Shown: positions 1 to 64,000 of the stretch, piece by piece | Layout of the letters: each line of letters starts with the position of its first letter | How positions within the stretch are numbered: the stretch's first letter is position 1 | DNA from: Hyphomicrobiales bacterium | GTDB lineage: Bacteria > Pseudomonadota > Alphaproteobacteria > Rhizobiales > RI-29 | NCBI GenBank assembly: GCA_016125495.1 | Contig: WGLQ01000014.1 | Span: 62,001 to 126,000 of the forward strand | Direction: 5' to 3' | Length of the DNA: 64,000 nt | The notes under the pieces: model-generated | Databases searched by the model: none | What the model saw: only the letters and a program-made list of their open reading frames with translations | Told to the model about the DNA's origin: nothing | Position numbers and translations under genes: made by a program

Positions 1-489
1 GCGCTGCTGCTGGCCACCGGAGATCTGGTGCGGATAGGAGCCCATGATACGGTCGGGGTCCGGCAGGCGCACGGCGGCGAGCATGTCGCGCGAGCGCTTG
101 TAGGCCTCCGCGCTCGACACCTTGTCGTGCAGGAGCGGCACCTCCATCAACTGGCGCCCGACCTTCATCGCCGGATTTAGGCTCGCCATCGGCTCCTGGT
201 AGATCATGGCGATCTTGGAGCCCCTGAGGTCACGCAACTCCTCGTCGCTCATGTCGCCCATGTCGCGGCCGCGGAATTTTATGCGACCGCCGACGATGCG
301 CCCGCGGTTGCCCATGTCGCGCATGATGCCGAGCGCGACGGTCGATTTGCCGCAGCCCGACTCCCCGACGAGGCCCATCGCCTCCCCGGGCATGACCTTG
401 CAGGAGAAGTCCATGACGGCCGGGATTTCCCCCGCCCGCGTGAAGAACGAGATGGAGAGATTCTCGATCTCGAGGATCGGGTCTGCCAT
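1..489 (-). CDS. Peptide ABC transporter ATPase (DppD/OppD type), truncated by window edge
   Basis: This is the N-terminal 163 residues of an ABC ATPase that powers import of di/oligopeptides or a related solute. The protein starts MADPILEIENL and carries the Walker A loop GESGCGKST at about residue 38, then the Q-loop (IYQEPMASLNP). The window ends inside the signature motif (ISGGQQQR). The ATG at 489 follows a GGAGACC-type ribosome site and lies 10 bases after the stop of the upstream permease, so it is the distal gene of the binding protein-permease-permease-ATPase operon. Family membership is certain; the transported substrate cannot be told from the sequence. Confidence 0.93.
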   Translation of the reverse strand, partial: MADPILEIENLSISFFTRAGEIPAVMDFSCKVMPGEAMGLVGESGCGKSTVALGIMRDMGNRGRIVGGRIKFRGRDMGDMSDEELRDLRGSKIAMIYQEPMASLNPAMKVGRQLMEVPLLHDKVSSAEAYKRSRDMLAAVRLPDPDRIMGSYPHQISGGQQQR

Positions 490-499
490 GGTGGTCTCC

Positions 500-1657
500 T
501 CAGTCCTTGAGGCTCTCTTCGCGCAGCGCGTCGGCGAGCAGGTTGAGACCGAGCACGAGGCTCATCAGCGCAAAAGCTGGAGCGACGCCCTGCCAATAAT
601 AGAGGCGCAGCTGCGCGACCTGGGAGCCGTCCTTGATCGCGGTGCCCCAGTCCGGACTTTCCGGCCCCATGCCGAGACCGAAAAAGCCGAGCGTTCCGAG
701 AAGGATGGTCGTGTAGCCGATGCGCAGACACGCATCGACGATGAGCGGGCCGCGGGCGTTGGGAAGCATTTCCCACAGCATGATGTACCAGGGCGTCTCG
801 CCACGTGTCTGGGCGGCGGCTATGTAGTCGCGCGTCTTGATGTCCATGACGAGGCCACGCACGATGCGGAACACGCCCGGCGAGGAGGCAAAGACCACCG
901 CAACGAAGATGTTCAGTTCGTTGGGTTCGATTGAAATGATGCCGAGCGGATCGGCATCGAACACGAGGCCGGCATAGACCCAGGCCCCGAGCGCCAGCGT
1001 CAGCCCGAGGTAGGGATAGAGCCGGTCCGGCCGGTCCTTGAAGCGGGTCCAGAACAGCACCAGGAAGAATATGATGGGCACGATGAAGAAAACGCCCGCC
1101 ATGGCGTAGGGAATGGGCGTGTCCATGATCCCCGGAGTGACCAGCAGGTAGAACAGCAGGATGACCGGAAACGCCAGCACCAGGTTGGCCAGGAACGAGA
1201 GCACGTTGTCGGTATTGCCGCCGAAGTAGCCAGCCGGAAGGCCGAGCGCGATGCCGACGAGGAAGGCGATCAGCGTTGCCGCCGGCGCGATGGTGAGCAC
1301 GATGCGCGAGCCATGCACGACACGACTGAACACATCGCGCGCCAGGTGGTCACCACCCAGCAGGAACGCGAGCTTGGATTCCGGCTCGATCGCTCCCGGC
1401 ACGGCGTTTTTCATCACCGCGATCTGCACGCGCGGATCGAACGGCGCGATGATATCGGCAAAGACGGCGCTGAAGAGCCAGAAGAGGCAGATCATCACGC
1501 CGAGAATGCCGGCGCTCGAATCGAAGAGGAGCCCGAAGAGGCCGAGCCGGCGCTTGAAGAGGAAAACGATGACGAGCACCGTGCCGAGCGCGGCCCAGAC
1601 GGGCCAGAAGCGTGCGATCGATTCCACGACGATCGCGACAAAACCGAGCTTTTCCAT
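500..1657 (-). CDS. Peptide ABC transporter inner-membrane permease (DppC type)
   Basis: This is the second permease subunit of the peptide-type importer, 385 residues and polytopic. The start MEKLGFVAIV at 1657 is preferred because GGGGGAG precedes it and because a longer start would overlap the upstream permease. The EAA-like loop that contacts the ATPase is visible (EMLPNARGPLIVD). The protein is longer than a typical DppC of about 300 residues. The extra length is an insertion near the middle containing two added hydrophobic segments (around FFIVPIIFFLVLFW and GLTLALGAWVYAGL). It lies between DppB and the ATPase with gaps of 13 and 10 bases. Confidence 0.93.
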   Translation of the reverse strand: MEKLGFVAIVVESIARFWPVWAALGTVLVIVFLFKRRLGLFGLLFDSSAGILGVMICLFWLFSAVFADIIAPFDPRVQIAVMKNAVPGAIEPESKLAFLLGGDHLARDVFSRVVHGSRIVLTIAPAATLIAFLVGIALGLPAGYFGGNTDNVLSFLANLVLAFPVILLFYLLVTPGIMDTPIPYAMAGVFFIVPIIFFLVLFWTRFKDRPDRLYPYLGLTLALGAWVYAGLVFDADPLGIISIEPNELNIFVAVVFASSPGVFRIVRGLVMDIKTRDYIAAAQTRGETPWYIMLWEMLPNARGPLIVDACLRIGYTTILLGTLGFFGLGMGPESPDWGTAIKDGSQVAQLRLYYWQGVAPAFALMSLVLGLNLLADALREESLKD

Positions 1658-1670
1658 GTCTCGCTCCCCC

Positions 1671-2708
1671 TCAGCTGACGCGGATGCGCGGGTTGAGGAA
1701 CGCATAACCGATGTCGGAGATCAGTTGCGTTACGAGGACGAGAGCGACCGCGACGAGCCCGCACGAGAGCAGGAGATCGATGTCGTTGTTGGCGGCCGCT
1801 TGCACGAGCATGTATCCAAAGCCCTTGTAATTGAACATGGTCTCGACGACCACGACGCCCGTCAGGAGCCATGGGAACTGGAGCATGATGACGGTGAACG
1901 GGGCGATCAGCGCGTTGCGAAGGGCATGCTTCAGGACGACCGACGAAAAGCTGAGACCCTTGAGGCGGGCGGTGCGGATGTACTGGGCCGTCATCACCTC
2001 GGCCATCGAGGCCCGCGTCATGCGCGCGATGTAGCCGATGCCATAGATCGCCATGGTCATCACCGGCAGGGTGAAGTTGTGGAACGTCACGCCCTTGGTG
2101 AGCGCCGTCGCCGCCGAGCCGTTGAGCCAACCGAGGTAGGAGGCGAACACGGCGGTAAAGATCACGCCGGAGACATATTCAGGCGTCGCGGTTGAACCGA
2201 TCGAGAGAAAGGAGAGCGAGCGGTCGAGGCGCGAGCCCTCGCGCATGCCGGCGAGGACCCCGATGACGAGCGACACCGGCACCATCACCACCATCACCCA
2301 GAACATGAGGATGCCGGTTGCCTTGAGTGCCTCGGGCATACGGCTGTTGACGGTGGTGCGAAAGGCCGTCGAGCAGCCGAAGTCGCCTTGGAGAATGCCC
2401 GAATAGGTCGGCTCGCCGGGTTCGTTGCAATAGCGAAAACGGGGAACGGCCTGGCCGCTCGCCGGATCGATCGCCGGCTGCTTCTGGACGATGCCGATCC
2501 AGCGACCGTAGCGTACGAAGAAGTTGTCGCGGTAGCCGTTCCGCTCCAGCCAGGAATCCTTCTCGGCCTCGGACGCGCGCATTTCCGTCTGGAACGTCGC
2601 GAGCTTTTTCAGGTTCGGCTCGAGATTGACGAAGAAAAAGACCACCATGCTGAGCAAGAGCATGGTGAGGGCCATCACCCCTGCTCTGCGCAGTAGGAAC
2701 ATCAGCAT
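1671..2708 (-). CDS. Peptide ABC transporter inner-membrane permease (DppB type)
   Basis: This is the first permease subunit, 345 residues. It opens with the membrane helix MLMFLLRRAGVMALTM and has a large periplasmic loop of about 130 residues before the core. The EAA loop reads VLKHALRNALIAPF. The ATG at 2708 follows GGGAGGAAG, and another in-frame ATG lies two codons later. It is 345 bases downstream of the binding-protein gene, with a hairpin in between, and 13 bases upstream of DppC. The periplasmic loop contains two cysteines (CNEPGEP and GCSTAF). Confidence 0.93.
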   Translation of the reverse strand: MLMFLLRRAGVMALTMLLLSMVVFFFVNLEPNLKKLATFQTEMRASEAEKDSWLERNGYRDNFFVRYGRWIGIVQKQPAIDPASGQAVPRFRYCNEPGEPTYSGILQGDFGCSTAFRTTVNSRMPEALKATGILMFWVMVVMVPVSLVIGVLAGMREGSRLDRSLSFLSIGSTATPEYVSGVIFTAVFASYLGWLNGSAATALTKGVTFHNFTLPVMTMAIYGIGYIARMTRASMAEVMTAQYIRTARLKGLSFSSVVLKHALRNALIAPFTVIMLQFPWLLTGVVVVETMFNYKGFGYMLVQAAANNDIDLLLSCGLVAVALVLVTQLISDIGYAFLNPRIRVS

Positions 2709-3053
2709 TGTCTTCCTCCCGATCGCTCCAGTGATCCGTGGGGGCTTCTGTTGCCGTCCCCCTTCGCGGCCTCGGAGATTTTGTTCTGTTGCAATGCTGC
2801 CCCGACTGGCTCGCCGGCGCAACCCGCGAGGGCTCCACCGGTTACTCGGCAGCGATGATTCCTGCTCCTGATCTCGAAACGCAACGCTCACGGGCCCGAA
2901 CGCGGGCGCCGGCACCGCACTTCAGGCGATGGTTGCTGATAGGATGCTCATTGGCCGGGCTGCGATGCCCGCATCAAGCCGAGGCGGCAATCGCCATTGG
3001 CCCGCGAGAAGGGGAAGGCGCGAGCGCCTTCCCCGGATGGAACGTGGCTCGCC
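2709..3053 (-). other. Intergenic spacer between binding-protein and permease genes
   Basis: This 345-base gap lies inside an otherwise tight transporter operon. No convincing gene is present. It contains one strong hairpin at 3011-3034, directly after the binding-protein stop. The rest shows no clear promoter or repeat. Confidence 0.6.
3011..3034 (-). terminator. Perfect 10-bp stem-loop after binding-protein gene
   Basis: GGGGAAGGCG and CGCCTTCCCC form a perfect 10-bp stem around the four-base loop CGAG, 20 bases past the stop of the binding-protein gene. No U-run follows on the minus strand. It therefore looks like an RNA-stabilising or partial-termination element that would keep binding protein above permease. 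Such elements are common between binding-protein and permease genes; its function here is inferred. Confidence 0.6.
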
Positions 3054-4823
<1,770 letters not shown>

Positions 4824-4972
4824 TCATGGCGCCAAGGTCGTCGAATGGGCCAAGCTCTCGTGCGGCACAGGGTGAGGGATAGCCGACCAATATGCAACCA
4901 CGTGTCCGTGTGCGACATCGTCTGGCGCAAAGTGGCCTTCGGGCTTGCGACGTGTTCAATGCCTCTCGGAGG

Positions 4973-6196
4973 CTAGAGCGCGCCGTCGAGGTCGGCGATG
5001 ATGTCGTCCGGATCCTCGAGGCCGACCGACAGGCGGAACACACCGTCACCGGCGAACTCCCGATAGCTCTCGAGCGCTCTGCCGGTGAGGCCGAGGCTGC
5101 TCTCCATGATCTGATCGGTGCCGATCCAGTAGATCAGACTTCGGTGATGGCCGAGCGAGACGGCGTAATGGACGATCTCCAGGCGATCGGCCATGCGCCG
5201 CCGCGCTTGCGGTCCCGGCACTTCGACCTGGAAGGAGATCATGCCGGAAAAATTCGCCATCTGGCGCCGCGCCAGGTCGTGCTGCGGATGGCTCTCGAGC
5301 CCCGGATAGTTGACGCGCGCGACGCGTGGATCGCCTTCGAGCCAACGCGCGACGGTGAGTGCGCCCGCCTCGTGGGCGGCCATGCGCAGGGGCAGCGTGG
5401 CCGCACCACGCATGATCATCAACGCATTGAACGGACTGAGGATACCGCCGTGGTGTATCACCGCCTCGAGATCGAGTGCGGCGATCGCCTCTCGGCCACC
5501 GACGACGGCACCGCCGAGCGCATCGCCGTGGCCGCAGATGTATTTGGTCAGGGAATGCACGACATAGTCGGCACCGAGGTCGAGCGGGCGGGTTGCGATC
5601 GGTGTCGCGAAGGTCGAGTCGACCGCGAGTTTCGCCCCGCCGTCGTGGGCGATCCCTGCCGCCGCCGCGATGTCGGTCAGGCGCAGGATCGGGTTGGCCG
5701 GCGTTTCGATCCAGACGAGGCGCGTCTCGGGCCGCATGGCGGCGGCGATGGCTTGCGGATCGCTGGTGTCGACGGGGCTCACAGCCACTCCGAAGCGCGG
5801 CAACGTGTGTCGCACCAATTCGGCTGTCCCGGCATAATTGGTGTCGCTGACGACGAGGTGATCGCCGGCCGAAAGCACCGTCAGCAGCACGGCACTCGAG
5901 GCCGCCATGCCGGAGGCGAAACAGCGGGCCGCCTCACCGCCCTCGAGCGCGGCGAGCTTGCGCTCGAGCTGTTGGACGGTCGGATTCCCCCAGCGCCCGT
6001 AGATGAAACCGTCGGCCTCGGTCGCCCCGTCCGCGTGCGCGGAAAAGCCGGCATCGGGATCGGCAAGGAACGTGGAAGAGAGCACGAGCGAGGGCGATGA
6101 GGCACCGGTCGTCGGGTCGGGCGCCTCGCCGGCATGGATGGCGAGGGTGCGCGGCCCGCGCCTGTTGTCGCCCATCCGACCACCGCTCCCGGCCAT
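4973..6196 (-). CDS. Cys/Met metabolism PLP-dependent enzyme (cystathionine gamma-synthase / lyase family)
   Basis: This 407-residue fold-type I PLP enzyme acts in transsulfuration or methionine breakdown. The PLP-binding lysine is in HSLTKYICGHGDA, and the entry region YGRWGNPTVQQLE and the turn FASGMAASSAVL are typical of the family. The substrate (cystathionine, methionine or O-acyl-homoserine) cannot be assigned from motifs alone. The ATG at 6196 follows GAGGGAGG at good spacing. It lies 27 bases after the stop of pepA on the same strand, so the two are probably cotranscribed. Confidence 0.9.
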   Translation of the reverse strand: MAGSGGRMGDNRRGPRTLAIHAGEAPDPTTGASSPSLVLSSTFLADPDAGFSAHADGATEADGFIYGRWGNPTVQQLERKLAALEGGEAARCFASGMAASSAVLLTVLSAGDHLVVSDTNYAGTAELVRHTLPRFGVAVSPVDTSDPQAIAAAMRPETRLVWIETPANPILRLTDIAAAAGIAHDGGAKLAVDSTFATPIATRPLDLGADYVVHSLTKYICGHGDALGGAVVGGREAIAALDLEAVIHHGGILSPFNALMIMRGAATLPLRMAAHEAGALTVARWLEGDPRVARVNYPGLESHPQHDLARRQMANFSGMISFQVEVPGPQARRRMADRLEIVHYAVSLGHHRSLIYWIGTDQIMESSLGLTGRALESYREFAGDGVFRLSVGLEDPDDIIADLDGAL

Positions 6197-6223
6197 GGCA
6201 GCCTCCCTCGCTCCCGCCCCGTC

Positions 6224-7759
6224 TCAACGCTCCTGGTAGACGTCGCGCACGAGTTGGTCCAGCAAGCGCACGCCGAAGCCCGAGCCCCAGCTTTCGCTGA
6301 CGTCGCTCGAAGCCGAGGCCATCGCGGTGCCGGCGACATCGAGATGGGCCCAGGGAACCTCGCGCACGAAGCGCTTGAGGAATTGCGCCGCGATGATCGT
6401 GCCACCATAGGGACCACCGATATTGCGCATGTCGGCGGTCTTGGAATCGAGTTCGCGGTCGTAGGCGGCATCGAGCGGCATGCGCCAGAGCCGCTCGCCC
6501 GTCGCTTGCCCGGCCGCCATGAGCCCCGCGGCAAGCTCGTCGTCATTGGAAAAGAGTCCGGCGTGCTCCTTGCCGAGGGCCACCATGATGGCTCCGGTGA
6601 GGGTCGCCAGATTGATCATCGCCTGCGGCTTGAAACTGTCCTCGGCATGCCAGAGCAGATCGGCGAGCACGAGTCGGCCCTCGGCGTCCGTGTTCAGCAC
6701 CTCGATGGTCTTGCCGGCGAGGGAACGCACGATGTCGCCGGGGCGCTGGGCTTTGCTCGAGGGCATGTTCTCGACGAGGCCGACGATGCCCACCGCGTTG
6801 ACCGGCGCCTTGCGTCCGGCGAGCGCGCGCATCACGCCGGCGACCGCGGCCGCCCCCGCCATGTCGCCCTTCATGTCCTCCATGCCCTTGGCCGGCTTCA
6901 GTGAGATGCCGCCGGTATCGAAGACCACGCCCTTGCCGACGAAGCAAATGGGTTTGGCCCGCTTCTTGGCACTGCCGTTCCAGCGCATGACGACGACGCG
7001 GGCCGGCCGGGCGCTCCCTTGGGCAACGCCGAGCAGTGCGCCCATGCCGAGTTTGCCAAGCGCCTTTTCGTCGAGCACGTCGACGTCGAGACCGTGCTCT
7101 GCGAGGCTGGCGAGCCGGTCGGCGAACTCGACCGGGCCGAGCGCGTTCGCGGGCGCGTTGACGAGATCGCGTGCAAGGCCGACACCCGCCGCCACGTGCG
7201 TCTCCTCGGCAAAGCACTTCTCCGCCTTGCCCGGCTCCTTGACCGCAAAGCGCAGCTTGCCCGGCCCCTTCTTGGCGCCATCCTCTCCGGCCTCGTCATC
7301 GCCGTCGCCGGACTTGGGCGCCTGCGACTTGAACTCGTCGAACCTGTAAGCGCGCAACTGCGCCCCGAGCGCCACCGCCGCCGCCGCGTCCGGCTCGACG
7401 GGCGCGCTCTTGGTCTCGAGAATGACGGTCGCCTCGGCGATGCGGCGGCGCTTGAGCTCACCGTAGATGCGTCCTCCGAGCAGGACCCAGTCGTTGCGCC
7501 CGAGCGCCGAAACGTCGCCGGCACCGACCAACAGGATGCGGTCGCAGTCCAGCCCATGCGGGGCGAGCAGATCCAAGGCCGACTTCGTGGCCCCCTTGAA
7601 ACCGGCTGCCTTGGCGGCTCGCTTCAGTTGCCCGTCGCCTGCCTTGTCGAGGGCCTGGGCACGCGTGCCGAGACCGAACTTGGCTTCGGCGAGGGCCACC
7701 AGGGTTTCACCCTGAGCCTTCTCCAGTGAGGTGAACGAGATGTCGACTGTGATGGGCAT
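6224..7759 (-). CDS. pepA: Leucyl aminopeptidase (M17)
   Basis: This is a cytosolic di-metal aminopeptidase of 511 residues. The M17 signature NTDAEGRLVLAD is intact. The metal and catalytic region VGKGVVFDTGGISLKP, with MKGDMAGAA, is also intact. The start MPITVDISF at 7759 is chosen as family-like; its ribosome site is weak (AAAGG). A low-complexity acidic insert (KSGDGDDEAGEDGAKKG) interrupts the N-terminal domain at about residue 125. It is divergent from lptF, the order often seen in alphaproteobacteria. Confidence 0.96.
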   Translation of the reverse strand: MPITVDISFTSLEKAQGETLVALAEAKFGLGTRAQALDKAGDGQLKRAAKAAGFKGATKSALDLLAPHGLDCDRILLVGAGDVSALGRNDWVLLGGRIYGELKRRRIAEATVILETKSAPVEPDAAAAVALGAQLRAYRFDEFKSQAPKSGDGDDEAGEDGAKKGPGKLRFAVKEPGKAEKCFAEETHVAAGVGLARDLVNAPANALGPVEFADRLASLAEHGLDVDVLDEKALGKLGMGALLGVAQGSARPARVVVMRWNGSAKKRAKPICFVGKGVVFDTGGISLKPAKGMEDMKGDMAGAAAVAGVMRALAGRKAPVNAVGIVGLVENMPSSKAQRPGDIVRSLAGKTIEVLNTDAEGRLVLADLLWHAEDSFKPQAMINLATLTGAIMVALGKEHAGLFSNDDELAAGLMAAGQATGERLWRMPLDAAYDRELDSKTADMRNIGGPYGGTIIAAQFLKRFVREVPWAHLDVAGTAMASASSDVSESWGSGFGVRLLDQLVRDVYQER

Positions 7760-8195
7760 CGAGCAGGCCTTTCGCTGCGTTCTTGCGTGTTCGCCGGCCC
7801 CGGGCCTGGGTCCGGTGCGGCGTCCGTGGGGACAGGGGGCGGCGCGGCCGCCGCAGCTTCGGGGCGGTCCCTGCTGCGAAGCGGTCGTGATGAAAGGAAA
7901 CTGGATCAAATCACAAATGGCGCCGCGAGGCGATGGCCACGCGCGCGCGAAGGTCAACGCGCCAGTGCACCCGGACTGGCGTGCCCATTTTCGTCACGAT
8001 CACGCGGCAATGATCAGGGGTGCGTAAGTTGGGGGCAGGCCGATCCATTGCAGGGGTGCCGCCGAGAGGCGGACTCGGGTTATGGAGGTGCGGCCGGCGG
8101 CGATCGTCGGATACGGGGCGCCGGGTCGGTGGGGCGAAGGCCGACCGTACGGTTGGCCGAATTCGCAGTCGTCACTCGGTGGGGGAGAGCGAGAG
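7760..8195. other. Divergent intergenic region pepA / lptF
   Basis: This 436-base region must hold the promoters of both divergent units. I see a relatively AT-rich patch near 7888-7920 but no promoter I would defend. There are no further genes: open frames here are only upstream extensions of the two neighbours. Confidence 0.5.
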
Positions 8196-9401
8196 ATGGA
8201 TCTCTACAGCCGCTATCTCCTCAAGCAGGCGACCGGCGCCTTCCTCCTCATCCTCCTCTCGCTGACCGGCGTCGTCTGGATCGCCACCGCGTTGATGCAG
8301 CTGACCCTCCTGACCTCCAAAGGGCAGGATGCCTGGACCTTCATCAAGATCACCCTCCTCGCCATACCGAACCTCGTCGCCATCATCGCTCCGATCGCCT
8401 TGCTGATCGCGGTGATCCACACGCTCAACAAATCGAACGCCGACAGCGAACTCATCGTGATGACCGCCTCTGGCGCGCCGGTCTGGCGCTTCGCCCGTCC
8501 CTTCATGCTGATCGCAGGCCTGCTGACGGTAACGCTCCTGGCGCTCAATCTGGTCATCCTGCCGTGGAGCGTTCGCACCCTCGAGGCCTATGTCATCAAG
8601 GTGCGCACCGACCTTCTCTCCCAGGTCATACAGCCGGGCGAATTCACCAGTCCGGAGGACCGGCTCACGTTCCACATCCGCGAACGCACGATGGAGGGCG
8701 AGTTGCTCGGCCTCGTCATGCACGACGAGCGCGACCCGAACGTCTCGGCATCCTACATCTCCGAGCGCGCCATTGTCGTGAAGCGCGATCCCGACGCCTA
8801 CCTCGTCATGTACGACGGCCATGTCGTTCGCCGCACGCTCGGCAGCGATGGCGCCCAGATCATCGTTTTCGATCAGTACGCCATCGACATCGCCCAGATG
8901 GAACCCGACGACGGAATCACCTCGCTGAAGCCGCGCGCACGCTATCTCGGCGAGCTGTTGAACCCGGCGCCGGACGACCTGCAATTCTTGTCCGCACCCG
9001 GTAAGTTCCGCTCGGAGCTGCACGAGCGCTTCGCCTCGGTTCTCTATCCCATCGCCTTCGTCATGATCGCGCTCGCCCACCTCGGCCTGGCGCAGACCAA
9101 CCGGACCGGACGCATCCAACCGGTGATCACCGCGTTCACGCTGGCGGCCGGCGCCCGACTTGCCGGGCTCGCGGCGACCAACCTCGTGGCGCTGAAGGCC
9201 TCGTTCGTTCCACTCGTCTACCTGTGGCCGCTCGCCTGCATCGCCGCTGCCGCCGTTCACGTGCACCTGCGCATGACGCCGCGCGCGCCGAGCAGCTGGC
9301 GAAAGGCCTGGGACGACCGGATCTGGCGGTCCGGCGACTGGTTGGCGAGCCGGCTTCGACCGGTGCGTGGTCGGCACGTCGGCCAACGCGGGGGAGCCTG
9401 A
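8196..9401 (+). CDS. lptF: LPS export ABC transporter permease LptF
   Basis: This YjgP/YjgQ-family inner-membrane protein pairs with LptG and the LptB ATPase to extract LPS and push it onto the Lpt bridge. It has 401 residues, with three helices before and three after a periplasmic domain. The start MDLYSRYLLKQ at 8196 follows GGGGGAG and matches the family N-terminus. LptG follows after 4 bases. Assigning the first permease as LptF and the second as LptG follows the usual gene order and sequence feel. Confidence 0.93.
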   Translation: MDLYSRYLLKQATGAFLLILLSLTGVVWIATALMQLTLLTSKGQDAWTFIKITLLAIPNLVAIIAPIALLIAVIHTLNKSNADSELIVMTASGAPVWRFARPFMLIAGLLTVTLLALNLVILPWSVRTLEAYVIKVRTDLLSQVIQPGEFTSPEDRLTFHIRERTMEGELLGLVMHDERDPNVSASYISERAIVVKRDPDAYLVMYDGHVVRRTLGSDGAQIIVFDQYAIDIAQMEPDDGITSLKPRARYLGELLNPAPDDLQFLSAPGKFRSELHERFASVLYPIAFVMIALAHLGLAQTNRTGRIQPVITAFTLAAGARLAGLAATNLVALKASFVPLVYLWPLACIAAAAVHVHLRMTPRAPSSWRKAWDDRIWRSGDWLASRLRPVRGRHVGQRGGA

Positions 9402-9405
9402 CACC

Positions 9406-10488
9406 ATGGGGCTTCTCGGGCGCTACATCGCTGGCAAGTTCATTGTCGCCATCACCGGGGCCTTCGTCGTCTGTCTGGTGTTGATCTACCTCGTCGACTT
9501 CATCGAAATCCTGCGCCAGTCCGGCAAGTATGGCGGCGCGGGCCTCGGGCTGATGGCCTACATCACCTTGTTGCGCATGCCCGCCTACGGCGAGCTGACG
9601 CTCCCGTTCGCGACGCTGGTCGGCACCATCGGCGCCTTCCTCATGATGAACCGCTCATCGGAGCTGGTCGTGGTGCGGGCCGCGGGCATCTCGGTCTGGC
9701 AGTTCGCGCTCCCGGGCATCATCGTTGCCGGCGCCATCGGGGTTGCAACCGTCGGGCTCTACAATCCACTCGCCGCGGTGGCGCGGGCCCACGCCGAGGA
9801 ACTGCGCGCCGAGGCCTTCGGGCGTGAGCAGTCACTCCTGCGCACGAAGGCCGGAGCCTGGCTCCGCCAGGACAGCATCGACGGCCAGACCGTCCTCAGC
9901 GCCAAGACCACGGCCCGCAACGGTCTGCTGCTCGGCGCCGTCACCGTGCTCCAGTACGATCGTGAGCATCACTTCGTCGAACGGGTCGATGCCGCGACCG
10001 CCGAACTGCGCGACGGCTTCTGGGAACTCGAGAAGGCCTGGGTGTCGAGCCCCGGCGAGGAAGCGGCCTTCTTTGCGACCTACCAGATCGCCACGTACCT
10101 CACGCCGGAGCAGGTCACGAACGCCATCGGATCGATCGTTTCGGTGTCCGTCTACGACTTGCCACGGCGGATCGAGTTGGCGCGCCGGGCCGGGCTGCCG
10201 ACCATCAAGTACGAACTGCAGATGAGCCAGCTGCTGGCCCGCCCGGCGATGCTCGCGGCCATGGTTCTTTTGGGGGCGACTGTGTCCTTGCGGGCATTCC
10301 GGTTCGGCGGCATCCAAACTATGGTCGTCGTGGGGATCGTGACGGGGTTCGGGTTTTTCATACTTGCAGAGATGTCTCGGCAGGTCGGTTTGTCCGGCCT
10401 CGTGCCTCCCCAACTGGCGACTTGGGTGCCCATCGTGGTGGCGACATCACTCGCGGCCACCGCTTTGCTACACCAGGAGGACGGCTAG
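9406..10488 (+). CDS. lptG: LPS export ABC transporter permease LptG
   Basis: This is the partner permease, 360 residues. It starts MGLLGRYIAGKF and has the family pattern of an N-terminal helix block, a periplasmic beta domain in the middle (about 110-270) and C-terminal helices. The ATG at 9406 follows GGGGGAGCC, which overlaps the end of lptF. The stop TAG shares its last base with the GTG start of lptD, so the three genes are translationally coupled. Confidence 0.93.
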   Translation: MGLLGRYIAGKFIVAITGAFVVCLVLIYLVDFIEILRQSGKYGGAGLGLMAYITLLRMPAYGELTLPFATLVGTIGAFLMMNRSSELVVVRAAGISVWQFALPGIIVAGAIGVATVGLYNPLAAVARAHAEELRAEAFGREQSLLRTKAGAWLRQDSIDGQTVLSAKTTARNGLLLGAVTVLQYDREHHFVERVDAATAELRDGFWELEKAWVSSPGEEAAFFATYQIATYLTPEQVTNAIGSIVSVSVYDLPRRIELARRAGLPTIKYELQMSQLLARPAMLAAMVLLGATVSLRAFRFGGIQTMVVVGIVTGFGFFILAEMSRQVGLSGLVPPQLATWVPIVVATSLAATALLHQEDG

Positions 10489-12908
10489 TGCCGTTGCATG
10501 ATCGGGCAGCGCTTCGGCGGGATCGGACGGGTTCGCCCCGGACCGCGTCCGCCATGCGTTCCTCGACCGCCGGGCACTCGGTGCCCCAGCGGCTCCTGGC
10601 GTTCGCCCGCCTCCTCGTCTGGCTCGCCGCCGGCCTTCTTCTCGCGCCCGCGATTCCCCAAATTTCGACCGCGAATCCGGCACTTGCGCAGACGAGCCTG
10701 TTGCCATCTGGGCCCGAGCTCGATCCCAAGAACCCGATGCTGCTGCAGGCGGACGAGCTGATCTACGACAACCAGAGCGAGCGCGTGGTCGCCCGCGGCA
10801 ATGTCGAAATCTACTTCAACAACTACACCCTGCTCGCCGACCAGGTGGCTTACAACCAGGGCGCCAACACGCTCGAAGCAGTCGGAAACGTCCGCATCAA
10901 GGAGCCCAACGGAGCGATCGTCAACGCCGACCGGATCACGCTGACGGACGACTTCCGCGATGGGTTCATCGGCTCGCTGCGAATCGTGACGAAGGAGGAC
11001 GCCCGCATCGCCGCGGCCCTGGCGACACGCCAGGACGGTGAGACGACGATCTTCGAGCGCGGTGTGTTCACGCCGTGCAAGCCGTGCAAGGACGATCCGG
11101 AGCGGGCGCCACTTTGGCGCCTCAAGGCGGCGAAGATCATTCACAAGCAGGCCGAGGGGAACATCTACTACGAGGATGCGGCCCTCGAGTTCTTCGGGGT
11201 GCCGGTGGTCTGGCTGCCCTACTTCTATCACGCCGATCCGTCCGTGAAGCGGCGCTCGGGCTTCCTCATCCCGAAGGTCGGCAGCTCGAGCGAACTCGGC
11301 TTCTATACCGAGGTCCCCTACTTCTGGGAGCTTGCTCCCAATATGGATGTCACTCTCTCGCCCCGCTACATGACCAACCAGGGCACGCTCTGGAAGGGCG
11401 AATTCCGGCACCGGCTCTCGAACGGCGCCTACAGTGTCAATGTCGCCGGCATCTATCAGGACGACGGAACGTTGACCTCCTCGGGTGATCTCAAACTCGC
11501 GGAGAACGATTGGCGCGGCAGCCTGCACACAGAAGGGCGATTCAGCCTCGGTTCCTACTGGAACGCCGGCTGGGACCTGATGCTCGAGAGCGACGACACG
11601 TTCCGACGTTTCTTCAAGCTGGACAACGTGTTGCGGACCGACCGCATCTCCAAGGCCTACATCGAGGGGATGAACGACCGCAACTACTTCGGCGCCCACC
11701 TCTATCATTTCGGCGGCCTCCTCGCGGACGACAACTCGAACAGCGAATCACGCGTGCATCCGCTCGTCGATTACAATTACGTGTTCGCCGATCCCGTGCT
11801 CGGCGGCGAGCTGAGCTTCGATGGCAACATCACCAGCCTCTCGCGCGAGGGTGACACCGACTCCAGCCGCGTGCTCGCGCAGGTCAAATGGCGGCGCCAG
11901 CTGATCGATGAGATCGGGCAGGTCTTCACACCGTTCGCGCAGCTGCGGGGCGACATCTACAAAGTCTCGAGCTACGACGACGTCTCCACGATCGACCCCA
12001 ACGAGAACGATCTCGTGGCGCGCGGCTTCGGCATCGCAGGCCTCGAATACAGCTATCCGTTCGTCGCCCATACCGAGCGTGCGTCGCACATCGTCGAACC
12101 GGTCGCCCAGATCATCGCCCGTCCGAACGACATCGACCAGCAGGGTGTGCCCAACGAGGATGCCCGAAGCTTCGTCTTCGACGACACGCTGCTCTTCGAT
12201 ACCGATAAATTCTCGGGTTATGACCGCATCGAAACCGGCGTTCGCGCCAACGTCGGCGTGCGCTACACCATGCAAATGGAGGGGCGCGGCTACGCCAGGG
12301 CCGTGTTCGGTCAGAGCTATCACCTTTCCGGTGACAATCCGTTCGACCCGCGCAGTGGCCTCGAGACAGACACGTCCGATTACATTGCGGGCCTCTATAT
12401 CGAGCCGGCCGCCAACTTCCGCCTGCTCGCTCAGGCGAGGTTCGACGAGAGCGACTTCGATCTGCGGCGCCAGGACATCGGTGCCTACATGAACTACGGT
12501 CCGGCCGCGCTCACTCTGAATTATGCGCTGTCGCGCGGGACCCCGATCGAACAGATCAGCGCCGAGGAATTGGCGACCCTGACGGCTGGGCAGATTCGGG
12601 CCATCACCGAGGATCAGCAGGAGCTGATCGCCAACGGCACGCTCAGGGTGGCTGAATTCTGGAGTGTCCTCGGAGGGTTGCGCTACGACATCGAGGAAGA
12701 GCTGGCGCTCACCACGAGCGCCGGTCTCAAGTACTCGGACGAGTGCTTCACCCTGGCCGTCACCTACTCCGAGCGCAACTACCGCGACCGCGACATCGAG
12801 CCCGATCAGACGGTCAGCATCCGCTTCGAGCTGAAGCACCTCGGCGGGACCACCTTCAACACCAGCATCGCCCAGGACCTCATCGCGAGCGAAGGCGGCG
12901 ACGACTGA
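10488..12908 (+). CDS. lptD: LPS-assembly outer-membrane protein LptD
   Basis: This is the outer-membrane LPS translocon, 806 residues. The start is GTG at 10488: AGGAGG lies 7 bases upstream inside the end of lptG, and TAGTG overlaps the two genes by one base. A signal peptide follows (LLVWLAAGLLLAPAI... to ALAQ). Next is an OstA/LptA-like beta-jellyroll (LLQADELIYDNQSERVVA, about residues 85-200), then the long beta-barrel rich in alternating aromatic strands. Cysteines occur at CKPCKDD and in the barrel (SDECFTLAV), compatible with LptD disulphides. The usual downstream partners surA, pdxA and ksgA are not here. Confidence 0.95.
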   Translation: MPLHDRAALRRDRTGSPRTASAMRSSTAGHSVPQRLLAFARLLVWLAAGLLLAPAIPQISTANPALAQTSLLPSGPELDPKNPMLLQADELIYDNQSERVVARGNVEIYFNNYTLLADQVAYNQGANTLEAVGNVRIKEPNGAIVNADRITLTDDFRDGFIGSLRIVTKEDARIAAALATRQDGETTIFERGVFTPCKPCKDDPERAPLWRLKAAKIIHKQAEGNIYYEDAALEFFGVPVVWLPYFYHADPSVKRRSGFLIPKVGSSSELGFYTEVPYFWELAPNMDVTLSPRYMTNQGTLWKGEFRHRLSNGAYSVNVAGIYQDDGTLTSSGDLKLAENDWRGSLHTEGRFSLGSYWNAGWDLMLESDDTFRRFFKLDNVLRTDRISKAYIEGMNDRNYFGAHLYHFGGLLADDNSNSESRVHPLVDYNYVFADPVLGGELSFDGNITSLSREGDTDSSRVLAQVKWRRQLIDEIGQVFTPFAQLRGDIYKVSSYDDVSTIDPNENDLVARGFGIAGLEYSYPFVAHTERASHIVEPVAQIIARPNDIDQQGVPNEDARSFVFDDTLLFDTDKFSGYDRIETGVRANVGVRYTMQMEGRGYARAVFGQSYHLSGDNPFDPRSGLETDTSDYIAGLYIEPAANFRLLAQARFDESDFDLRRQDIGAYMNYGPAALTLNYALSRGTPIEQISAEELATLTAGQIRAITEDQQELIANGTLRVAEFWSVLGGLRYDIEEELALTTSAGLKYSDECFTLAVTYSERNYRDRDIEPDQTVSIRFELKHLGGTTFNTSIAQDLIASEGGDD

Positions 12909-12983
12909 TCTCCCGATCGGTCTGACGGCCCGCCGAGCGCAATCGCGGCTGCACTGGGGTTCGACCGCTTTCAGGGCGGCGTT

Positions 12984-13358
12984 CTACGGCCGCTTCAACG
13001 CCGAGAAAACCAGCCGGTTGCCGAACGGGTCGGTCACCGGCATGTCCCGGCCCCACGGCTGCTCGCAGATGCCCGGACGCGCATTGCGATAACCCTTGGC
13101 GCTGAGCTCGCGATGCAGCGCATCGATGTCCGCCACCTCGATGCGCAACGCCGAACCGGGCGTCGCGTCGCCATGGTGTTCGGAGAGGTGCAGCACGCAT
13201 GCTCCCCGCGAGATCTGCATGTAGAGGGGGAGCGCGGGCTCGAAGCGATGCTCCCAATCGAGCCTGAACCCGAGGTAGTCGCAATAGAACGCCTTGGCCG
13301 CGGCTTCATCGAACGATCGCAGAACGGGAACCGGTGGCGCGAGATCCATCTCCATCAT
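12984..13358 (-). CDS. VOC (glyoxalase/bleomycin-resistance fold) protein
   Basis: This small VOC-superfamily protein of about 124 residues has paired beta-alpha-beta-beta-beta units. Visible family segments are PVPVLRSFDEAAAKAFYCDY, LGFRLDWEHRF and DPFGNRLVF. The C-terminal half ends with the expected DPFGN turn. Three clustered ATGs (13358, 13355, 13349) could start it; GAGGG lies best for the third. It follows kdsA on the same strand after 85 bases and is convergent with lptD. Whether it is an enzyme or a binding protein is not clear. Confidence 0.88.
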   Translation of the reverse strand: MMEMDLAPPVPVLRSFDEAAAKAFYCDYLGFRLDWEHRFEPALPLYMQISRGACVLHLSEHHGDATPGSALRIEVADIDALHRELSAKGYRNARPGICEQPWGRDMPVTDPFGNRLVFSALKRP

Positions 13359-13443
13359 CCCTCGATCGAAGCGCGGCGCGATCCTCCGGTAAGCGCCGTC
13401 CCGGAACGTCACCGCATATCTTCTCTGCCATGCCCTCGCGCGA

Positions 13444-14325
13444 TCAAGCCGGCGTGCGCGCGGCGGCCTTGACCACGGCATCGATCGCCATCAGCTCGCG
13501 CAACAACCCCTCGAGCGCCGCGAGCGGGACCATGTTCGGCCCATCGGAGGGCGCGCGATCAGGGTCCTGGTGGGTCTCGATGAAGAGCCCCGCAACGCCA
13601 ACGGCCACCGCCGCCCGCGCCAGGACCGGAACGAACCGCCGGTCGCCACCCGAGGACGTCCCCTGCCCGCCGGGCTGTTGCACGGAGTGGGTGGCATCGA
13701 AGATCACCGGGCAGCCGGTTTCAGCCATGATCGGCAGAGCCCGCATGTCCGCTACGAGCGTATTGTAGCCAAAGCTCACCCCTCGCTCCGTCAGCAGCAC
13801 GTTGCCATTCCCGCTCCCCGTCACCTTGGCTACGGCGTTGCGCATGTCCCATGGGGCGAGAAACTGACCCTTCTTGATCTTCACGACCTTGCCGGTCTCG
13901 GCCGCCGCGATCAGCAGGTCGGTTTGACGGCAGAGGAAGGCCGGAATCTGCAGAACGTCCACCACCTCGGCGACCGGCGCGCACTGCGCGCGCTCGTGCA
14001 CGTCCGTGACGACGGCGAGCCCGAGGCTCTCGCGGATCTCGGCAAAGACCGGCAGCGCCGCGGCGAGCCCCATACCCCGCTTTCCGGTGAGGCTGGTGCG
14101 GTTCGCCTTGTCGAACGACGACTTGTAGACGAGACCGATCCCGAGGCGGGCGGCAATCTCCTTGAGAGCCGTTGCCATCTCGAGGGCGTGCGCGCGGCTC
14201 TCCATCTGGCAGGGACCGGCGAAAACCGCGATCGGGGCATGATTGGCCACGACGACCGCCTCGCTCCCACTGCGCACCGGCCCGATCGTCACCACGGGGT
14301 TTGCACTCGTCTCGCTCGTGCTCAT
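13444..14325 (-). CDS. kdsA: 3-deoxy-8-phosphooctulonate synthase (Kdo-8-phosphate synthase)
   Basis: This enzyme condenses phosphoenolpyruvate with arabinose-5-phosphate to make Kdo-8-P, the first step to the LPS inner-core sugar Kdo. It has 293 residues. Family motifs are visible: AGPCQMES, YKSSFDKANRTS, VTDVHE, IKKGQF, DATHSVQQPGG and FIETHQDP. The ATG at 14325 follows GAGGGAGCG. In many alphaproteobacteria kdsA sits near eno and pyrG; here it sits next to the Lpt genes instead, so LPS synthesis and export genes are neighbours. Confidence 0.96.
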   Translation of the reverse strand: MSTSETSANPVVTIGPVRSGSEAVVVANHAPIAVFAGPCQMESRAHALEMATALKEIAARLGIGLVYKSSFDKANRTSLTGKRGMGLAAALPVFAEIRESLGLAVVTDVHERAQCAPVAEVVDVLQIPAFLCRQTDLLIAAAETGKVVKIKKGQFLAPWDMRNAVAKVTGSGNGNVLLTERGVSFGYNTLVADMRALPIMAETGCPVIFDATHSVQQPGGQGTSSGGDRRFVPVLARAAVAVGVAGLFIETHQDPDRAPSDGPNMVPLAALEGLLRELMAIDAVVKAAARTPA

Positions 14326-14550
14326 CGGTTCGCTCCCTCGACGGTTGCCCGCACGGCCCTGGTCGGGCGCCACACCGGACTCCCGCCTAGCACGACGCCA
14401 CGCCGCTCGCGAGGCAATGCTCGGCGCGCGACGCACAAATCGGTCTGGCTTCTCCACTCGGCTGGCAAGTGCGGCAGAGCCGTACGCCCAATTCGACCGA
14501 AACTGAAACTCGAACCGAAGCCCAGACTCAAACCGAACCGGAGAGAACCC

Positions 14551-14865
14551 ATGATCCGCAAGACCCTCCCCCTCGTTGCCGCTGCCGCTTTCGCCGCCAT
14601 CGCCTCGTTCGGCTCGGCCGGCTCGGCCGAAGCGTCCTACCTCACCTGTCACAACGGCTTCTGGAAGTCCGGCGTGACCTCGCACGGCATCCGCTGCTCG
14701 AAGACCATCTCCGGCTTCCATTCCAAGTGGGAGGCCGTCCAGAAGGCCAAGTGGGTGGCGAGCACGGCGAGCTGCAGCGGCTATGCCCGCACCCCCTCGA
14801 TCTACTACTCCTGCGACCGCTGGGGTAAGTGGACGGCCCGCATCTCCTTCCGCTGCGGCTGGTAA
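14551..14865 (+). CDS. Small secreted cysteine-containing protein of unknown function
   Basis: This 104-residue protein has a Sec signal peptide (MIRKTLPLVAAAAFAAIAS, cleavage likely after AEA). The mature part of about 75 residues is rich in Trp, Tyr, Ser and Lys and has five cysteines (TCHNG, RCSK, SCSG, SCDR, RCGW). I recognise no family. GAGAG lies upstream of the ATG, and a strong terminator follows, so it is a single-gene transcript. The leader before it is unusually poor in G on the plus strand. An odd number of cysteines suggests either a free thiol or dimerisation. Confidence 0.75.
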   Translation: MIRKTLPLVAAAAFAAIASFGSAGSAEASYLTCHNGFWKSGVTSHGIRCSKTISGFHSKWEAVQKAKWVASTASCSGYARTPSIYYSCDRWGKWTARISFRCGW

Positions 14866-14912
14866 TCGTACTCAGGGTGCCAGCCCCTCCATCCACCTCT
14901 AGGCACCCGGCT

Positions 14913-14945
14913 GGCGGGACGGTCGCAGAGACCGTCCCGCCTTTG
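14913..14945 (+). terminator. Rho-independent terminator of the small secreted-protein gene
   Basis: GGCGGGACGGTC and GACCGTCCCGCC form a perfect 12-bp stem with loop GCAGA, followed by TTTG. It lies about 50 bases after the stop at 14865. It is also just beyond the 3' end of the oppositely directed RNase P RNA, so it may serve both. Confidence 0.8.
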
Positions 14946-14968
14946 CCGTTCTCGGCGCCTCGGTATCG

Positions 14969-15396
<428 letters not shown>

Positions 15397-15400
15397 TTTG

Positions 15401-15429
15401 CAGATCGCCCGCCAGCCGCCATCCGTCAA
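15401..15429 (-). promoter_or_regulatory. Candidate sigma-70 promoter of rnpB
   Basis: On the minus strand TTGACG (15429-15424) is followed after 17 bases by GATCTG (15406-15401), and RNase P RNA begins about 6 bases later. The -35 is close to consensus; the -10 is poor. Its position relative to the mapped P1 helix is the main support. Confidence 0.5.
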
Positions 15430-15662
15430 GCCGCGGGTATGCCCTATTGATGCCGCATGCCGCGTGAAATACTCGTTTCGAGTTCGCCAATCGGGGCTCT
15501 TTACCGAGGCGTCAGGTCGCATTGCGTCCGTCGCAGCAGGGCATGCTAGTCTCGTGGCATTGAACAGCCGGCAGAACTCCGGTTCCGGGGCGCGCTCCGG
15601 AAAGCCCGGGTTCGCACGAGGCGCACCGCGCGCTCTCGAAATCACGGAAGGCATGATCCGAA

Positions 15663-17045
15663 ATGATGAGCATTCGCGCATGGTTCCTCGCGCTGGCCAG
15701 TCTCGTGGCAGTTCCCGGCCTCGCGCTGGCGGTTCCGGCCCAGCTCTCGGAGTTGCCCGAGAGCGGCCTCTCGCGTGAAGGCGCCGTCGAGCGCGTCGCC
15801 TATCGGCCGGAGCGGGTTCGCCGCATCCTCCAGGATGACGGCTACAGCGACGTCGAGTTCATCGACGATACGCTCCCCGTCTACATCGCAACGGCCTGCC
15901 GCGACGGCAACCGCTACCGACTCCGCCTCAACCGCTTCGGACGGGTTCAGCGGCGCGACGTCGTCGGGCGCTGCGGCCCTGCGCCGGCACCCGAGCCGAC
16001 CATGACGATCGCCCAGGTCGAGCGCCGCCTCGAGCGGCTCGGCTACGACCGCGTCGAATTCCTCGATCGCACCCCGCCCCTTTTCGTCGCCGAAGCCTGC
16101 CAGCGTGGCGATCTCTACCGTGTGCGCATCGACGATCGCGGCGACATCGAGTTCCGCGAGCGCCTCGGGCGCTGCCGCCAGGGCTCGAGCATCGTTGGCA
16201 ACGACCGCGGCCTGAGGCCAAGTCAGGTGCGCCAGCTCCTCGTCGATGCCGGCTTCAACCGCATCCAGTTCATCGACCGCCAGTTGCCGACCTACATCGT
16301 GGAGGCCTGCCGCAACGACCGTCGCATCCGCATGACGCTCGACGGTGAGGGCCGGATCGAGGGCCGGGACGTCGTCGGCTCCTGCACCCGCGCGGGCGAG
16401 ACGACCGATGAGGGCTACAGTGTCGCGCAGATCACCGACATCCTCGAGCGCCGGCGCTATTACGACATCCGCTTCACGGACCGCCGCCTTCCGGAATACA
16501 AGGTCGAGGCGTGCCGCAACGCCCGCAAGTTCGACCTCGCCATCAACCGCTTCGGTGAGATCCGCAGCCGCACCCCGATCGGCAACTGTCGTCCGCTGAG
16601 CGACCAGGAACTGACCCGCCTGCCGACCCAGACCTTCAGCATCGAGAGCCTGCGCAATGTGCAGTCGATCGATGCCGACGAGTGCCAGGACTATCTCGAG
16701 TATTTGCTCCGCGACCGCACGATCAACTTCGCGACCAACAGCGCCGACATCCAGCGGGCGAGCTACGGGCTGCTCGACGAACTCGCCTTCGTGCTCGGCC
16801 GCTGCCCGGGCTCGCGCGTCGAGATCGCTGGACACACGGACTCGGTCGGTAGCAACTCCGACAACCAGGTGCTGAGCGAGCGACGCTCACAGTCCGTCGT
16901 CAGTTACCTCATTGAAAAAGGTGTGCGCCGCAACCGCCTCTCGGCTGTCGGCTATGGCGAAAGCTATCCGATCGCGAGCAACGACACGAACGCCGGCCGC
17001 GCCCGCAACCGCCGCATCGAGTTCATCGGGAGCTGGAGCGAGTAG
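15663..17045 (+). CDS. OmpA-domain protein with four N-terminal two-cysteine repeats
   Basis: This exported protein of 460 residues should tether to peptidoglycan. A Sec signal (AWFLALASLVAVPGLALA) is followed by four tandem units at about 48-104, 115-171, 184-241 and 253-309. Each has the pattern RxLxxxGYxxVxFIDxxLPxYIxxACR...GRIxxRxxVGxC. The two cysteines of each unit are exactly 25 residues apart (79/104, 146/171, 216/241, 284/309). The C-terminal OmpA domain (about 345-455) has FATNSADIQ, AGHTDSVGSN and NQVLSERRSQSVV. Two adjacent ATGs are possible starts. It is probably monocistronic, with a terminator at 17076. The repeat unit is not one I can name. Confidence 0.92.
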   Translation: MMSIRAWFLALASLVAVPGLALAVPAQLSELPESGLSREGAVERVAYRPERVRRILQDDGYSDVEFIDDTLPVYIATACRDGNRYRLRLNRFGRVQRRDVVGRCGPAPAPEPTMTIAQVERRLERLGYDRVEFLDRTPPLFVAEACQRGDLYRVRIDDRGDIEFRERLGRCRQGSSIVGNDRGLRPSQVRQLLVDAGFNRIQFIDRQLPTYIVEACRNDRRIRMTLDGEGRIEGRDVVGSCTRAGETTDEGYSVAQITDILERRRYYDIRFTDRRLPEYKVEACRNARKFDLAINRFGEIRSRTPIGNCRPLSDQELTRLPTQTFSIESLRNVQSIDADECQDYLEYLLRDRTINFATNSADIQRASYGLLDELAFVLGRCPGSRVEIAGHTDSVGSNSDNQVLSERRSQSVVSYLIEKGVRRNRLSAVGYGESYPIASNDTNAGRARNRRIEFIGSWSE

Positions 17046-17369
17046 AGCCGAGGCACCGGAGAAAGAAAAACCGAGACGCGGCCCCGCCCGGAGGCCGCGT
17101 TTTTCGTTGGGCCGCTCGCCAGGGTCGGTGCGGCGCTAGGAGACTGCCCTTTCAGTTTTGCCCCATGCCGAAAGCAGGGCTTTTCACGGTTGCATGCACA
17201 ATCAGGTTGACGTCTGATCAATTCTGGCGCCACGCTGCACACGGTCATTCCGAGCGGGCGCCGTCCTGCGAACACCTCTCCGCCCTCCGGAGCTGCCACG
17301 TTGCGTGCTGCATTTGTGGATCGATCGCGCGTCGCGTCGGTCGCTGCCACGTCTGGAGGATTGTTCGGA
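17046..17369 (+). other. Intergenic region between OmpA-type gene and collar-protein cluster
   Basis: These 324 bases hold the terminator of the OmpA-type gene (17076-17105). A comparatively AT-rich segment around 17185-17230 contains TTGACG and TGATCAATTC and could be the promoter area of the cluster downstream. There is no gene here. Confidence 0.5.
17076..17105 (+). terminator. Rho-independent terminator after OmpA-type gene
   Basis: ACGCGGCC and GGCCGCGT form an 8-bp stem with a 9-base loop, directly followed by a T-run (TTTTT counting the stem end). It is 30 bases after the stop, a classic intrinsic terminator. Confidence 0.85.
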
Positions 17370-17876
17370 ATGTCGGAGCCGTACATCGGTCAGGTCCAGC
17401 TCTTCGGGTTCAACTTCGCGCCGCGCGGATGGGCGTTCTGCACAGGCCAGCTTCTTGCGATCGCGCAGAACACAGCGCTTTTCTCGCTACTCGGGACGAC
17501 CTACGGCGGCGACGGGCGCACGACGTTCGGGTTGCCCGATCTTCGAGGCCGCGTGCCCATCGGCGCAGGCCAGGGCCCAGGGCTCGCGAATTACACCTGG
17601 GGCGATAGGGCTGGCCGCGAACAAGTGACGCTCACGATCAGCCAAATGCCGTCGCACACGCATGTGAGTAATGCCATCACCGGTCCTGCGGATTTCTCCT
17701 CTGCACCGCGGAACAATCGCGCATACGTCGTCGAGCCGACTGGCGTCACGGAATATGATGGCAAGCCCGCCGTCATCCAGAACTCCGGTGGCAGCCAGCC
17801 CTTCGACATCCGCAATCCCTATCTCGCAATGAACTACTCGATCGCGCTGCTAGGAATCTTCCCGTCGCGCAGCTGA
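17370..17876 (+). CDS. Phage tail-collar-domain protein (MdpB-like)
   Basis: This 168-residue protein begins MSEPYIGQVQLFGFNFAPRG, the standard opening of microcystin-dependent-protein-like / tail-collar proteins. Other family marks are GWAFCTGQLLAIAQN, SLLGTTYGGDGRTTFGLPDL, RGRVPIGAGQG and the His-containing loop MPSHTHV. The end PYLAMNYSIALLGIFPSR is also typical. GGAGG lies before the ATG at 17370. No other phage structural gene is nearby, so this is a cellular use of the domain. Genes for a Tat-exported DUF6916-like protein and an acetyltransferase follow in the same direction. Its role is unknown. Confidence 0.9.
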   Translation: MSEPYIGQVQLFGFNFAPRGWAFCTGQLLAIAQNTALFSLLGTTYGGDGRTTFGLPDLRGRVPIGAGQGPGLANYTWGDRAGREQVTLTISQMPSHTHVSNAITGPADFSSAPRNNRAYVVEPTGVTEYDGKPAVIQNSGGSQPFDIRNPYLAMNYSIALLGIFPSRS

Positions 17877-17900
17877 CGAATTCGTCGAGGGAGCAAATCG

Positions 17901-18326
17901 ATGGGCGAGACATGTGCCGTGACGCGGCGCGACGTCCTGATCGGCCAAGGTGCATTGGCATTCACCGCCACTCTTTCGTCCGGTGCTGCGCTGGCGGGCG
18001 CTTGCGCCACCTGGGAGACGGCGACGGCGAGCGACTTTGCCGTATTCGTCGGCGAGACGTTCGAAGTCAGAACCGCTGCCGGACGCATCGTTGAAGCGCG
18101 CCTTGCCTCGGTCGAACCGGTCCGCTCTGGACCGGACCGCCCGCATTGGCTGGCGCGAAGCGAGGGCCTGGTCGCGACCTTCGAGACCTCGGACATCGAG
18201 GAATTCGTGCGGGAGGGGGCGCAAACCTGCTGCATCCGTCACACGAGCCTCGGGACAGCCGACCTCTACGTCGGCCCGTCCCCCCTGCGCTCCGGCGGCC
18301 ACGTCCTCGAGCTGGTCCTCAACTGA
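17901..18326 (+). CDS. Tat-exported DUF6916-like protein
   Basis: This 141-residue protein has an N-terminal twin-arginine-like signal (TRRDVLIGQGALAFTATL) ending near ALAGA. The mature domain of about 100 residues contains FAVFVGETFEV and ends DLYVGPSPLRSGGHVLELV. The same skeleton recurs in the protein encoded at 18898-19260, so the two are paralogues. The label DUF6916 is from memory of that fold family. GAGGGAG lies 7 bases before the ATG. It starts 24 bases after the collar gene and so is probably cotranscribed with it. A CC pair (QTCCIRH) and another Cys occur in the mature part. Confidence 0.78.
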   Translation: MGETCAVTRRDVLIGQGALAFTATLSSGAALAGACATWETATASDFAVFVGETFEVRTAAGRIVEARLASVEPVRSGPDRPHWLARSEGLVATFETSDIEEFVREGAQTCCIRHTSLGTADLYVGPSPLRSGGHVLELVLN

Positions 18327-18340
18327 GGCAAGGCCCCCGG

Positions 18341-18874
18341 ATGCAGCCGCGCGGTCCGATGCATGCCAATGGCCCCGCCCGGCCGCGGGGACACGTCACT
18401 TTCCGCATCATCACGAATGCGGATGACGGATTTTTGTTCCGTCTCTACTCCAGCACGCGGGAGTGGGAATTCGCCCTGACGATCTGGAGCGAGGCGGACA
18501 AGCAGCGCTTCCTACGCAGCCAGTTCGACATCCAGACCCGGGCCTACGCCAGCACCTACCTCGGTGCCGTGCACCGCATCATCCAGCTCGACGGCATCGA
18601 CGTCGGTCGGCTCATCGTCGATCGCCGCGACGACCTCATGCTGATCATCGACCTTTCGCTGCTGCCCGAGTATCGCGGGCGCGGCATCGGCACGGACCTC
18701 TTGCGCAGCCTCCTCAACGAAGCCCTCGGCGGCAAGGTTCCGGTGCGGCTGCATGTCGAACGCAACAGCCCGGCGCTCTCCCTTTATCTCCGCCACGACT
18801 TCGAGCAGGTCGGCGTGCACGGCAACCACCTCGCGCTCGAGTGGCGCCCGCAGCTCGGGCCACGCGAGATCTGA
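18341..18874 (+). CDS. GNAT family N-acetyltransferase
   Basis: This 177-residue acetyltransferase has the acetyl-CoA loop in LLPEYRGRGIGTDLL, preceded by the strand DLMLIIDLSL. The C-terminal strand is HVERNSPALSLYLRHDF. It starts 14 bases after the Tat-exported gene and is the third gene of the collar cluster. The start at 18341 is chosen because it is the first ATG after that stop; an internal ATG lies six codons later (MHANG). The substrate is unknown. Acetylation of a partner protein in the cluster is a possibility but only an inference. Confidence 0.88.
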   Translation: MQPRGPMHANGPARPRGHVTFRIITNADDGFLFRLYSSTREWEFALTIWSEADKQRFLRSQFDIQTRAYASTYLGAVHRIIQLDGIDVGRLIVDRRDDLMLIIDLSLLPEYRGRGIGTDLLRSLLNEALGGKVPVRLHVERNSPALSLYLRHDFEQVGVHGNHLALEWRPQLGPREI

Positions 18875-18897
18875 TCCGATCGCGTCCCCGCCAGACT

Positions 18898-19260
18898 TCA
18901 GTTGAAGACTGACTCATAGAGCATACAGTCCCGGTCCCGCCGGAACGGGGAGAGGAATAGTTCCAGGCGGCCGGCGGTGGCCGCCTGGATCGCATGGACC
19001 TGCGGCGCGAGAACGGGCTCGAGCGGCCCGACGAAGGTGAGCGCGAAGGCCTTGCGCGGCGGATAGACCCTGCCGTCGATCTCGAGATGGTTGTCCCGCA
19101 CGCCCGATCCCTCGAAGATCTTGACGTTGTCGAGGGTGAGGGAAACCGGACCCTGCTCCGTCTCGACTTCGAAAACCTCCCCGATGAACGGGCCGAACGT
19201 CTCGTGCGTTGCCGTGACGAGATCGATCATCGTGGATGCGCCGGATACCGGTTCGCTCAT
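18898..19260 (-). CDS. Cytoplasmic DUF6916-like protein, paralogue of the Tat-exported one
   Basis: This protein of about 120 residues has no signal peptide. It shares with the protein at 17901-18326 the segment F.PFIGEVFEVETEQGPVSL and the ending LELFLSPFRRDRDCMLYESV. It is convergent with the acetyltransferase gene (24 bases apart) and follows the amidase gene on the same strand after 75 bases. The start at 19260 (MSEPVSG) follows AAAGGG; an upstream ATG at 19308 would add 16 residues. It may act on the collar protein or bind the same partner as its exported paralogue. This is inference. Confidence 0.75.
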   Translation of the reverse strand: MSEPVSGASTMIDLVTATHETFGPFIGEVFEVETEQGPVSLTLDNVKIFEGSGVRDNHLEIDGRVYPPRKAFALTFVGPLEPVLAPQVHAIQAATAGRLELFLSPFRRDRDCMLYESVFN

Positions 19261-19335
19261 GAAGCAGCCCTTTCGGTATCGCGACGAAGCATCGTCCATC
19301 GGGGGCATCGTGCATGAGATCCACCCCCCGCTCCG

Positions 19336-20112
19336 TCAGGTGATCGCATCCATTGCTTCGCGCAATTGCGCAAGGCGCGCGAGAGTGGCGAGTGTCGACT
19401 GGTCGGCGCGGCCATCGACCCGCATCGGCCGCCAGTGGCGCTGGAAGGCGCGCACCACGTGCTCGGTCATGGCGCAGAATTCGCCACTCGCCGGCACGCC
19501 GTAGCCGAAGTCCCCGAAGGCCCGCTGCAGCGCCGTGACCGCGACGCCCGTATCACCCGGCCCGATGCCACGATCGGTTGCATCGACCGCCATCGGCGGC
19601 ACCCAGAGCCCGACGCCGACCCGGTAGAGGCGTGCCCAGTCGAACCATTCGCCGGGATCGGCCTTGCGGTTTGGCGCGACGTCCGAATGGGCGAGAACCC
19701 GCTTCGCCGGGATGCCCCGACGAGCGCAGATGTCGAGGGCAAGCCGCGTCACCGCTTCCATCTGCGCTTCCGGGTACGGCGGGCGGCCAGCCTCGTGACC
19801 CGGGTTGTGGATTTCGATGCCGATGGAACAGTCGTTGAGGCTTTCGCGGCCGGCCCAGTGGGAGATCCCGGCGTGCCAGGCCTTGTGGCGCTCGGCGACC
19901 ATTTGCGTAACCGTGCCGTCCTCGTCGACCAGGTAGTGGCAGGAGACCTTGGATTCCGGTGTGGTCAGCCAATAGAGCGCCCGGTCGTGATCGGCCATGC
20001 CGGTGTAATGGAGAATGAGCATGTCCGGGTGGCTGCCATCCGGCCTTGCCTCGTGGTTCGGCGAGGCGCGCCAATTGTCGACGAGGCCGGTATCGATCAT
20101 CGAAAGGGACAT
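19336..20112 (-). CDS. N-acetylmuramoyl-L-alanine amidase (AmpD/AmiD type) with peptidoglycan-binding domain
   Basis: This is an Amidase_2 enzyme of 258 residues that cleaves the lactyl-amide bond of muropeptides. The zinc-binding histidines are in LILHYTGM and the conserved loop LAHSDVAPNRKADPG; GIEIHNPGH is also typical. Residues about 180-250 form a PG_binding_1 domain (VTALQRAFGDFGYGV, LATLARLAQ). No signal peptide is visible, so it is likely a cytosolic, AmpD-like recycler. The start at 20112 (MSLSM) follows GAGAGA; a second ATG lies four codons later. It is the first gene before the DUF6916-like gene on the minus strand. Confidence 0.92.
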   Translation of the reverse strand: MSLSMIDTGLVDNWRASPNHEARPDGSHPDMLILHYTGMADHDRALYWLTTPESKVSCHYLVDEDGTVTQMVAERHKAWHAGISHWAGRESLNDCSIGIEIHNPGHEAGRPPYPEAQMEAVTRLALDICARRGIPAKRVLAHSDVAPNRKADPGEWFDWARLYRVGVGLWVPPMAVDATDRGIGPGDTGVAVTALQRAFGDFGYGVPASGEFCAMTEHVVRAFQRHWRPMRVDGRADQSTLATLARLAQLREAMDAIT

Positions 20113-20243
20113 ATTGGGTCTCTCGTCAGGGAACTGGCGGGCCAGCGGCCGCTCGATGACCAATAGGGGGCAGGCAGACTGTCCGGCAAGCCCCATGCAC
20201 GCGGCCGCTCGGGCGGCGCGCGCGGCCGGCCGGCGGTGCGGCC

Positions 20244-20960
20244 TCAGCCGCCGCGGCTGCGCATGATCGTCTCGTAGGCCTCGTTGATGGCCGCGAGCTT
20301 GGCCGTCGCAATCTGGATGAACTCTTGCGGAAGCCCCTCGGCCATGGCGAGATCGGGATGGTTCTCGCGCACGAGCCGACGGTAGTGGGACTTCAGCGCC
20401 TCGTCGTCGATTTCCGGCGAAACGCCCAACACCTCGTAGGGATCGCTCGTGCCATCGCTGACGAAGCGCGCACGGATGCGGCGGAACTCATCGCTGGCGA
20501 AACCGAAGATCGAGCCGACCCGTTCCAGGTACGCCTCCTCGTCCGGGTGCAGCACGCCATCGGCCGCCGCGATGTGGAAGAGCCCCTCGAGCACGTTCTC
20601 GAGCAACGTGCGACGATCGTGGAAGTGCTCGGCGATCTGCTTGGCGTAGGCCTCGTAGCCGGCGATGTCCTGCTTGGCGAGGTTGAAGATGCGCGCGACG
20701 TTTTCCTGCTCCTCGGGCGGAACCTGGAAAACCTCCCGGAAGGCGACGATCTCGTCCTTCGTGACCCGGCCATCGGCCTTGGCCATCTTGGCGCCGAGCG
20801 CGATGACACCGATGGTGAAGAGGACCTTCTCGTCCTTGATGCCGTGCGTCAGTTGCTTGTCGACGGCGAAATGGCCCGCGAGCGCGCCCATGAGCGCGCC
20901 GAGAGGCCCACCGACGGCGAGACCCGCCGCCGCCCCAGCCAGCTTTCCCCAAATCGACAT
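20244..20960 (-). CDS. TerB-like + C-terminal J-domain protein (DjlA-like)
   Basis: This 238-residue cochaperone starts with a short membrane-associating glycine-rich segment (KLAGAAAGLAVGGPLGALMG). A TerB-like helical domain follows (about 45-160, with ADGRVTKDEI and ADGVLHPDEE acidic loops that look metal-binding). The C-terminal J-domain (about 170-235) has the HPD motif in RENHPDLAM, which stimulates DnaK ATPase. The start MSIWGKL at 20960 is family-typical though its ribosome site is weak; MDYSLV six codons upstream is possible. It is 131 bases upstream of the amidase gene. Confidence 0.9.
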   Translation of the reverse strand: MSIWGKLAGAAAGLAVGGPLGALMGALAGHFAVDKQLTHGIKDEKVLFTIGVIALGAKMAKADGRVTKDEIVAFREVFQVPPEEQENVARIFNLAKQDIAGYEAYAKQIAEHFHDRRTLLENVLEGLFHIAAADGVLHPDEEAYLERVGSIFGFASDEFRRIRARFVSDGTSDPYEVLGVSPEIDDEALKSHYRRLVRENHPDLAMAEGLPQEFIQIATAKLAAINEAYETIMRSRGG

Positions 20961-21252
20961 GACCAAAGAATAGTCCATGCGGCGATGGGATTGAACTGGC
21001 ATTTGCACACGCCACAACGGCATTTTCAGCAGGAACCGGCGGCAGGCGGGTAAGTACTCCCCGGGAGTTGGTGATCGCCACGGTTCGAGCGATGGCGCGC
21101 CACGAGGGAATTCTTGTGGGCGGAACCGAACCGGCCTAAACCGAGCCGCTTCGCTCCCGCGTGGCGGTCGCAAGGACAATTCGCACACTATTCGTCGATC
21201 CGACGGGAGCGCTCGCGCCGCGACGGCCGAGGCTGCCGCCCAGGAGAACCCC

Positions 21253-22152
21253 ATGACACCGCCGGGACATCGCGAGAACGACACATTGCGCGGCCTCGTG
21301 CTCGGGGTGGTCGCCGTCACCATCTTCGGTTTGACGCTGCCAGCGACCCGCATCGGTGTCGCCGAAATCGATCCCATCCTCTTCGGGCTCGGACGCGCGG
21401 TCATTCCCGGCATCCTTTCAGCCGTCCTGTTGCTGGCAACGCGCCAGAAGCTGCCCTCATGGAATGATTTCCTGCTGCTCGGCATCACTGCCGCGGGCGT
21501 GGTCATCGGCTTTCCCGCCCTTGCGACCATCGCGATGCAGGAGGTTCCCGCCGCGCATGGCGGCGTGGTGCTCGCCCTCCTGCCACTGGCGACCGCATTG
21601 ACCGGCACACTCATCGGGGGCGAACGCCCCTCGCTCGGCTTCTGGCTCTGCGCGGTCATCGGTTCACTGATCGTCGTCGTCTTCGCCGTCAGCCAGGGCG
21701 GCGACGTCTGGCATCTCCAGTCGGGCGATCTGCTGCTGCTTCTCGCAACGGCGAGCGCGGCGATCGGCTATGCGACGGGCGGGCGCCTTTCGCGCCATCT
21801 CGGCGGCTGGCAGGTGATCTGCTGGGCCTTGGTTCTGGCCCTGCCGGTGGTCTGCGTGATCGTCTATTTGACGACGGAACGGTACAATTGGGAAGCATCC
21901 GCAACCGCCTGGCTCGCCTTCGGTTATGTCGCGATCTTCTCGCAGTGGCTCGGCTTCTTCGCCTGGAACGCGGGCCTGGCGCTCGGCGGCATCGCCCGCG
22001 TCGGTCAGTTGCAGCTGCTCCAGCCATTCGTCACCCTGGCCGGCGCGGCGGTTCTCGTCGGCGAACGGATAACAGTGGTAGAAATCCTGTTCGCTGGGGC
22101 GGTTGTCGTGACCGTTGCGATCGGGCGAAGGATGGTGATCCGGCGGTCCTGA
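21253..22152 (+). CDS. DMT-superfamily (EamA) transporter
   Basis: This is a ten-helix drug/metabolite exporter of 299 residues built of two EamA repeats (about 15-135 and 160-290). TheATG at 21253 follows CAGGAGAACC. Typical signs are the paired helices FGLTLPATRIGVAEIDP and FSQWLGFFAWNAGL and the tail LVGERITVVEILFAGAVV. It stands alone on the plus strand. Its substrate (amino acid or other metabolite) cannot be told. Confidence 0.9.
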   Translation: MTPPGHRENDTLRGLVLGVVAVTIFGLTLPATRIGVAEIDPILFGLGRAVIPGILSAVLLLATRQKLPSWNDFLLLGITAAGVVIGFPALATIAMQEVPAAHGGVVLALLPLATALTGTLIGGERPSLGFWLCAVIGSLIVVVFAVSQGGDVWHLQSGDLLLLLATASAAIGYATGGRLSRHLGGWQVICWALVLALPVVCVIVYLTTERYNWEASATAWLAFGYVAIFSQWLGFFAWNAGLALGGIARVGQLQLLQPFVTLAGAAVLVGERITVVEILFAGAVVVTVAIGRRMVIRRS

Positions 22153-22371
22153 TCGCCCTCCTCGGGCATTTCCGTGGCGTCCGGCCGGCGATTGCCCCTT
22201 GGCCCGGCGAGATGGTTTGCTCGGCGCGATGAAGGCAGTGCCCGCTCAGTGCCTTTTCCCGGCGCCAATCGCGCGATAGCATCACCATCGACCATCGTCG
22301 ACAGACGCGCCGGTCGCGGGAGCGGTGAGCGCGTCGCACGACTGTCAGTCGTCAACCGAAAGGAAGTCTCC

Positions 22372-22746
22372 ATGCGCATCATCTCGACCACGGTCTTCGG
22401 GGCGGGTTTGCTGCTTGCCGGCCTCGGCACTTGTCTGGCGGCGTCGCCCGAGGGCACATGGCTGCGGGCGGAAACCGGCGGTGAGTTCCGTGTTGGCGAT
22501 TGCGGGGGTGGCCTCGGGATCACGGTGACGAAGTCGAAAACCTCCGCCTTCGTCGGCCAGACCATCATGTGCGGCGCCCAGAAGGTCGAGGGCAAGGACG
22601 AGTGGCGTGGTTCGGTCAAGAACCTCGAGGACGGCAACACCTATTCGGGCATCGTGACCCTGACGGGACCGGACTCGTTGCAGCTCGAGGGCTGCGCGCT
22701 CGCCGGCCTCATTTGCAAGGCGCAGCTCTGGTCCCGTGTGAAATAG
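22372..22746 (+). CDS. DUF2147-like periplasmic protein
   Basis: This 124-residue exported protein has signal MRIISTTVFGAGLLLAGLG, with cleavage near CLAA. The mature domain has SPEGTWLR, GNTYSGIVTL and the closing CKAQLWSRV, the DUF2147 pattern of a small beta-barrel. AGGAAG precedes the ATG. Four cysteines in the mature part (GDCGG, IMCGA, GCAL, ICKA) could form two disulphides. The biochemical role of the family is not established. Confidence 0.8.
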   Translation: MRIISTTVFGAGLLLAGLGTCLAASPEGTWLRAETGGEFRVGDCGGGLGITVTKSKTSAFVGQTIMCGAQKVEGKDEWRGSVKNLEDGNTYSGIVTLTGPDSLQLEGCALAGLICKAQLWSRVK

Positions 22747-22875
22747 CCCGGCACGCCGACCGGACCGCCACACATCCGCGATCACGCACCCTGCGCAGCG
22801 AAACGCCGGTTCCAAGCCACGCCCCACGTCCCTATCCTGACGACGGCTCGATGCGGATGGGAGCGTTAGAGGGCG

Positions 22876-24294
22876 ATGACGCAGAGTGCGCCGCGTGGCC
22901 GGACGATGGACATCTCGCGCGCGGCCGAGGCGGCGGGGATCGCCTTTGCCGGCCATTGGGTGATTTCGCTCTTTGCCGGCTTCGCCCTGACCATCTTTGC
23001 CGGCGAGCGCCTGCTGACCCCGAACGCGGCGCCAACGAATGGCTGGGATGACCTGGTTGCCGGCCCGCTCTCGGCCGCGATCCTTCTCGGCTATGCCGTC
23101 CTGTTGCCCGCCATGGGATATGGGCGGCGCTATCTCCTGGCTTTGGCTGCGCTTTCGGGCTCGCTCGGGGTTCTTATCCTCGCCGGGGTTCTGGTCGGCG
23201 CCGCCCTGATCTTTTCCTGGTCATGGGCCTTTGCGATCACGCTGGTCCTGCTCGGCGCGATCTACGGCCTCCTCATCCTCGGCGCTCTCTCGCACGGCGT
23301 GCTCGCCTACGAGCTCGCAACCATGCCCCGTGCGCCCGATGACCCCCGCCGCTTGATCGATGTTCTCGATGCGCCGCGTTGGCAACGGGCTGGCGGCGGC
23401 ACCGAAGACCTCGGCATGCCCGCGCGGATCCCGGCCAGGATTCCTTTCCTTGGACCGGTATTGAGCGGCATCGGTCTCCTCGGGATCGCTGCCATGCCGG
23501 TGCTGCTGACACTGCAAGGGCTTGCCAGCGAACTCGAATCGCCCTGGGCCGAGCCGCTCGCCGAGTGGGCCGCCCTCTTCCTGATCGGATTGCCCGCATC
23601 GGGCGCCCTGCTGGTCCTCGGCCGCCGTCTCAGCCAACCTGACGCCAACACCCTGCTGGCGGGCGACGACCGACCGCCCATCCTCCTGCTGCGCTCCTTT
23701 GCCGACGACGATCGCGCGGTACGCGGCAAGAACGTGCTGGCACGCTACGTCTATTTCGGGCTTCTGAAGGATCGCCGGCTCGAAGCGGTCGCCGCCGATG
23801 AACTCTCGCGCGTCGGCCCCTTCATCGCGATCGGGCAACCCGGCGAGCGCCTGCCCCGGCTCGGCGCCGCCCGAGCCTATTTCGACGATGACAATTGGCA
23901 GGCCGCGGTCCTCGATTGGATGCGGGGGGCGGCGATGATCGTGGTCGTCGTCGGGCGCACGCCTTGGGTGCGCTGGGAGCTGGAGACGATCGCGGCGAAC
24001 GGGCTGGCGACGCGCAGCCTGCTGGTCTGCCCGCCGGATGACGAGGCGGGCCGTGCGGCGCGCTGGGAATTGGCGCGTGAAAGCCTTTCCGGATCACCCC
24101 ATGCCGAGGCATTCGCCGGGCTCGATCCGGCCCGCACGTTGGCGGTTCGCTTGGAGGACGACGGCTCGTTGACGGCGATCGTCAGTGAAACCCGCAAGGA
24201 GATCGATTATGAGATCGCCCTGCGCCTGCTCATCGCTCTCGAACGGGGGCCACGGGGAAAATCTCCTCGCGAGGCTCCCCCGACGAGCCGCTGA
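22876..24294 (+). CDS. Polytopic membrane protein with possible TIR-like cytoplasmic domain
   Basis: This 472-residue protein has about six hydrophobic segments (about 20-42, 62-82, 86-112, 114-140, 188-214, 230-250). A cytoplasmic alpha/beta domain follows at about 267-440. That domain starts PPILLLRSFADDD, continues GPFIAIGQPGERLPRLGAAR and FDDDNWQAAVLDWM. It ends with strand AMIVVVVG and the helix WVRWELETIA. The order and the W-V-x-x-E spacing (Glu368) resemble TIR domains that hydrolyse NAD. I know similar LRSF.DD proteins as widespread but uncharacterised; the TIR comparison is my inference. The start is ATG at 22876 or Met11. Its 3' end overlaps the convergent GNAT gene by 65 bases. 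Confidence 0.8.
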   Translation: MTQSAPRGRTMDISRAAEAAGIAFAGHWVISLFAGFALTIFAGERLLTPNAAPTNGWDDLVAGPLSAAILLGYAVLLPAMGYGRRYLLALAALSGSLGVLILAGVLVGAALIFSWSWAFAITLVLLGAIYGLLILGALSHGVLAYELATMPRAPDDPRRLIDVLDAPRWQRAGGGTEDLGMPARIPARIPFLGPVLSGIGLLGIAAMPVLLTLQGLASELESPWAEPLAEWAALFLIGLPASGALLVLGRRLSQPDANTLLAGDDRPPILLLRSFADDDRAVRGKNVLARYVYFGLLKDRRLEAVAADELSRVGPFIAIGQPGERLPRLGAARAYFDDDNWQAAVLDWMRGAAMIVVVVGRTPWVRWELETIAANGLATRSLLVCPPDDEAGRAARWELARESLSGSPHAEAFAGLDPARTLAVRLEDDGSLTAIVSETRKEIDYEIALRLLIALERGPRGKSPREAPPTSR

Positions 24295-24856
24295 GGACGT
24301 CGCTGCCGGCCCTTACGGCATCATCGATTTCGCGGCTCGGGGCCGCGAGGGCGATTTCGAGTGGAATGGTCCGATAGAGCACGCGAAGGGCCTCGCCACC
24401 GAGGAACTCGGGCACCTCGCCCGCAAGAACGAAGCCTTCACGGAGATAAAATGCAAGAGCGCGCGAGGTGCGCGTCTCGACGTGCACACGCCGGCAGCCG
24501 CGCGCCGCCGCCTCGTGATAGGCCGCCTCGAGGAGCCGGGCCCCGAGGCCCTTGCCACGCTCACTGGGCGCGACCCAGAGGTGCGAAATGAAGAGCCATG
24601 CCTCGTAGGTGACGCCGGAAAGGCCCGCGCGAAAATTCCTCCCATCTGGTCCGTCGCCCGTTCCCTCCGAGACGAATGGCCGATCGTCCCGGATGACGAG
24701 CACCAGATCGCGGACCCGCTCGGGCGCCATGCTGAAGCCTTCGGCCGCCAGCTTGCGCCAGATCGCGACGCGCTCTTCGTCGCCCGCGCTCTCGACGATG
24801 GTGGCAGGCAGGCCCTCCGCGAGCGGATTCGGCCGCACTCTCACCGGGCCGCTCAT
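24230..24856 (-). CDS. GNAT family N-acetyltransferase
   Basis: This acetyltransferase of 208 residues has the acetyl-CoA-binding motif in LWVAPSERGKGLGARLL. The following helix and strand are AAYHEAAARGCRRVHVETRT, with the ending AFYLREGFVLAGEVPEF. Its ATG overlaps the stop of the flavin reductase gene by four bases (ATGA), so it is the last gene of the cho operon. The C-terminal about 25 residues are encoded in the region that overlaps the convergent membrane-protein gene. The substrate is unknown. Confidence 0.9.
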   Translation of the reverse strand: MSGPVRVRPNPLAEGLPATIVESAGDEERVAIWRKLAAEGFSMAPERVRDLVLVIRDDRPFVSEGTGDGPDGRNFRAGLSGVTYEAWLFISHLWVAPSERGKGLGARLLEAAYHEAAARGCRRVHVETRTSRALAFYLREGFVLAGEVPEFLGGEALRVLYRTIPLEIALAAPSREIDDAVRAGSDVLSGSSGEPREEIFPVAPVRER

Positions 24857-25818
24857 GGCTGGTCACCCCGTTCGCGATCACCCGTCGTCCTGTCCAGGGC
24901 TTCGACCCGGCCGCTGAGGCGATCGCCGACGTAGACGCCGAAGCGCGCTTGCAGTCGTTCGGTGACGAAGCGCCTGAGCATGGTGCGGGTCGCCTCGTCC
25001 GCGATGCGGTGCCAGGGGATCGAATCGAAGGCGTAGAATCTGAGGCTTGGATCGTTCATGGCGCCGGCCCGCGCAAGGCCGCGATAGACGATGTTGATGG
25101 CCTCGCCCTCGACCTCGTCGAAAACGGCGAAGATGAAGCCGAGTTCCGCCTCGATGCCTGCTGCCGCCAGCTTGCCATTGAGGCTCGCCGGGTCGGACGC
25201 CTTGCCGAGCCGGCCCGCCGAAGGCAGTTCGAGCGCGCCACTCGCTTGCGAGGTTCCGAGCAGCACGCCCGACTCGCCCTCGAGGATGACGCTGACCAGA
25301 GCCTCGCGACGCGCGCCTGAGGCGGCCTCGTGCTCCAGCGCGGGCAGAATGTAGGAGCCACGGCAATAACCGAGTGGGGGATGGGGCGTGCCATCGAAAC
25401 CGATCACCTCGCCGATCAGGACCAGGTGGTCGCCGGCATCCACATAGTCGTGCCGGCGGCAATCGAACCAGGCCGCCACCCCCTCGAACACCGGATGGCC
25501 GGCCGGCCCCTCACGCCAGCCGACGCTCGAAAATCGATCGACAGCGGGGCTGGCGAACGTGTTGGCGACCGCCCGCTGCTCTTGGGAGAGGATATTGACC
25601 GCATACCCGTCCGAGGCGGCGAACGCGGGAAAGCTACCGTTACGCTTTGCAATGCAGACCAACACGAGCGGCGGAGCGAGCGAGACGGAGGTGAACGAGT
25701 TCGCGGTGAACCCGCGCGGTACGCCGTCCTTGTCGAACGTCGTCACGACCGTCACCCCCGTCACGAAGGCGCCGAGCGCCTGACGAAGGGCCCGGGGATC
25801 GATCGGCCCGTCGCTCAT
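24853..25818 (-). CDS. Flavin reductase-like protein with degenerate Nudix-like C-terminal domain
   Basis: The N-terminal about 165 residues are an FMN-binding split-barrel flavin reductase: ALGAFVTGVTVVTT, GFTANSFTSVSLAPPLVLVC, FAVNIL-type strand and GDHLVLIGEV. Partners of two-component monooxygenases are built this way. A further about 150 residues resemble a Nudix fold (GALELPSAGRLG, then FIFAVFDE and INIVYRGLA) but lack the REXXEE metal-binding Nudix box. Start and stop both overlap neighbours by ATGA. No monooxygenase partner is in the window. Cotranscription with a choline transporter suggests a role in choline or betaine catabolism, but that is inference. Confidence 0.87.
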   Translation of the reverse strand: MSDGPIDPRALRQALGAFVTGVTVVTTFDKDGVPRGFTANSFTSVSLAPPLVLVCIAKRNGSFPAFAASDGYAVNILSQEQRAVANTFASPAVDRFSSVGWREGPAGHPVFEGVAAWFDCRRHDYVDAGDHLVLIGEVIGFDGTPHPPLGYCRGSYILPALEHEAASGARREALVSVILEGESGVLLGTSQASGALELPSAGRLGKASDPASLNGKLAAAGIEAELGFIFAVFDEVEGEAINIVYRGLARAGAMNDPSLRFYAFDSIPWHRIADEATRTMLRRFVTERLQARFGVYVGDRLSGRVEALDRTTGDRERGDQP

Positions 25819-26879
25819 CGCTGCGACTGGGCCGTCGCCGCTGCCCGCCCGACGAGGGCATCGAGGATGCGCTCGCGATCGACCACGCCGATCCTTCGCC
25901 CGGCATCGCGCACGATGAGCGACCGGTCGCGCCGCCGCACCGCTTCGATCAGGTCACGCAGCGGTGTCTCGGCTCCGACCTCGACCGCATCGGGCACGAC
26001 TTCCTCGGCTTGCAGGGGTCGCATCACCTCGCGTGCGCGCAACACGTTGAGCGGGTTCATGTGGGCAACGAAGGCTTCGACGTAGGGCGTGGCGGGGCTC
26101 AGCACGATTTCCTGTGGCGTGCCGATCTGGATGATCCGCCCACCCTCCATGATGGCGATGCGCGAGCCGATCTTGATGGCCTCGTCGAGGTCGTGGCTGA
26201 CGAAGATGATGGTTCGCTTCAAGCGCTGCTGGAGGTCGATCAACTCGTCCTGGAGGTTGGCGCGGATCAGCGGGTCGAGCGCGGAATAGGGCTCGTCCAT
26301 CAGAAGGATCGGGGCCTCGGTGACGAACGCGCGCGCAAGGCCGACGCGCTGTTGCATCCCGCCGGACAATTCGTGCACCCGGTAGTCGGCCCAACCCTCG
26401 AGGCCGACCAGCGCCAGTTGCGCGGCGACCCGCCTCTTTCGTTCCTCGCGGGGGACACCGGCGAGCTGCAGCCCGTAGGCGACATTGTCCGCCACGGTGC
26501 GCCAGGGCAATAGCGCGAATTGCTGGAACACCATGGCGACGTTGTGCGTCCTGAGATCGCGCAGAGCCTTTGGGGAGCACGTTGCCGGGTCGACGTAGCG
26601 CCCATCTCCGACCGCCACCTCGACGCTGCCGCGCACCACCGGGTTCAGTCCGTTGACCGCCCGCAGCAGCGTCGATTTGCCCGAGCCCGAGAGCCCCATG
26701 AGAACGAGCGTCTCGCTTGCCGCGACATCGATCGTACAATTGGCGACCCCGAGGACCTGGCCAGTCGCCTCGCGGATTTCGGCGCGGCTGCGCCCCTCGT
26801 CGATAAGCGGCAAGGCGCGTTCGGGCGCACCGCCGAAGACGATGTCCACATTCCGCATTCTGACGACGGGATCGCTCAT
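25815..26879 (-). CDS. choV: Choline/glycine-betaine ABC transporter ATPase
   Basis: This is the ProV/ChoV-type ATPase, 354 residues. Walker A is GLSGSGKST, the Q-loop MVFQQFALLPW, the signature LSGGMQQRVGLARA and Walker B ILLMDEPYSALDPL, and the H-loop is FVSHDLDEA. A C-terminal extension of about 85 residues resembles the CBS-type module that senses ionic strength in ProV/OpuA (SLIVRDAGRRIGVVDRERIL). The start is at 26879, 11 bases past the choW stop; MRNVDIVFGG is an alternative. Its stop overlaps the flavin reductase start. Confidence 0.93.
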   Translation of the reverse strand: MSDPVVRMRNVDIVFGGAPERALPLIDEGRSRAEIREATGQVLGVANCTIDVAASETLVLMGLSGSGKSTLLRAVNGLNPVVRGSVEVAVGDGRYVDPATCSPKALRDLRTHNVAMVFQQFALLPWRTVADNVAYGLQLAGVPREERKRRVAAQLALVGLEGWADYRVHELSGGMQQRVGLARAFVTEAPILLMDEPYSALDPLIRANLQDELIDLQQRLKRTIIFVSHDLDEAIKIGSRIAIMEGGRIIQIGTPQEIVLSPATPYVEAFVAHMNPLNVLRAREVMRPLQAEEVVPDAVEVGAETPLRDLIEAVRRRDRSLIVRDAGRRIGVVDRERILDALVGRAAATAQSQR

Positions 26880-26889
26880 CGCTGACTCA

Positions 26890-27732
26890 TCAGTGGCGCC
26901 CGCCGCTGTCGCGGCGGAAAAAACGGTCGAGAATGATGGCAACGAGCACGATCGCGATGCCGACCTCGAAACCACGCGCGACGTTCACCTGGTTGAGCGC
27001 TCTGAGGGTCGGCACGCCGAGCCCGTCGGCACCGACCAGCGCGGCAATCACCACCATCGACAGGGAGAGCATGATGGTCTGCGTCAGGCCCGCCATGATC
27101 TGCGGCATGGCGAATGGCAGCTCGATGGTGACGAGCCGCTGCCAGCGCGTTGCCCCGAACGCGTCACCCGCCTCGAGGAGTTGGCGCGGCGTGGAGGAAA
27201 TACCGAGATACGTCAGTCGGATCGGCGCCGGGATGGCGAAGATGACGGTGGCGATCAGCCCCGGCACCATGCCGAGACCGAAGAGGATCAGGGCGGGGAT
27301 CAGATAGACGAACGTCGGGATCGTCTGCATGAGATCGAGGATCGGGCGCAGGACCGTGTAGAGCCACGGCCGGCGCGCCGCCGCGATGCCGATCGGCACG
27401 CCCAAACCCATGCAGACGATGCAGGATGCGAAAACCAGCGCCAGCGTCTCGGTCGTCTCCTCCCAGTATCCCTGGTTGACGATGAACAAGACGCCGAGGA
27501 CGACGAAGACGGCAAAGCCGATCGAGCGCTGCACGAGATAGGCGAGGACGCCGACGATCGCGGCTGCCAGCAAGGGATGCGGCAACTGCAACAACCAAAG
27601 GATGGCGCCGATGACCGCCTCGAGGCCAGCAGCCAAGCCATCGAAGAACCAGGCACCGTTGTCGGTCAGCCAATCGACGAGCGCCTTCATCCAAGGGCCG
27701 ATCGGCAGCTTGTTCTCGGTGAGCCAATTCAT
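26890..27732 (-). CDS. choW: Choline ABC transporter permease
   Basis: This is the membrane subunit of the choline/betaine importer, 280 residues. It has an N-terminal amphipathic lead (MNWLTENKLPIGPWMKALVD) and about six helices. The ProW-family loop GDAFGATRWQRLVTIELP contacts ChoV. The region LMQTIPTFVYLIPALILFGLG is typical. The gene lies 91 bases after choX and 11 bases before choV. Confidence 0.94.
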   Translation of the reverse strand: MNWLTENKLPIGPWMKALVDWLTDNGAWFFDGLAAGLEAVIGAILWLLQLPHPLLAAAIVGVLAYLVQRSIGFAVFVVLGVLFIVNQGYWEETTETLALVFASCIVCMGLGVPIGIAAARRPWLYTVLRPILDLMQTIPTFVYLIPALILFGLGMVPGLIATVIFAIPAPIRLTYLGISSTPRQLLEAGDAFGATRWQRLVTIELPFAMPQIMAGLTQTIMLSLSMVVIAALVGADGLGVPTLRALNQVNVARGFEVGIAIVLVAIILDRFFRRDSGGRH

Positions 27733-27823
27733 GGCGCCTCGCTGGCGGAAGGATTGCCGGCCGATGGCGCCGGCCGCCGAGCGCTGGCGGGCGAGGCCGA
27801 ACCTCCCCCGCCAGCACGGGACG

Positions 27824-28774
27824 TCAGTAGCTGCCCCGGATTTCCAGAGCGGTCGCGATCGCCTTTCCGGCCGGCTGACCGTCGAACGTCGTGACGCCCG
27901 CGAGCCAGGGCATCATGGCCTTCGGGTTCTTCTTCAACCAGGCCGCGGCGGCCTTGTCGGCGTCGGCACCGTCATTGAGGATGGCGCCCATGATCTCGTT
28001 CTCCATCTCGAGGCTGAAGACGAGATTGCCCAGCAGCTTGCCGAGGTTCGGGCATTCCTTCGCCAGACCGGCGCGCACGTTGGTGTAGACAGTCGCGCCG
28101 CCGTAGTTGGGGCCGAACACGTCGTCACCGCCCTCCAGATAGGCCATCTCGAAGTTGGCGTTCATCGGATGCGGGGCCCAGCCGAGGAAGACGATGTGGT
28201 CCTTCTTCTTCACGGCGCGCGCGACCTGGGCGAGCATGCCCTGTTCGGAGCTCTCGACCACCTCGAAGCCCGAAAGGCCGAACATGTCCTTTTCGATCAT
28301 GCCGAGGATTAGGCGGTTACCGTCGTTGCCGGGCTCGATGCCGTAGATGTTGCCGCCGAGCTGCTCGCGGAACTTGGCGATGTCGGCAAAGCTCTTGAGG
28401 CCGGCCTCGTAGGTGTAGCGCGGCACGGCGAGCGTGTATTTGGCGCCCTCGAGGTTGGCGCGCACCGACTCGACGGAGCCGTCGTCGAGGTACGGCTTGA
28501 GGTCGGCTTCCATGGTCGGCATCCAGTTGCCGAGGAAGACGTCGATGTCCTTGTTCTTCAGTGAGGCGTAGGTGACCGGTACGGAGAGGATCTTGGTGTC
28601 GGTCTCGTAGCCGAGTGCCCGGAGCACGGTGGAGGTTGCCGCCGTCGTCGCCGTGATGTCGGTCCAGCCGACATCGGCAAAGCGCACCGTCTTGCAGCTG
28701 GCGGGCTCGCTCGCCAACGCCGGCGCCGCCGAAATCGAGACGGCCGTCAGACCGATCAAAAGGAGTGTTCGCAT
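27824..28774 (-). CDS. choX: Choline ABC transporter periplasmic binding protein
   Basis: This OpuAC/ChoX-family binding protein has 316 residues, with signal MRTLLLIGLTAVSISAAPA and cleavage after ALA. Aromatic residues that would cage a quaternary amine sit in DVGWTDITA, LGNWMPTM and LGWAPHPMN. The start at 28774 follows GGGAGCCAGGA. It is the first gene of choX-choW-choV-flavin reductase-GNAT. ChoX is known to bind choline with high affinity in Sinorhizobium; substrate here is taken from similarity. Confidence 0.93.
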   Translation of the reverse strand: MRTLLLIGLTAVSISAAPALASEPASCKTVRFADVGWTDITATTAATSTVLRALGYETDTKILSVPVTYASLKNKDIDVFLGNWMPTMEADLKPYLDDGSVESVRANLEGAKYTLAVPRYTYEAGLKSFADIAKFREQLGGNIYGIEPGNDGNRLILGMIEKDMFGLSGFEVVESSEQGMLAQVARAVKKKDHIVFLGWAPHPMNANFEMAYLEGGDDVFGPNYGGATVYTNVRAGLAKECPNLGKLLGNLVFSLEMENEIMGAILNDGADADKAAAAWLKKNPKAMMPWLAGVTTFDGQPAGKAIATALEIRGSY

Positions 28775-28840
28775 TCCTGGCTCCCTATCTTGCGCGTCGT
28801 TGATCGACTTTCTCGCGATCATGCCACCCTAGCAAGCCTT

Positions 28841-28853
28841 TCGCAGATTGCGA
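28841..28853. promoter_or_regulatory. Short inverted repeat upstream of choX
   Basis: TCGCAGATTGCGA is a perfect 5-bp inverted repeat with a 3-base spacer, 67 bases before the choX start. It could be an operator half-site pair for a choline-responsive repressor, but I see no independent support. Confidence 0.25.
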
Positions 28854-28883
28854 GCCCGTCGTGCACGGTCGGCCGGTGCCGCT

Positions 28884-29591
28884 TCAATAGCGATAGTCGA
28901 GCAATGCGATCTCGCGAGCGTACCAGCCAGCGACGAGGTCGCGGCTCGCCTCGTCGTAGAAGGCGCGGTAGTCGGTGGTTCCGCCCTTGGAGGCGTTGAC
29001 CCGTGGCAAGGCCACCTGATCGTTTACGCCGGCACGCCGCATGGCCTCGGCGAAGTCCTCCTCGAGGCTCTCGTAGCGGCCGAGGAAGTCGACAGCCACC
29101 TCGCCATCGATCGAATAGAGATCGAAGTTGTCGACGAAGGCGCGCCTGCGGTCGGCGAGGAAGCGCGGGAAGTCCGGTCGCTCGCCTGCCGCCTTCGACT
29201 TCGTCTTGTAGCGGTACCAGGAGACCTGCCGGTCCCACGGATTGCGCTCGAAGGCGAATTTGAAATAGCTCGCCCAGACGTCGTCACCGAGATAGGCCTT
29301 CACACGCCACGCCGGCATATGGTCGTAATAGCCGACGCTTGGATGATAATGACGCTCCGGCCTCCCAGCGAGGCGCTTCCACCAGGCGCGCCGCGGCACC
29401 AGAGGATGCGAGAGGCGGTAGTTCTGCGGCCCACGGCCGGCCGTCTCCCGGCGCTCGCCTTCGATCCAGCTCTGGATCGGCGTGATGATGTCGTCGACCC
29501 CACAGATCGCAGAAAGCGCCACCTCGATGCTGGTGCCGGCGGTCTTCTGCGTCTTGATGAAGATGAAGCGATGGGCGTGCGAGACGATCAT
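28884..29591 (-). CDS. Sulfotransferase-like protein
   Basis: This 235-residue protein has the PAPS 5'-phosphosulfate loop at its N-terminus (FIFIKTQKTAGTSIEVAL). The 3'-phosphate region is KFAFERNPWDRQVSWYRY. This matches the bacterial sulfotransferase-2 / HNK-1-like group, which transfers sulfate to carbohydrates or small molecules. The start at 29591 (MIVSHAHRF) follows GGAGTCC. It stands between a TerB gene and the cho operon on the same strand. The acceptor is unknown. Confidence 0.87.
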   Translation of the reverse strand: MIVSHAHRFIFIKTQKTAGTSIEVALSAICGVDDIITPIQSWIEGERRETAGRGPQNYRLSHPLVPRRAWWKRLAGRPERHYHPSVGYYDHMPAWRVKAYLGDDVWASYFKFAFERNPWDRQVSWYRYKTKSKAAGERPDFPRFLADRRRAFVDNFDLYSIDGEVAVDFLGRYESLEEDFAEAMRRAGVNDQVALPRVNASKGGTTDYRAFYDEASRDLVAGWYAREIALLDYRY

Positions 29592-29649
29592 GGGCGGACT
29601 CCACACGCCAACGGGATCACCCCGCGATGCGCCCGGCCAGGCCTGCCCG

Positions 29650-30024
29650 TCAAGGGGCCACCCGCTCCAGCACGGCCTTGTAATGGATCTCCGGCATGTC
29701 GATGGCTCGAGCGATCTCGGCGAGCTTCTTGCGCTCGCCCGCCGCGATGACACCATCGCAGAGAAGAACCCGATAGGCCGCGGTGATGAGCTGTTCCCGA
29801 TCATTGCGCCCGAGGGCGGCCGCGCTCTCCTTGAGGTAAGCGATCGTCTCGTACTGGCCCGCCGCCCGGGCCGCCATGGTCGCATCGATCATCTCGTCGG
29901 CGAGCGGCTCGCCCGTCATCTCGAGATAGATCTCGCGGATCGTCTGGCGCTCGCAGTCCTCGAGCTTGTCGTCCGCGCTGGCCATCGAGATCATCGCCCG
30001 CAGCAGGGCTTCGTTGCGTTGCAT
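29650..30024 (-). CDS. TerB-family protein
   Basis: This small all-helical protein of 124 residues is of the tellurite-resistance TerB type. Two acidic loops lie in SADDKLEDCERQTIREIY and LLCDGVIAAGERKKLAEI, in the place where TerB binds metal. The start at 30024 (MQRNEALL) follows GGGAGCC. It stands alone, with no other ter genes. A second TerB-like domain occurs in the DjlA-like protein at 20244-20960. Confidence 0.85.
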   Translation of the reverse strand: MQRNEALLRAMISMASADDKLEDCERQTIREIYLEMTGEPLADEMIDATMAARAAGQYETIAYLKESAAALGRNDREQLITAAYRVLLCDGVIAAGERKKLAEIARAIDMPEIHYKAVLERVAP

Positions 30025-30095
30025 CAGTGTCCGGCTCCCATTCCTTCGTACCGTGCCGCCCGGACCGGGGCTCATGAAGCGATCCATGCCGAGGG

Positions 30096-32084
30096 TCAAG
30101 CGCTCGACGCGCCCCTGTTGGCGATCGCCGCGAGAGATTCGGCCAGCCCCGTGACCTCGCCCGCTCCCGCCGGCACCTCGATGCGGGCGCCATCGAAATC
30201 AGAACCGATCGGCTCGAACGCGCCGCCGAGATGCCGCGCGAGGAACGCCTCGGTCGCGGCATTGAAGGCCAAACGATTTTCGGGCCGTGCAAAACCGTGC
30301 CCTTCGTCGGGAAACAGCATGTAGGTCACGGCCAGCCCCTTCGCCTGCATGGCCGTGACGATCTGATCCGACTCGGCCTGCTTGACGCGGGGATCGTTTG
30401 CTCCCTGGCCGATCAACAGAGGCCGCACGATCATGTCGGCTTTGTGGACTGGCGAGCGCGCCCGGAGGAAAGCGAGGCCATCCGCCGTTCGGGGATCACC
30501 GATCCGGCGCACCATGTTCTCGTAGAACGACTTCCAATAGGGTGGAACGGTCGCGAGCAGCGTCTCGAGGTTGGACGGGCCGACGATATCGACACCGCAG
30601 GCAAAAACCTCGGGCGTGAACGTCAGACCGACGAGAGTGGCATAGCCGCCGTACGAGCCGCCCATGATGGCGATGCGTTCACGCGCGGCATACCCGTTCG
30701 AGACCGCCCATTCGACGGCATCGATGAGATCGTCGTGCATCCGACCGGCCCACTCGCCGTCGCCGGCATTGAGGAACCTTTTTCCGAAGCCGGTCGAGCC
30801 GCGAAAATTGACCGAGAGCACCGCGTAGCCGCGATCCGCCAGCCACTGGTGCACCGGATTGAAGCCGTAGGCATCCCGCGACCAGGGACCACCGTGGACG
30901 TAGAGCACCATGGGCGGCGGACTGGCGGGGCGGGGCGGCAACGCGTCCTCGTCGATCTCGCCGCCTGGATGCTCCGGCAGTGTCAGGTAGGCGGTGAGGC
31001 GCAAGCCATCGCGCGAGGGCAAGGCGAAGGGATGCATCGAGCGCAGTGGCGCATCGGCCAGCTCCGGGCGCGTCTCGAACAGCGGCTCGAGCGTGCGACC
31101 GGCGCGGTCATAGAGGAAATACCGCCCCGGATCGCGCGCGCCGCCGCTCGCCACCACCCAGTGGGTATCGGCGAGCGTGCTGCGGATGATCGTCGGATCG
31201 CCCGCGAGTTTTCCCTCGAGGAAGGCGAGATCATCGCGAACCGCTGGCCCGACCGCATGCCAGCGATTGCGCAGATCGGTGACGGCATAGGCTTCGAGCA
31301 TGCGGGTCTTGGGGTGCCGTAGCGTTCCCGTGACATCGGCGATCGGCGATGCGGCGATCTCCACCGGCTCGCTACCCGCCTTGAGCGCCATGCGACAGAG
31401 CGCGGCCGTATCCCGTCCGACAGAGGACACCAGCAGCACGCTTTCGCCCCCTCCCTCGAGGCCGATGATCCCTGAGCTGAGCGCATCCTCGTAGCCGAAG
31501 GTGATGAAAGGCTCCGTATCGCCGTCGTTCCAGAGCAACGCCTCCGACCCCCCATCCGGCAGCGAACGTCCGACCAGCCGCACGCGGTGCTCGTCATCGA
31601 GCGTGAAGGCCGCCCATTGGCCTTCGTTGCACAGGATGAGTTCGCGCTCGCCGCTCGCGAGATCGAGCCGGTAGAGGTCGTGCCAAGCCTTGTCCCGCTC
31701 GTTGAGGCCGATGATGATCTCGCCCGGCCGCCGCCAGCTCGAAGCGATCTGGCGGGCCTGGACGCCGTCGATTGGCGTCAGGTCGCGCGACGGGCCGCCA
31801 TCCAGGCCGACCGAGTGGAACCGCCAGTTCTCGTCGCCCGCCTTGTCCTGGGCATAGAGGATCCACGCCGCGTCCCACGACCAACCGTAGCTGCGGATGC
31901 CACGTGACCGGTCTCGCGTGACGACGCGTGCCGCCTCGAGGTTGTCCAATGGCGCCACCCAGACGTTGAGCACACCCTCATCGGGCGCGATCCAGGAGAG
32001 ATGGCGCATGTCCGGGGAAAGCCGGCACATCGTGCGATCGGGGTTGCCGAACAGTTTGCGCCGGGCGATGAGGGAGCGGGGCAT
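30096..32084 (-). CDS. S9 family peptidase (acylaminoacyl-peptidase / dipeptidyl type)
   Basis: This serine peptidase of 662 residues has an N-terminal beta-propeller (about 1-370) that restricts access to peptides. A C-terminal alpha/beta-hydrolase follows. The nucleophile is in IMGGSYGGYATLV, the aspartate region is GQGANDPRVKQ and the histidine FPDEGHGFA. The lid/entry region MVLYVHGGPWSRDAYGF is typical of S9C. No signal peptide is visible. The start MPRSLIARRKLFGNPD at 32084 follows GAAGGAACC. It is divergent from the ELM1-family gene. Confidence 0.93.
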   Translation of the reverse strand: MPRSLIARRKLFGNPDRTMCRLSPDMRHLSWIAPDEGVLNVWVAPLDNLEAARVVTRDRSRGIRSYGWSWDAAWILYAQDKAGDENWRFHSVGLDGGPSRDLTPIDGVQARQIASSWRRPGEIIIGLNERDKAWHDLYRLDLASGERELILCNEGQWAAFTLDDEHRVRLVGRSLPDGGSEALLWNDGDTEPFITFGYEDALSSGIIGLEGGGESVLLVSSVGRDTAALCRMALKAGSEPVEIAASPIADVTGTLRHPKTRMLEAYAVTDLRNRWHAVGPAVRDDLAFLEGKLAGDPTIIRSTLADTHWVVASGGARDPGRYFLYDRAGRTLEPLFETRPELADAPLRSMHPFALPSRDGLRLTAYLTLPEHPGGEIDEDALPPRPASPPPMVLYVHGGPWSRDAYGFNPVHQWLADRGYAVLSVNFRGSTGFGKRFLNAGDGEWAGRMHDDLIDAVEWAVSNGYAARERIAIMGGSYGGYATLVGLTFTPEVFACGVDIVGPSNLETLLATVPPYWKSFYENMVRRIGDPRTADGLAFLRARSPVHKADMIVRPLLIGQGANDPRVKQAESDQIVTAMQAKGLAVTYMLFPDEGHGFARPENRLAFNAATEAFLARHLGGAFEPIGSDFDGARIEVPAGAGEVTGLAESLAAIANRGASSA

Positions 32085-32318
32085 CGGGGTTCCTTCTCTT
32101 GCGCTGACCAGTGTCGCGACGCGTGCGTGGGGACGCCAGACGACCGATTGTTCCATAGCAGCGCCGGCTCGCCATATCGACCCCACGCCTGCCGCGCACG
32201 ATTGGGCAAAGCCTGGCGGACCGGCGGTGGACCCGGTTTCGGTCGGCTGGCACGGTCATCGTGTGCGACCGCTCACCAGACCATGGCGAGCGCCGGCCCG
32301 CACTGGAGGTCCAACACC

Positions 32319-33353
32319 GTGCCCGCAGACTTGCGCATTCTGATCCTCTCGGACGGTCGGCCGGGCCATTATCATCTTTCGGAGGGCGTTGCGGCAGCCA
32401 TCGCCCGCAAGCGGCCGGTGGCTGTGACGAGTGTCACGATCGCTCGGCGCGCGCTGGCGAGCCCCATGGTGCTGCGCGCGATGATCGGTGCCGGCCTTCC
32501 ACCCGGCCTGGTACTGACTGCCGGCTACCGACTCGCCACACCACTCCCTCCAGCCGATCTCGTGATCTCGGCCGGAGGCCATACGCTCGCCGCCAACATT
32601 GCCGCGGCACGCCATCTCGCCGTACCCAACATCTTCTGCGGCACCATTCGCTGGGCTCCCGCGGAGGCCTTTGCGGCGGTGGTCTCCTCCTATGAAAAGC
32701 ACTCGGGTCGGCCGCGCCACATCATCGCGCTCAAACCCTCGCGTCTCGACCCCGATGCCAACTTGGGCGCCCGCTCGCGCCGCCCGCTGTCGCGGCAAGC
32801 CCCACCGCGCACCATTGGCCTCCTCGTCGGCGGGCCCTCCGGACGTTTTGCCTACCAGCCTGAGGAATGGCAGCACCTCGCCCGCCTCTTGGCCGACGTT
32901 GCCGCGAAATGGGGCACGCGGTGGGTGATCTCGACCTCACGCCGCACGCCCGCAGCCGCAGCCGATCTCTTTGCGGGCCTTGCGGGGGAGCCCTATGTAG
33001 CGGACGTGCTCGACTTTCGCACGGCGGGTCCCGGAACCCTCGCGCGCGTGTTCTCCGTGGCCGAGGCGATCGTCTGCACCGCGGATTCCAGCACCATGAT
33101 GTCGGAGGCGGTCGCCATGCGCCTGCCCGTCGTCGGCGTTCATCCCATCGTCTCGGACTACAAGGGCGAGGAACGCGACTACCGCGCGATGATGGAGGCC
33201 AAAGGATGGGTGCGCTCGCTGGCCCTCGAATCGCTCGACGCCGACGGTCTCGTGGCGGCACTGCTCGCCGTGACGCCGATGGTCGAGAATCCGCTGGATC
33301 ACCTCGCCAGCGCCCTGGCCGATCTCGTGCCGGGGCTGCGCGTTCCTGCTTGA
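32319..33353 (+). CDS. Mitochondrial-fission-ELM1-like family protein
   Basis: This protein of 344 residues belongs to the family named after plant ELM1, widespread in alphaproteobacteria. It looks like a GT-B-fold nucleotide-sugar-binding protein: ILILSDGRPGHYHLSEG near the start, ADLVISAGGHTLAANIA, IGLLVGGPSGRFAYQ and CTADSSTMMSEAVAMRLPV. The start is GTG at 32319 because GGAGG stands 8 bases before it; the ATG at 32283 has no ribosome site. The bacterial function is not known to me. The gene is convergent with the giant AsmA-like gene, 47 bases apart. Confidence 0.87.
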   Translation: MPADLRILILSDGRPGHYHLSEGVAAAIARKRPVAVTSVTIARRALASPMVLRAMIGAGLPPGLVLTAGYRLATPLPPADLVISAGGHTLAANIAAARHLAVPNIFCGTIRWAPAEAFAAVVSSYEKHSGRPRHIIALKPSRLDPDANLGARSRRPLSRQAPPRTIGLLVGGPSGRFAYQPEEWQHLARLLADVAAKWGTRWVISTSRRTPAAAADLFAGLAGEPYVADVLDFRTAGPGTLARVFSVAEAIVCTADSSTMMSEAVAMRLPVVGVHPIVSDYKGEERDYRAMMEAKGWVRSLALESLDADGLVAALLAVTPMVENPLDHLASALADLVPGLRVPA

Positions 33354-33400
33354 GGTGGCGTCCCGGGGCGTTCGCCTTGGCAACCCAAGAACGCAACCAC

Positions 33401-36400
33401 TCAGCGATCTGACTGGCCGACCCAGGTCCCCAAACCCCGCGATGTCGGCCGGGCGCGTGGGATGTTCGGAGCGATGGTGTTGGAATCGTCGAGAATCCAC
33501 CCCTGCCCGACAACCGCGGAGCCTGCCGGCACCGGCTGCGGTTGCGGCAGCGCCGGCCCCTCGACAACCGTGCCGCGCGGGACGTCATCCACGCCGACCG
33601 TGCTCACACCATCCTCCCCGAAGACCTGCGAGGCGCTGCTTTCATCGCCATCGCCACTCCCCGTCGCACGCCGGGCCGTGCGCGGCGCCCCGACCGCCGC
33701 AATGGGCGGTGGTGGCGGAGGCTGGAACTCGAAGATCTGCCGAAAGATGCCAGGGATGGCCATGGTGATCGGATTGACCACCACCTGCGGGTTCTCCAGC
33801 CGCCCGTTGATCGCAAAGGCGAGACCGATCAGCCCTTCACCGGGCCGGCCCGTCAGCAACCCTCCGATGATCGGGAAATTGCGGAAGGCGGCATTGATAC
33901 CGTAAGCCGGCACATACGTGCCCCCGAGGTGAACCGACTCGTTGTTGAAATCCACAAAGCCGCGCATCGTCGCCCCGAGGGCTGGACCGTTGACGTAGGC
34001 ATCCTGCATGATGAAACGGCCTTGTCCGACCGAGAAGGGGACATAGAGCTGGTCGAAGCCGATCTTGAGCCGCTCGGTTCGCGTCCGACCGCTGCCGCCG
34101 CTTCGATCGCGCGAGGCGGTTGCCGAATAATCCGTCGAGATGTCGCGCTCCACGGGATCGCCGAGAAGCGCGAAGTCCTGGGTCCAGAGGGTCCCGGTGC
34201 GGGTCTCGCCCTCATCGTCGAGGTTGACTTTCAGCGAGGCGCTGCCGCCGATGATCCCGTCATAGAACCCCACCAGGCGATAGGCTGATCCGGCATCGTT
34301 GGTCTGGGCGATGAACTCGCGCTTGCCGTTTTCGTTGCGGGTGAGGCGCACGCCGATCTCGGCCCCTTTCTCGAGGTTGCCGAGAGCCTCGAAGGAGACC
34401 AGCACATCCGCCCGCTTCTGCGCGCGCAGCCGAAGGTTGTAGATGTTCACCTGCGAGTAGCCGACCACGGTGTCGATCTCGGCCTCGATGTCGACCCCCA
34501 ACCCGGCCTGGGCCTTCGGAATGGTGCGCTGTCCGAGCTGCTCGGCCGCGAACAACGAGCGAAAGAAGGCGCGACCGTCGTAGGTCCGTCCGCGCGCCCT
34601 GATCCGCCAGATGTCGTCGACACCGCGTTCGCCATCGATCTCGAGCTGGGTGAGGATATTGAGCTGGAAATCCGGGAAGCGAAACGCCTTCAACTGGTTG
34701 TCCGGCCCGATCGAAGCCCAGCCCTCGATGCCGAGTGGATCGCCGGCGATCTTGAGATTCTGCAATTCGATGCCGCCATCCAGCGCGGGAACCAGCCGAG
34801 CCTCGAGCACGGCGCGTTGACCGGGCGGTTTGCGCCAGGAGAGACCTTCGATGAGCAGCATGGCCTGCGTGAAGTCGGCCTGGAGTTCGATCTCGGGGTG
34901 CCTGCCCGGACCAGCGCGCAGCGACACCTCCACCGGCACACGCCCGCGCACGAGATGGTTGATCGGGATGCCGAGCTGCTCGCGGTCGGCGGCATCGAGT
35001 TCCGCCATGATGCGGAGCGCCGGCCGTTCTCTGCGCTCGTCACCGTGCAGGTTCAGCCAGTGGACGCGGGCCGGTATCCCGTTCAGCAGAACATCGCCCT
35101 TGAGCTCGGTCGCGCTGGCCCCGAGATCGATGCCGATCTCCCCGCTCGTGATGCGGACGCCGGCGATGACCTCGCCGATGGTCACCTCACTGAGCCGCAG
35201 GCGCCCTTGTGGTCGGACATCGGACCAGCGCGCGGAGGCCGCGAGCGGCACCACGAGCGACAGCTTGGCCTCGCCCTTGCCGTCGAGGCGTGTCACGAGC
35301 CCGAGCTGATCATCCACGGCCTTGATGCCACGCTGGCTGGCATAACGCCCGAACGTTCCGGCTTGGCCCTCGGCGTGGAAGCTGATGAGCGCGGTTGCAT
35401 CGTCCGCGTTGTAGTTCCCGACCGTCGCCTCGATGCGCGACAGTTCGATGGCGTCGCTGGTTCCAGCCAGCGGCAGGCGGCCGATATCGGCGATGGCATG
35501 CACGCGCTTGCCACTGACGCGCAGGTCGACGGATTCCAGCTCCGCCGGAGCGACACCCTCGGCAAATCCGATCGCCGCGTTGTCGATCACGGCCTGTAGG
35601 TTCACCGCCTCCTCGCGCACGCCCTGCCCGGACGCGAGCTGCCGGATCTCGTCCGGCCGCAGCGACAGCGCGACGTCGGCCTGGCGCACGGTGGCCCGCT
35701 CGACGGACGCGAGCAACCAGCTCCGCGTGTGGGGCGCCATCGCACGCGGCCAGAGGCGCTTGATCGTGTCGACGCCGAGATCGGTGCCACGGATCGCGAT
35801 CTGCACGCCGTCGTCGCCGGTCACCCGTCCGCGCATGGCGACCTCGCCACGCGTAAAGCCGACGCGGACCTGCTCGAAACCGACGGCCGCCTGCCCGATG
35901 TCGATCGTGCCCCGCGCGGTCAACCGCTCGATCGGCTCCGCGCCGATCCCGTCCGGCCCCTGAATGCGCCCGTCGCGTCCGGACAGCTCGAAGTTCCATT
36001 GCTCGTTTTGCCCCGAGACCGAGGCGGCAGGCAGGAAATACCCCGACAGGGTGGCCTCGCTCGCTTCGCCGCGGATGGTCGAATCGAGCAGGTCCCAGCG
36101 GTTGCCATCGCGCACGTAGCGCAACCGCACCGAGCCGCCCCGGATGTTGATCGCATCGTCGAACAGGCTGCCGACGAGGACGCGCCCCGCGGCCAGCTCG
36201 AGATCGAAGGCGGCATCGCGCACCTCGCCCTCGGTGGTCAGGACAGTGCGGATCTCGCCGGCGATCGGCGTCTCGAGGCTATTGAGCAATCCCAGCGCAC
36301 CGTACAATTCCCCGAGCATGCTCGGCACGAAGCCGTCCACCTGCACGCGCAGCCGAAGCCGGCGGAACTTCTCGGATTCGTCGATCAAGAAGCCCAGTCG

Positions 36401-37312
36401 CCAGGGGCCCTGCGGCGAAAGGATGCTCCCGGCGCCGAGGATCTCGCTGCGGCGCTGGCGGTGCGCAAGATCGACCGTGTACTCGGGGACAGTGAGGTAG
36501 AGTTCGCCCTGGCCGTGGTCGACCATGACCACGGCATCCTCGACGGCGAATTGCGTGAGATAGGAACCGACACCCTCACGGCGCCTGGCGCCAGCCAGGA
36601 CCTTGGCGAAGGCAGCCGCAAGGCCAATCCTGGACGAAGTGTCCTGCGGCGCGATTTCCACCCGGGATGGCGCGCCTGCATCCTCGGCCAGCGGCACACC
36701 ATCCGAGCCGGCAACCGGCGCGCCCCCTTCGTTCGCACTCCCATCCGCCGGGCGGACACTGGAACCTTCCTGGCCGAAGCCGATCGCGAGCCCCTCCTCG
36801 TCGTCGTAGACGAGAAGCAGGCGTGGGCGGATGAAACTGATCCTCTCGGGCGCCAGCCGACCGGCCAGCAACGCCGCCAGACTGATGTCGACGGACGCGA
36901 AAGGCGCACGACCGACCGTGACACCGTTCCCGTCGCGCACCGTGAGGTCGCGCAGGCGGAACTGGATACCACGCCCCTTCTCGCCGTACTGGACGACCGC
37001 GTCACCGATATCGAGCGCGATGCCGTCGAGTTCCGCATTGATCGCCCGCTCGATCGGCATCACCAGCGAGGCGAACTGCATCGGGCCCTCGACGAGGCGC
37101 ATGTGCAGCAGGGCACCGGCACAGGCGAGCGCGAAAAGCATGGTTCCGAGCAACGCCGCCGCCCAGATGAGGGAGTGGCGTGCGGTCCGCCGCAACTGCA
37201 CCGGATGGAGTCCGCTCGCCGGACGCGACGCGGGCACGCCCGTCAGCGTGACGAGTGCTCTGCCCTTGGTCGTCGGCACGGGCAGTTTGGTTTTCGAACT
37301 CGTCCCGCTCAA
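33401..37312 (-). CDS. Large AsmA/YhdP-like envelope protein (DUF3971)
   Basis: This 1303-residue protein has one N-terminal membrane helix (SLIWAAALLGTMLFALACAG, about 47-67). A very long periplasmic region of repeated beta-strands follows, ending in an AsmA-like C-terminal segment (GATMRGFVDFNNESVHLGGTY...INAAFRNFPIIGGLL). This is the DUF3971/YhdP architecture, a member of the bridge-like lipid transporters thought to move phospholipids to the outer membrane. The tail after about 1210 is Pro/Ala-rich and disordered. The start is TTG at 37312, after GAGGGG; no better ATG precedes the helix. It is divergent from the peroxiredoxin gene. Confidence 0.9.
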   Translation of the reverse strand: MSGTSSKTKLPVPTTKGRALVTLTGVPASRPASGLHPVQLRRTARHSLIWAAALLGTMLFALACAGALLHMRLVEGPMQFASLVMPIERAINAELDGIALDIGDAVVQYGEKGRGIQFRLRDLTVRDGNGVTVGRAPFASVDISLAALLAGRLAPERISFIRPRLLLVYDDEEGLAIGFGQEGSSVRPADGSANEGGAPVAGSDGVPLAEDAGAPSRVEIAPQDTSSRIGLAAAFAKVLAGARRREGVGSYLTQFAVEDAVVMVDHGQGELYLTVPEYTVDLAHRQRRSEILGAGSILSPQGPWRLGFLIDESEKFRRLRLRVQVDGFVPSMLGELYGALGLLNSLETPIAGEIRTVLTTEGEVRDAAFDLELAAGRVLVGSLFDDAINIRGGSVRLRYVRDGNRWDLLDSTIRGEASEATLSGYFLPAASVSGQNEQWNFELSGRDGRIQGPDGIGAEPIERLTARGTIDIGQAAVGFEQVRVGFTRGEVAMRGRVTGDDGVQIAIRGTDLGVDTIKRLWPRAMAPHTRSWLLASVERATVRQADVALSLRPDEIRQLASGQGVREEAVNLQAVIDNAAIGFAEGVAPAELESVDLRVSGKRVHAIADIGRLPLAGTSDAIELSRIEATVGNYNADDATALISFHAEGQAGTFGRYASQRGIKAVDDQLGLVTRLDGKGEAKLSLVVPLAASARWSDVRPQGRLRLSEVTIGEVIAGVRITSGEIGIDLGASATELKGDVLLNGIPARVHWLNLHGDERRERPALRIMAELDAADREQLGIPINHLVRGRVPVEVSLRAGPGRHPEIELQADFTQAMLLIEGLSWRKPPGQRAVLEARLVPALDGGIELQNLKIAGDPLGIEGWASIGPDNQLKAFRFPDFQLNILTQLEIDGERGVDDIWRIRARGRTYDGRAFFRSLFAAEQLGQRTIPKAQAGLGVDIEAEIDTVVGYSQVNIYNLRLRAQKRADVLVSFEALGNLEKGAEIGVRLTRNENGKREFIAQTNDAGSAYRLVGFYDGIIGGSASLKVNLDDEGETRTGTLWTQDFALLGDPVERDISTDYSATASRDRSGGSGRTRTERLKIGFDQLYVPFSVGQGRFIMQDAYVNGPALGATMRGFVDFNNESVHLGGTYVPAYGINAAFRNFPIIGGLLTGRPGEGLIGLAFAINGRLENPQVVVNPITMAIPGIFRQIFEFQPPPPPPIAAVGAPRTARRATGSGDGDESSASQVFGEDGVSTVGVDDVPRGTVVEGPALPQPQPVPAGSAVVGQGWILDDSNTIAPNIPRARPTSRGLGTWVGQSDR

Positions 37313-37566
37313 GCTACGGGGCCCCTCTTAGGGCGCATCGCGCCAAAGATCGATGCAAGGCCGCACCGAGCCGCCAAGCCGCGGGCGTCCAATCCCGACC
37401 ACCGGCCGACCGCTCCGGAACCGCTGGTGCGCCCCGCTCACCATCGCCTCGAGCAGATGCCGCATGCCGCCCCAGGCCTATGGGCAAGCGTGCGCGATCC
37501 GCCGCACTCGTGTACGCGTAGCCGAAGTTGCAACCATAACATGGACGAAAGCGAGGCGGTTTCACG

Positions 37567-38034
37567 ATGATCACGGAAGGCCAGAAGGTTCCAAAGTTCG
37601 AAGTGTCGACCGACGATGGTGGCAAGATCAGCTCCAAGAGCCTCGCCGGACGCCCGGCGGTGCTCTATTTCTATCCAAAGGACGATACCAGCGGTTGCAC
37701 CAAGCAGGCCCTGGCCTTCACTGAACTGGCCGAACGCTTCGCCGCCATCGGTGTTCCCGTAATCGGCATCTCGCCCGATTCGCTCGCCAGCCACGAGAAA
37801 TTCCGCAAGAAGCACAACCTTGCCGTCGGCCTCGCCAGCGACGAGGACAAGAGCCTTGCCGAGGCATTCGGCGTCTGGGTGGAAAAGAGCATGTACGGCC
37901 GCAAGTACATGGGCATCGAGCGCTCCACCTTCCTGATCGACGCCAAGGGCAAGGTCGCCCGCGTCTGGCGCAAGGTGAAGGTACCTGGGCACGCCGAGGA
38001 GGTTCTTGCCGCCGCCAGCGAGCTTGCCGGCTGA
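37567..38034 (+). CDS. bcp: Peroxiredoxin (BCP/PrxQ type)
   Basis: This thiol peroxidase of 155 residues reduces hydroperoxides. The peroxidatic cysteine is in PKDDTSGCTKQALAF. The resolving cysteine normally five residues later in PrxQ (GCTKEAC) is replaced by Leu, and no other Cys is present, so this is a 1-Cys form needing an external thiol. ATG at 37567 with GAGGCGG upstream. Position beside the AsmA-like gene and before bactofilin is common in Hyphomicrobiales. Confidence 0.95.
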   Translation: MITEGQKVPKFEVSTDDGGKISSKSLAGRPAVLYFYPKDDTSGCTKQALAFTELAERFAAIGVPVIGISPDSLASHEKFRKKHNLAVGLASDEDKSLAEAFGVWVEKSMYGRKYMGIERSTFLIDAKGKVARVWRKVKVPGHAEEVLAAASELAG

Positions 38035-38275
38035 ACAGCCCGCCGGCGCAGCGGAGAAGGGCGGCGCCGGCGCCACAATTCACAGCCTCCGCCTTGGAAT
38101 GGCCACGACCTGCGAATCAATATGCATGTGGCGCATTCGACACGAGCCAGCAAATGACTCCGCCACCGGATGCGCTATAAGTGATGCAGGCATGCGGATG
38201 CCGGCAGCTCATGGACCAAGGGGGACATCGGGCGGTCGAGCGTGCAGGCTCGAAGGTAGCGGAGGTAAGGTGCGT

Positions 38276-38887
38276 ATGTTTACGACCAGAAGGCCTGGGG
38301 GGTCCGATCGAGACGCGGCCGCACCAGAGACGCCGGCGCAACGGCCGGTGCCGGAAGCTCAAACCCGCCCTGCGGCGCCGATGCCGCAGCCGGCGAGACA
38401 ACCCGTGAGTACGACCATGAGGGGTAATAGCGGCATGTCACCATCCATCATCGGGGAGGACCTGACCATCGTCGGCAACACGTCGTCGACCGGTGAGATC
38501 CACGTCCAGGGCAAGATCCAGGGCGATATCCATTGCGCCACGCTGATCGTCGGCCCCAGCGCCGAGATCAGCGGCGGAGTCGTTGCCGAGGACGTCACCG
38601 TTCAGGGCCGCGTCATGGGCTCGATCCGGGGCGAGCGGGTCAGCCTGCAATCCAGTTCGCACGTCGAGGGCGACGTCTTCCACAAGTCGCTGGCGATCGA
38701 GCAGGGCGCCTACTTCGAGGGCAAGTCCCGCCGTTCGGAAAATCCGGTCGCCGAGGCACCGCGTCCCGAGGCGCGTCCGGCCGTGTCCCTCTCGGGCCAT
38801 GGCAACGGCAGCGGCGGATCGCACGCTCCGAACCTGCCACTGACCGCATCCCTGGCCGCCCGTGCGGCAGAAGGGGATCGCGGCTGA
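38276..38887 (+). CDS. Bactofilin
   Basis: This bactofilin of 203 residues polymerises without nucleotide into membrane-associated filaments that guide cell-wall growth. The beta-helix core (about 57-155) opens PSIIGEDLTIVGNTSSTGEI and shows the repeated six-residue pattern (VQGKIQGDI, AEISGGVVAEDVTVQGRV). Proline/alanine-rich disordered tails flank it. The start at 38276 follows GGAGGTAAGG; a GTG two codons upstream is equally in frame. A LytM peptidase gene, often adjacent to bactofilins, is absent here. It ends convergent with a small membrane-protein gene. Confidence 0.93.
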   Translation: MFTTRRPGGSDRDAAAPETPAQRPVPEAQTRPAAPMPQPARQPVSTTMRGNSGMSPSIIGEDLTIVGNTSSTGEIHVQGKIQGDIHCATLIVGPSAEISGGVVAEDVTVQGRVMGSIRGERVSLQSSSHVEGDVFHKSLAIEQGAYFEGKSRRSENPVAEAPRPEARPAVSLSGHGNGSGGSHAPNLPLTASLAARAAEGDRG

Positions 38888-38910
38888 CGGCTGAACGACG
38901 GTCGTCATCG

Positions 38911-38932
38911 CGGGCCCCCCTTACGGGGCCCG
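38911..38932. terminator. GC-rich hairpin between convergent genes
   Basis: CGGGCCCC and GGGGCCCG form an 8-bp perfect stem with a 6-base loop, 24 bases after the bactofilin stop. The gene at 39072 converges on it, so it may terminate both. It lacks a clear T-run. Confidence 0.5.
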
Positions 38933-39071
38933 ACCTCGAGACCGAGTGGCCAATCCAGACGACAACCGCGCGAGGCCGCAAGGCCTGCCGCGCGTTTGTC
39001 TCTTGGTGCAAGTCGGGATTCCGGCGCGGTCCTGATAGTCGTGCTTCGGACCTTGCGGTCACCGAGGGACG

Positions 39072-39494
39072 TCAGTCGCGGCGGTCGCCCTGTTCCTCGC
39101 CGACCTTTGCGACCGGCTCGAAAGCCGCCGGCCCCGGTTTCAACTCGTCCGCCATGCGAACGTAGTGCCGGTGCAGCGGGCCCCAGACCGAGCCGCGCGC
39201 ATTCGAAAGGGCCATCACCGAAACCCCCATGGCCAGAGTGCCGAAGGTCAGCGCGAAGAACAGCACGAGCAGAACCGGCGCCACCGCGCCCTCGCCCGGA
39301 GCCCGCATCAGATCCGCGAGGCCCGCGACGTTGCCAACGAGCAAACCGGCGCCCGTAAGCGCGCCCGCCAGCAAACCGGTCAGGCAATTGATCAGGAGGT
39401 AGCGCACCAGTCGGGGGGCTTGTGCCGGACGCTCGCTGGCGTGCGCCGTGCCCTCCGGTGTCGGCCGGATCGAGGGAACCGAAGTGCGCACCAT
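39072..39494 (-). CDS. Small membrane protein of unknown function
   Basis: This 140-residue protein has two transmembrane helices, around LINCLTGLLAGALTGAGLLV (34-55) and VLLVLFFALTFGTLAMGVSV (74-95). A charged C-terminal tail follows. The ATG at 39494 follows GGGAGG. It is 102 bases downstream of prfB. I recognise no named family. The topology suggests both termini in the cytoplasm. Confidence 0.75.
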   Translation of the reverse strand: MVRTSVPSIRPTPEGTAHASERPAQAPRLVRYLLINCLTGLLAGALTGAGLLVGNVAGLADLMRAPGEGAVAPVLLVLFFALTFGTLAMGVSVMALSNARGSVWGPLHRHYVRMADELKPGPAAFEPVAKVGEEQGDRRD

Positions 39495-39595
39495 GAGAGA
39501 GCCTCCCAGATGATCCCGAAGCACGGGACATGCGGGCCGGTTGGCCGATGGCGGCGCACTGGCACGCCGCCGCCTCCGCTGGCCCCGGTGCCCGC

Positions 39596-40727
39596 CTAAT
39601 CGAGGTCGGCGATGGCCTTTCGGGCGCCGCCGTCGACGCGCTGAGCGAGGGCTGCGGCCAGGAACTCCTCGAGATCGCCATCGAGCACCAGTGAAGGTGC
39701 CGTGCTCTCGACCCCGGTGCGCAGGTCCTTCACCAACTGATAGGGCTGCAGCACGTAGGACCGGATCTGATGGCCCCAGCCGATGTCGGTCTTGCTGGCC
39801 GCCTGGCTGGCCGCCGCTTCCTCGCGCTTCTGCAATTCGAGCTCGTAGAGGCGGGCGCGCAGCATCGACCATGCGCTCGCACGGTTCTTGTGCTGCGAGC
39901 GCTCACTCTGACATTGCACGACGATTCCCGTCGGGATGTGGGTGATGCGCACCGCACTGTCGGTCGTATTGACGTGCTGACCGCCAGCGCCGCTGGCTCG
40001 GTAGGTGTCGACGCGGCAATCGCTCTCGTTGATGTCGATCTCGATGGTATCGTCGACCACGGGAAAGACCCAGACGGATGCAAAACTGGTGTGCCGGCGC
40101 GCCTGGGAGTCGTACGGCGAAATGCGCACCAGACGGTGCACGCCGGACTCCGTCTTCAGCCAGCCGTAGGCGTTGAGCCCCTTGACCTCGATCGTGGCGG
40201 ACTTGATCCCGGCCTCCTCGCCCTGGCTCTCCTCGAGGAGATCGACCTTGTAGCCGTTGGCATCGGCCCAACGCGTGTACATGCGCAGCAGCATGCTCGC
40301 CCAATCCTGGCTCTCGGTGCCACCGGCCCCCGCATGCACCTCGAGATAACAGGAATTGCCGTCGGCCTCGCCAGAGAGCAGCGCTTCGAGCTGGCGTCGT
40401 TTGGCTTCCTTTTCCAGCCGACGCAGACTGACCAGTGCCTCCCCGAAAACCTCCTCGTCGCCCTCTTCCTCGGCCAGTTCGACCAATCCGACGGCATCGT
40501 CGAGTTCACGTGAGAGACCCTTGTAGCTGCCGATCGCGTTGTCCAGGTGCTGGCGCTCGCGCATCACCTTCTGGGCTTCCTGGGGTTTGCTCCAGAGGCC
40601 CGGATCCTCCGCCAGGCCGTTGAGTTCGTCGAGACGCTTCAGCGCTCGCTCCCAGTCAAAGATGCCTCCTCAGGAGCGCGAGGCACTCCTTGATCTCATC
40701 GACGATGGCTTGCGGCTCGGCCCGCAT
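39596..40727 (-). CDS. prfB: Peptide chain release factor 2, made by programmed +1 frameshift
   Basis: RF2 terminates translation at UGA and UAA. The first 23 codons ([11 protein letters not shown]...LLRRHL) end in an in-frame TGA. A +1 shift at CTT-TGA-C continues as DWERALKRL into the main frame, giving 376 residues, the standard RF2 length. The peptidyl-hydrolysis motif is intact (GAGGQHVN). The stop-codon recognition loop reads [13 protein letters not shown], with Tyr where Escherichia coli has Phe. The start at 40727 follows GGAG at 8 bases. Low RF2 favours the shift, so the gene regulates itself. It is 226 bases downstream of mrcA on the same strand. Confidence 0.96.
40655..40670 (-). 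promoter_or_regulatory. Programmed +1 frameshift site of prfB
   Basis: On the minus strand the site reads AGGAGGCATCTTTGAC: an internal Shine-Dalgarno AGGAGG, three bases, then CTT TGA C. This is the same layout as the Escherichia coli site (AGGGGG TAT CTT TGA C). Confidence 0.96.
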
Positions 40728-40953
40728 GAGGTTTCTCCAGTAATGACGCCGCGCCAGCGAACAAACTGTCCCGACGTTGGCAAAGCGGCCGATCCGATGA
40801 CCGGGTTCCGCCCGGGTCATCGGCGCCGCAACGGGTATCGTTAGCCGATATTGCCAGCCCGGCGAAAGACCGAAGAGGCCCGCCACGAGCCCCGCTGAGG
40901 GTCGCAACGAATATGCGAACGCCCTCGAGCGGATGCAAGCACCGGCGCTGGCG

Positions 40954-43449
40954 TCAATAGAGGCCGCGTCCGGCGCCGAAGGACGGCTGTGCCCCCCAGA
41001 TGCCGCCGACGCCGTTACCACCACCCGAATCGGTCCCGAAGTACTCGTTGTAGGTATCGGCCGGCTCGTCTTCGGGCTTGAAGGCCTCGAGGATCGCATC
41101 GGGGTCGGAGGCACTGGTCCTCAGGCCGGTCTTGCGATTGACACGGATCATCTTGACGCCCGGTGGCGAACGGAACGGAATCGCTGGCTGATTGGCCAGG
41201 GCAAGCTGCATGAAATCACGGAAGACCGGCGACGAGATCGAACCACCGGTTTCACCCTTGCCCATCGGGCGCGGCGTGTCGAAGCCGATATAGACGCCCA
41301 CCACGAGGTCGGGCGAGAAGCCGACGAACCAAGCGTCCTTTTCGTCGTTCGTGGTGCCCGTCTTGCCGGCGAGCGGCTTGCCGACGGCTTTCACCCGCTG
41401 CCCCGTGCCGCGCTCCACGACGCCCTCCAGCATCAGGGTCATTTGATAGGCGGTGTGTGGGTCGACGATCTGGCGCCGGGCATCGGCCAGCTCGGGTTCG
41501 GGCTGATTCGCCCAGCTCTCGAAGTTGCAGTTGCCGCAGGCGCGCCGGTCGTGCCGCCAAACCGTGCGTCCACGACGGTCCTGGATACGGTCGATGAGCG
41601 TCGGCTCGATGCGCTTGCCTCCGTTGGCGAGCATGGCGTAGCCGGCGGTCATACGCAAAAGCGTGGTCTCACCGGCGCCGAGCGACATGGAAAGCACGGG
41701 AAGCAGGTTGTCGTAGATCCCGAAGCGTCGCGCGTAATCGGTGATGATTGGCATTCCGACGTCACGCGCGAGGCGCACGGTCATGAGGTTGCGCGACAGC
41801 TCGATGCCCGTGCGCAACGTGGAGGGGCCACCGAAGTTCCTGGAGTAGTTCTCCGGCTTCCAGTCGTCCTGTCCGTTGCCCTGCTCGATGGTGATCGGAG
41901 CATCGAGGATGATCGACGACGGTGTGTACCCATTGTCGAGCGCCGCCGCGTAGACGAACGGCTTGAAGGACGATCCCGGCTGGCGGCGAGCCTGGACGGC
42001 CCGGTTGAACTCGTCCTTGTTGCGCTCGAAGGAAAAACCGCCGACGAGCGCGCGCACGCGCCCCGTGTGGGGGTCCATGACGACCATGCCGCCCTGCACT
42101 TCGGGGCGCTGCATGAGTTCCCAATTGCCCTGCTGGCCATCGACGGGGCGAACGAAAATGACGTCACCGACCTTGAGCAGCCCGGCGAGCCCCTGAGACT
42201 TGGGCGGCTTGGCCCAGGCCGCACTCTGAAGGCGCAACCGGCCAGTGGTGCGATCGGCCATCAAAGCCCCGTTCGGGTCTCTTGTCGGCTCGAGACCGAG
42301 TTCCGCCACATCACGGCCGACGTCGAGAACCACGGCGAGCCGCCAAGGGTCGATGTTCTCGGGCGCTTCGACGGCGGCGAGCGTCGCCCCCCAATCCCCC
42401 GAAGCATCGATGCTGGCATGCACACCGCGCCAGCCCTGGCGGCGGTCGTACCGAACGAGCCCCTCGACGAGTGCGAGCTTGGCCATCTGCTGGAGGACCG
42501 GATCGAGCGCGGTCCTGACCGAAAGACCGCCCCCGTAGAGACCGGCGTCGGTGTAGATGTCGACGAGTTGCTTGCGCACCTCCTCGGCGAAATACTCCGA
42601 ACCCGGAAGCCAGGTCCCGAGCGGCCGAAAGCTCACGTCGAGCGGATCGGCCGCCGCCTCGTCGTGCTGCTCCTTGGTGATGAACCCGTCCGCCAGCATG
42701 CGGCCCAGCACGTAGTTCCGCCGGATGATCGCGGCATCGCGCTTGCGGATCGGATGGTAGTTGTTGGCACCCTTCGGCAAACCGGCCAGGAAGGCCGCCT
42801 GCGCAAGGCTCAGGTCGCGCAACTCGCGATTGAAATAATAGAGCCCGGCCGCCGCCACGCCGTGGATCTGCGGCCCGCCCATGTAGATCTCGTTGAGGTA
42901 GAGTTCGAGGATGTAGTCCTTGTCGAACGCGTGCTCCATCTTGAGCGCGAGAATGGCTTCCTTGATCTTACGCTCGAAGCTGCGCTCGTTGGTCAGGAGG
43001 AAGTTCTTGGCCACCTGCTGCGTGATGGTCGAGGCGCCGGTCAGACGCCCGCCCTTGAACGCGACGGCGACGGCGCGCGCGATGCCCGCCGGATCGATGC
43101 CGTTGTGCTCGTAGAAGTTCTTGTCCTCCGCCGACAGGAACGCCTGGCGCACCTGTTCGGGAATGGCGTTGATGGGTACGAAGATGCGTCGCTCGCGGGC
43201 ATATTCGCCGATCAGGCTGCCATCGCTCGCGTGGATGCGTGTCATCACCGGCGGCTCGTAACGCCGCAGCACTTCGTAGTTCGGCAGGTCCTGCGTGATC
43301 TGCCAGAACACGATACCGACAACCGAGGCGGCCGCCACGAAACCGAAGAATCCGACGGTGAACAGGAAGCCGAAGAAGCCGAGCAGGAGGCTCTTGCGCC
43401 GCTTCTTTTTCTGTACCTTCGGAGGCAGTATGGCCGGGTTCATGGTCAT
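40954..43449 (-). CDS. mrcA: Penicillin-binding protein 1A (bifunctional class A PBP)
   Basis: This enzyme polymerises and cross-links peptidoglycan. It has 831 residues: a basic cytoplasmic start (VQKKKRRK), one membrane helix (about 20-48), a glycosyltransferase 51 domain with catalytic Glu in FLSAEDKNFYEHNGID and TITQQVAKN. An OB-like insert follows, then a transpeptidase domain with SSFK (in RQPGSSFKPF, near residue 492), SRN and KTG (AGKTGTTND). A small tail ends the protein. The start at 43449 (MTMNPAIL) or two codons later. A CGNC pair in the transpeptidase domain is notable. It lies 401 bases downstream of amiC, same strand. Confidence 0.96.
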   Translation of the reverse strand: MTMNPAILPPKVQKKKRRKSLLLGFFGFLFTVGFFGFVAAASVVGIVFWQITQDLPNYEVLRRYEPPVMTRIHASDGSLIGEYARERRIFVPINAIPEQVRQAFLSAEDKNFYEHNGIDPAGIARAVAVAFKGGRLTGASTITQQVAKNFLLTNERSFERKIKEAILALKMEHAFDKDYILELYLNEIYMGGPQIHGVAAAGLYYFNRELRDLSLAQAAFLAGLPKGANNYHPIRKRDAAIIRRNYVLGRMLADGFITKEQHDEAAADPLDVSFRPLGTWLPGSEYFAEEVRKQLVDIYTDAGLYGGGLSVRTALDPVLQQMAKLALVEGLVRYDRRQGWRGVHASIDASGDWGATLAAVEAPENIDPWRLAVVLDVGRDVAELGLEPTRDPNGALMADRTTGRLRLQSAAWAKPPKSQGLAGLLKVGDVIFVRPVDGQQGNWELMQRPEVQGGMVVMDPHTGRVRALVGGFSFERNKDEFNRAVQARRQPGSSFKPFVYAAALDNGYTPSSIILDAPITIEQGNGQDDWKPENYSRNFGGPSTLRTGIELSRNLMTVRLARDVGMPIITDYARRFGIYDNLLPVLSMSLGAGETTLLRMTAGYAMLANGGKRIEPTLIDRIQDRRGRTVWRHDRRACGNCNFESWANQPEPELADARRQIVDPHTAYQMTLMLEGVVERGTGQRVKAVGKPLAGKTGTTNDEKDAWFVGFSPDLVVGVYIGFDTPRPMGKGETGGSISSPVFRDFMQLALANQPAIPFRSPPGVKMIRVNRKTGLRTSASDPDAILEAFKPEDEPADTYNEYFGTDSGGGNGVGGIWGAQPSFGAGRGLY

Positions 43450-43850
43450 CGGCTGATTGCGCTCTTTCGTCCTGGAAACACGTGTTCGTCGTGGGCTCGG
43501 ACCAAGCGGCGTTCCGGTTGGTCCGCTGGCGCCGCAAAGCCGGCGGTCGAGCAAGTCCTGTGCCGTGCCGCCCCGTCACCGAGTGAGACGACTCGATCCT
43601 GGCAAACCCATGGCATCCCTGTCGCACGGATGCACCATCGATCAGCCGATATCACAATTGCACGTCGTTCGCGAGACCCGTGCCACGACGGCAGGTAACG
43701 GCCAGCCCGCGTGTGAACCAATGCCCGTTCCCTACGACCGGGTGCCCGGCTTCCAATCCGGATTGGACGGGCGAGAGCGACCCACGTCACCCGTCCGCCG
43801 CAGGTCGCCACCCTGCCGCCAGTCCCCATGGCGCCCTGCAGCCCATGGAG
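43450..43850 (-). other. Spacer between amiC and mrcA
   Basis: This 401-base gap separates two cell-wall genes. No gene is visible. It contains the 16-base perfect palindrome at 43752-43767 and otherwise nothing I can name; an mrcA promoter is expected here. Confidence 0.5.
43752..43767. promoter_or_regulatory. 16-base perfect palindrome in amiC-mrcA spacer
   Basis: TCCAATCCGGATTGGA is a perfect palindrome with no central spacer. It lies 84 bases past the amiC stop and about 300 bases before the mrcA start. It could be a DNA-binding site for a dimeric regulator. Too short a loop makes it a poor RNA hairpin. Confidence 0.4.
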
Positions 43851-45122
43851 TCAGAACGGAAAGCGCGCGAATTTCTTGCCGAAGTAGGCGTCGACGGAGC
43901 TGGCGATCGCGGCCGAAACGCGCGCCCGCCACTCCGGCGAGAGCAATTCGCTCTCGTCCTTGCGGTTCGTGATGTAGCCGAGTTCGATCAGCACCGCCGG
44001 CACCTCGCGGGACTTCAGCACGCGAAACCCGGCCGAGCGGTGCGGCCTCTGATTGAGCGCCGTCTTCCCGTGGAGTTTGCCGAGCACCACCTCGGCGAAG
44101 CTGCGGGAGCGGACCTCGGCCTCGCGCCTCGCCAGGTCGAAGAGGATGTCGGCCAGTTCGTCCTGATCTTCCTCGACCTCGACGCCTGCCACCACGTCCG
44201 ACTTGTTCTCACGCCGCGCGAACTCGTCGGCGAGCGCGTCCGATCCCTTGTCCGAGAGCGTGTAGACGGTTGCCCCCCGCACGCTCTGGGCATAGCGGGC
44301 CGGCAGGGAATCGGCGTGAACGGAGATGAAGAGGAGTGCGCCGTTCTCGCGTGCGATCTCGACGCGCCGGCGCAGAGGAATGAAGACGTCGGTGTCGCGG
44401 GTTAGCACGATATGATAGTTGGGCCGCTTGGACAGCTCTTCGCGCAACGCCAGTGCGACCGCCAGCAGCACGTCCTTTTCGCGCGTCCCGCTCGCCGACT
44501 TCGCCCCGGTATCGATGCCGCCATGACCGGCATCCACAACGATGACATTACGGCCCGCGCGCCGCGCCAGCATGCCGGGGGTCACCTCCACGGGTCGCGG
44601 CGCCCGCAGCGAGGCCTCCAGCTTTTCGCGGTCGCGGCGCTTCTGCACCTCGGCATCGAACGACGCCTGATCCGTTGTGACCAGATCGACGACGAGCTGG
44701 CGGGCCTCGCCCTCACGCAATTGATCGAGACGTGCCGCCTCGATGCGCACAGGTCCGGTCACGTCGATGACGATGCGCGCCTTGCCGGGCGCAAATAGAC
44801 CATAGCGGAACGCCGAGACCAAGCCGCTCCCCTTGTTGCCGATCGCGTCCGGGAGTGTGAACTCGACCTCGGGCAGATCGACGATGACGCGGTAGGGGTT
44901 GTCGAGCGTGAAGACCTCGAAATCCACTTCCTCGCTGAAATCGATCGAAAAGCGCGTGAGGGTTCCGTCGCTGGTCAGTTTGGCGTTGCGCGATGTGACA
45001 TCACGGGCGAATGCCCCGCCCACCGTCGACACGAGCATCGCGAGTACCACGCACGTCATCCACGAGGACCAGACCGCGGATGCGGTCGACCAGCCCCGTC
45101 CCACCCGCGTGTCCTTCGCCAT
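43851..45122 (-). CDS. amiC: N-acetylmuramoyl-L-alanine amidase (AmiC type)
   Basis: This periplasmic amidase splits septal peptidoglycan during daughter-cell separation. It has 423 residues: a signal/anchor helix (VVLAMLVSTVGGAFA, after a 30-residue N-tail) and an AMIN domain (about 42-150, SRNAKLTSDGTLTRFSIDF). The Amidase_3 domain has zinc and catalytic residues in VIVVDAGHGGIDTGA, SVHADSL and LIELGYITNRKDES. The start at 45122 follows GAGGAGGAGG. It is divergent from rne, the usual order in Hyphomicrobiales. Confidence 0.95.
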   Translation of the reverse strand: MAKDTRVGRGWSTASAVWSSWMTCVVLAMLVSTVGGAFARDVTSRNAKLTSDGTLTRFSIDFSEEVDFEVFTLDNPYRVIVDLPEVEFTLPDAIGNKGSGLVSAFRYGLFAPGKARIVIDVTGPVRIEAARLDQLREGEARQLVVDLVTTDQASFDAEVQKRRDREKLEASLRAPRPVEVTPGMLARRAGRNVIVVDAGHGGIDTGAKSASGTREKDVLLAVALALREELSKRPNYHIVLTRDTDVFIPLRRRVEIARENGALLFISVHADSLPARYAQSVRGATVYTLSDKGSDALADEFARRENKSDVVAGVEVEEDQDELADILFDLARREAEVRSRSFAEVVLGKLHGKTALNQRPHRSAGFRVLKSREVPAVLIELGYITNRKDESELLSPEWRARVSAAIASSVDAYFGKKFARFPF

Positions 45123-45929
45123 GCCGCCGACCTCCTCCTCGATCTGCCGTGCGTCCCGACACGGCACCGCCGATGCCCCCACCGCGCCGGACGGCGGCGT
45201 TCCTGTGGCTCGCCCAACAAAATGGCATTGTCGCGGTGATGTTCTTAAGCGATTCTTCAACACGAACCGGTTAACCGATGATGGCAGGCGCCGAATCGGC
45301 GCTGCCGCGGGCGTGCCGCTTGCAAGGCCGGCGGCGAGCACGTATGACATCGAACGTGGGTTCGGACCGCGCTTGGCGAATGGCACCGTTGCCGCGCGAA
45401 GGGTCGGATCGGGCCGGCACATTCGGATTCAAGACGGTACGTCCCGCCGAGCAGGTTTTCGGCGCATGCCCCGAGCCAGATTCCGCTGGAGCCTGCGGTG
45501 CGGTTGCGCATCGCCGGCCGGGTGACATTTCGGCGACGATCGTGCCGATGTGAGTGAACGCGGTGGCCGCTCCAACTGCCATCGCCTCCGGGAGACCGGC
45601 AGCCCGGCATCGCGCAGGCGGCGCCGATCCGCGAACCCAACACGCCGGCTCTGCGTCGGCAAGAACAGGCGGGGCTCTCCCGCATCGAGAAACAACTTTG
45701 GAAACGCCTCGAACCCGCTTCACGGCCGCCATGTCAACCGTTCCGACAAATGTCGGTCGGACGATGGGCGCGACCGCCAGCGATGGCCGACGCCACTCGT
45801 GCGTCGCGGCTTTCGCGGTCGGCTCGGTCGGACGGGCGAGGCCTCAATTCGGCGCGATCGGCGCCCCTTCCCCAACTGCTTGCAGCCCACGGATCGGGGC
45901 CCATGCCGGTGCGCCAGGGACCGCACAAC
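45123..45929. other. Long divergent intergenic region amiC / rne
   Basis: This 807-base region has no supported gene. A locally AT-rich stretch at 45238-45276 includes the overlapping palindromes AACCGGTT and GGTTAACC and a CtrA-like box. The distance to the rne start suggests a long 5' leader, which would suit the self-regulation of RNase E known in other bacteria. That is inference. Confidence 0.5.
45245..45261. promoter_or_regulatory. CtrA-box-like sequence upstream of amiC and rne
   Basis: TTAAGCGATTCTTCAAC matches the alphaproteobacterial CtrA box TTAA-N7-TTAAC with one substitution. It lies 123 bases upstream of amiC, a cell-division amidase, so cell-cycle control would make sense. A single degenerate site is weak evidence. 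Confidence 0.3.
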
Positions 45930-48900
45930 ATGGCCGACAACAACAACAAGATGCTCATCGACGCCGCGCACCCGGAAGAAACCCGGGTGGTCGTACTGCG
46001 CGGCGATCGCGTGGAGGAGTTCGACTACGAATCAGCTAGCCGCAAGCCACTTCGCGGCAACATCTTTCTCGCCAAGGTGACGCGCGTCGAGCCGTCCCTC
46101 CAGGCGGCGTTCGTGGACTATGGCGGGAACCGCCATGGCTTCCTGGCGTTCAACGAAATCCACCCCGACTACTACCAGATTCCGGTCGCGGACCGGCAGG
46201 CGCTGCTGGCCGAAGAGGCCGCCGAGCAACGCGCCGAACGTGATGGGGAAGAGCGCGCCGTCTCACGCCAGGGCGGCGAGCGCCGCAGGAGCGGTGGCGG
46301 TTCCGGCCGCGACGACGAGGACGGCCCGAACGTCGCCCGCGCCTCGGACGATGACGACGCCGACGGCGAAGCGGCCTTCGATGCCGATGATAGGAATGGC
46401 GACGGCGACCCGGACGAGGGCGACGACGAACTGCGGGCGGACAGCGACGAGGCCGATGGCGAAACGCTCGAGTCGTCATCCGATGACGACGGGGACGCTG
46501 CGACCGGCGACGATGCCAATGAAGATGCCGACGAGCCGGCGGACGACGACGCCGACGGCAAGCCCCGCGAAATGCTCGAGAGCAGCGGGCTCGATGACCC
46601 GGTGATCAGCGAGGAGCACTCCGGGGACGAAGGCACGACGCTGCAGGAGAATACGGCCAGCACCAGCACGAGCGAGCCCGGGCAGGCCGGCGCGGCCACG
46701 GCGAGCGCCTTCCTCGGCTTCTATACGGCGCCGATGCACCCGATGGTGCCGCAGCCGTCCGCTGAAGCCCCGGCGAGCGTGGGCCAGCAGGGCAGCGAAG
46801 GTCCGATCGGCGATGCCGACGCAGATGCGGACGGCAACGAGGGATCGCTGGACGTCGATCGCGCAGAAGGTGGAGAGGCCGGCAATGGCGACGGTCTCGG
46901 CCGCCGGCACCGGCGCTCGCGCCGCCGCCGCGTGCGCTCGCGCACGGGCGACAATGGCGGCGCAAGGCGCGCCGAAGGCGACCAGCCGGAGGCCGGCAGA
47001 GCAGAGGACGACGCGGCCGCGCCCCGCCGTGAGCGCCCCGCGCGAGGCCGTCGGCGCAATGACGACGAGGGCGACGAGGACGCCGACCGCGAGGACCAGA
47101 TCGAGGACGTCGGCCAGGAGGATGCACTCGAGGAAGTGCCACGGCGCATGCCCAAGCTGCGCCGGCAGTACCGCATCCAGGAAGTCATCCGCCGCCGCCA
47201 GATCGTCCTGGTCCAGGTCGTCAAGGAGGAACGCGGCAACAAGGGCGCCGCGCTCACCACCTATCTTTCGCTCGCCGGTCGCTACTGCGTACTGATGCCC
47301 AACACGCCGCGGGGCGGCGGCATCTCGCGCAAGATCACCAACCAGGCCGACCGCAAGCGGCTGCGCGAGATCGCCTCCGAACTCGAGGTTCCGGAGGGCA
47401 TGGGCCTCATCATCCGCACGGCCGGCGCGAGCCGCACGAAGGCGGAACTCAAGCGCGACTACGAATACCTGCTGCGCCTCTGGGAAAACGTCCGCGACCT
47501 CACCCTGAAGTCCAACGCTCCCTCGCTGGTCTACGAGGAAGGTAACCTCATCAAGCGCTCGATCCGCGATCTCTATTCCAAGGAGGTCGAGGAGATTATC
47601 GTCGCTGGCGAGGACGGCTACCGCGAAGCCAAGGACTTCATGCGCATGCTGACCCCCAGTCATGCCAAGAACGTCAAACTCTACCGCGATCCCGAGCCAC
47701 TGTTCACCCGCTACAAGATCGAGCGCCAGTTGAACGCCATGTTCAATCCGGTCGTCACCTTGAAGTCGGGCGGTTACATCGTGCTCAACCAGACCGAGGC
47801 GCTCGTCTCGGTCGACGTCAACTCCGGCAAGTCCACGCGCGAGCATTCGATCGAGGAGACGGCGCTCGCCACCAACCTCGAGGCGGCCGCCGAAGTCGCG
47901 CGTCAACTGCGTCTTCGCGACCTCGCCGGGCTCATCGTGATCGACTTCATCGACATGGAGGAGCGGCGCAACAACCGGCTCGTCGAGCGCCGCTTCAAGG
48001 AATGCCTCAAGGACGATCGGGCGCGCATCCAGGTCGGCAAGATCAGCGGATTCGGGCTGCTCGAGATGTCGCGCCAGCGGCTCCGGCCGGGCGTCGTCGA
48101 AGGTTCGACGACGCAGTGCCCGCACTGTCTCGGCACGGGCGTGATCCGTTCGGTCGAATCGGTTGCGCTCGCGGTCCTGCGCGGCCTCGAGGAGGCTTTG
48201 ATCGGCCAGACGCTCTGCGATCTCATCGCGGTCTGCACCGCCGAAGCCTCGCTCTACATCCTCAACCACAAACGCGACTTCATCCGCGAGATCGAGGCCC
48301 GCTACGGTGTCTCGATCCTGGTTCAGGCCGACGATCGGTTGCAGGGCGCCAACTTCCGCATCGACCAGATCAAGGGCACCGCGCGTCCCGCACCGGCCCG
48401 TGATACCGCCATCAAGATGCACAGCGCCTTCGTCGACGACCTGCCGGAGGACGAAATCGAAGATGAGGCGGAGGAAACCCCGACCAAGCCGGAGGTGCGG
48501 ACCAGCGGCGAGGACGAGGACGAGGCCGAGGAACGCCGCTCCAAGCGCCGCCGCCGCCGCCGGCGCGGGGGGCGTGACGAGCGGGACGAGGGCAGCGCAC
48601 TCGAGGCCCGCAAACCCGCCGGCACCGGCAGCCCGCAGGACCGCGAGTTCGAGGCCGAAGCCGATGGCGACGACGAAGAGGACGACAGCGCCAATGGCGG
48701 GCTCGAGGAGAGCGAGCGCGGGGATGACGAGACCGCCGGCAACGGTGACGAGGCGCGCAAGCGCTCCCGCCGGCGGGGCAAGCGTGGCGGTCGCAAGAAC
48801 CGGCGCGGCAACGGTGAGGTGACCGCGGGCGCGGCCCCGGACCGACCGGACGAGTCGGGCTCCGGCGATCGGCCGATCGATGTTCGACCCGACGATGAAG

Positions 48901-49280
48901 GCGACGCATCGACGGGGGCTCCAGCGACCGGCGAGCGGTTCGATCCCTTCGCCCACGTGTCGGTCATCACGCTGCCGGACGACGAACCGTTGCCGCCCCT
49001 CGGCGACGAGGCCGAAGCGGCGGATGCGCCAAAATCCCATGCGCGGACGGCTCCGATCGATCCTGGCGTCGAGAACGCGGGAGATCGCAGCGAGCCGCCG
49101 AGCCAGCCGGCCCCCGAGCGTGAGCGAGCGGAGATCGAGGAACCGTCAGCGCAAGCGCGCACCGGCGCGCCGGAGATCGCGAAACCCGCTGCGCCGGAGC
49201 CGGCAAAGCCAGCCGCGCCGCAGGAGCCGGATCGCCCGAAGCGCCGAGGGTGGTGGCAGACGGCGCTCGGTCGGGACTGA
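45930..49280 (+). CDS. rne: Ribonuclease E
   Basis: This endonuclease of 1116 residues scaffolds RNA decay. The start MADNNNKMLID at 45930 follows AGGGA. The S1 domain begins near residue 38 (KPLRGNIFLAKVTRVEPS). It is split by an acidic Asp/Glu/Ala-rich insert of roughly 300 residues (about 95-405), then resumes at RRQYRIQEVIRRRQ. Catalytic aspartates are in LVSVDVNSGKST (about 628) and LIVIDFIDM (about 670), 43 apart as in Escherichia coli. The zinc-link is QCPHCLG (about 730). The tail from about 840 is disordered with Arg-rich (RRSKRRRRRRRG) and acidic blocks, a degradosome scaffold. Confidence 0.96.
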   Translation: MADNNNKMLIDAAHPEETRVVVLRGDRVEEFDYESASRKPLRGNIFLAKVTRVEPSLQAAFVDYGGNRHGFLAFNEIHPDYYQIPVADRQALLAEEAAEQRAERDGEERAVSRQGGERRRSGGGSGRDDEDGPNVARASDDDDADGEAAFDADDRNGDGDPDEGDDELRADSDEADGETLESSSDDDGDAATGDDANEDADEPADDDADGKPREMLESSGLDDPVISEEHSGDEGTTLQENTASTSTSEPGQAGAATASAFLGFYTAPMHPMVPQPSAEAPASVGQQGSEGPIGDADADADGNEGSLDVDRAEGGEAGNGDGLGRRHRRSRRRRVRSRTGDNGGARRAEGDQPEAGRAEDDAAAPRRERPARGRRRNDDEGDEDADREDQIEDVGQEDALEEVPRRMPKLRRQYRIQEVIRRRQIVLVQVVKEERGNKGAALTTYLSLAGRYCVLMPNTPRGGGISRKITNQADRKRLREIASELEVPEGMGLIIRTAGASRTKAELKRDYEYLLRLWENVRDLTLKSNAPSLVYEEGNLIKRSIRDLYSKEVEEIIVAGEDGYREAKDFMRMLTPSHAKNVKLYRDPEPLFTRYKIERQLNAMFNPVVTLKSGGYIVLNQTEALVSVDVNSGKSTREHSIEETALATNLEAAAEVARQLRLRDLAGLIVIDFIDMEERRNNRLVERRFKECLKDDRARIQVGKISGFGLLEMSRQRLRPGVVEGSTTQCPHCLGTGVIRSVESVALAVLRGLEEALIGQTLCDLIAVCTAEASLYILNHKRDFIREIEARYGVSILVQADDRLQGANFRIDQIKGTARPAPARDTAIKMHSAFVDDLPEDEIEDEAEETPTKPEVRTSGEDEDEAEERRSKRRRRRRRGGRDERDEGSALEARKPAGTGSPQDREFEAEADGDDEEDDSANGGLEESERGDDETAGNGDEARKRSRRRGKRGGRKNRRGNGEVTAGAAPDRPDESGSGDRPIDVRPDDEGDASTGAPATGERFDPFAHVSVITLPDDEPLPPLGDEAEAADAPKSHARTAPIDPGVENAGDRSEPPSQPAPERERAEIEEPSAQARTGAPEIAKPAAPEPAKPAAPQEPDRPKRRGWWQTALGRD

Positions 49281-49297
49281 CCCGCGGACCAGCGAGA

Positions 49298-49318
49298 GGC
49301 GGACCGCCGCGGTCCGCC
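49298..49318. terminator. Hairpin between convergent rne and aminotransferase genes
   Basis: GGCGGACC and GGTCCGCC form a perfect 8-bp stem with loop GCCGC, 17 bases after the rne stop. It may act for both directions; no strong T-run. Confidence 0.5.
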
Positions 49319-49381
49319 GACCAGCTCCAACCGGCAAGACAGGGACGCTCGTTCCTGCCCTGCCGTCCTTCGGGGCGGGTC

Positions 49382-50557
49382 TCAGTAGCGCTTCAGAAAC
49401 GTGACCAGCCTCTCGCTGCCCTCCGTGACCGCATCGCGTGATCCGGCATAGGAGAAGCGTACGAAGCTGCGCCCCCGCGCGGCGTCGAAATCGACGCCGG
49501 GCGTGATCGCGATGCCCGCCTCGTGCAGCAACCGCCGGGCGAAGCGGTCGCTGTCGTCGTCGACCTCGGACGTATCGGCATAGAGATAAAAGGCGCCGTC
49601 GGCGGGAGCGATGCCGCTCAGTCCAGCCTCGGCCAGCGCGGCCGTCAGAAGCGCCCGGTTGCCAGCATAGAGCGCTCGGTTCGCCTCCAGTTCGTCGCGG
49701 GCCGAGAGCGCGCCGAGTGCGGCGAATTGCGAGATCGTCGGCGGCGAGATGAAAAAGTGCTGCTGGAGACGCTCGAAACGGCCAACCGCCTGCCGTGGCA
49801 CCACCAGCCAGCCGAGCCGCCAGCCGGTCATGGAAAAATACTTCGAGAAGCTGTTGACCACCACCACCCGATCACTGAACGCGAGAGCGCTGCTGGCGGG
49901 AGCGTCATAGGTCAGCCCGTGATAGATCTCGTCCGAGATGTAGTCGATCGAGCGTTCCTCGCAGCAGCCGACCAGCGCCTTCAGTTCGTCGGGTCGCAGC
50001 ATCGTGCCGGTCGGATTGGCCGGCGATGCTACGAGGAGACCGGCAAGGCCCCGGCGATCGGCCTCGCGTGCGAGCATGTCGGGCGACGGGACCCAGCGCT
50101 CCTGCGGCCCGATCGAAAGCAGCACCGGCTCGAGGCCGAGCGCGGCGACGATCTGGCGATAGCAGGGATAGCCGGGCGAGGTGAGGGCGACACGCGCCCC
50201 CTGATCGAACAGCGCCAGGAAACTCAACAGGAACCCGGCGGACGAGCCTGTCGTCACGACGATCCGCTCGGGCCCCACATCGAGCCCGTACCAGTCGGCA
50301 TAGAGCCGGGCGATGCCTTCGCGCAGCGCCCCCAGGCCGAGCGCATCCGTATAGCCGATCCGATCGCGCTCCAGAGCCTCTCTCGCGGCCTCGAGAGCGA
50401 GCCGCGGCGCCTTGGTGCCGGGCTGGCCGATCTCCATGTGCAGGATGCGCCGGCCCGATGCCTCGAGACGGTTGGCCTCGCGCATCAGCTCCATGACGTG
50501 GAACGGCTCGACATCGCCACGCAACGAGAGGGCCCGGATCAATCCGCCATCGACCAT
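49382..50557 (-). CDS. Class I/II PLP-dependent aminotransferase
   Basis: This fold-type I aminotransferase of 391 residues has the PLP lysine in VVNSFSKYFSMTGWRLGW. Other family sites are SPANPTGTMLRPDELKAL, ISDEIYHGLTY and the C-terminal Arg region SFVRFSYAGS that binds the substrate carboxylate. The ATG at 50557 follows AAAGGA. The amino-acid specificity is open (aspartate/aromatic-type is likely). It is divergent from the M48 protease gene. Confidence 0.93.
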   Translation of the reverse strand: MVDGGLIRALSLRGDVEPFHVMELMREANRLEASGRRILHMEIGQPGTKAPRLALEAAREALERDRIGYTDALGLGALREGIARLYADWYGLDVGPERIVVTTGSSAGFLLSFLALFDQGARVALTSPGYPCYRQIVAALGLEPVLLSIGPQERWVPSPDMLAREADRRGLAGLLVASPANPTGTMLRPDELKALVGCCEERSIDYISDEIYHGLTYDAPASSALAFSDRVVVVNSFSKYFSMTGWRLGWLVVPRQAVGRFERLQQHFFISPPTISQFAALGALSARDELEANRALYAGNRALLTAALAEAGLSGIAPADGAFYLYADTSEVDDDSDRFARRLLHEAGIAITPGVDFDAARGRSFVRFSYAGSRDAVTEGSERLVTFLKRY

Positions 50558-50804
50558 GCGTACGTCCTTTCGCTCTCGTCATCCGATGATGCGTGGCGAC
50601 CCGAAACCCCTGACCGCAAGCCCAATGACCACTCTCACGGGGGCCGTTCGTCGTTCGGTCACCGTATCGCCCAAAATGGGACAATAGTCCTCATCCATCG
50701 CGCCGGCGCGACAAGTCGTCGTGCGTCGACCTCGCCCGAATCCGGCGACGACGATTGGAATATGCGGCCAATTCGCCTATGTCTCGTCTGCGAAAGGCGG
50801 TCCC

Positions 50805-52235
50805 ATGCTCGAGATGATGCGCAGATATCCCAACGCTCCCGGCCTCTCGGGTGAGCGCCTGCGACGTGACTGGCGAACCGGTGCGCAACGCTTGGCGGTG
50901 TTGGCGCTCGCCGTCGTATCGATTGTGCTCGAGAGCGCCTCGGCACAGGCCCAGCGCCTCAGCTTCGTGCGCGATACCGAACTCGAGCAACTGCTCAGCG
51001 ACTATTCGGCACCGATCTTCCGTGCCGCGGGCCTCGGCGGCGGACGCGTCACGATGCGCATCGTCAAGGACAACAGCTTCAATGCCTTCGTCCTCGACGG
51101 CCGCAACGTCTTCATGAATACCGGCACATTGATGCAGTCCGACACGCCGAACGAGGTGATCGGGGTCATCGCGCACGAGGCCGGCCACATCGCGGGCGGC
51201 CACCTCGCGGATATCCGCGCCAAGATCAAACGTGATTCGACCCGCCTCATGCTCATGCAGGCCCTGGGCATCGCGGCCATGGCGGCAGGTGCGGCCTCGG
51301 GCGACAAGGACATTGGCGAGATCGCGGGCGGCGTCGGCCAGACCATCCTCGGGGCCTCTGGCACGGCGGTGCAGCGCGGCATCCTGACCTATCGCCGGGT
51401 CCACGAATCGGCGGCGGATCAGGCAGCGATCTCCTATCTCAATGCTACGCGCCAGTCGGCCCGGGGCATGCTGTCGACCTTCGAGCGCTTCGCGCAGCAG
51501 GAACTCTTTTCGGCCCAGCTCCAGGACCCCTATGTGCGCAGCCACCCGATGCCGCAACAGCGCATCGCCCAGCTGCGCAACCTCGCCTCCCGCAGTCCGC
51601 ATTTCGACGAGCGCGATGCGCCGTCGCTCCAACTGCGCCACGATCTCATGCGGGCCAAGCTCTCCGGCTATCTCGAGCGCCCGCAGACCGTTTTCAATCG
51701 CTTTCCCGAGAGCGACAACAGCCTGCCCGCGCAATACGCGCGGGCCATCGCGAGCTTTTTCGGCTCGGGTATCGAGAGCGCGTTGCCTCGCGTGGAGCGG
51801 CTCATCGCCGCCAAGCCGGATTACCCCTATTTCCACGAACTCAAAGGCGAACTCCTGCTGCGTAGCGGACGCGCGGCTGAAGCGGTCGGACCGCTGCGCA
51901 AGGCGCTCACGCTGGCGGGCGACGGCGATCTCATCCGCATCCGGCTCGCACAGGCGCTGATTTCGATGAACGATCGCTCGGTCGTCGACGAGGCCATAGC
52001 CATGCTGCGCAAGGCGCTGACGAGCGAAGAGAATTCGGCGGGCTACCGCCAGCTCGCCACCGCCTACTGGCAAAGCGGGCGGGAGGGCGATGCCTACCTC
52101 GCTTCGGCTCAAGCACACTTCTTCGAGGGCAACCTCGGCGAGGCCAAGCGCTTTGCCGAGCGCGCTCAAGCACAATTCCGTCAGGGAACACCAAGTTGGA
52201 TCAAGGCTGACGACATCATAAAGTTTCAGCGTTAG
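50805..52235 (+). CDS. M48 family metalloprotease with C-terminal TPR-like region (BepA type)
   Basis: This exported zinc protease of 476 residues resembles BepA, which watches over outer-membrane protein and LptD assembly. A signal segment (LAVLALAVVSIVLESASA) ends at AQA. The zinc motif is VIAHEAGHIAGGH, with the third ligand in RRVHESAADQAA. The C-terminal about 170 residues are helical repeats (PYFHELKGELLLRSGRAAEA). The start at 50805 (MLEMMRRY) follows AAAGGCGG. Pairing with a DsbA gene downstream fits a role in envelope folding, and lptD is also in the window. Confidence 0.92.
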   Translation: MLEMMRRYPNAPGLSGERLRRDWRTGAQRLAVLALAVVSIVLESASAQAQRLSFVRDTELEQLLSDYSAPIFRAAGLGGGRVTMRIVKDNSFNAFVLDGRNVFMNTGTLMQSDTPNEVIGVIAHEAGHIAGGHLADIRAKIKRDSTRLMLMQALGIAAMAAGAASGDKDIGEIAGGVGQTILGASGTAVQRGILTYRRVHESAADQAAISYLNATRQSARGMLSTFERFAQQELFSAQLQDPYVRSHPMPQQRIAQLRNLASRSPHFDERDAPSLQLRHDLMRAKLSGYLERPQTVFNRFPESDNSLPAQYARAIASFFGSGIESALPRVERLIAAKPDYPYFHELKGELLLRSGRAAEAVGPLRKALTLAGDGDLIRIRLAQALISMNDRSVVDEAIAMLRKALTSEENSAGYRQLATAYWQSGREGDAYLASAQAHFFEGNLGEAKRFAERAQAQFRQGTPSWIKADDIIKFQR

Positions 52236-52408
52236 GAGTGGGATCGGCAAGCGCGTGCCACGTGGCGGCGATCGCCACGCGATCTTTCACCATGTCCGGC
52301 CATCCCACCGCTCAGCCGGGCGCGGGCGTGACCAACGCGAAGCTGTTGCGAGGGCGCGACCCCACGCTCTCGTCCGACCAATAGAGCCTCGAGAAAGGGA
52401 CAACTCAG

Positions 52409-53344
52409 ATGCCTTCAAACGAAAAGAGTACGCAGCCATCGGGTGACTCCTTTGCGCGCGTCCTTATTCCCGTGGCAGCAATGCTCGCGGTCACCGGCGG
52501 CCTCGTCGCCCTGACACCGCTCGGCAAGTCCGGAGGACAGACGGCCAACACCGCGACGCTCGCGACTGGCGCGACGACCTCCGCCCCGGCCGCGACCGCC
52601 GAGGCCGGCGCTGGCGCCGCGAGCGATGGCACGGACCAGCCGTTGCGTCTTGCGACCATCAACGATGCCCAAAAGAGCGACATCGAGGCGGTCGTGCGCC
52701 GCTACCTGCTCGACAACCCCGAAATCCTGCTCGAGATGCAGAACGCGTTCGAATCGAAGATGGAGGCGCGGCGCGAGGAGCAGATGCGGGTGGTCCTGGC
52801 CACGCAGAGCGAAACGCTCTTTCGCAGCACCACGGCGCCGACCCTCGGGGCCGTGAAGGGCGACGTGACCGTCGTCGAATTCTTCGATTACAACTGCGGC
52901 TTCTGCAAGCGCGCGCTCGATGGCATCGGCAAGCTGATCGAATCGGACAAGAACGTGCGCGTCGTCTTCAAGGAGTTCCCGATCTTCGGCGAGGACAGTG
53001 AGGCGGCGGCCCGCGCCGCCCTCGCCGCCGCCAAGCAGGACAAGTATTGGGAAATGCACGCCGCGCTCTACAACAAGCCCGGTCGCGCCAATGCCGCCAA
53101 GGCCCTGCAGATCGCCAGCGAGATCGGCCTCGATATGGCGCGCTACAATGCCGACTTGACTTCGGCGGATGTGACCTCCGAGATCCAACGCGTCCAACAG
53201 CTCGCCGAGGCCATGGGAATCCGCGGCACTCCGCACTTTTTCGTCGGCGACAAGGTCATCCCAGGAGCGCCCGAGGACCTTTTCGAACAGCTGACCGAGC
53301 GTGTTGCAGAGGTGCGTCAATCCGGCGGCTGCAAGGTCTGCTGA
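52409..53344 (+). CDS. DsbA-family thiol oxidoreductase, membrane-anchored
   Basis: This 311-residue protein has one N-terminal helix (VLIPVAAMLAVTGGLVAL), an Ala/Thr-rich linker and a helical lead (about 88-145). The thioredoxin-fold domain has active site YNCGFCKRALD and cis-Pro loop IRGTPHFFVGD. The inserted helical part is typical of DsbA. An extra CKVC sits at the very C-terminus. It may form or isomerise disulphides in envelope proteins; the many Cys-pair proteins encoded here would be natural clients. AAAGGGA precedes the ATG at 52409. Confidence 0.93.
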   Translation: MPSNEKSTQPSGDSFARVLIPVAAMLAVTGGLVALTPLGKSGGQTANTATLATGATTSAPAATAEAGAGAASDGTDQPLRLATINDAQKSDIEAVVRRYLLDNPEILLEMQNAFESKMEARREEQMRVVLATQSETLFRSTTAPTLGAVKGDVTVVEFFDYNCGFCKRALDGIGKLIESDKNVRVVFKEFPIFGEDSEAAARAALAAAKQDKYWEMHAALYNKPGRANAAKALQIASEIGLDMARYNADLTSADVTSEIQRVQQLAEAMGIRGTPHFFVGDKVIPGAPEDLFEQLTERVAEVRQSGGCKVC

Positions 53345-53542
53345 TCGGGCCACCGGTTGTCGCGCCGCCCTCGCCGTCGCTGCCGGCGGCGAGCGGATGG
53401 GCCGATGGGCGCCCGCCGCTGGGCGGACGCCATTCACACGTTGTGCACGACCTTGCACGCACGCGGCGGGATCGACTTGCCAACGCGGCCCCGGTGGCGC
53501 ACCAGGAAGGCGGAACGGCGACGGGGAGCGGGCCGAGAGGCG

Positions 53543-54004
53543 ATGTCCAAAGACAAACACAAGACCGAGGCAGAGCTGATCCGCGAATTGGCGGAGCTGC
53601 TGGGCGAAACCGGGCTCACCGAAATCGAGATCGAGCGGGAGGGGTTTCGCGTTCGCGTTGCCCGAAATGTCCAGGTCCTGGCCCATGCCGGCATGGCGGC
53701 CCCGCTCGGGGTGGCGGCAGCGGCGTCGGTGGCAACGCCGGTCAAGACCGGTGAAGGGACTGCGAGCACGGTCGGCGCGGTGCCGAGCCCGATGGTTGGC
53801 ACCGTCTATCTTGCGCCAGAACCCGGTGCCCCGGCTTTCGTGGCGGTCGGCCAGCAGGTCAGTCAGGGCCAGACGATCCTCATCGTCGAGGCCATGAAGA
53901 CGATGAACCATATTCCGGCACCCCGGGCCGGGCGAATCACCGCAATCCTGGTGCAGGATGGCCAGCCCGTCGAATACGGCGAGCCTCTTGTCGTGATCGA
54001 GTAG
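53543..54004 (+). CDS. accB: Acetyl-CoA carboxylase biotin carboxyl carrier protein
   Basis: This carrier of 153 residues shuttles CO2 on biotin in fatty-acid synthesis. The biotin-accepting lysine is in [11 protein letters not shown], and [12 protein letters not shown] opens the biotinyl domain. The N-terminal region ([19 protein letters not shown]) is the standard dimer helix, joined by an Ala-rich linker. The ATG at 53543 follows GAGAGG. accC follows after 19 bases. The aroQ gene that often precedes accB in this group is missing. Confidence 0.96.
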
Positions 54005-54023
54005 CGCAGCGAAGGGCCCGGCG

Positions 54024-55379
54024 ATGTTCGACAAGGTGCTCATCGCGAACCGCGGCGAGATCGCGCTGCGGGTGCAACGCGCCTGCAAGGAACTTGGTGT
54101 CCGCACGGTTGCGGTGCACTCGACGGCGGATGCCGACGCCATGCACGTTCGCCTCGCCGACGAGAGCGTGTGCATCGGGCCGCCCTCGGCGAGCGGCAGC
54201 TATCTCAACATTCCGTCGTTGGTGGCGGCCTGCGAGATCACCGGCGCGGACGCGGTCCATCCTGGCTACGGCTTTCTATCCGAGAACGCACGCTTTGCCG
54301 AAATCCTCGAGGACCACGGCATCACCTTCATCGGCCCGACCTCCGAGCACATCCGGATCATGGGCGACAAGATCGAGGCCAAGGCGACGGCCGAGCGGCT
54401 CGGCATTCCGGTGGTGCCGGGCTCGAAGGGTGCGGTGACGAACGAACGCGAGGCGCGCCTCGCCGCGAGTGAAATCGGCTATCCGGTGCTCGTCAAGGCG
54501 GCCGCCGGCGGTGGCGGGCGTGGCATGAAGGTCGCCCGCACGGCCAGCGAACTCGCCGTCGCCGTATCGACCGCGCGCAGTGAGGCCAAGGCCGCGTTCG
54601 GCGACGATTCCGTCTACCTCGAGAAATACCTCGAAAAGCCGCGTCACATCGAAATCCAGGTGATCGGCGATGGCGAAGGAGCCGGAGTGCACCTCGGCGA
54701 GCGCGACTGCTCGCTTCAGCGGCGCCACCAGAAGGTTTGGGAGGAGGCCCTCTCGCCCGCGCTCAACGATCATGAACGCCGCCGGATCGGCAACACCGTC
54801 GCAACGGCGATCGGGGAACTCGGCTATCGCGGAGTGGGCACGGTCGAATTCCTCTATGAGAACGGATCGTTTTATTTCATCGAGATGAATACCCGTCTCC
54901 AGGTCGAGCACCCGGTGACCGAGATGATCACCGGGCTCGACCTCGTGATCGAGCAACTGCGCATCGCGGCCGGCGGCGGCCTCAGCTTCCGTCAGGAGGA
55001 TGTCACCTTCGCCGGCCACGCCATCGAATGCCGGATCAACGCCGAGAACCCGCGCACCTTCGCCCCCTCACCGGGCAAGATCTCCTATTTCCATCCGCCG
55101 GGCGGGCTCGGCGTGCGGGTCGACTCGGGCGTCTATCAGGGCTATTCGATCCCACCCTACTACGACAGCCTGATCGGCAAGCTGATCGTGCACGGCAAGA
55201 ACCGCAACGAGTGCCTCATGCGCCTCAAGCGCGCGCTCGGCGAGTTCGTGATCGACGGCATCGAAACCACGATCCCGCTGTTCAACCGCCTCATCCGCGA
55301 ACCGGACATCGCCAACGGCGTCTATGATATCCATTGGCTGGAGAAGTATCTGGCCGGGCAGGAGGCGCCCAGCGATTAA
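54024..55379 (+). CDS. accC: Acetyl-CoA carboxylase biotin carboxylase subunit
   Basis: This ATP-grasp enzyme of 451 residues carboxylates biotin on AccB. Landmarks are [29 protein letters not shown], the glycine-rich ATP loop [13 protein letters not shown] and the catalytic region [16 protein letters not shown], with [16 protein letters not shown]. Length is standard. It sits between accB and aat. Confidence 0.97.
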
Positions 55380-55417
55380 CGGCGCCACGCCGACCGTTGC
55401 AATGGGGATCCGCCCAC

Positions 55418-56152
55418 TTGAGCGCGAAGAACGACATCCTCCTCGACATCACGCCCCGCCTCGTCCTCGACCTCTACAAGCGCGGCATCTTTCCGATGGC
55501 CGAGAGCGCGGACGATCCGAATCTGCTCTGGATCGAGCCGCGTTACCGGGGCGTCCTGTTCCTCGAAGAGTTGCATGTGCCGCGCCGGTTGCGGCGGACC
55601 GTTCGCCAGGACCGATTCACGGTGCGCGTCGACCGGGACTTCGCGAGCACGATCGATGGTTGCGCCGGCGGCGGGCTCGAGCGTCCGACGACATGGATCA
55701 ATACCGCCATCCGCCAACTCTTCGGCGAACTCTTCAAGCTCGGCAATTGCCATACGGTCGAGGTCTACCTCGAGGACCGGCTCGTCGGCGGGCTCTACGG
55801 CGTCTCGCTCGGCGGCGTGTTCTTCGGCGAAAGCATGTTCTCGGTCGAGCGCGATGCCAGCAAGGTCGCCTTCGTCCACCTCGTCGCGCGACTCGTGGCC
55901 GGTGGCTACACGCTGCTCGACACCCAGTTCATCACCGAGCACCTCATGCAATTCGGCGTGCGCGAAGTCCCGCGCCAGCGGTTCATGGGATTTCTCGAAA
56001 GCGCAGTGGCGCGTGACGACAGCGACTTCCTGCGCCTACCGGGAGCAACCGACGGCGAGACGGTGCTCGCGATCGTCGATGCCTACGCGGCCACGCGCGC
56101 GCGACTGCTTGCCAAGCCGTCCCGTCCGGCCACGCCGGACACGTCAGCGTAA
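55418..56152 (+). CDS. aat: Leucyl/phenylalanyl-tRNA-protein transferase
   Basis: This enzyme adds Leu or Phe to the N-terminus of proteins starting with Arg or Lys, marking them for ClpS/ClpAP degradation (N-end rule). Conserved parts are YKRGIFPMAE, the aminoacyl-tRNA site GGLYGVSLGGVFFGESMFS and LLDTQFITEHL. The start is TTG at 55418 (then SAKNDILLDIT) because that aligns with the family N-terminus; no ATG is available. It has 244 residues. It starts 38 bases after accC, and its last 9 bases overlap the convergent DUF2155 gene. Confidence 0.93.
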   Translation: MSAKNDILLDITPRLVLDLYKRGIFPMAESADDPNLLWIEPRYRGVLFLEELHVPRRLRRTVRQDRFTVRVDRDFASTIDGCAGGGLERPTTWINTAIRQLFGELFKLGNCHTVEVYLEDRLVGGLYGVSLGGVFFGESMFSVERDASKVAFVHLVARLVAGGYTLLDTQFITEHLMQFGVREVPRQRFMGFLESAVARDDSDFLRLPGATDGETVLAIVDAYAATRARLLAKPSRPATPDTSA

Positions 56153-56704
56153 GGTGCGTCGCCGGCGCGGCGTCGCCTGATCGGCGCTGCTCTCGGCATC
56201 CTCGATGCTCTCACCGGGGAACGACTTGCGCACCGGAAGTGGCATGCCTTCCTCGCTCTTGACGGCGAGAAGCGTCTCCCGTGGCCGGTTGTCGGCGACC
56301 GGCTGGAATTGCGTCGCGCAGCCCGTGAGCCAGACATCGAACACGGAGTGCTCGACCCCGTTGATGCCGGGACTTTCGGCGAACATCCAGCCCGCGAAGA
56401 TCCGCTCCTCGGTCTTGTCGAGCTTGATCTCGTCGACCTCGACGAACGAGGTCGTATTCGGCGGCTCGGTCGGCTCACGCGTGTAACAGACCCGCGGTGT
56501 GATCTTGAGGGCACCGAACTCCGCCGTCTGGTCGATCGGGATTTCGAGGCGCGAGATACGGGCCGTGACCTTGTCGAGTGCCGAGAATACGGCGATGGGG
56601 TTCTGCTGGCGGCCGGCGACGAGCTCGCCATCGGGGGCGAGGATCACCACTGCCCCGAATGTGGCCACCCATGGCCAATGGCGCATCGCTCTCGTCATGA
56701 CCAT
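56144..56704 (-). CDS. DUF2155 periplasmic protein
   Basis: This 186-residue exported protein has a signal around WPWVATFGAVVILAP. The DUF2155 core runs about 40-130: DKVTARISRLEIPIDQTAEF, GALKITPRVCYTREPTE, ERIFAGWMFAESPGINGVEH and VWLTGC. Two cysteines (VCYTR, TGCAT) are conserved in this family as I recall. A basic/Ser-rich tail follows. The start is at 56704, with a second ATG two codons on. Location after aat is standard in Hyphomicrobiales. The function of the family is not known. Confidence 0.9.
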   Translation of the reverse strand: MVMTRAMRHWPWVATFGAVVILAPDGELVAGRQQNPIAVFSALDKVTARISRLEIPIDQTAEFGALKITPRVCYTREPTEPPNTTSFVEVDEIKLDKTEERIFAGWMFAESPGINGVEHSVFDVWLTGCATQFQPVADNRPRETLLAVKSEEGMPLPVRKSFPGESIEDAESSADQATPRRRRTLR

Positions 56705-56952
56705 CAACCCCGCGGCTCGATGCGAACGGTATGGCGAGGCTTGCACACCCGTCGCCTCGCGCCACGCGTGACCGTTCCGGAGCGGCTCCCCGCCCGTTGG
56801 GGATGCTTCGTTCGCGTCATATTGTCCAGTGTCTCGTGGCATCCGCCTGGCATGCGTTCACACACCATGACCCGCGAATGCGAACCAGCGACGCCGAGCC
56901 TGCATTCGACGACACGAAATGGGCGCCAATCGGGCCACCACGCCCCAGCGGT

Positions 56953-57780
56953 TCAGATGCGTCGGGCGGACACCCGGATTCGCATGTAGTCGGCCGTCCA
57001 ACGTCCCTCACGGTCGCGCAGCGACGGCGCCAGCAGCGCTTCGACGATGGCGAGAGCCTCTTGGCGATGGGGCCCGTCGAACTGATCGAAGAACGGCTTC
57101 CTGAAGGTTCCGAGCCAGCCCTCGAGGCCAGTCGGGAGTGGTGTCGGCCGGGCAAAGAGCCCACAGCGCTCGACAGCGAAACCGGCCGCCTCGAGCATCG
57201 CGGTGTATTCGGCGGGGGTCGGAAAGAACCAGGGCCCCGCCAGCGTCTCATCCCCGCCGAGAAGCCGTGCGGCGGCCCGCATCGCGGTCACGATGGCCGC
57301 GACGTTGCCGTGACCACCGAATTCGGCGACGAAGCGCCCGCCGGGCTTCAAGGCCGCGTGGATCTCGCGAACGGCGTCCTCGGGTGGCAGCACCCAGTGC
57401 AACACGGCGTTGGAAAAGACCGCTTCGAACTCGGCGTCGAATCCGAGGGCACGCGCGTCGCGATGAAGAACCCGCAGGCCGCGGGCCTCGGCCGCCGCCA
57501 GTAACTCCCGGCTAGCGTCGACACCGACGACATCGGCGCCACTCAGCACGAGCCGCTCGGTCAGCGCGCCATCGCCGCAACCGAGGTCGAGGATGCGCTC
57601 TCCGGGCTTGGCCTCGAGCCAAGCGAGCACGCCCTCCGTAAGGTCGGCGACGAAGCGCCCGTTCGCGGCGTAGCCCTCGGCCGACCAGGTCTGGCCGCCC
57701 GCCTGGTGAAAGAGGCCCGCCTTGCCGGCGCTTGCCTGCCGATCCACCGCTCCCTTGCGATCCTGCCCCGACGCCGTCAT
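56953..57780 (-). CDS. SAM-dependent methyltransferase
   Basis: This class I methyltransferase of 275 residues has motif I ILDLGCGDGALTERL, the acidic residue in VVGVDASRELL and motif IV region AVFSNAVLHWV. It resembles the trans-aconitate-methyltransferase / Methyltransf_11-25 group, with the C-terminal part WLGTFRKPFFDQF typical of that group. The substrate is unknown. The ATG at 57780 is first in frame. It lies 69 bases after the NDUFA12-like gene on the same strand. Confidence 0.9.
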   Translation of the reverse strand: MTASGQDRKGAVDRQASAGKAGLFHQAGGQTWSAEGYAANGRFVADLTEGVLAWLEAKPGERILDLGCGDGALTERLVLSGADVVGVDASRELLAAAEARGLRVLHRDARALGFDAEFEAVFSNAVLHWVLPPEDAVREIHAALKPGGRFVAEFGGHGNVAAIVTAMRAAARLLGGDETLAGPWFFPTPAEYTAMLEAAGFAVERCGLFARPTPLPTGLEGWLGTFRKPFFDQFDGPHRQEALAIVEALLAPSLRDREGRWTADYMRIRVSARRI

Positions 57781-57849
57781 GCCAACTCCCTTCCCGCGCC
57801 CCTTGCCACGGCTATGCGAGCCGCGACGATGGGGCTCGACGACGCGGCC

Positions 57850-58251
57850 CTACTCCGGCTTCCAGGCCCGGTAGCCCGGGGCGGCGGGCTCGGCCGGTGC
57901 CTCGTCACCGAGGATACTGCCGCGCGGCCGGTAGGCCTGTGGCGTGCCCGTGAGGTTCGGGCGGTGCGGCTTTTCCCAGCGCCGCGGCTTGACGTCTTCT
58001 TCCGTCGGCGGCGTGTCGACGGTGTGGTGCAGCCAGCCGTGCCATTCGGGCGGTACGAGCGAGGCTTCGGCGATATCCTTGTAGATCACCCAGCGGCGCG
58101 GCTTGCCGAGGGGGCCGACGCCGCGGCGCTGGCGGTAGTAGCGATTGCCGAGATCATCCTCGCCGACGAACTCGCCGTTGCGTGCGGTCTGCAATCGAAG
58201 TGCCACGGTGTTGCCCGTCCACCACGCGAACAATTCGCGAAAAACCCCCAT
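57850..58251 (-). CDS. Complex I accessory subunit NDUFA12-like
   Basis: This 133-residue protein matches the alphaproteobacterial homologue of mitochondrial NDUFA12 (B17.2), a peripheral subunit of NADH:ubiquinone oxidoreductase. Family parts are FRELFAWWTGNTVALRLQT, NEYGNRYY-type (here DDLGNRYYRQR), RRWVIYKD and PPEWHGWLHHT. GGAGGGACCG stands directly before the ATG at 58251. Its presence supports an alphaproteobacterial host with a mitochondrial-type complex I. Confidence 0.94.
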   Translation of the reverse strand: MGVFRELFAWWTGNTVALRLQTARNGEFVGEDDLGNRYYRQRRGVGPLGKPRRWVIYKDIAEASLVPPEWHGWLHHTVDTPPTEEDVKPRRWEKPHRPNLTGTPQAYRPRGSILGDEAPAEPAAPGYRAWKPE

Positions 58252-58503
58252 CGGTCCCTCCTGGCAATCTTCGGTGGCTTTCTATCGCACCGTGGGCGTG
58301 GACCTGTCCATACGACCCGCGAGAGAGGTGCCTACAAGGCCAAAAGGCGGATTCGTGGGCACAAACGACGGCGAGCGCCGATCGAGTTGGAGCAACCACT
58401 GGCCAGGGCTCCAGCTGCCCGCCGGCCTTGTCCACACGCCGTCAACACGATATCCCAAAGCTCGAATTGCACGCCCAACACCTAGTGGTTGCGCCACCAA
58501 CGC

Positions 58504-58519
58504 ATACTAGATGTAGTTT
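58504..58519 (+). promoter_or_regulatory. NrdR-box-like operator of nrdJ
   Basis: ATACTAGATGTAGTTT fits the NrdR box consensus acaCwAtATaTwGtgt at 8 of 10 core positions. NrdR represses ribonucleotide reductase genes when dATP is high, so the context is right. NrdR usually binds two boxes about 31 bases apart; a good second one is not seen. Confidence 0.5.
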
Positions 58520-58698
58520 CCGGTGCTATCGCGGCCCATCGAATCGCGATACCTTGAATTCGTCACCGGATGGCCACCATGCCTGCACCCATCCGGCGAT
58601 CCCCGACCCTGGAGGAACACCTCTGGAGGTCTTCCATCTCCGAACTGCTGCGTACCAGCAGGCAAGCGTCTGTCGCTGTTTGCTCACCCGTGTACCCA

Positions 58699-58725
58699 GC
58701 CCCGGGGTCTCATCGACCCCGGGGC
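58699..58725 (+). terminator. Strong 11-bp stem-loop in nrdJ leader
   Basis: GCCCCGGGGTC and GACCCCGGGGC form a perfect 11-bp stem with loop TCATC, about 130 bases before the nrdJ start. There is no T-run. It may be an attenuator, a leader stabiliser or the 3' end of a small RNA. Confidence 0.5.
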
Positions 58726-58855
58726 CATGTTCTGGTCAGTTGCGTCGCGTCCGCCCCCGGCAGGGCCCGGGAACTCAAAAAACAAGCACACCTGAAACAG
58801 GCCCTGCGCGCGAGGGACAGAATGAGCGCGCCTGGCAGCACGGGGGACGTCAGAC

Positions 58856-62584
<3,729 letters not shown>

Positions 62585-62654
62585 TCATTGTCCGGCGGCG
62601 CCGCAGGGCGCCGCCGGCCCGCCATCGCGTACCCGGGGACACGGAAGGTTGCAC

Positions 62655-63881
62655 ATGTTCGGCAGGCACAAGGATCTGGAAGTCGCGGTCAACGTACTCC
62701 TCGATCATCTCGATTCCATCCGCGACATCGCCGACGCCATGCGCGAGACCGGAGCGGATTTTGCCGCACTCGCCGACGATGTGACGACGGGCGACATTCT
62801 CGGCCGCCTCTCCGCCATCCGCTCCTTCACCAACGACGTGCGCGGTCTCGAGATGTGCCTCATGGCCAAGGTGCGCCAGGCCCGCCACTGGGCGGCGCGC
62901 CTCGAACGGCTCGACCGCACCTGCCCCGCCACGGCCGGCCTCTTCGTTGCCGGCACCGCCTCACTCAACGACGCGATGGTCGCACTTGGCCAGCGCGAAG
63001 CCGAGATGTTCGATGACGGCGATCAGGTGCTTCCCTATCTCATCGACCGTGCCCTGGTGCCGGCCGACACGCTGAGCCTCGACGACGAAACCTCGATCTC
63101 GGCAACCGACGACCTGTTGGTTGCCGGCTGGGTGACCCTCGGCGATCTCGACCGGCTCGCCGAGGCGTTCACCGTCGCGCTCGAAGCGCATTATGCGTTC
63201 GTCGCATCGCTCGAGACCGCGACCTCGTCGAACCTTCCGACACCACATCGCCCGCCCGAAGTCACCGTCGCCCAACCGGCCGTGCGGCCATCGCAGTCGG
63301 TTGCCGCGCGACCCAAAGAAGCGGGCTCCGGTGCCGTCGACGCAACCGCCTCGCCACCGCCGCCGGTCCGGCGCCACGACGACGCCCGGAACGATGGTGC
63401 CCGTTGGGCATCCGAGAGCCAATTCATCGAGCATATGCTCGAGCTGACGGGGCCGAAACGGTCGACACAACCGGCCGCCGTCGGGAATGCCCGAGACGAC
63501 GAGGAGACGATTCTCGAACTCGAGCGTCGTGTGGCTGGTGCAGATGGTTCACAAGGCGCACCGGCCGAACGATCCGGGGCGGATGAAGACGCCATCTCCA
63601 CCGGACCGAACGCGGATGCCGAGCCGGCCTCGAAAGCCGCGACGCTCGACACCGCAACGGCCGAGAGCAGCGCCGATGCGACCCCCGAAATCGCAGCCGA
63701 CACGGCGGACGAGGAGGAGCCGATCGATGCCGACTCACTCGCCGAACCGATCGATGCGGCCTCGCTGGCGGCGCCACTCGATGCTGCCTCGCTCGCGCAC
63801 GGGATTTTCGGCCGCCTGAAGCGTGCCGCCGCCGGCTCGCTTTCCGAACGCCTCGCCGACACCACCACGACGAAAACCTAG
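62655..63881 (+). CDS. Uncharacterised protein with helical N-domain and C-terminal 9-residue repeats
   Basis: This 408-residue protein shows no signal peptide. Residues about 1-195 are predicted mostly helical (MFGRHKDLEVAVNVLLDHL). Residues 196-380 are Pro/Ala/Asp-rich and disordered. Near the end are three tandem units of the form (I/L)DAxSLAxP (PIDADSLAEP, IDAASLAAP, LDAASLAHG), followed by a short amphipathic helix (IFGRLKRAAAGSLSERLAD). I recognise no family. GGAAGG precedes the ATG, and it lies 70 bases after nrdJ, so the two may be cotranscribed. Confidence 0.8.
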   Translation: MFGRHKDLEVAVNVLLDHLDSIRDIADAMRETGADFAALADDVTTGDILGRLSAIRSFTNDVRGLEMCLMAKVRQARHWAARLERLDRTCPATAGLFVAGTASLNDAMVALGQREAEMFDDGDQVLPYLIDRALVPADTLSLDDETSISATDDLLVAGWVTLGDLDRLAEAFTVALEAHYAFVASLETATSSNLPTPHRPPEVTVAQPAVRPSQSVAARPKEAGSGAVDATASPPPPVRRHDDARNDGARWASESQFIEHMLELTGPKRSTQPAAVGNARDDEETILELERRVAGADGSQGAPAERSGADEDAISTGPNADAEPASKAATLDTATAESSADATPEIAADTADEEEPIDADSLAEPIDAASLAAPLDAASLAHGIFGRLKRAAAGSLSERLADTTTTKT

Positions 63882-63891
63882 TGTCGCATCA

Positions 63892-63938
63892 CGGACGCTT
63901 GGCTCACGATCGCCGAAAGGTGATCTGCCAAGCGTCCG
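63892..63938. terminator. 12-bp inverted repeat enclosing a GAAA-tetraloop hairpin
   Basis: CGGACGCTTGGC and GCCAAGCGTCCG form a perfect 12-bp outer stem. Inside, ATCGCC-GAAA-GGTGAT makes a second, 6-bp stem with a GAAA tetraloop (one G-T pair). It starts 11 bases after the stop at 63881. Most likely it is a transcription end, perhaps shared with a convergent gene, but no T-run follows. Confidence 0.6.
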
Positions 63939-63971
63939 CGAAACTCCAGGATCGGGCGCGGCGCGCGCCGA

Positions 63972-64000
63972 TCAGCCGCGATCGAAGCGCTTGAACTTGA
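63972..64000 (-). CDS. Possible 3' end of a minus-strand gene cut by the window edge
   Basis: On the minus strand an open frame entering from the right edge reads ...KFKRFDRG then TGA. This would be convergent with the preceding gene, with the hairpin at 63892-63938 between them. Only nine codons are visible, so this is a guess. Confidence 0.2.

Follow-up and report, generated by a model that had tools for sequence, protein, structure and literature searches.

The window analysed here, a stretch of 64,000 nucleotides from the genome of a Hyphomicrobiales bacterium (4.05 Mb in 36 contigs), contains a gene for a protein in which four similar units, each with two cysteines, precede an OmpA-like domain. 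The locus raises the questions of what this unit is, whether its cysteines are bonded to each other, and what an array of such units would do in the cell envelope. Export of the protein and its location in the periplasm are probable, as the N-terminus resembles a signal peptide by eye. The features of the gene and its surroundings are given in Table 1.

Table 1. Features of the array gene and of neighbouring parts of the window (window coordinates)
Feature	Position	Strand	Details	Basis
Array gene: N-terminal export signal, four Cys-paired PepSY-like units, OmpA domain	15663..17045	+	460 aa
Probable Sec signal peptide	15663..15731	+	~aa 1-23, without lipobox Cys	by eye
Unit 1	15798..15983	+	aa 46-107, Cys79/Cys104	sequence, unit alignment
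Unit 2	15993..16187	+	aa 111-175, Cys146/Cys171	sequence, unit alignment
Unit 3	16200..16397	+	aa 180-245, Cys216/Cys241 (model of aa 181-245)	alignment, model
Unit 4	16404..16601	+	aa 248-313, Cys284/Cys309	sequence, unit alignment
Further Cys pair	16683..16805	+	Cys341 (before OmpA domain)/Cys381 (inside OmpA domain)
OmpA-like peptidoglycan-binding domain	16728..17012	+	aa 356-450	Pfam, structure matches
RNase P RNA (rnpB)	14969-15393	-	upstream, divergent	Rfam
LptD	10422-12908
DAHP_synth_1 gene	13444-14721
DsbA-like gene	52409-53344

The protein contains ten cysteines, at positions 79, 104, 146, 171, 216, 241, 284, 309, 341 and 381. The first eight form four pairs with a spacing of exactly 25 residues, confirming what the initial annotation had read from the sequence, although its list of cysteines, correct for these eight, lacked Cys341 and Cys381. 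When eight cysteines were placed at random, one common spacing for four pairs arose in 5 of 20,000 trials. The four units align over 66 columns with 35-47% identity to unit 1, and ten columns, both cysteines included, are invariant. At the DNA level the longest repeat family measures 60 nt, and its copies are 67% and 73% like the reference, a divergence that marks the repeat as old and recognizable at the protein level. Recent duplication of the window's units in the DNA was rejected on account of these diverged copies and of a unit tree that is partly ordered by position.

The repeat escapes the usual domain collections. Pfam searches of the protein with E-values up to 10 return only OmpA, with neither PepSY nor BON, and the best 25 of 43 NCBIfam matches all run via the OmpA part. 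A profile made from the units, the route that the initial annotation had proposed, links the repeat to PepSY_2 (PF13670) via relatives without the cysteines. This profile, which has one Cys-less row, reaches Cys-less proteins outside the order with a best E-value of 3.7e-8. Eight Cys-less proteins were scanned: six of these (L080, L081, L082, L083, L084 and L089) pass the curated PepSY_2 cut-off, and L085 and L061 fall below it. L027 matches PepSY in Pfam at an E-value of 0.13 only.

Comparisons between profiles lead to the same family. A profile of 35 Cys-paired units (A5) matches one of 13 Cys-less segments (A6) at E 7.8e-16, and A6 matches an independently collected PF13670 set of 10 rows (A8) at E 2.3e-15. 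The rows of A6 were picked by the unit profile and include L027, L085 and L096, which are not shown to be PepSY_2, so that A8 provides the fair test of PepSY homology. Compared directly, A5 and A8 reach a score of 23.0 (E 4.4e-4) with a probability of just 33.5, and the seed profile A3 matches A8 with a probability of 77.0 (E 2.1e-5). In control comparisons with A5, the highest score among 100 column-shuffled versions of A8 was 12.6 and that of reversed A8 was 9.6, compared to the 23.0 of the true order. The alignment of A5 with A8 spans the whole domain in order.

By these comparisons, the repeat unit is a distant, Cys-paired relative of PepSY, to which it is both similar and homologous. It shares with PepSY_2 and PepSY (PF13670 and PF03413) a predicted helix followed by strands, probable secretion, possible occurrence in tandem, profile homology and a skeleton of the type GY..I........Y.A.A....R..L.IN..G.I. 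Unlike the PepSY_2 members examined, the window units carry one cysteine at the end of strand 2 and another after strand 4, ending in GxC. As the curated Pfam cut-off for PF13670 is missed, the unit is called PepSY-like here and not a PF13670 member. The initial annotation had left the repeat without a name and had considered that it might prove to be a known named domain; in the Pfam searches and among the NCBIfam matches listed no family covers it, but it does turn out to be a divergent relative of one.

The predicted structure is compatible with this assignment. Unit 3, modelled together with 34 sister units, reaches a pLDDT of 92.7 and consists of a helix (residues 6-15) and four strands (19-25, 30-37, 40-47 and 52-60). 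Foldseek alone returned nothing significant for the unit model (best E 0.30). With VIA-align, the top row is YpmB (2gu3; Z 6.8, rmsd 2.2 Å, 58 aligned residues), followed by 4exr (Z 6.5, 2.5 Å, 58 aligned), which we take to be a PepSY protein. Lower rows include YpeB (5boi; Z 5.6, 5.1 Å, 62 aligned), the DUF2874 structure 4k61 (Z 5.3-5.6) and UipA (7ath; Z 5.3, 3.4 Å, 57 aligned), reportedly a metal- or lanthanide-binding PepSY protein. Mixed in at Z 5.1-5.3 are others, among them a glutaminyl cyclase, designed sheets and DsbC, the last of which is perhaps distantly related (PMC2954215). The advised threshold of VIA-align is Z 8, and the values of 5.3-6.8 for 2gu3, 4exr, 5boi and 7ath may reflect merely a common arrangement, so that the fold is taken as support and not as proof. 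YpmB and the C-terminal region of YpeB, both from Bacillus species, resemble the unit in fold by VIA-align; no OmpA domain is named for either, and YpmB is described as having two such modules (PMC2954215).

The middling Z-scores would also be expected if an unrelated domain had converged on this common helix-plus-meander fold, which would make PepSY a false lead. The lack of a direct Pfam match, the low probability of the direct profile comparison and the choice of the A6 rows by their match to the unit profile, some of them not being established PepSY_2 proteins, point the same way. However, the independent PF13670 set scores far above all 100 shuffles and its own reversal, over an alignment that covers the domain in order from end to end, and convergence is considered very unlikely.

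Relatives of the array were sought on several scales. The repeat region finds matches in 19 of 101 genomes, the host's own and 100 relatives, at E 1e-3. A 55-unit profile matches 149 of 397 genomes of the order at E 0.01, 23 of 289 genomes in a sample of the class, and, at E 1e-3, 9 of 299 genomes in a sample of the phylum; all three counts include Cys-less PepSY-like proteins, and the class and phylum samples contain some genomes of the same order. As only the top candidates of a permissive first pass receive a score in these genome searches, some relatives may have been missed, and the seed profile A3, consisting of Cys-paired units except for one row (L027), is biased toward finding paired units. 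The second cysteine corresponds to position 58 of the unit profile. The match extends to this position in at least 34 of the 397 genomes of the order, in 31 of which the letters at the second cysteine were inspected (G167, G250 and G324 being left out). Among the matches listed for the class and phylum samples, this position is unreached outside the order. Within the genomes searched, the Cys-paired unit was seen in one order only, probably the Hyphomicrobiales.

The relatives comprise 36 distinct open frames, which together hold 144 distinct paired units; the cysteine spacing is 25 in 137 of these units, 26 in another six and 24 in the remaining one. Nine of the frames are fused to OmpA and hold three to six units each, and 14 hold six units without OmpA. 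The remaining frames comprise one with three units, three with two and nine with a single unit (116-184 codons). Some frames end at contig ends (L041 and L019), making the unit numbers there lower bounds; the Pfam scans left out L016 and L030. The view, already put forward in the initial annotation, that the units are probably modules complete in themselves gains from the lone unit of the nine single-unit frames and from the high pLDDT of the unit modelled in isolation. Neither PepSY-OmpA fusions nor Cys-paired PepSY repeats appear in the titles and abstract starts searched, though they may still be in print.

For 20 of the 36 frames a tree was built from 86 units; 43 of its 83 inner branches are left open, and it groups units partly by their place in the array. 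Window units 1, 2 and 4 each join the unit of the same number in L010 (bootstrap/SH-aLRT 98/79, 91/96 and 96/73, none starred), and the fork that holds unit 3 is not resolved. Seven of the proteins in the tree have six units and lack OmpA; the final units of six of them form a group (98/85), that of L017 being placed elsewhere. Based on this ordering by position, the arrays look old, with several positions keeping their identity. The first two units of L041 (3-104 and 156-329), the first of which runs into the contig end, group closely with each other and look like a recent local duplication.

The two cysteines of a unit occur together or not at all, which supports their pairing in the initial annotation. 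Both are present in 144 of 179 distinct profile-matched stretches, and none of the 24 stretches whose first site holds a residue other than cysteine has a cysteine 24-26 residues later, it being noted that L063 is cut by the locus end and some others stop before the second site. The other 11 stretches were left unscored, since the local alignment does not extend over one or both cysteine columns (6 gap/gap, 4 Cys/gap and 1 gap/Cys). Among the Cys/gap rows, L037_m_1896 resembles a single unit interrupted by an insertion, and L092, L095 and L098 appear to be chance matches. Furthermore, the glycine two residues before the second cysteine is 97% conserved. In the register of the unit model, strands 2 and 3 are connected by a turn at 38-39, with residue 58 opposite 41 and residue 61 opposite 38. 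Cys61 of the model thus adjoins the turn after Cys36, a register compatible with contact between the two; together with the conserved glycine, this makes the predicted bond plausible. Judging from sequence and model, a disulphide within each unit is very likely; it may join the end of strand 2 to the segment just after strand 4, and it would tentatively be seen as a structural staple and not as a redox switch.

Conservation alone cannot separate bonding partners in a protein of many units, and the pairs might instead link adjacent units or chains, bind metal or take part in redox exchange. This is very improbable, as in nine of the 36 distinct frames a lone unit carries one pair, which therefore needs no second unit in the chain. 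In addition, the spacing is almost fixed, there is no CxxC motif, and related PepSY groups bear other pairs elsewhere in the fold, as would be expected of staples within each unit.

In the loci L061 (9-548, minus strand) and L066 (1517-2050, plus strand), both of which also carry single-unit Cys-paired genes, PepSY-like proteins have another pair, placed before the helix and at the turn between strands 3 and 4; L060, L062 and L063 have similar but weaker neighbours. A third arrangement, before the helix and near strand 2, is found in nine of ten alphaproteobacterial PepSY_2 rows, and L125, the one row without the first cysteine of that pair, also lacks the second. The PepSY-type fold thus bears cysteine pairs at different places in different branches.

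The C-terminal domain is a genuine OmpA domain, as had been annotated. Its Pfam match (5.3e-23) scores 81.7 bits against a PF00691 cut-off of 27.2, and in the full-length model the OmpA part finds matches among OmpA and Pal structures. Alignment with PA0833 shows that the TD and LSxRR..SV stretches, which in such domains hold peptidoglycan, are kept, and with TD and LSxRR the diaminopimelate-binding Asp and Arg. From its sequence, the domain should hold the protein to peptidoglycan. Cys341 and Cys381 are invariant in seven aligned OmpA-fused rows (317 and 357 in the numbering used there), and a similar pair is bonded in OmpATb. The initial annotation regarded disulphide-locked modules joined to OmpA as an unusual design, a description that does not fit well with the presence in the host genome of a BON-OmpA protein (L002, 1486-3366, minus strand, in an open frame of 1409 codons). 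This paralogue likewise has small modules before OmpA and a like cysteine pair around the OmpA start, but its modules are not PepSY-like: a single BON match lies above the Pfam cut-off, and by eye there seem to be more copies of it. Nor is the proposal of a periplasmic rod supported, as the full-length model (pLDDT 72.8, pTM 0.48) has low-confidence linkers and allows nothing firm to be said about a rod.

The gene neighbourhood does not point to a function. The genes downstream of the array gene encode a phage-collar-domain protein, two DUF6916 proteins, an acetyltransferase and an amidase with PG_binding_1 (19339-20196). Both rnpB and an Amidase_2/PG_binding_1 gene recur in L040, and there, too, rnpB is divergent and followed by the OmpA array gene. 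The other seven of the eight distinct OmpA-fused loci compared have no neighbour in common with the window at the thresholds used (nine loci are listed, but L104 and L041 are one contig, and several are of limited length or truncated at one side). Across seven six-unit loci, no gene other than the array gene is common to more than three. An operon that would explain the function was rejected, as L040 alone among the eight shares the window's neighbours. The DsbA of the initial annotation does exist in the window as a DsbA-like gene, but it lies about 35 kb away from the array gene. The DAHP_synth_1 gene is presumably kdsA. The window also contains a Cis52_sRNA match in Rfam (1915-2097, plus strand; 89 bits against a gathering score of 56) and, just before rnpB, an open reading frame for a Cys-rich, secreted-looking protein of 104 residues (14551-14865, plus strand) without a Pfam match at E 0.001. 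The open reading frame at 14968-15450 (plus strand), opposite the RNase P RNA, is spurious.

What the array does can be approached through its family. PepSY domains and proteins related to them are described as likely to inhibit or regulate by binding a partner (PMC2954215, PMC5491611), and DbfQ of Vibrio cholerae as a regulator of an adjacent two-component/sensor system (PMC12714742). DbfQ is also a small periplasmic PepSY protein, but it is a single domain without OmpA, and a term search of that paper finds neither 'disulfide' nor 'cysteine' (PMC12714742). The DUF2874/BVU2987 proteins (PF11396) and the BLIP-like superfamily, represented by the structure-search rows 4k61 and 4hbr, are also periplasmic tandem repeats with a related fold and are proposed inhibitors; they are described as occurring mostly in gut and oral bacteria and with no other domains attached (PMC2954215). 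By analogy, the protein is probably a peptidoglycan-anchored periplasmic array of disulphide-closed, PepSY-type partner-binding modules. After secretion, four tandem PepSY-like modules, each a helix packed on a four-stranded meander, would be anchored to peptidoglycan by the OmpA domain that follows them. The modules might then dock onto envelope partners, such as hydrolases, peptidases or sensor kinases, and restrain or stabilise them, a more weakly founded step, as partner binding by the modules is a guess from the family.

An array of stapled modules in tandem, found in nine OmpA-fused frames that hold between three and six units (some of the frames being truncated where a contig ends), would also suit a rigid, protease-proof spacer that reaches from peptidoglycan to another part of the envelope and binds no partner. 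This is possible but doubtful: no second attachment domain was matched by Pfam at the other end, 14 of the 36 distinct frames are six-unit arrays without OmpA, and the geometry between units lacks a confident prediction (pTM 0.48). The position-specific identity of several units, modestly supported in the tree, speaks against a spacer as well.

PepSY proteins are able to bind metals, and LanPepSY binds lanthanides (PMC12482762). The presence of UipA among the structural matches adds to the case for a metal- or lanthanide-binding protein like these two. Such a role is nevertheless improbable here, given that the family units are basic, with a mean net charge of +8.2 and 136 of 144 positive (the window's own units being at approximately +1 to +4, from slices shifted by two residues). 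Furthermore, a conserved acidic site was not seen in the units, the commonest acidic residues being D in 54% at column 22 and E in 43% at column 31. The basic units and the lack of a conserved acidic site together speak against metals and leave docking of envelope partners as the favoured reading.

A bolder version of partner docking, which we regard as unlikely, would see the arrays as a lineage-specific toolkit in which each position docks a different envelope enzyme or sensor, with the OmpA-fused form acting as a wall-bound multivalent regulator and the six-unit, OmpA-less form as its free counterpart.

Taken together, the analysis gives a name to a repeat that Pfam misses and points to unstudied periplasmic arrays in one order of Alphaproteobacteria, of which the natural single-unit versions should be easy to express and test.
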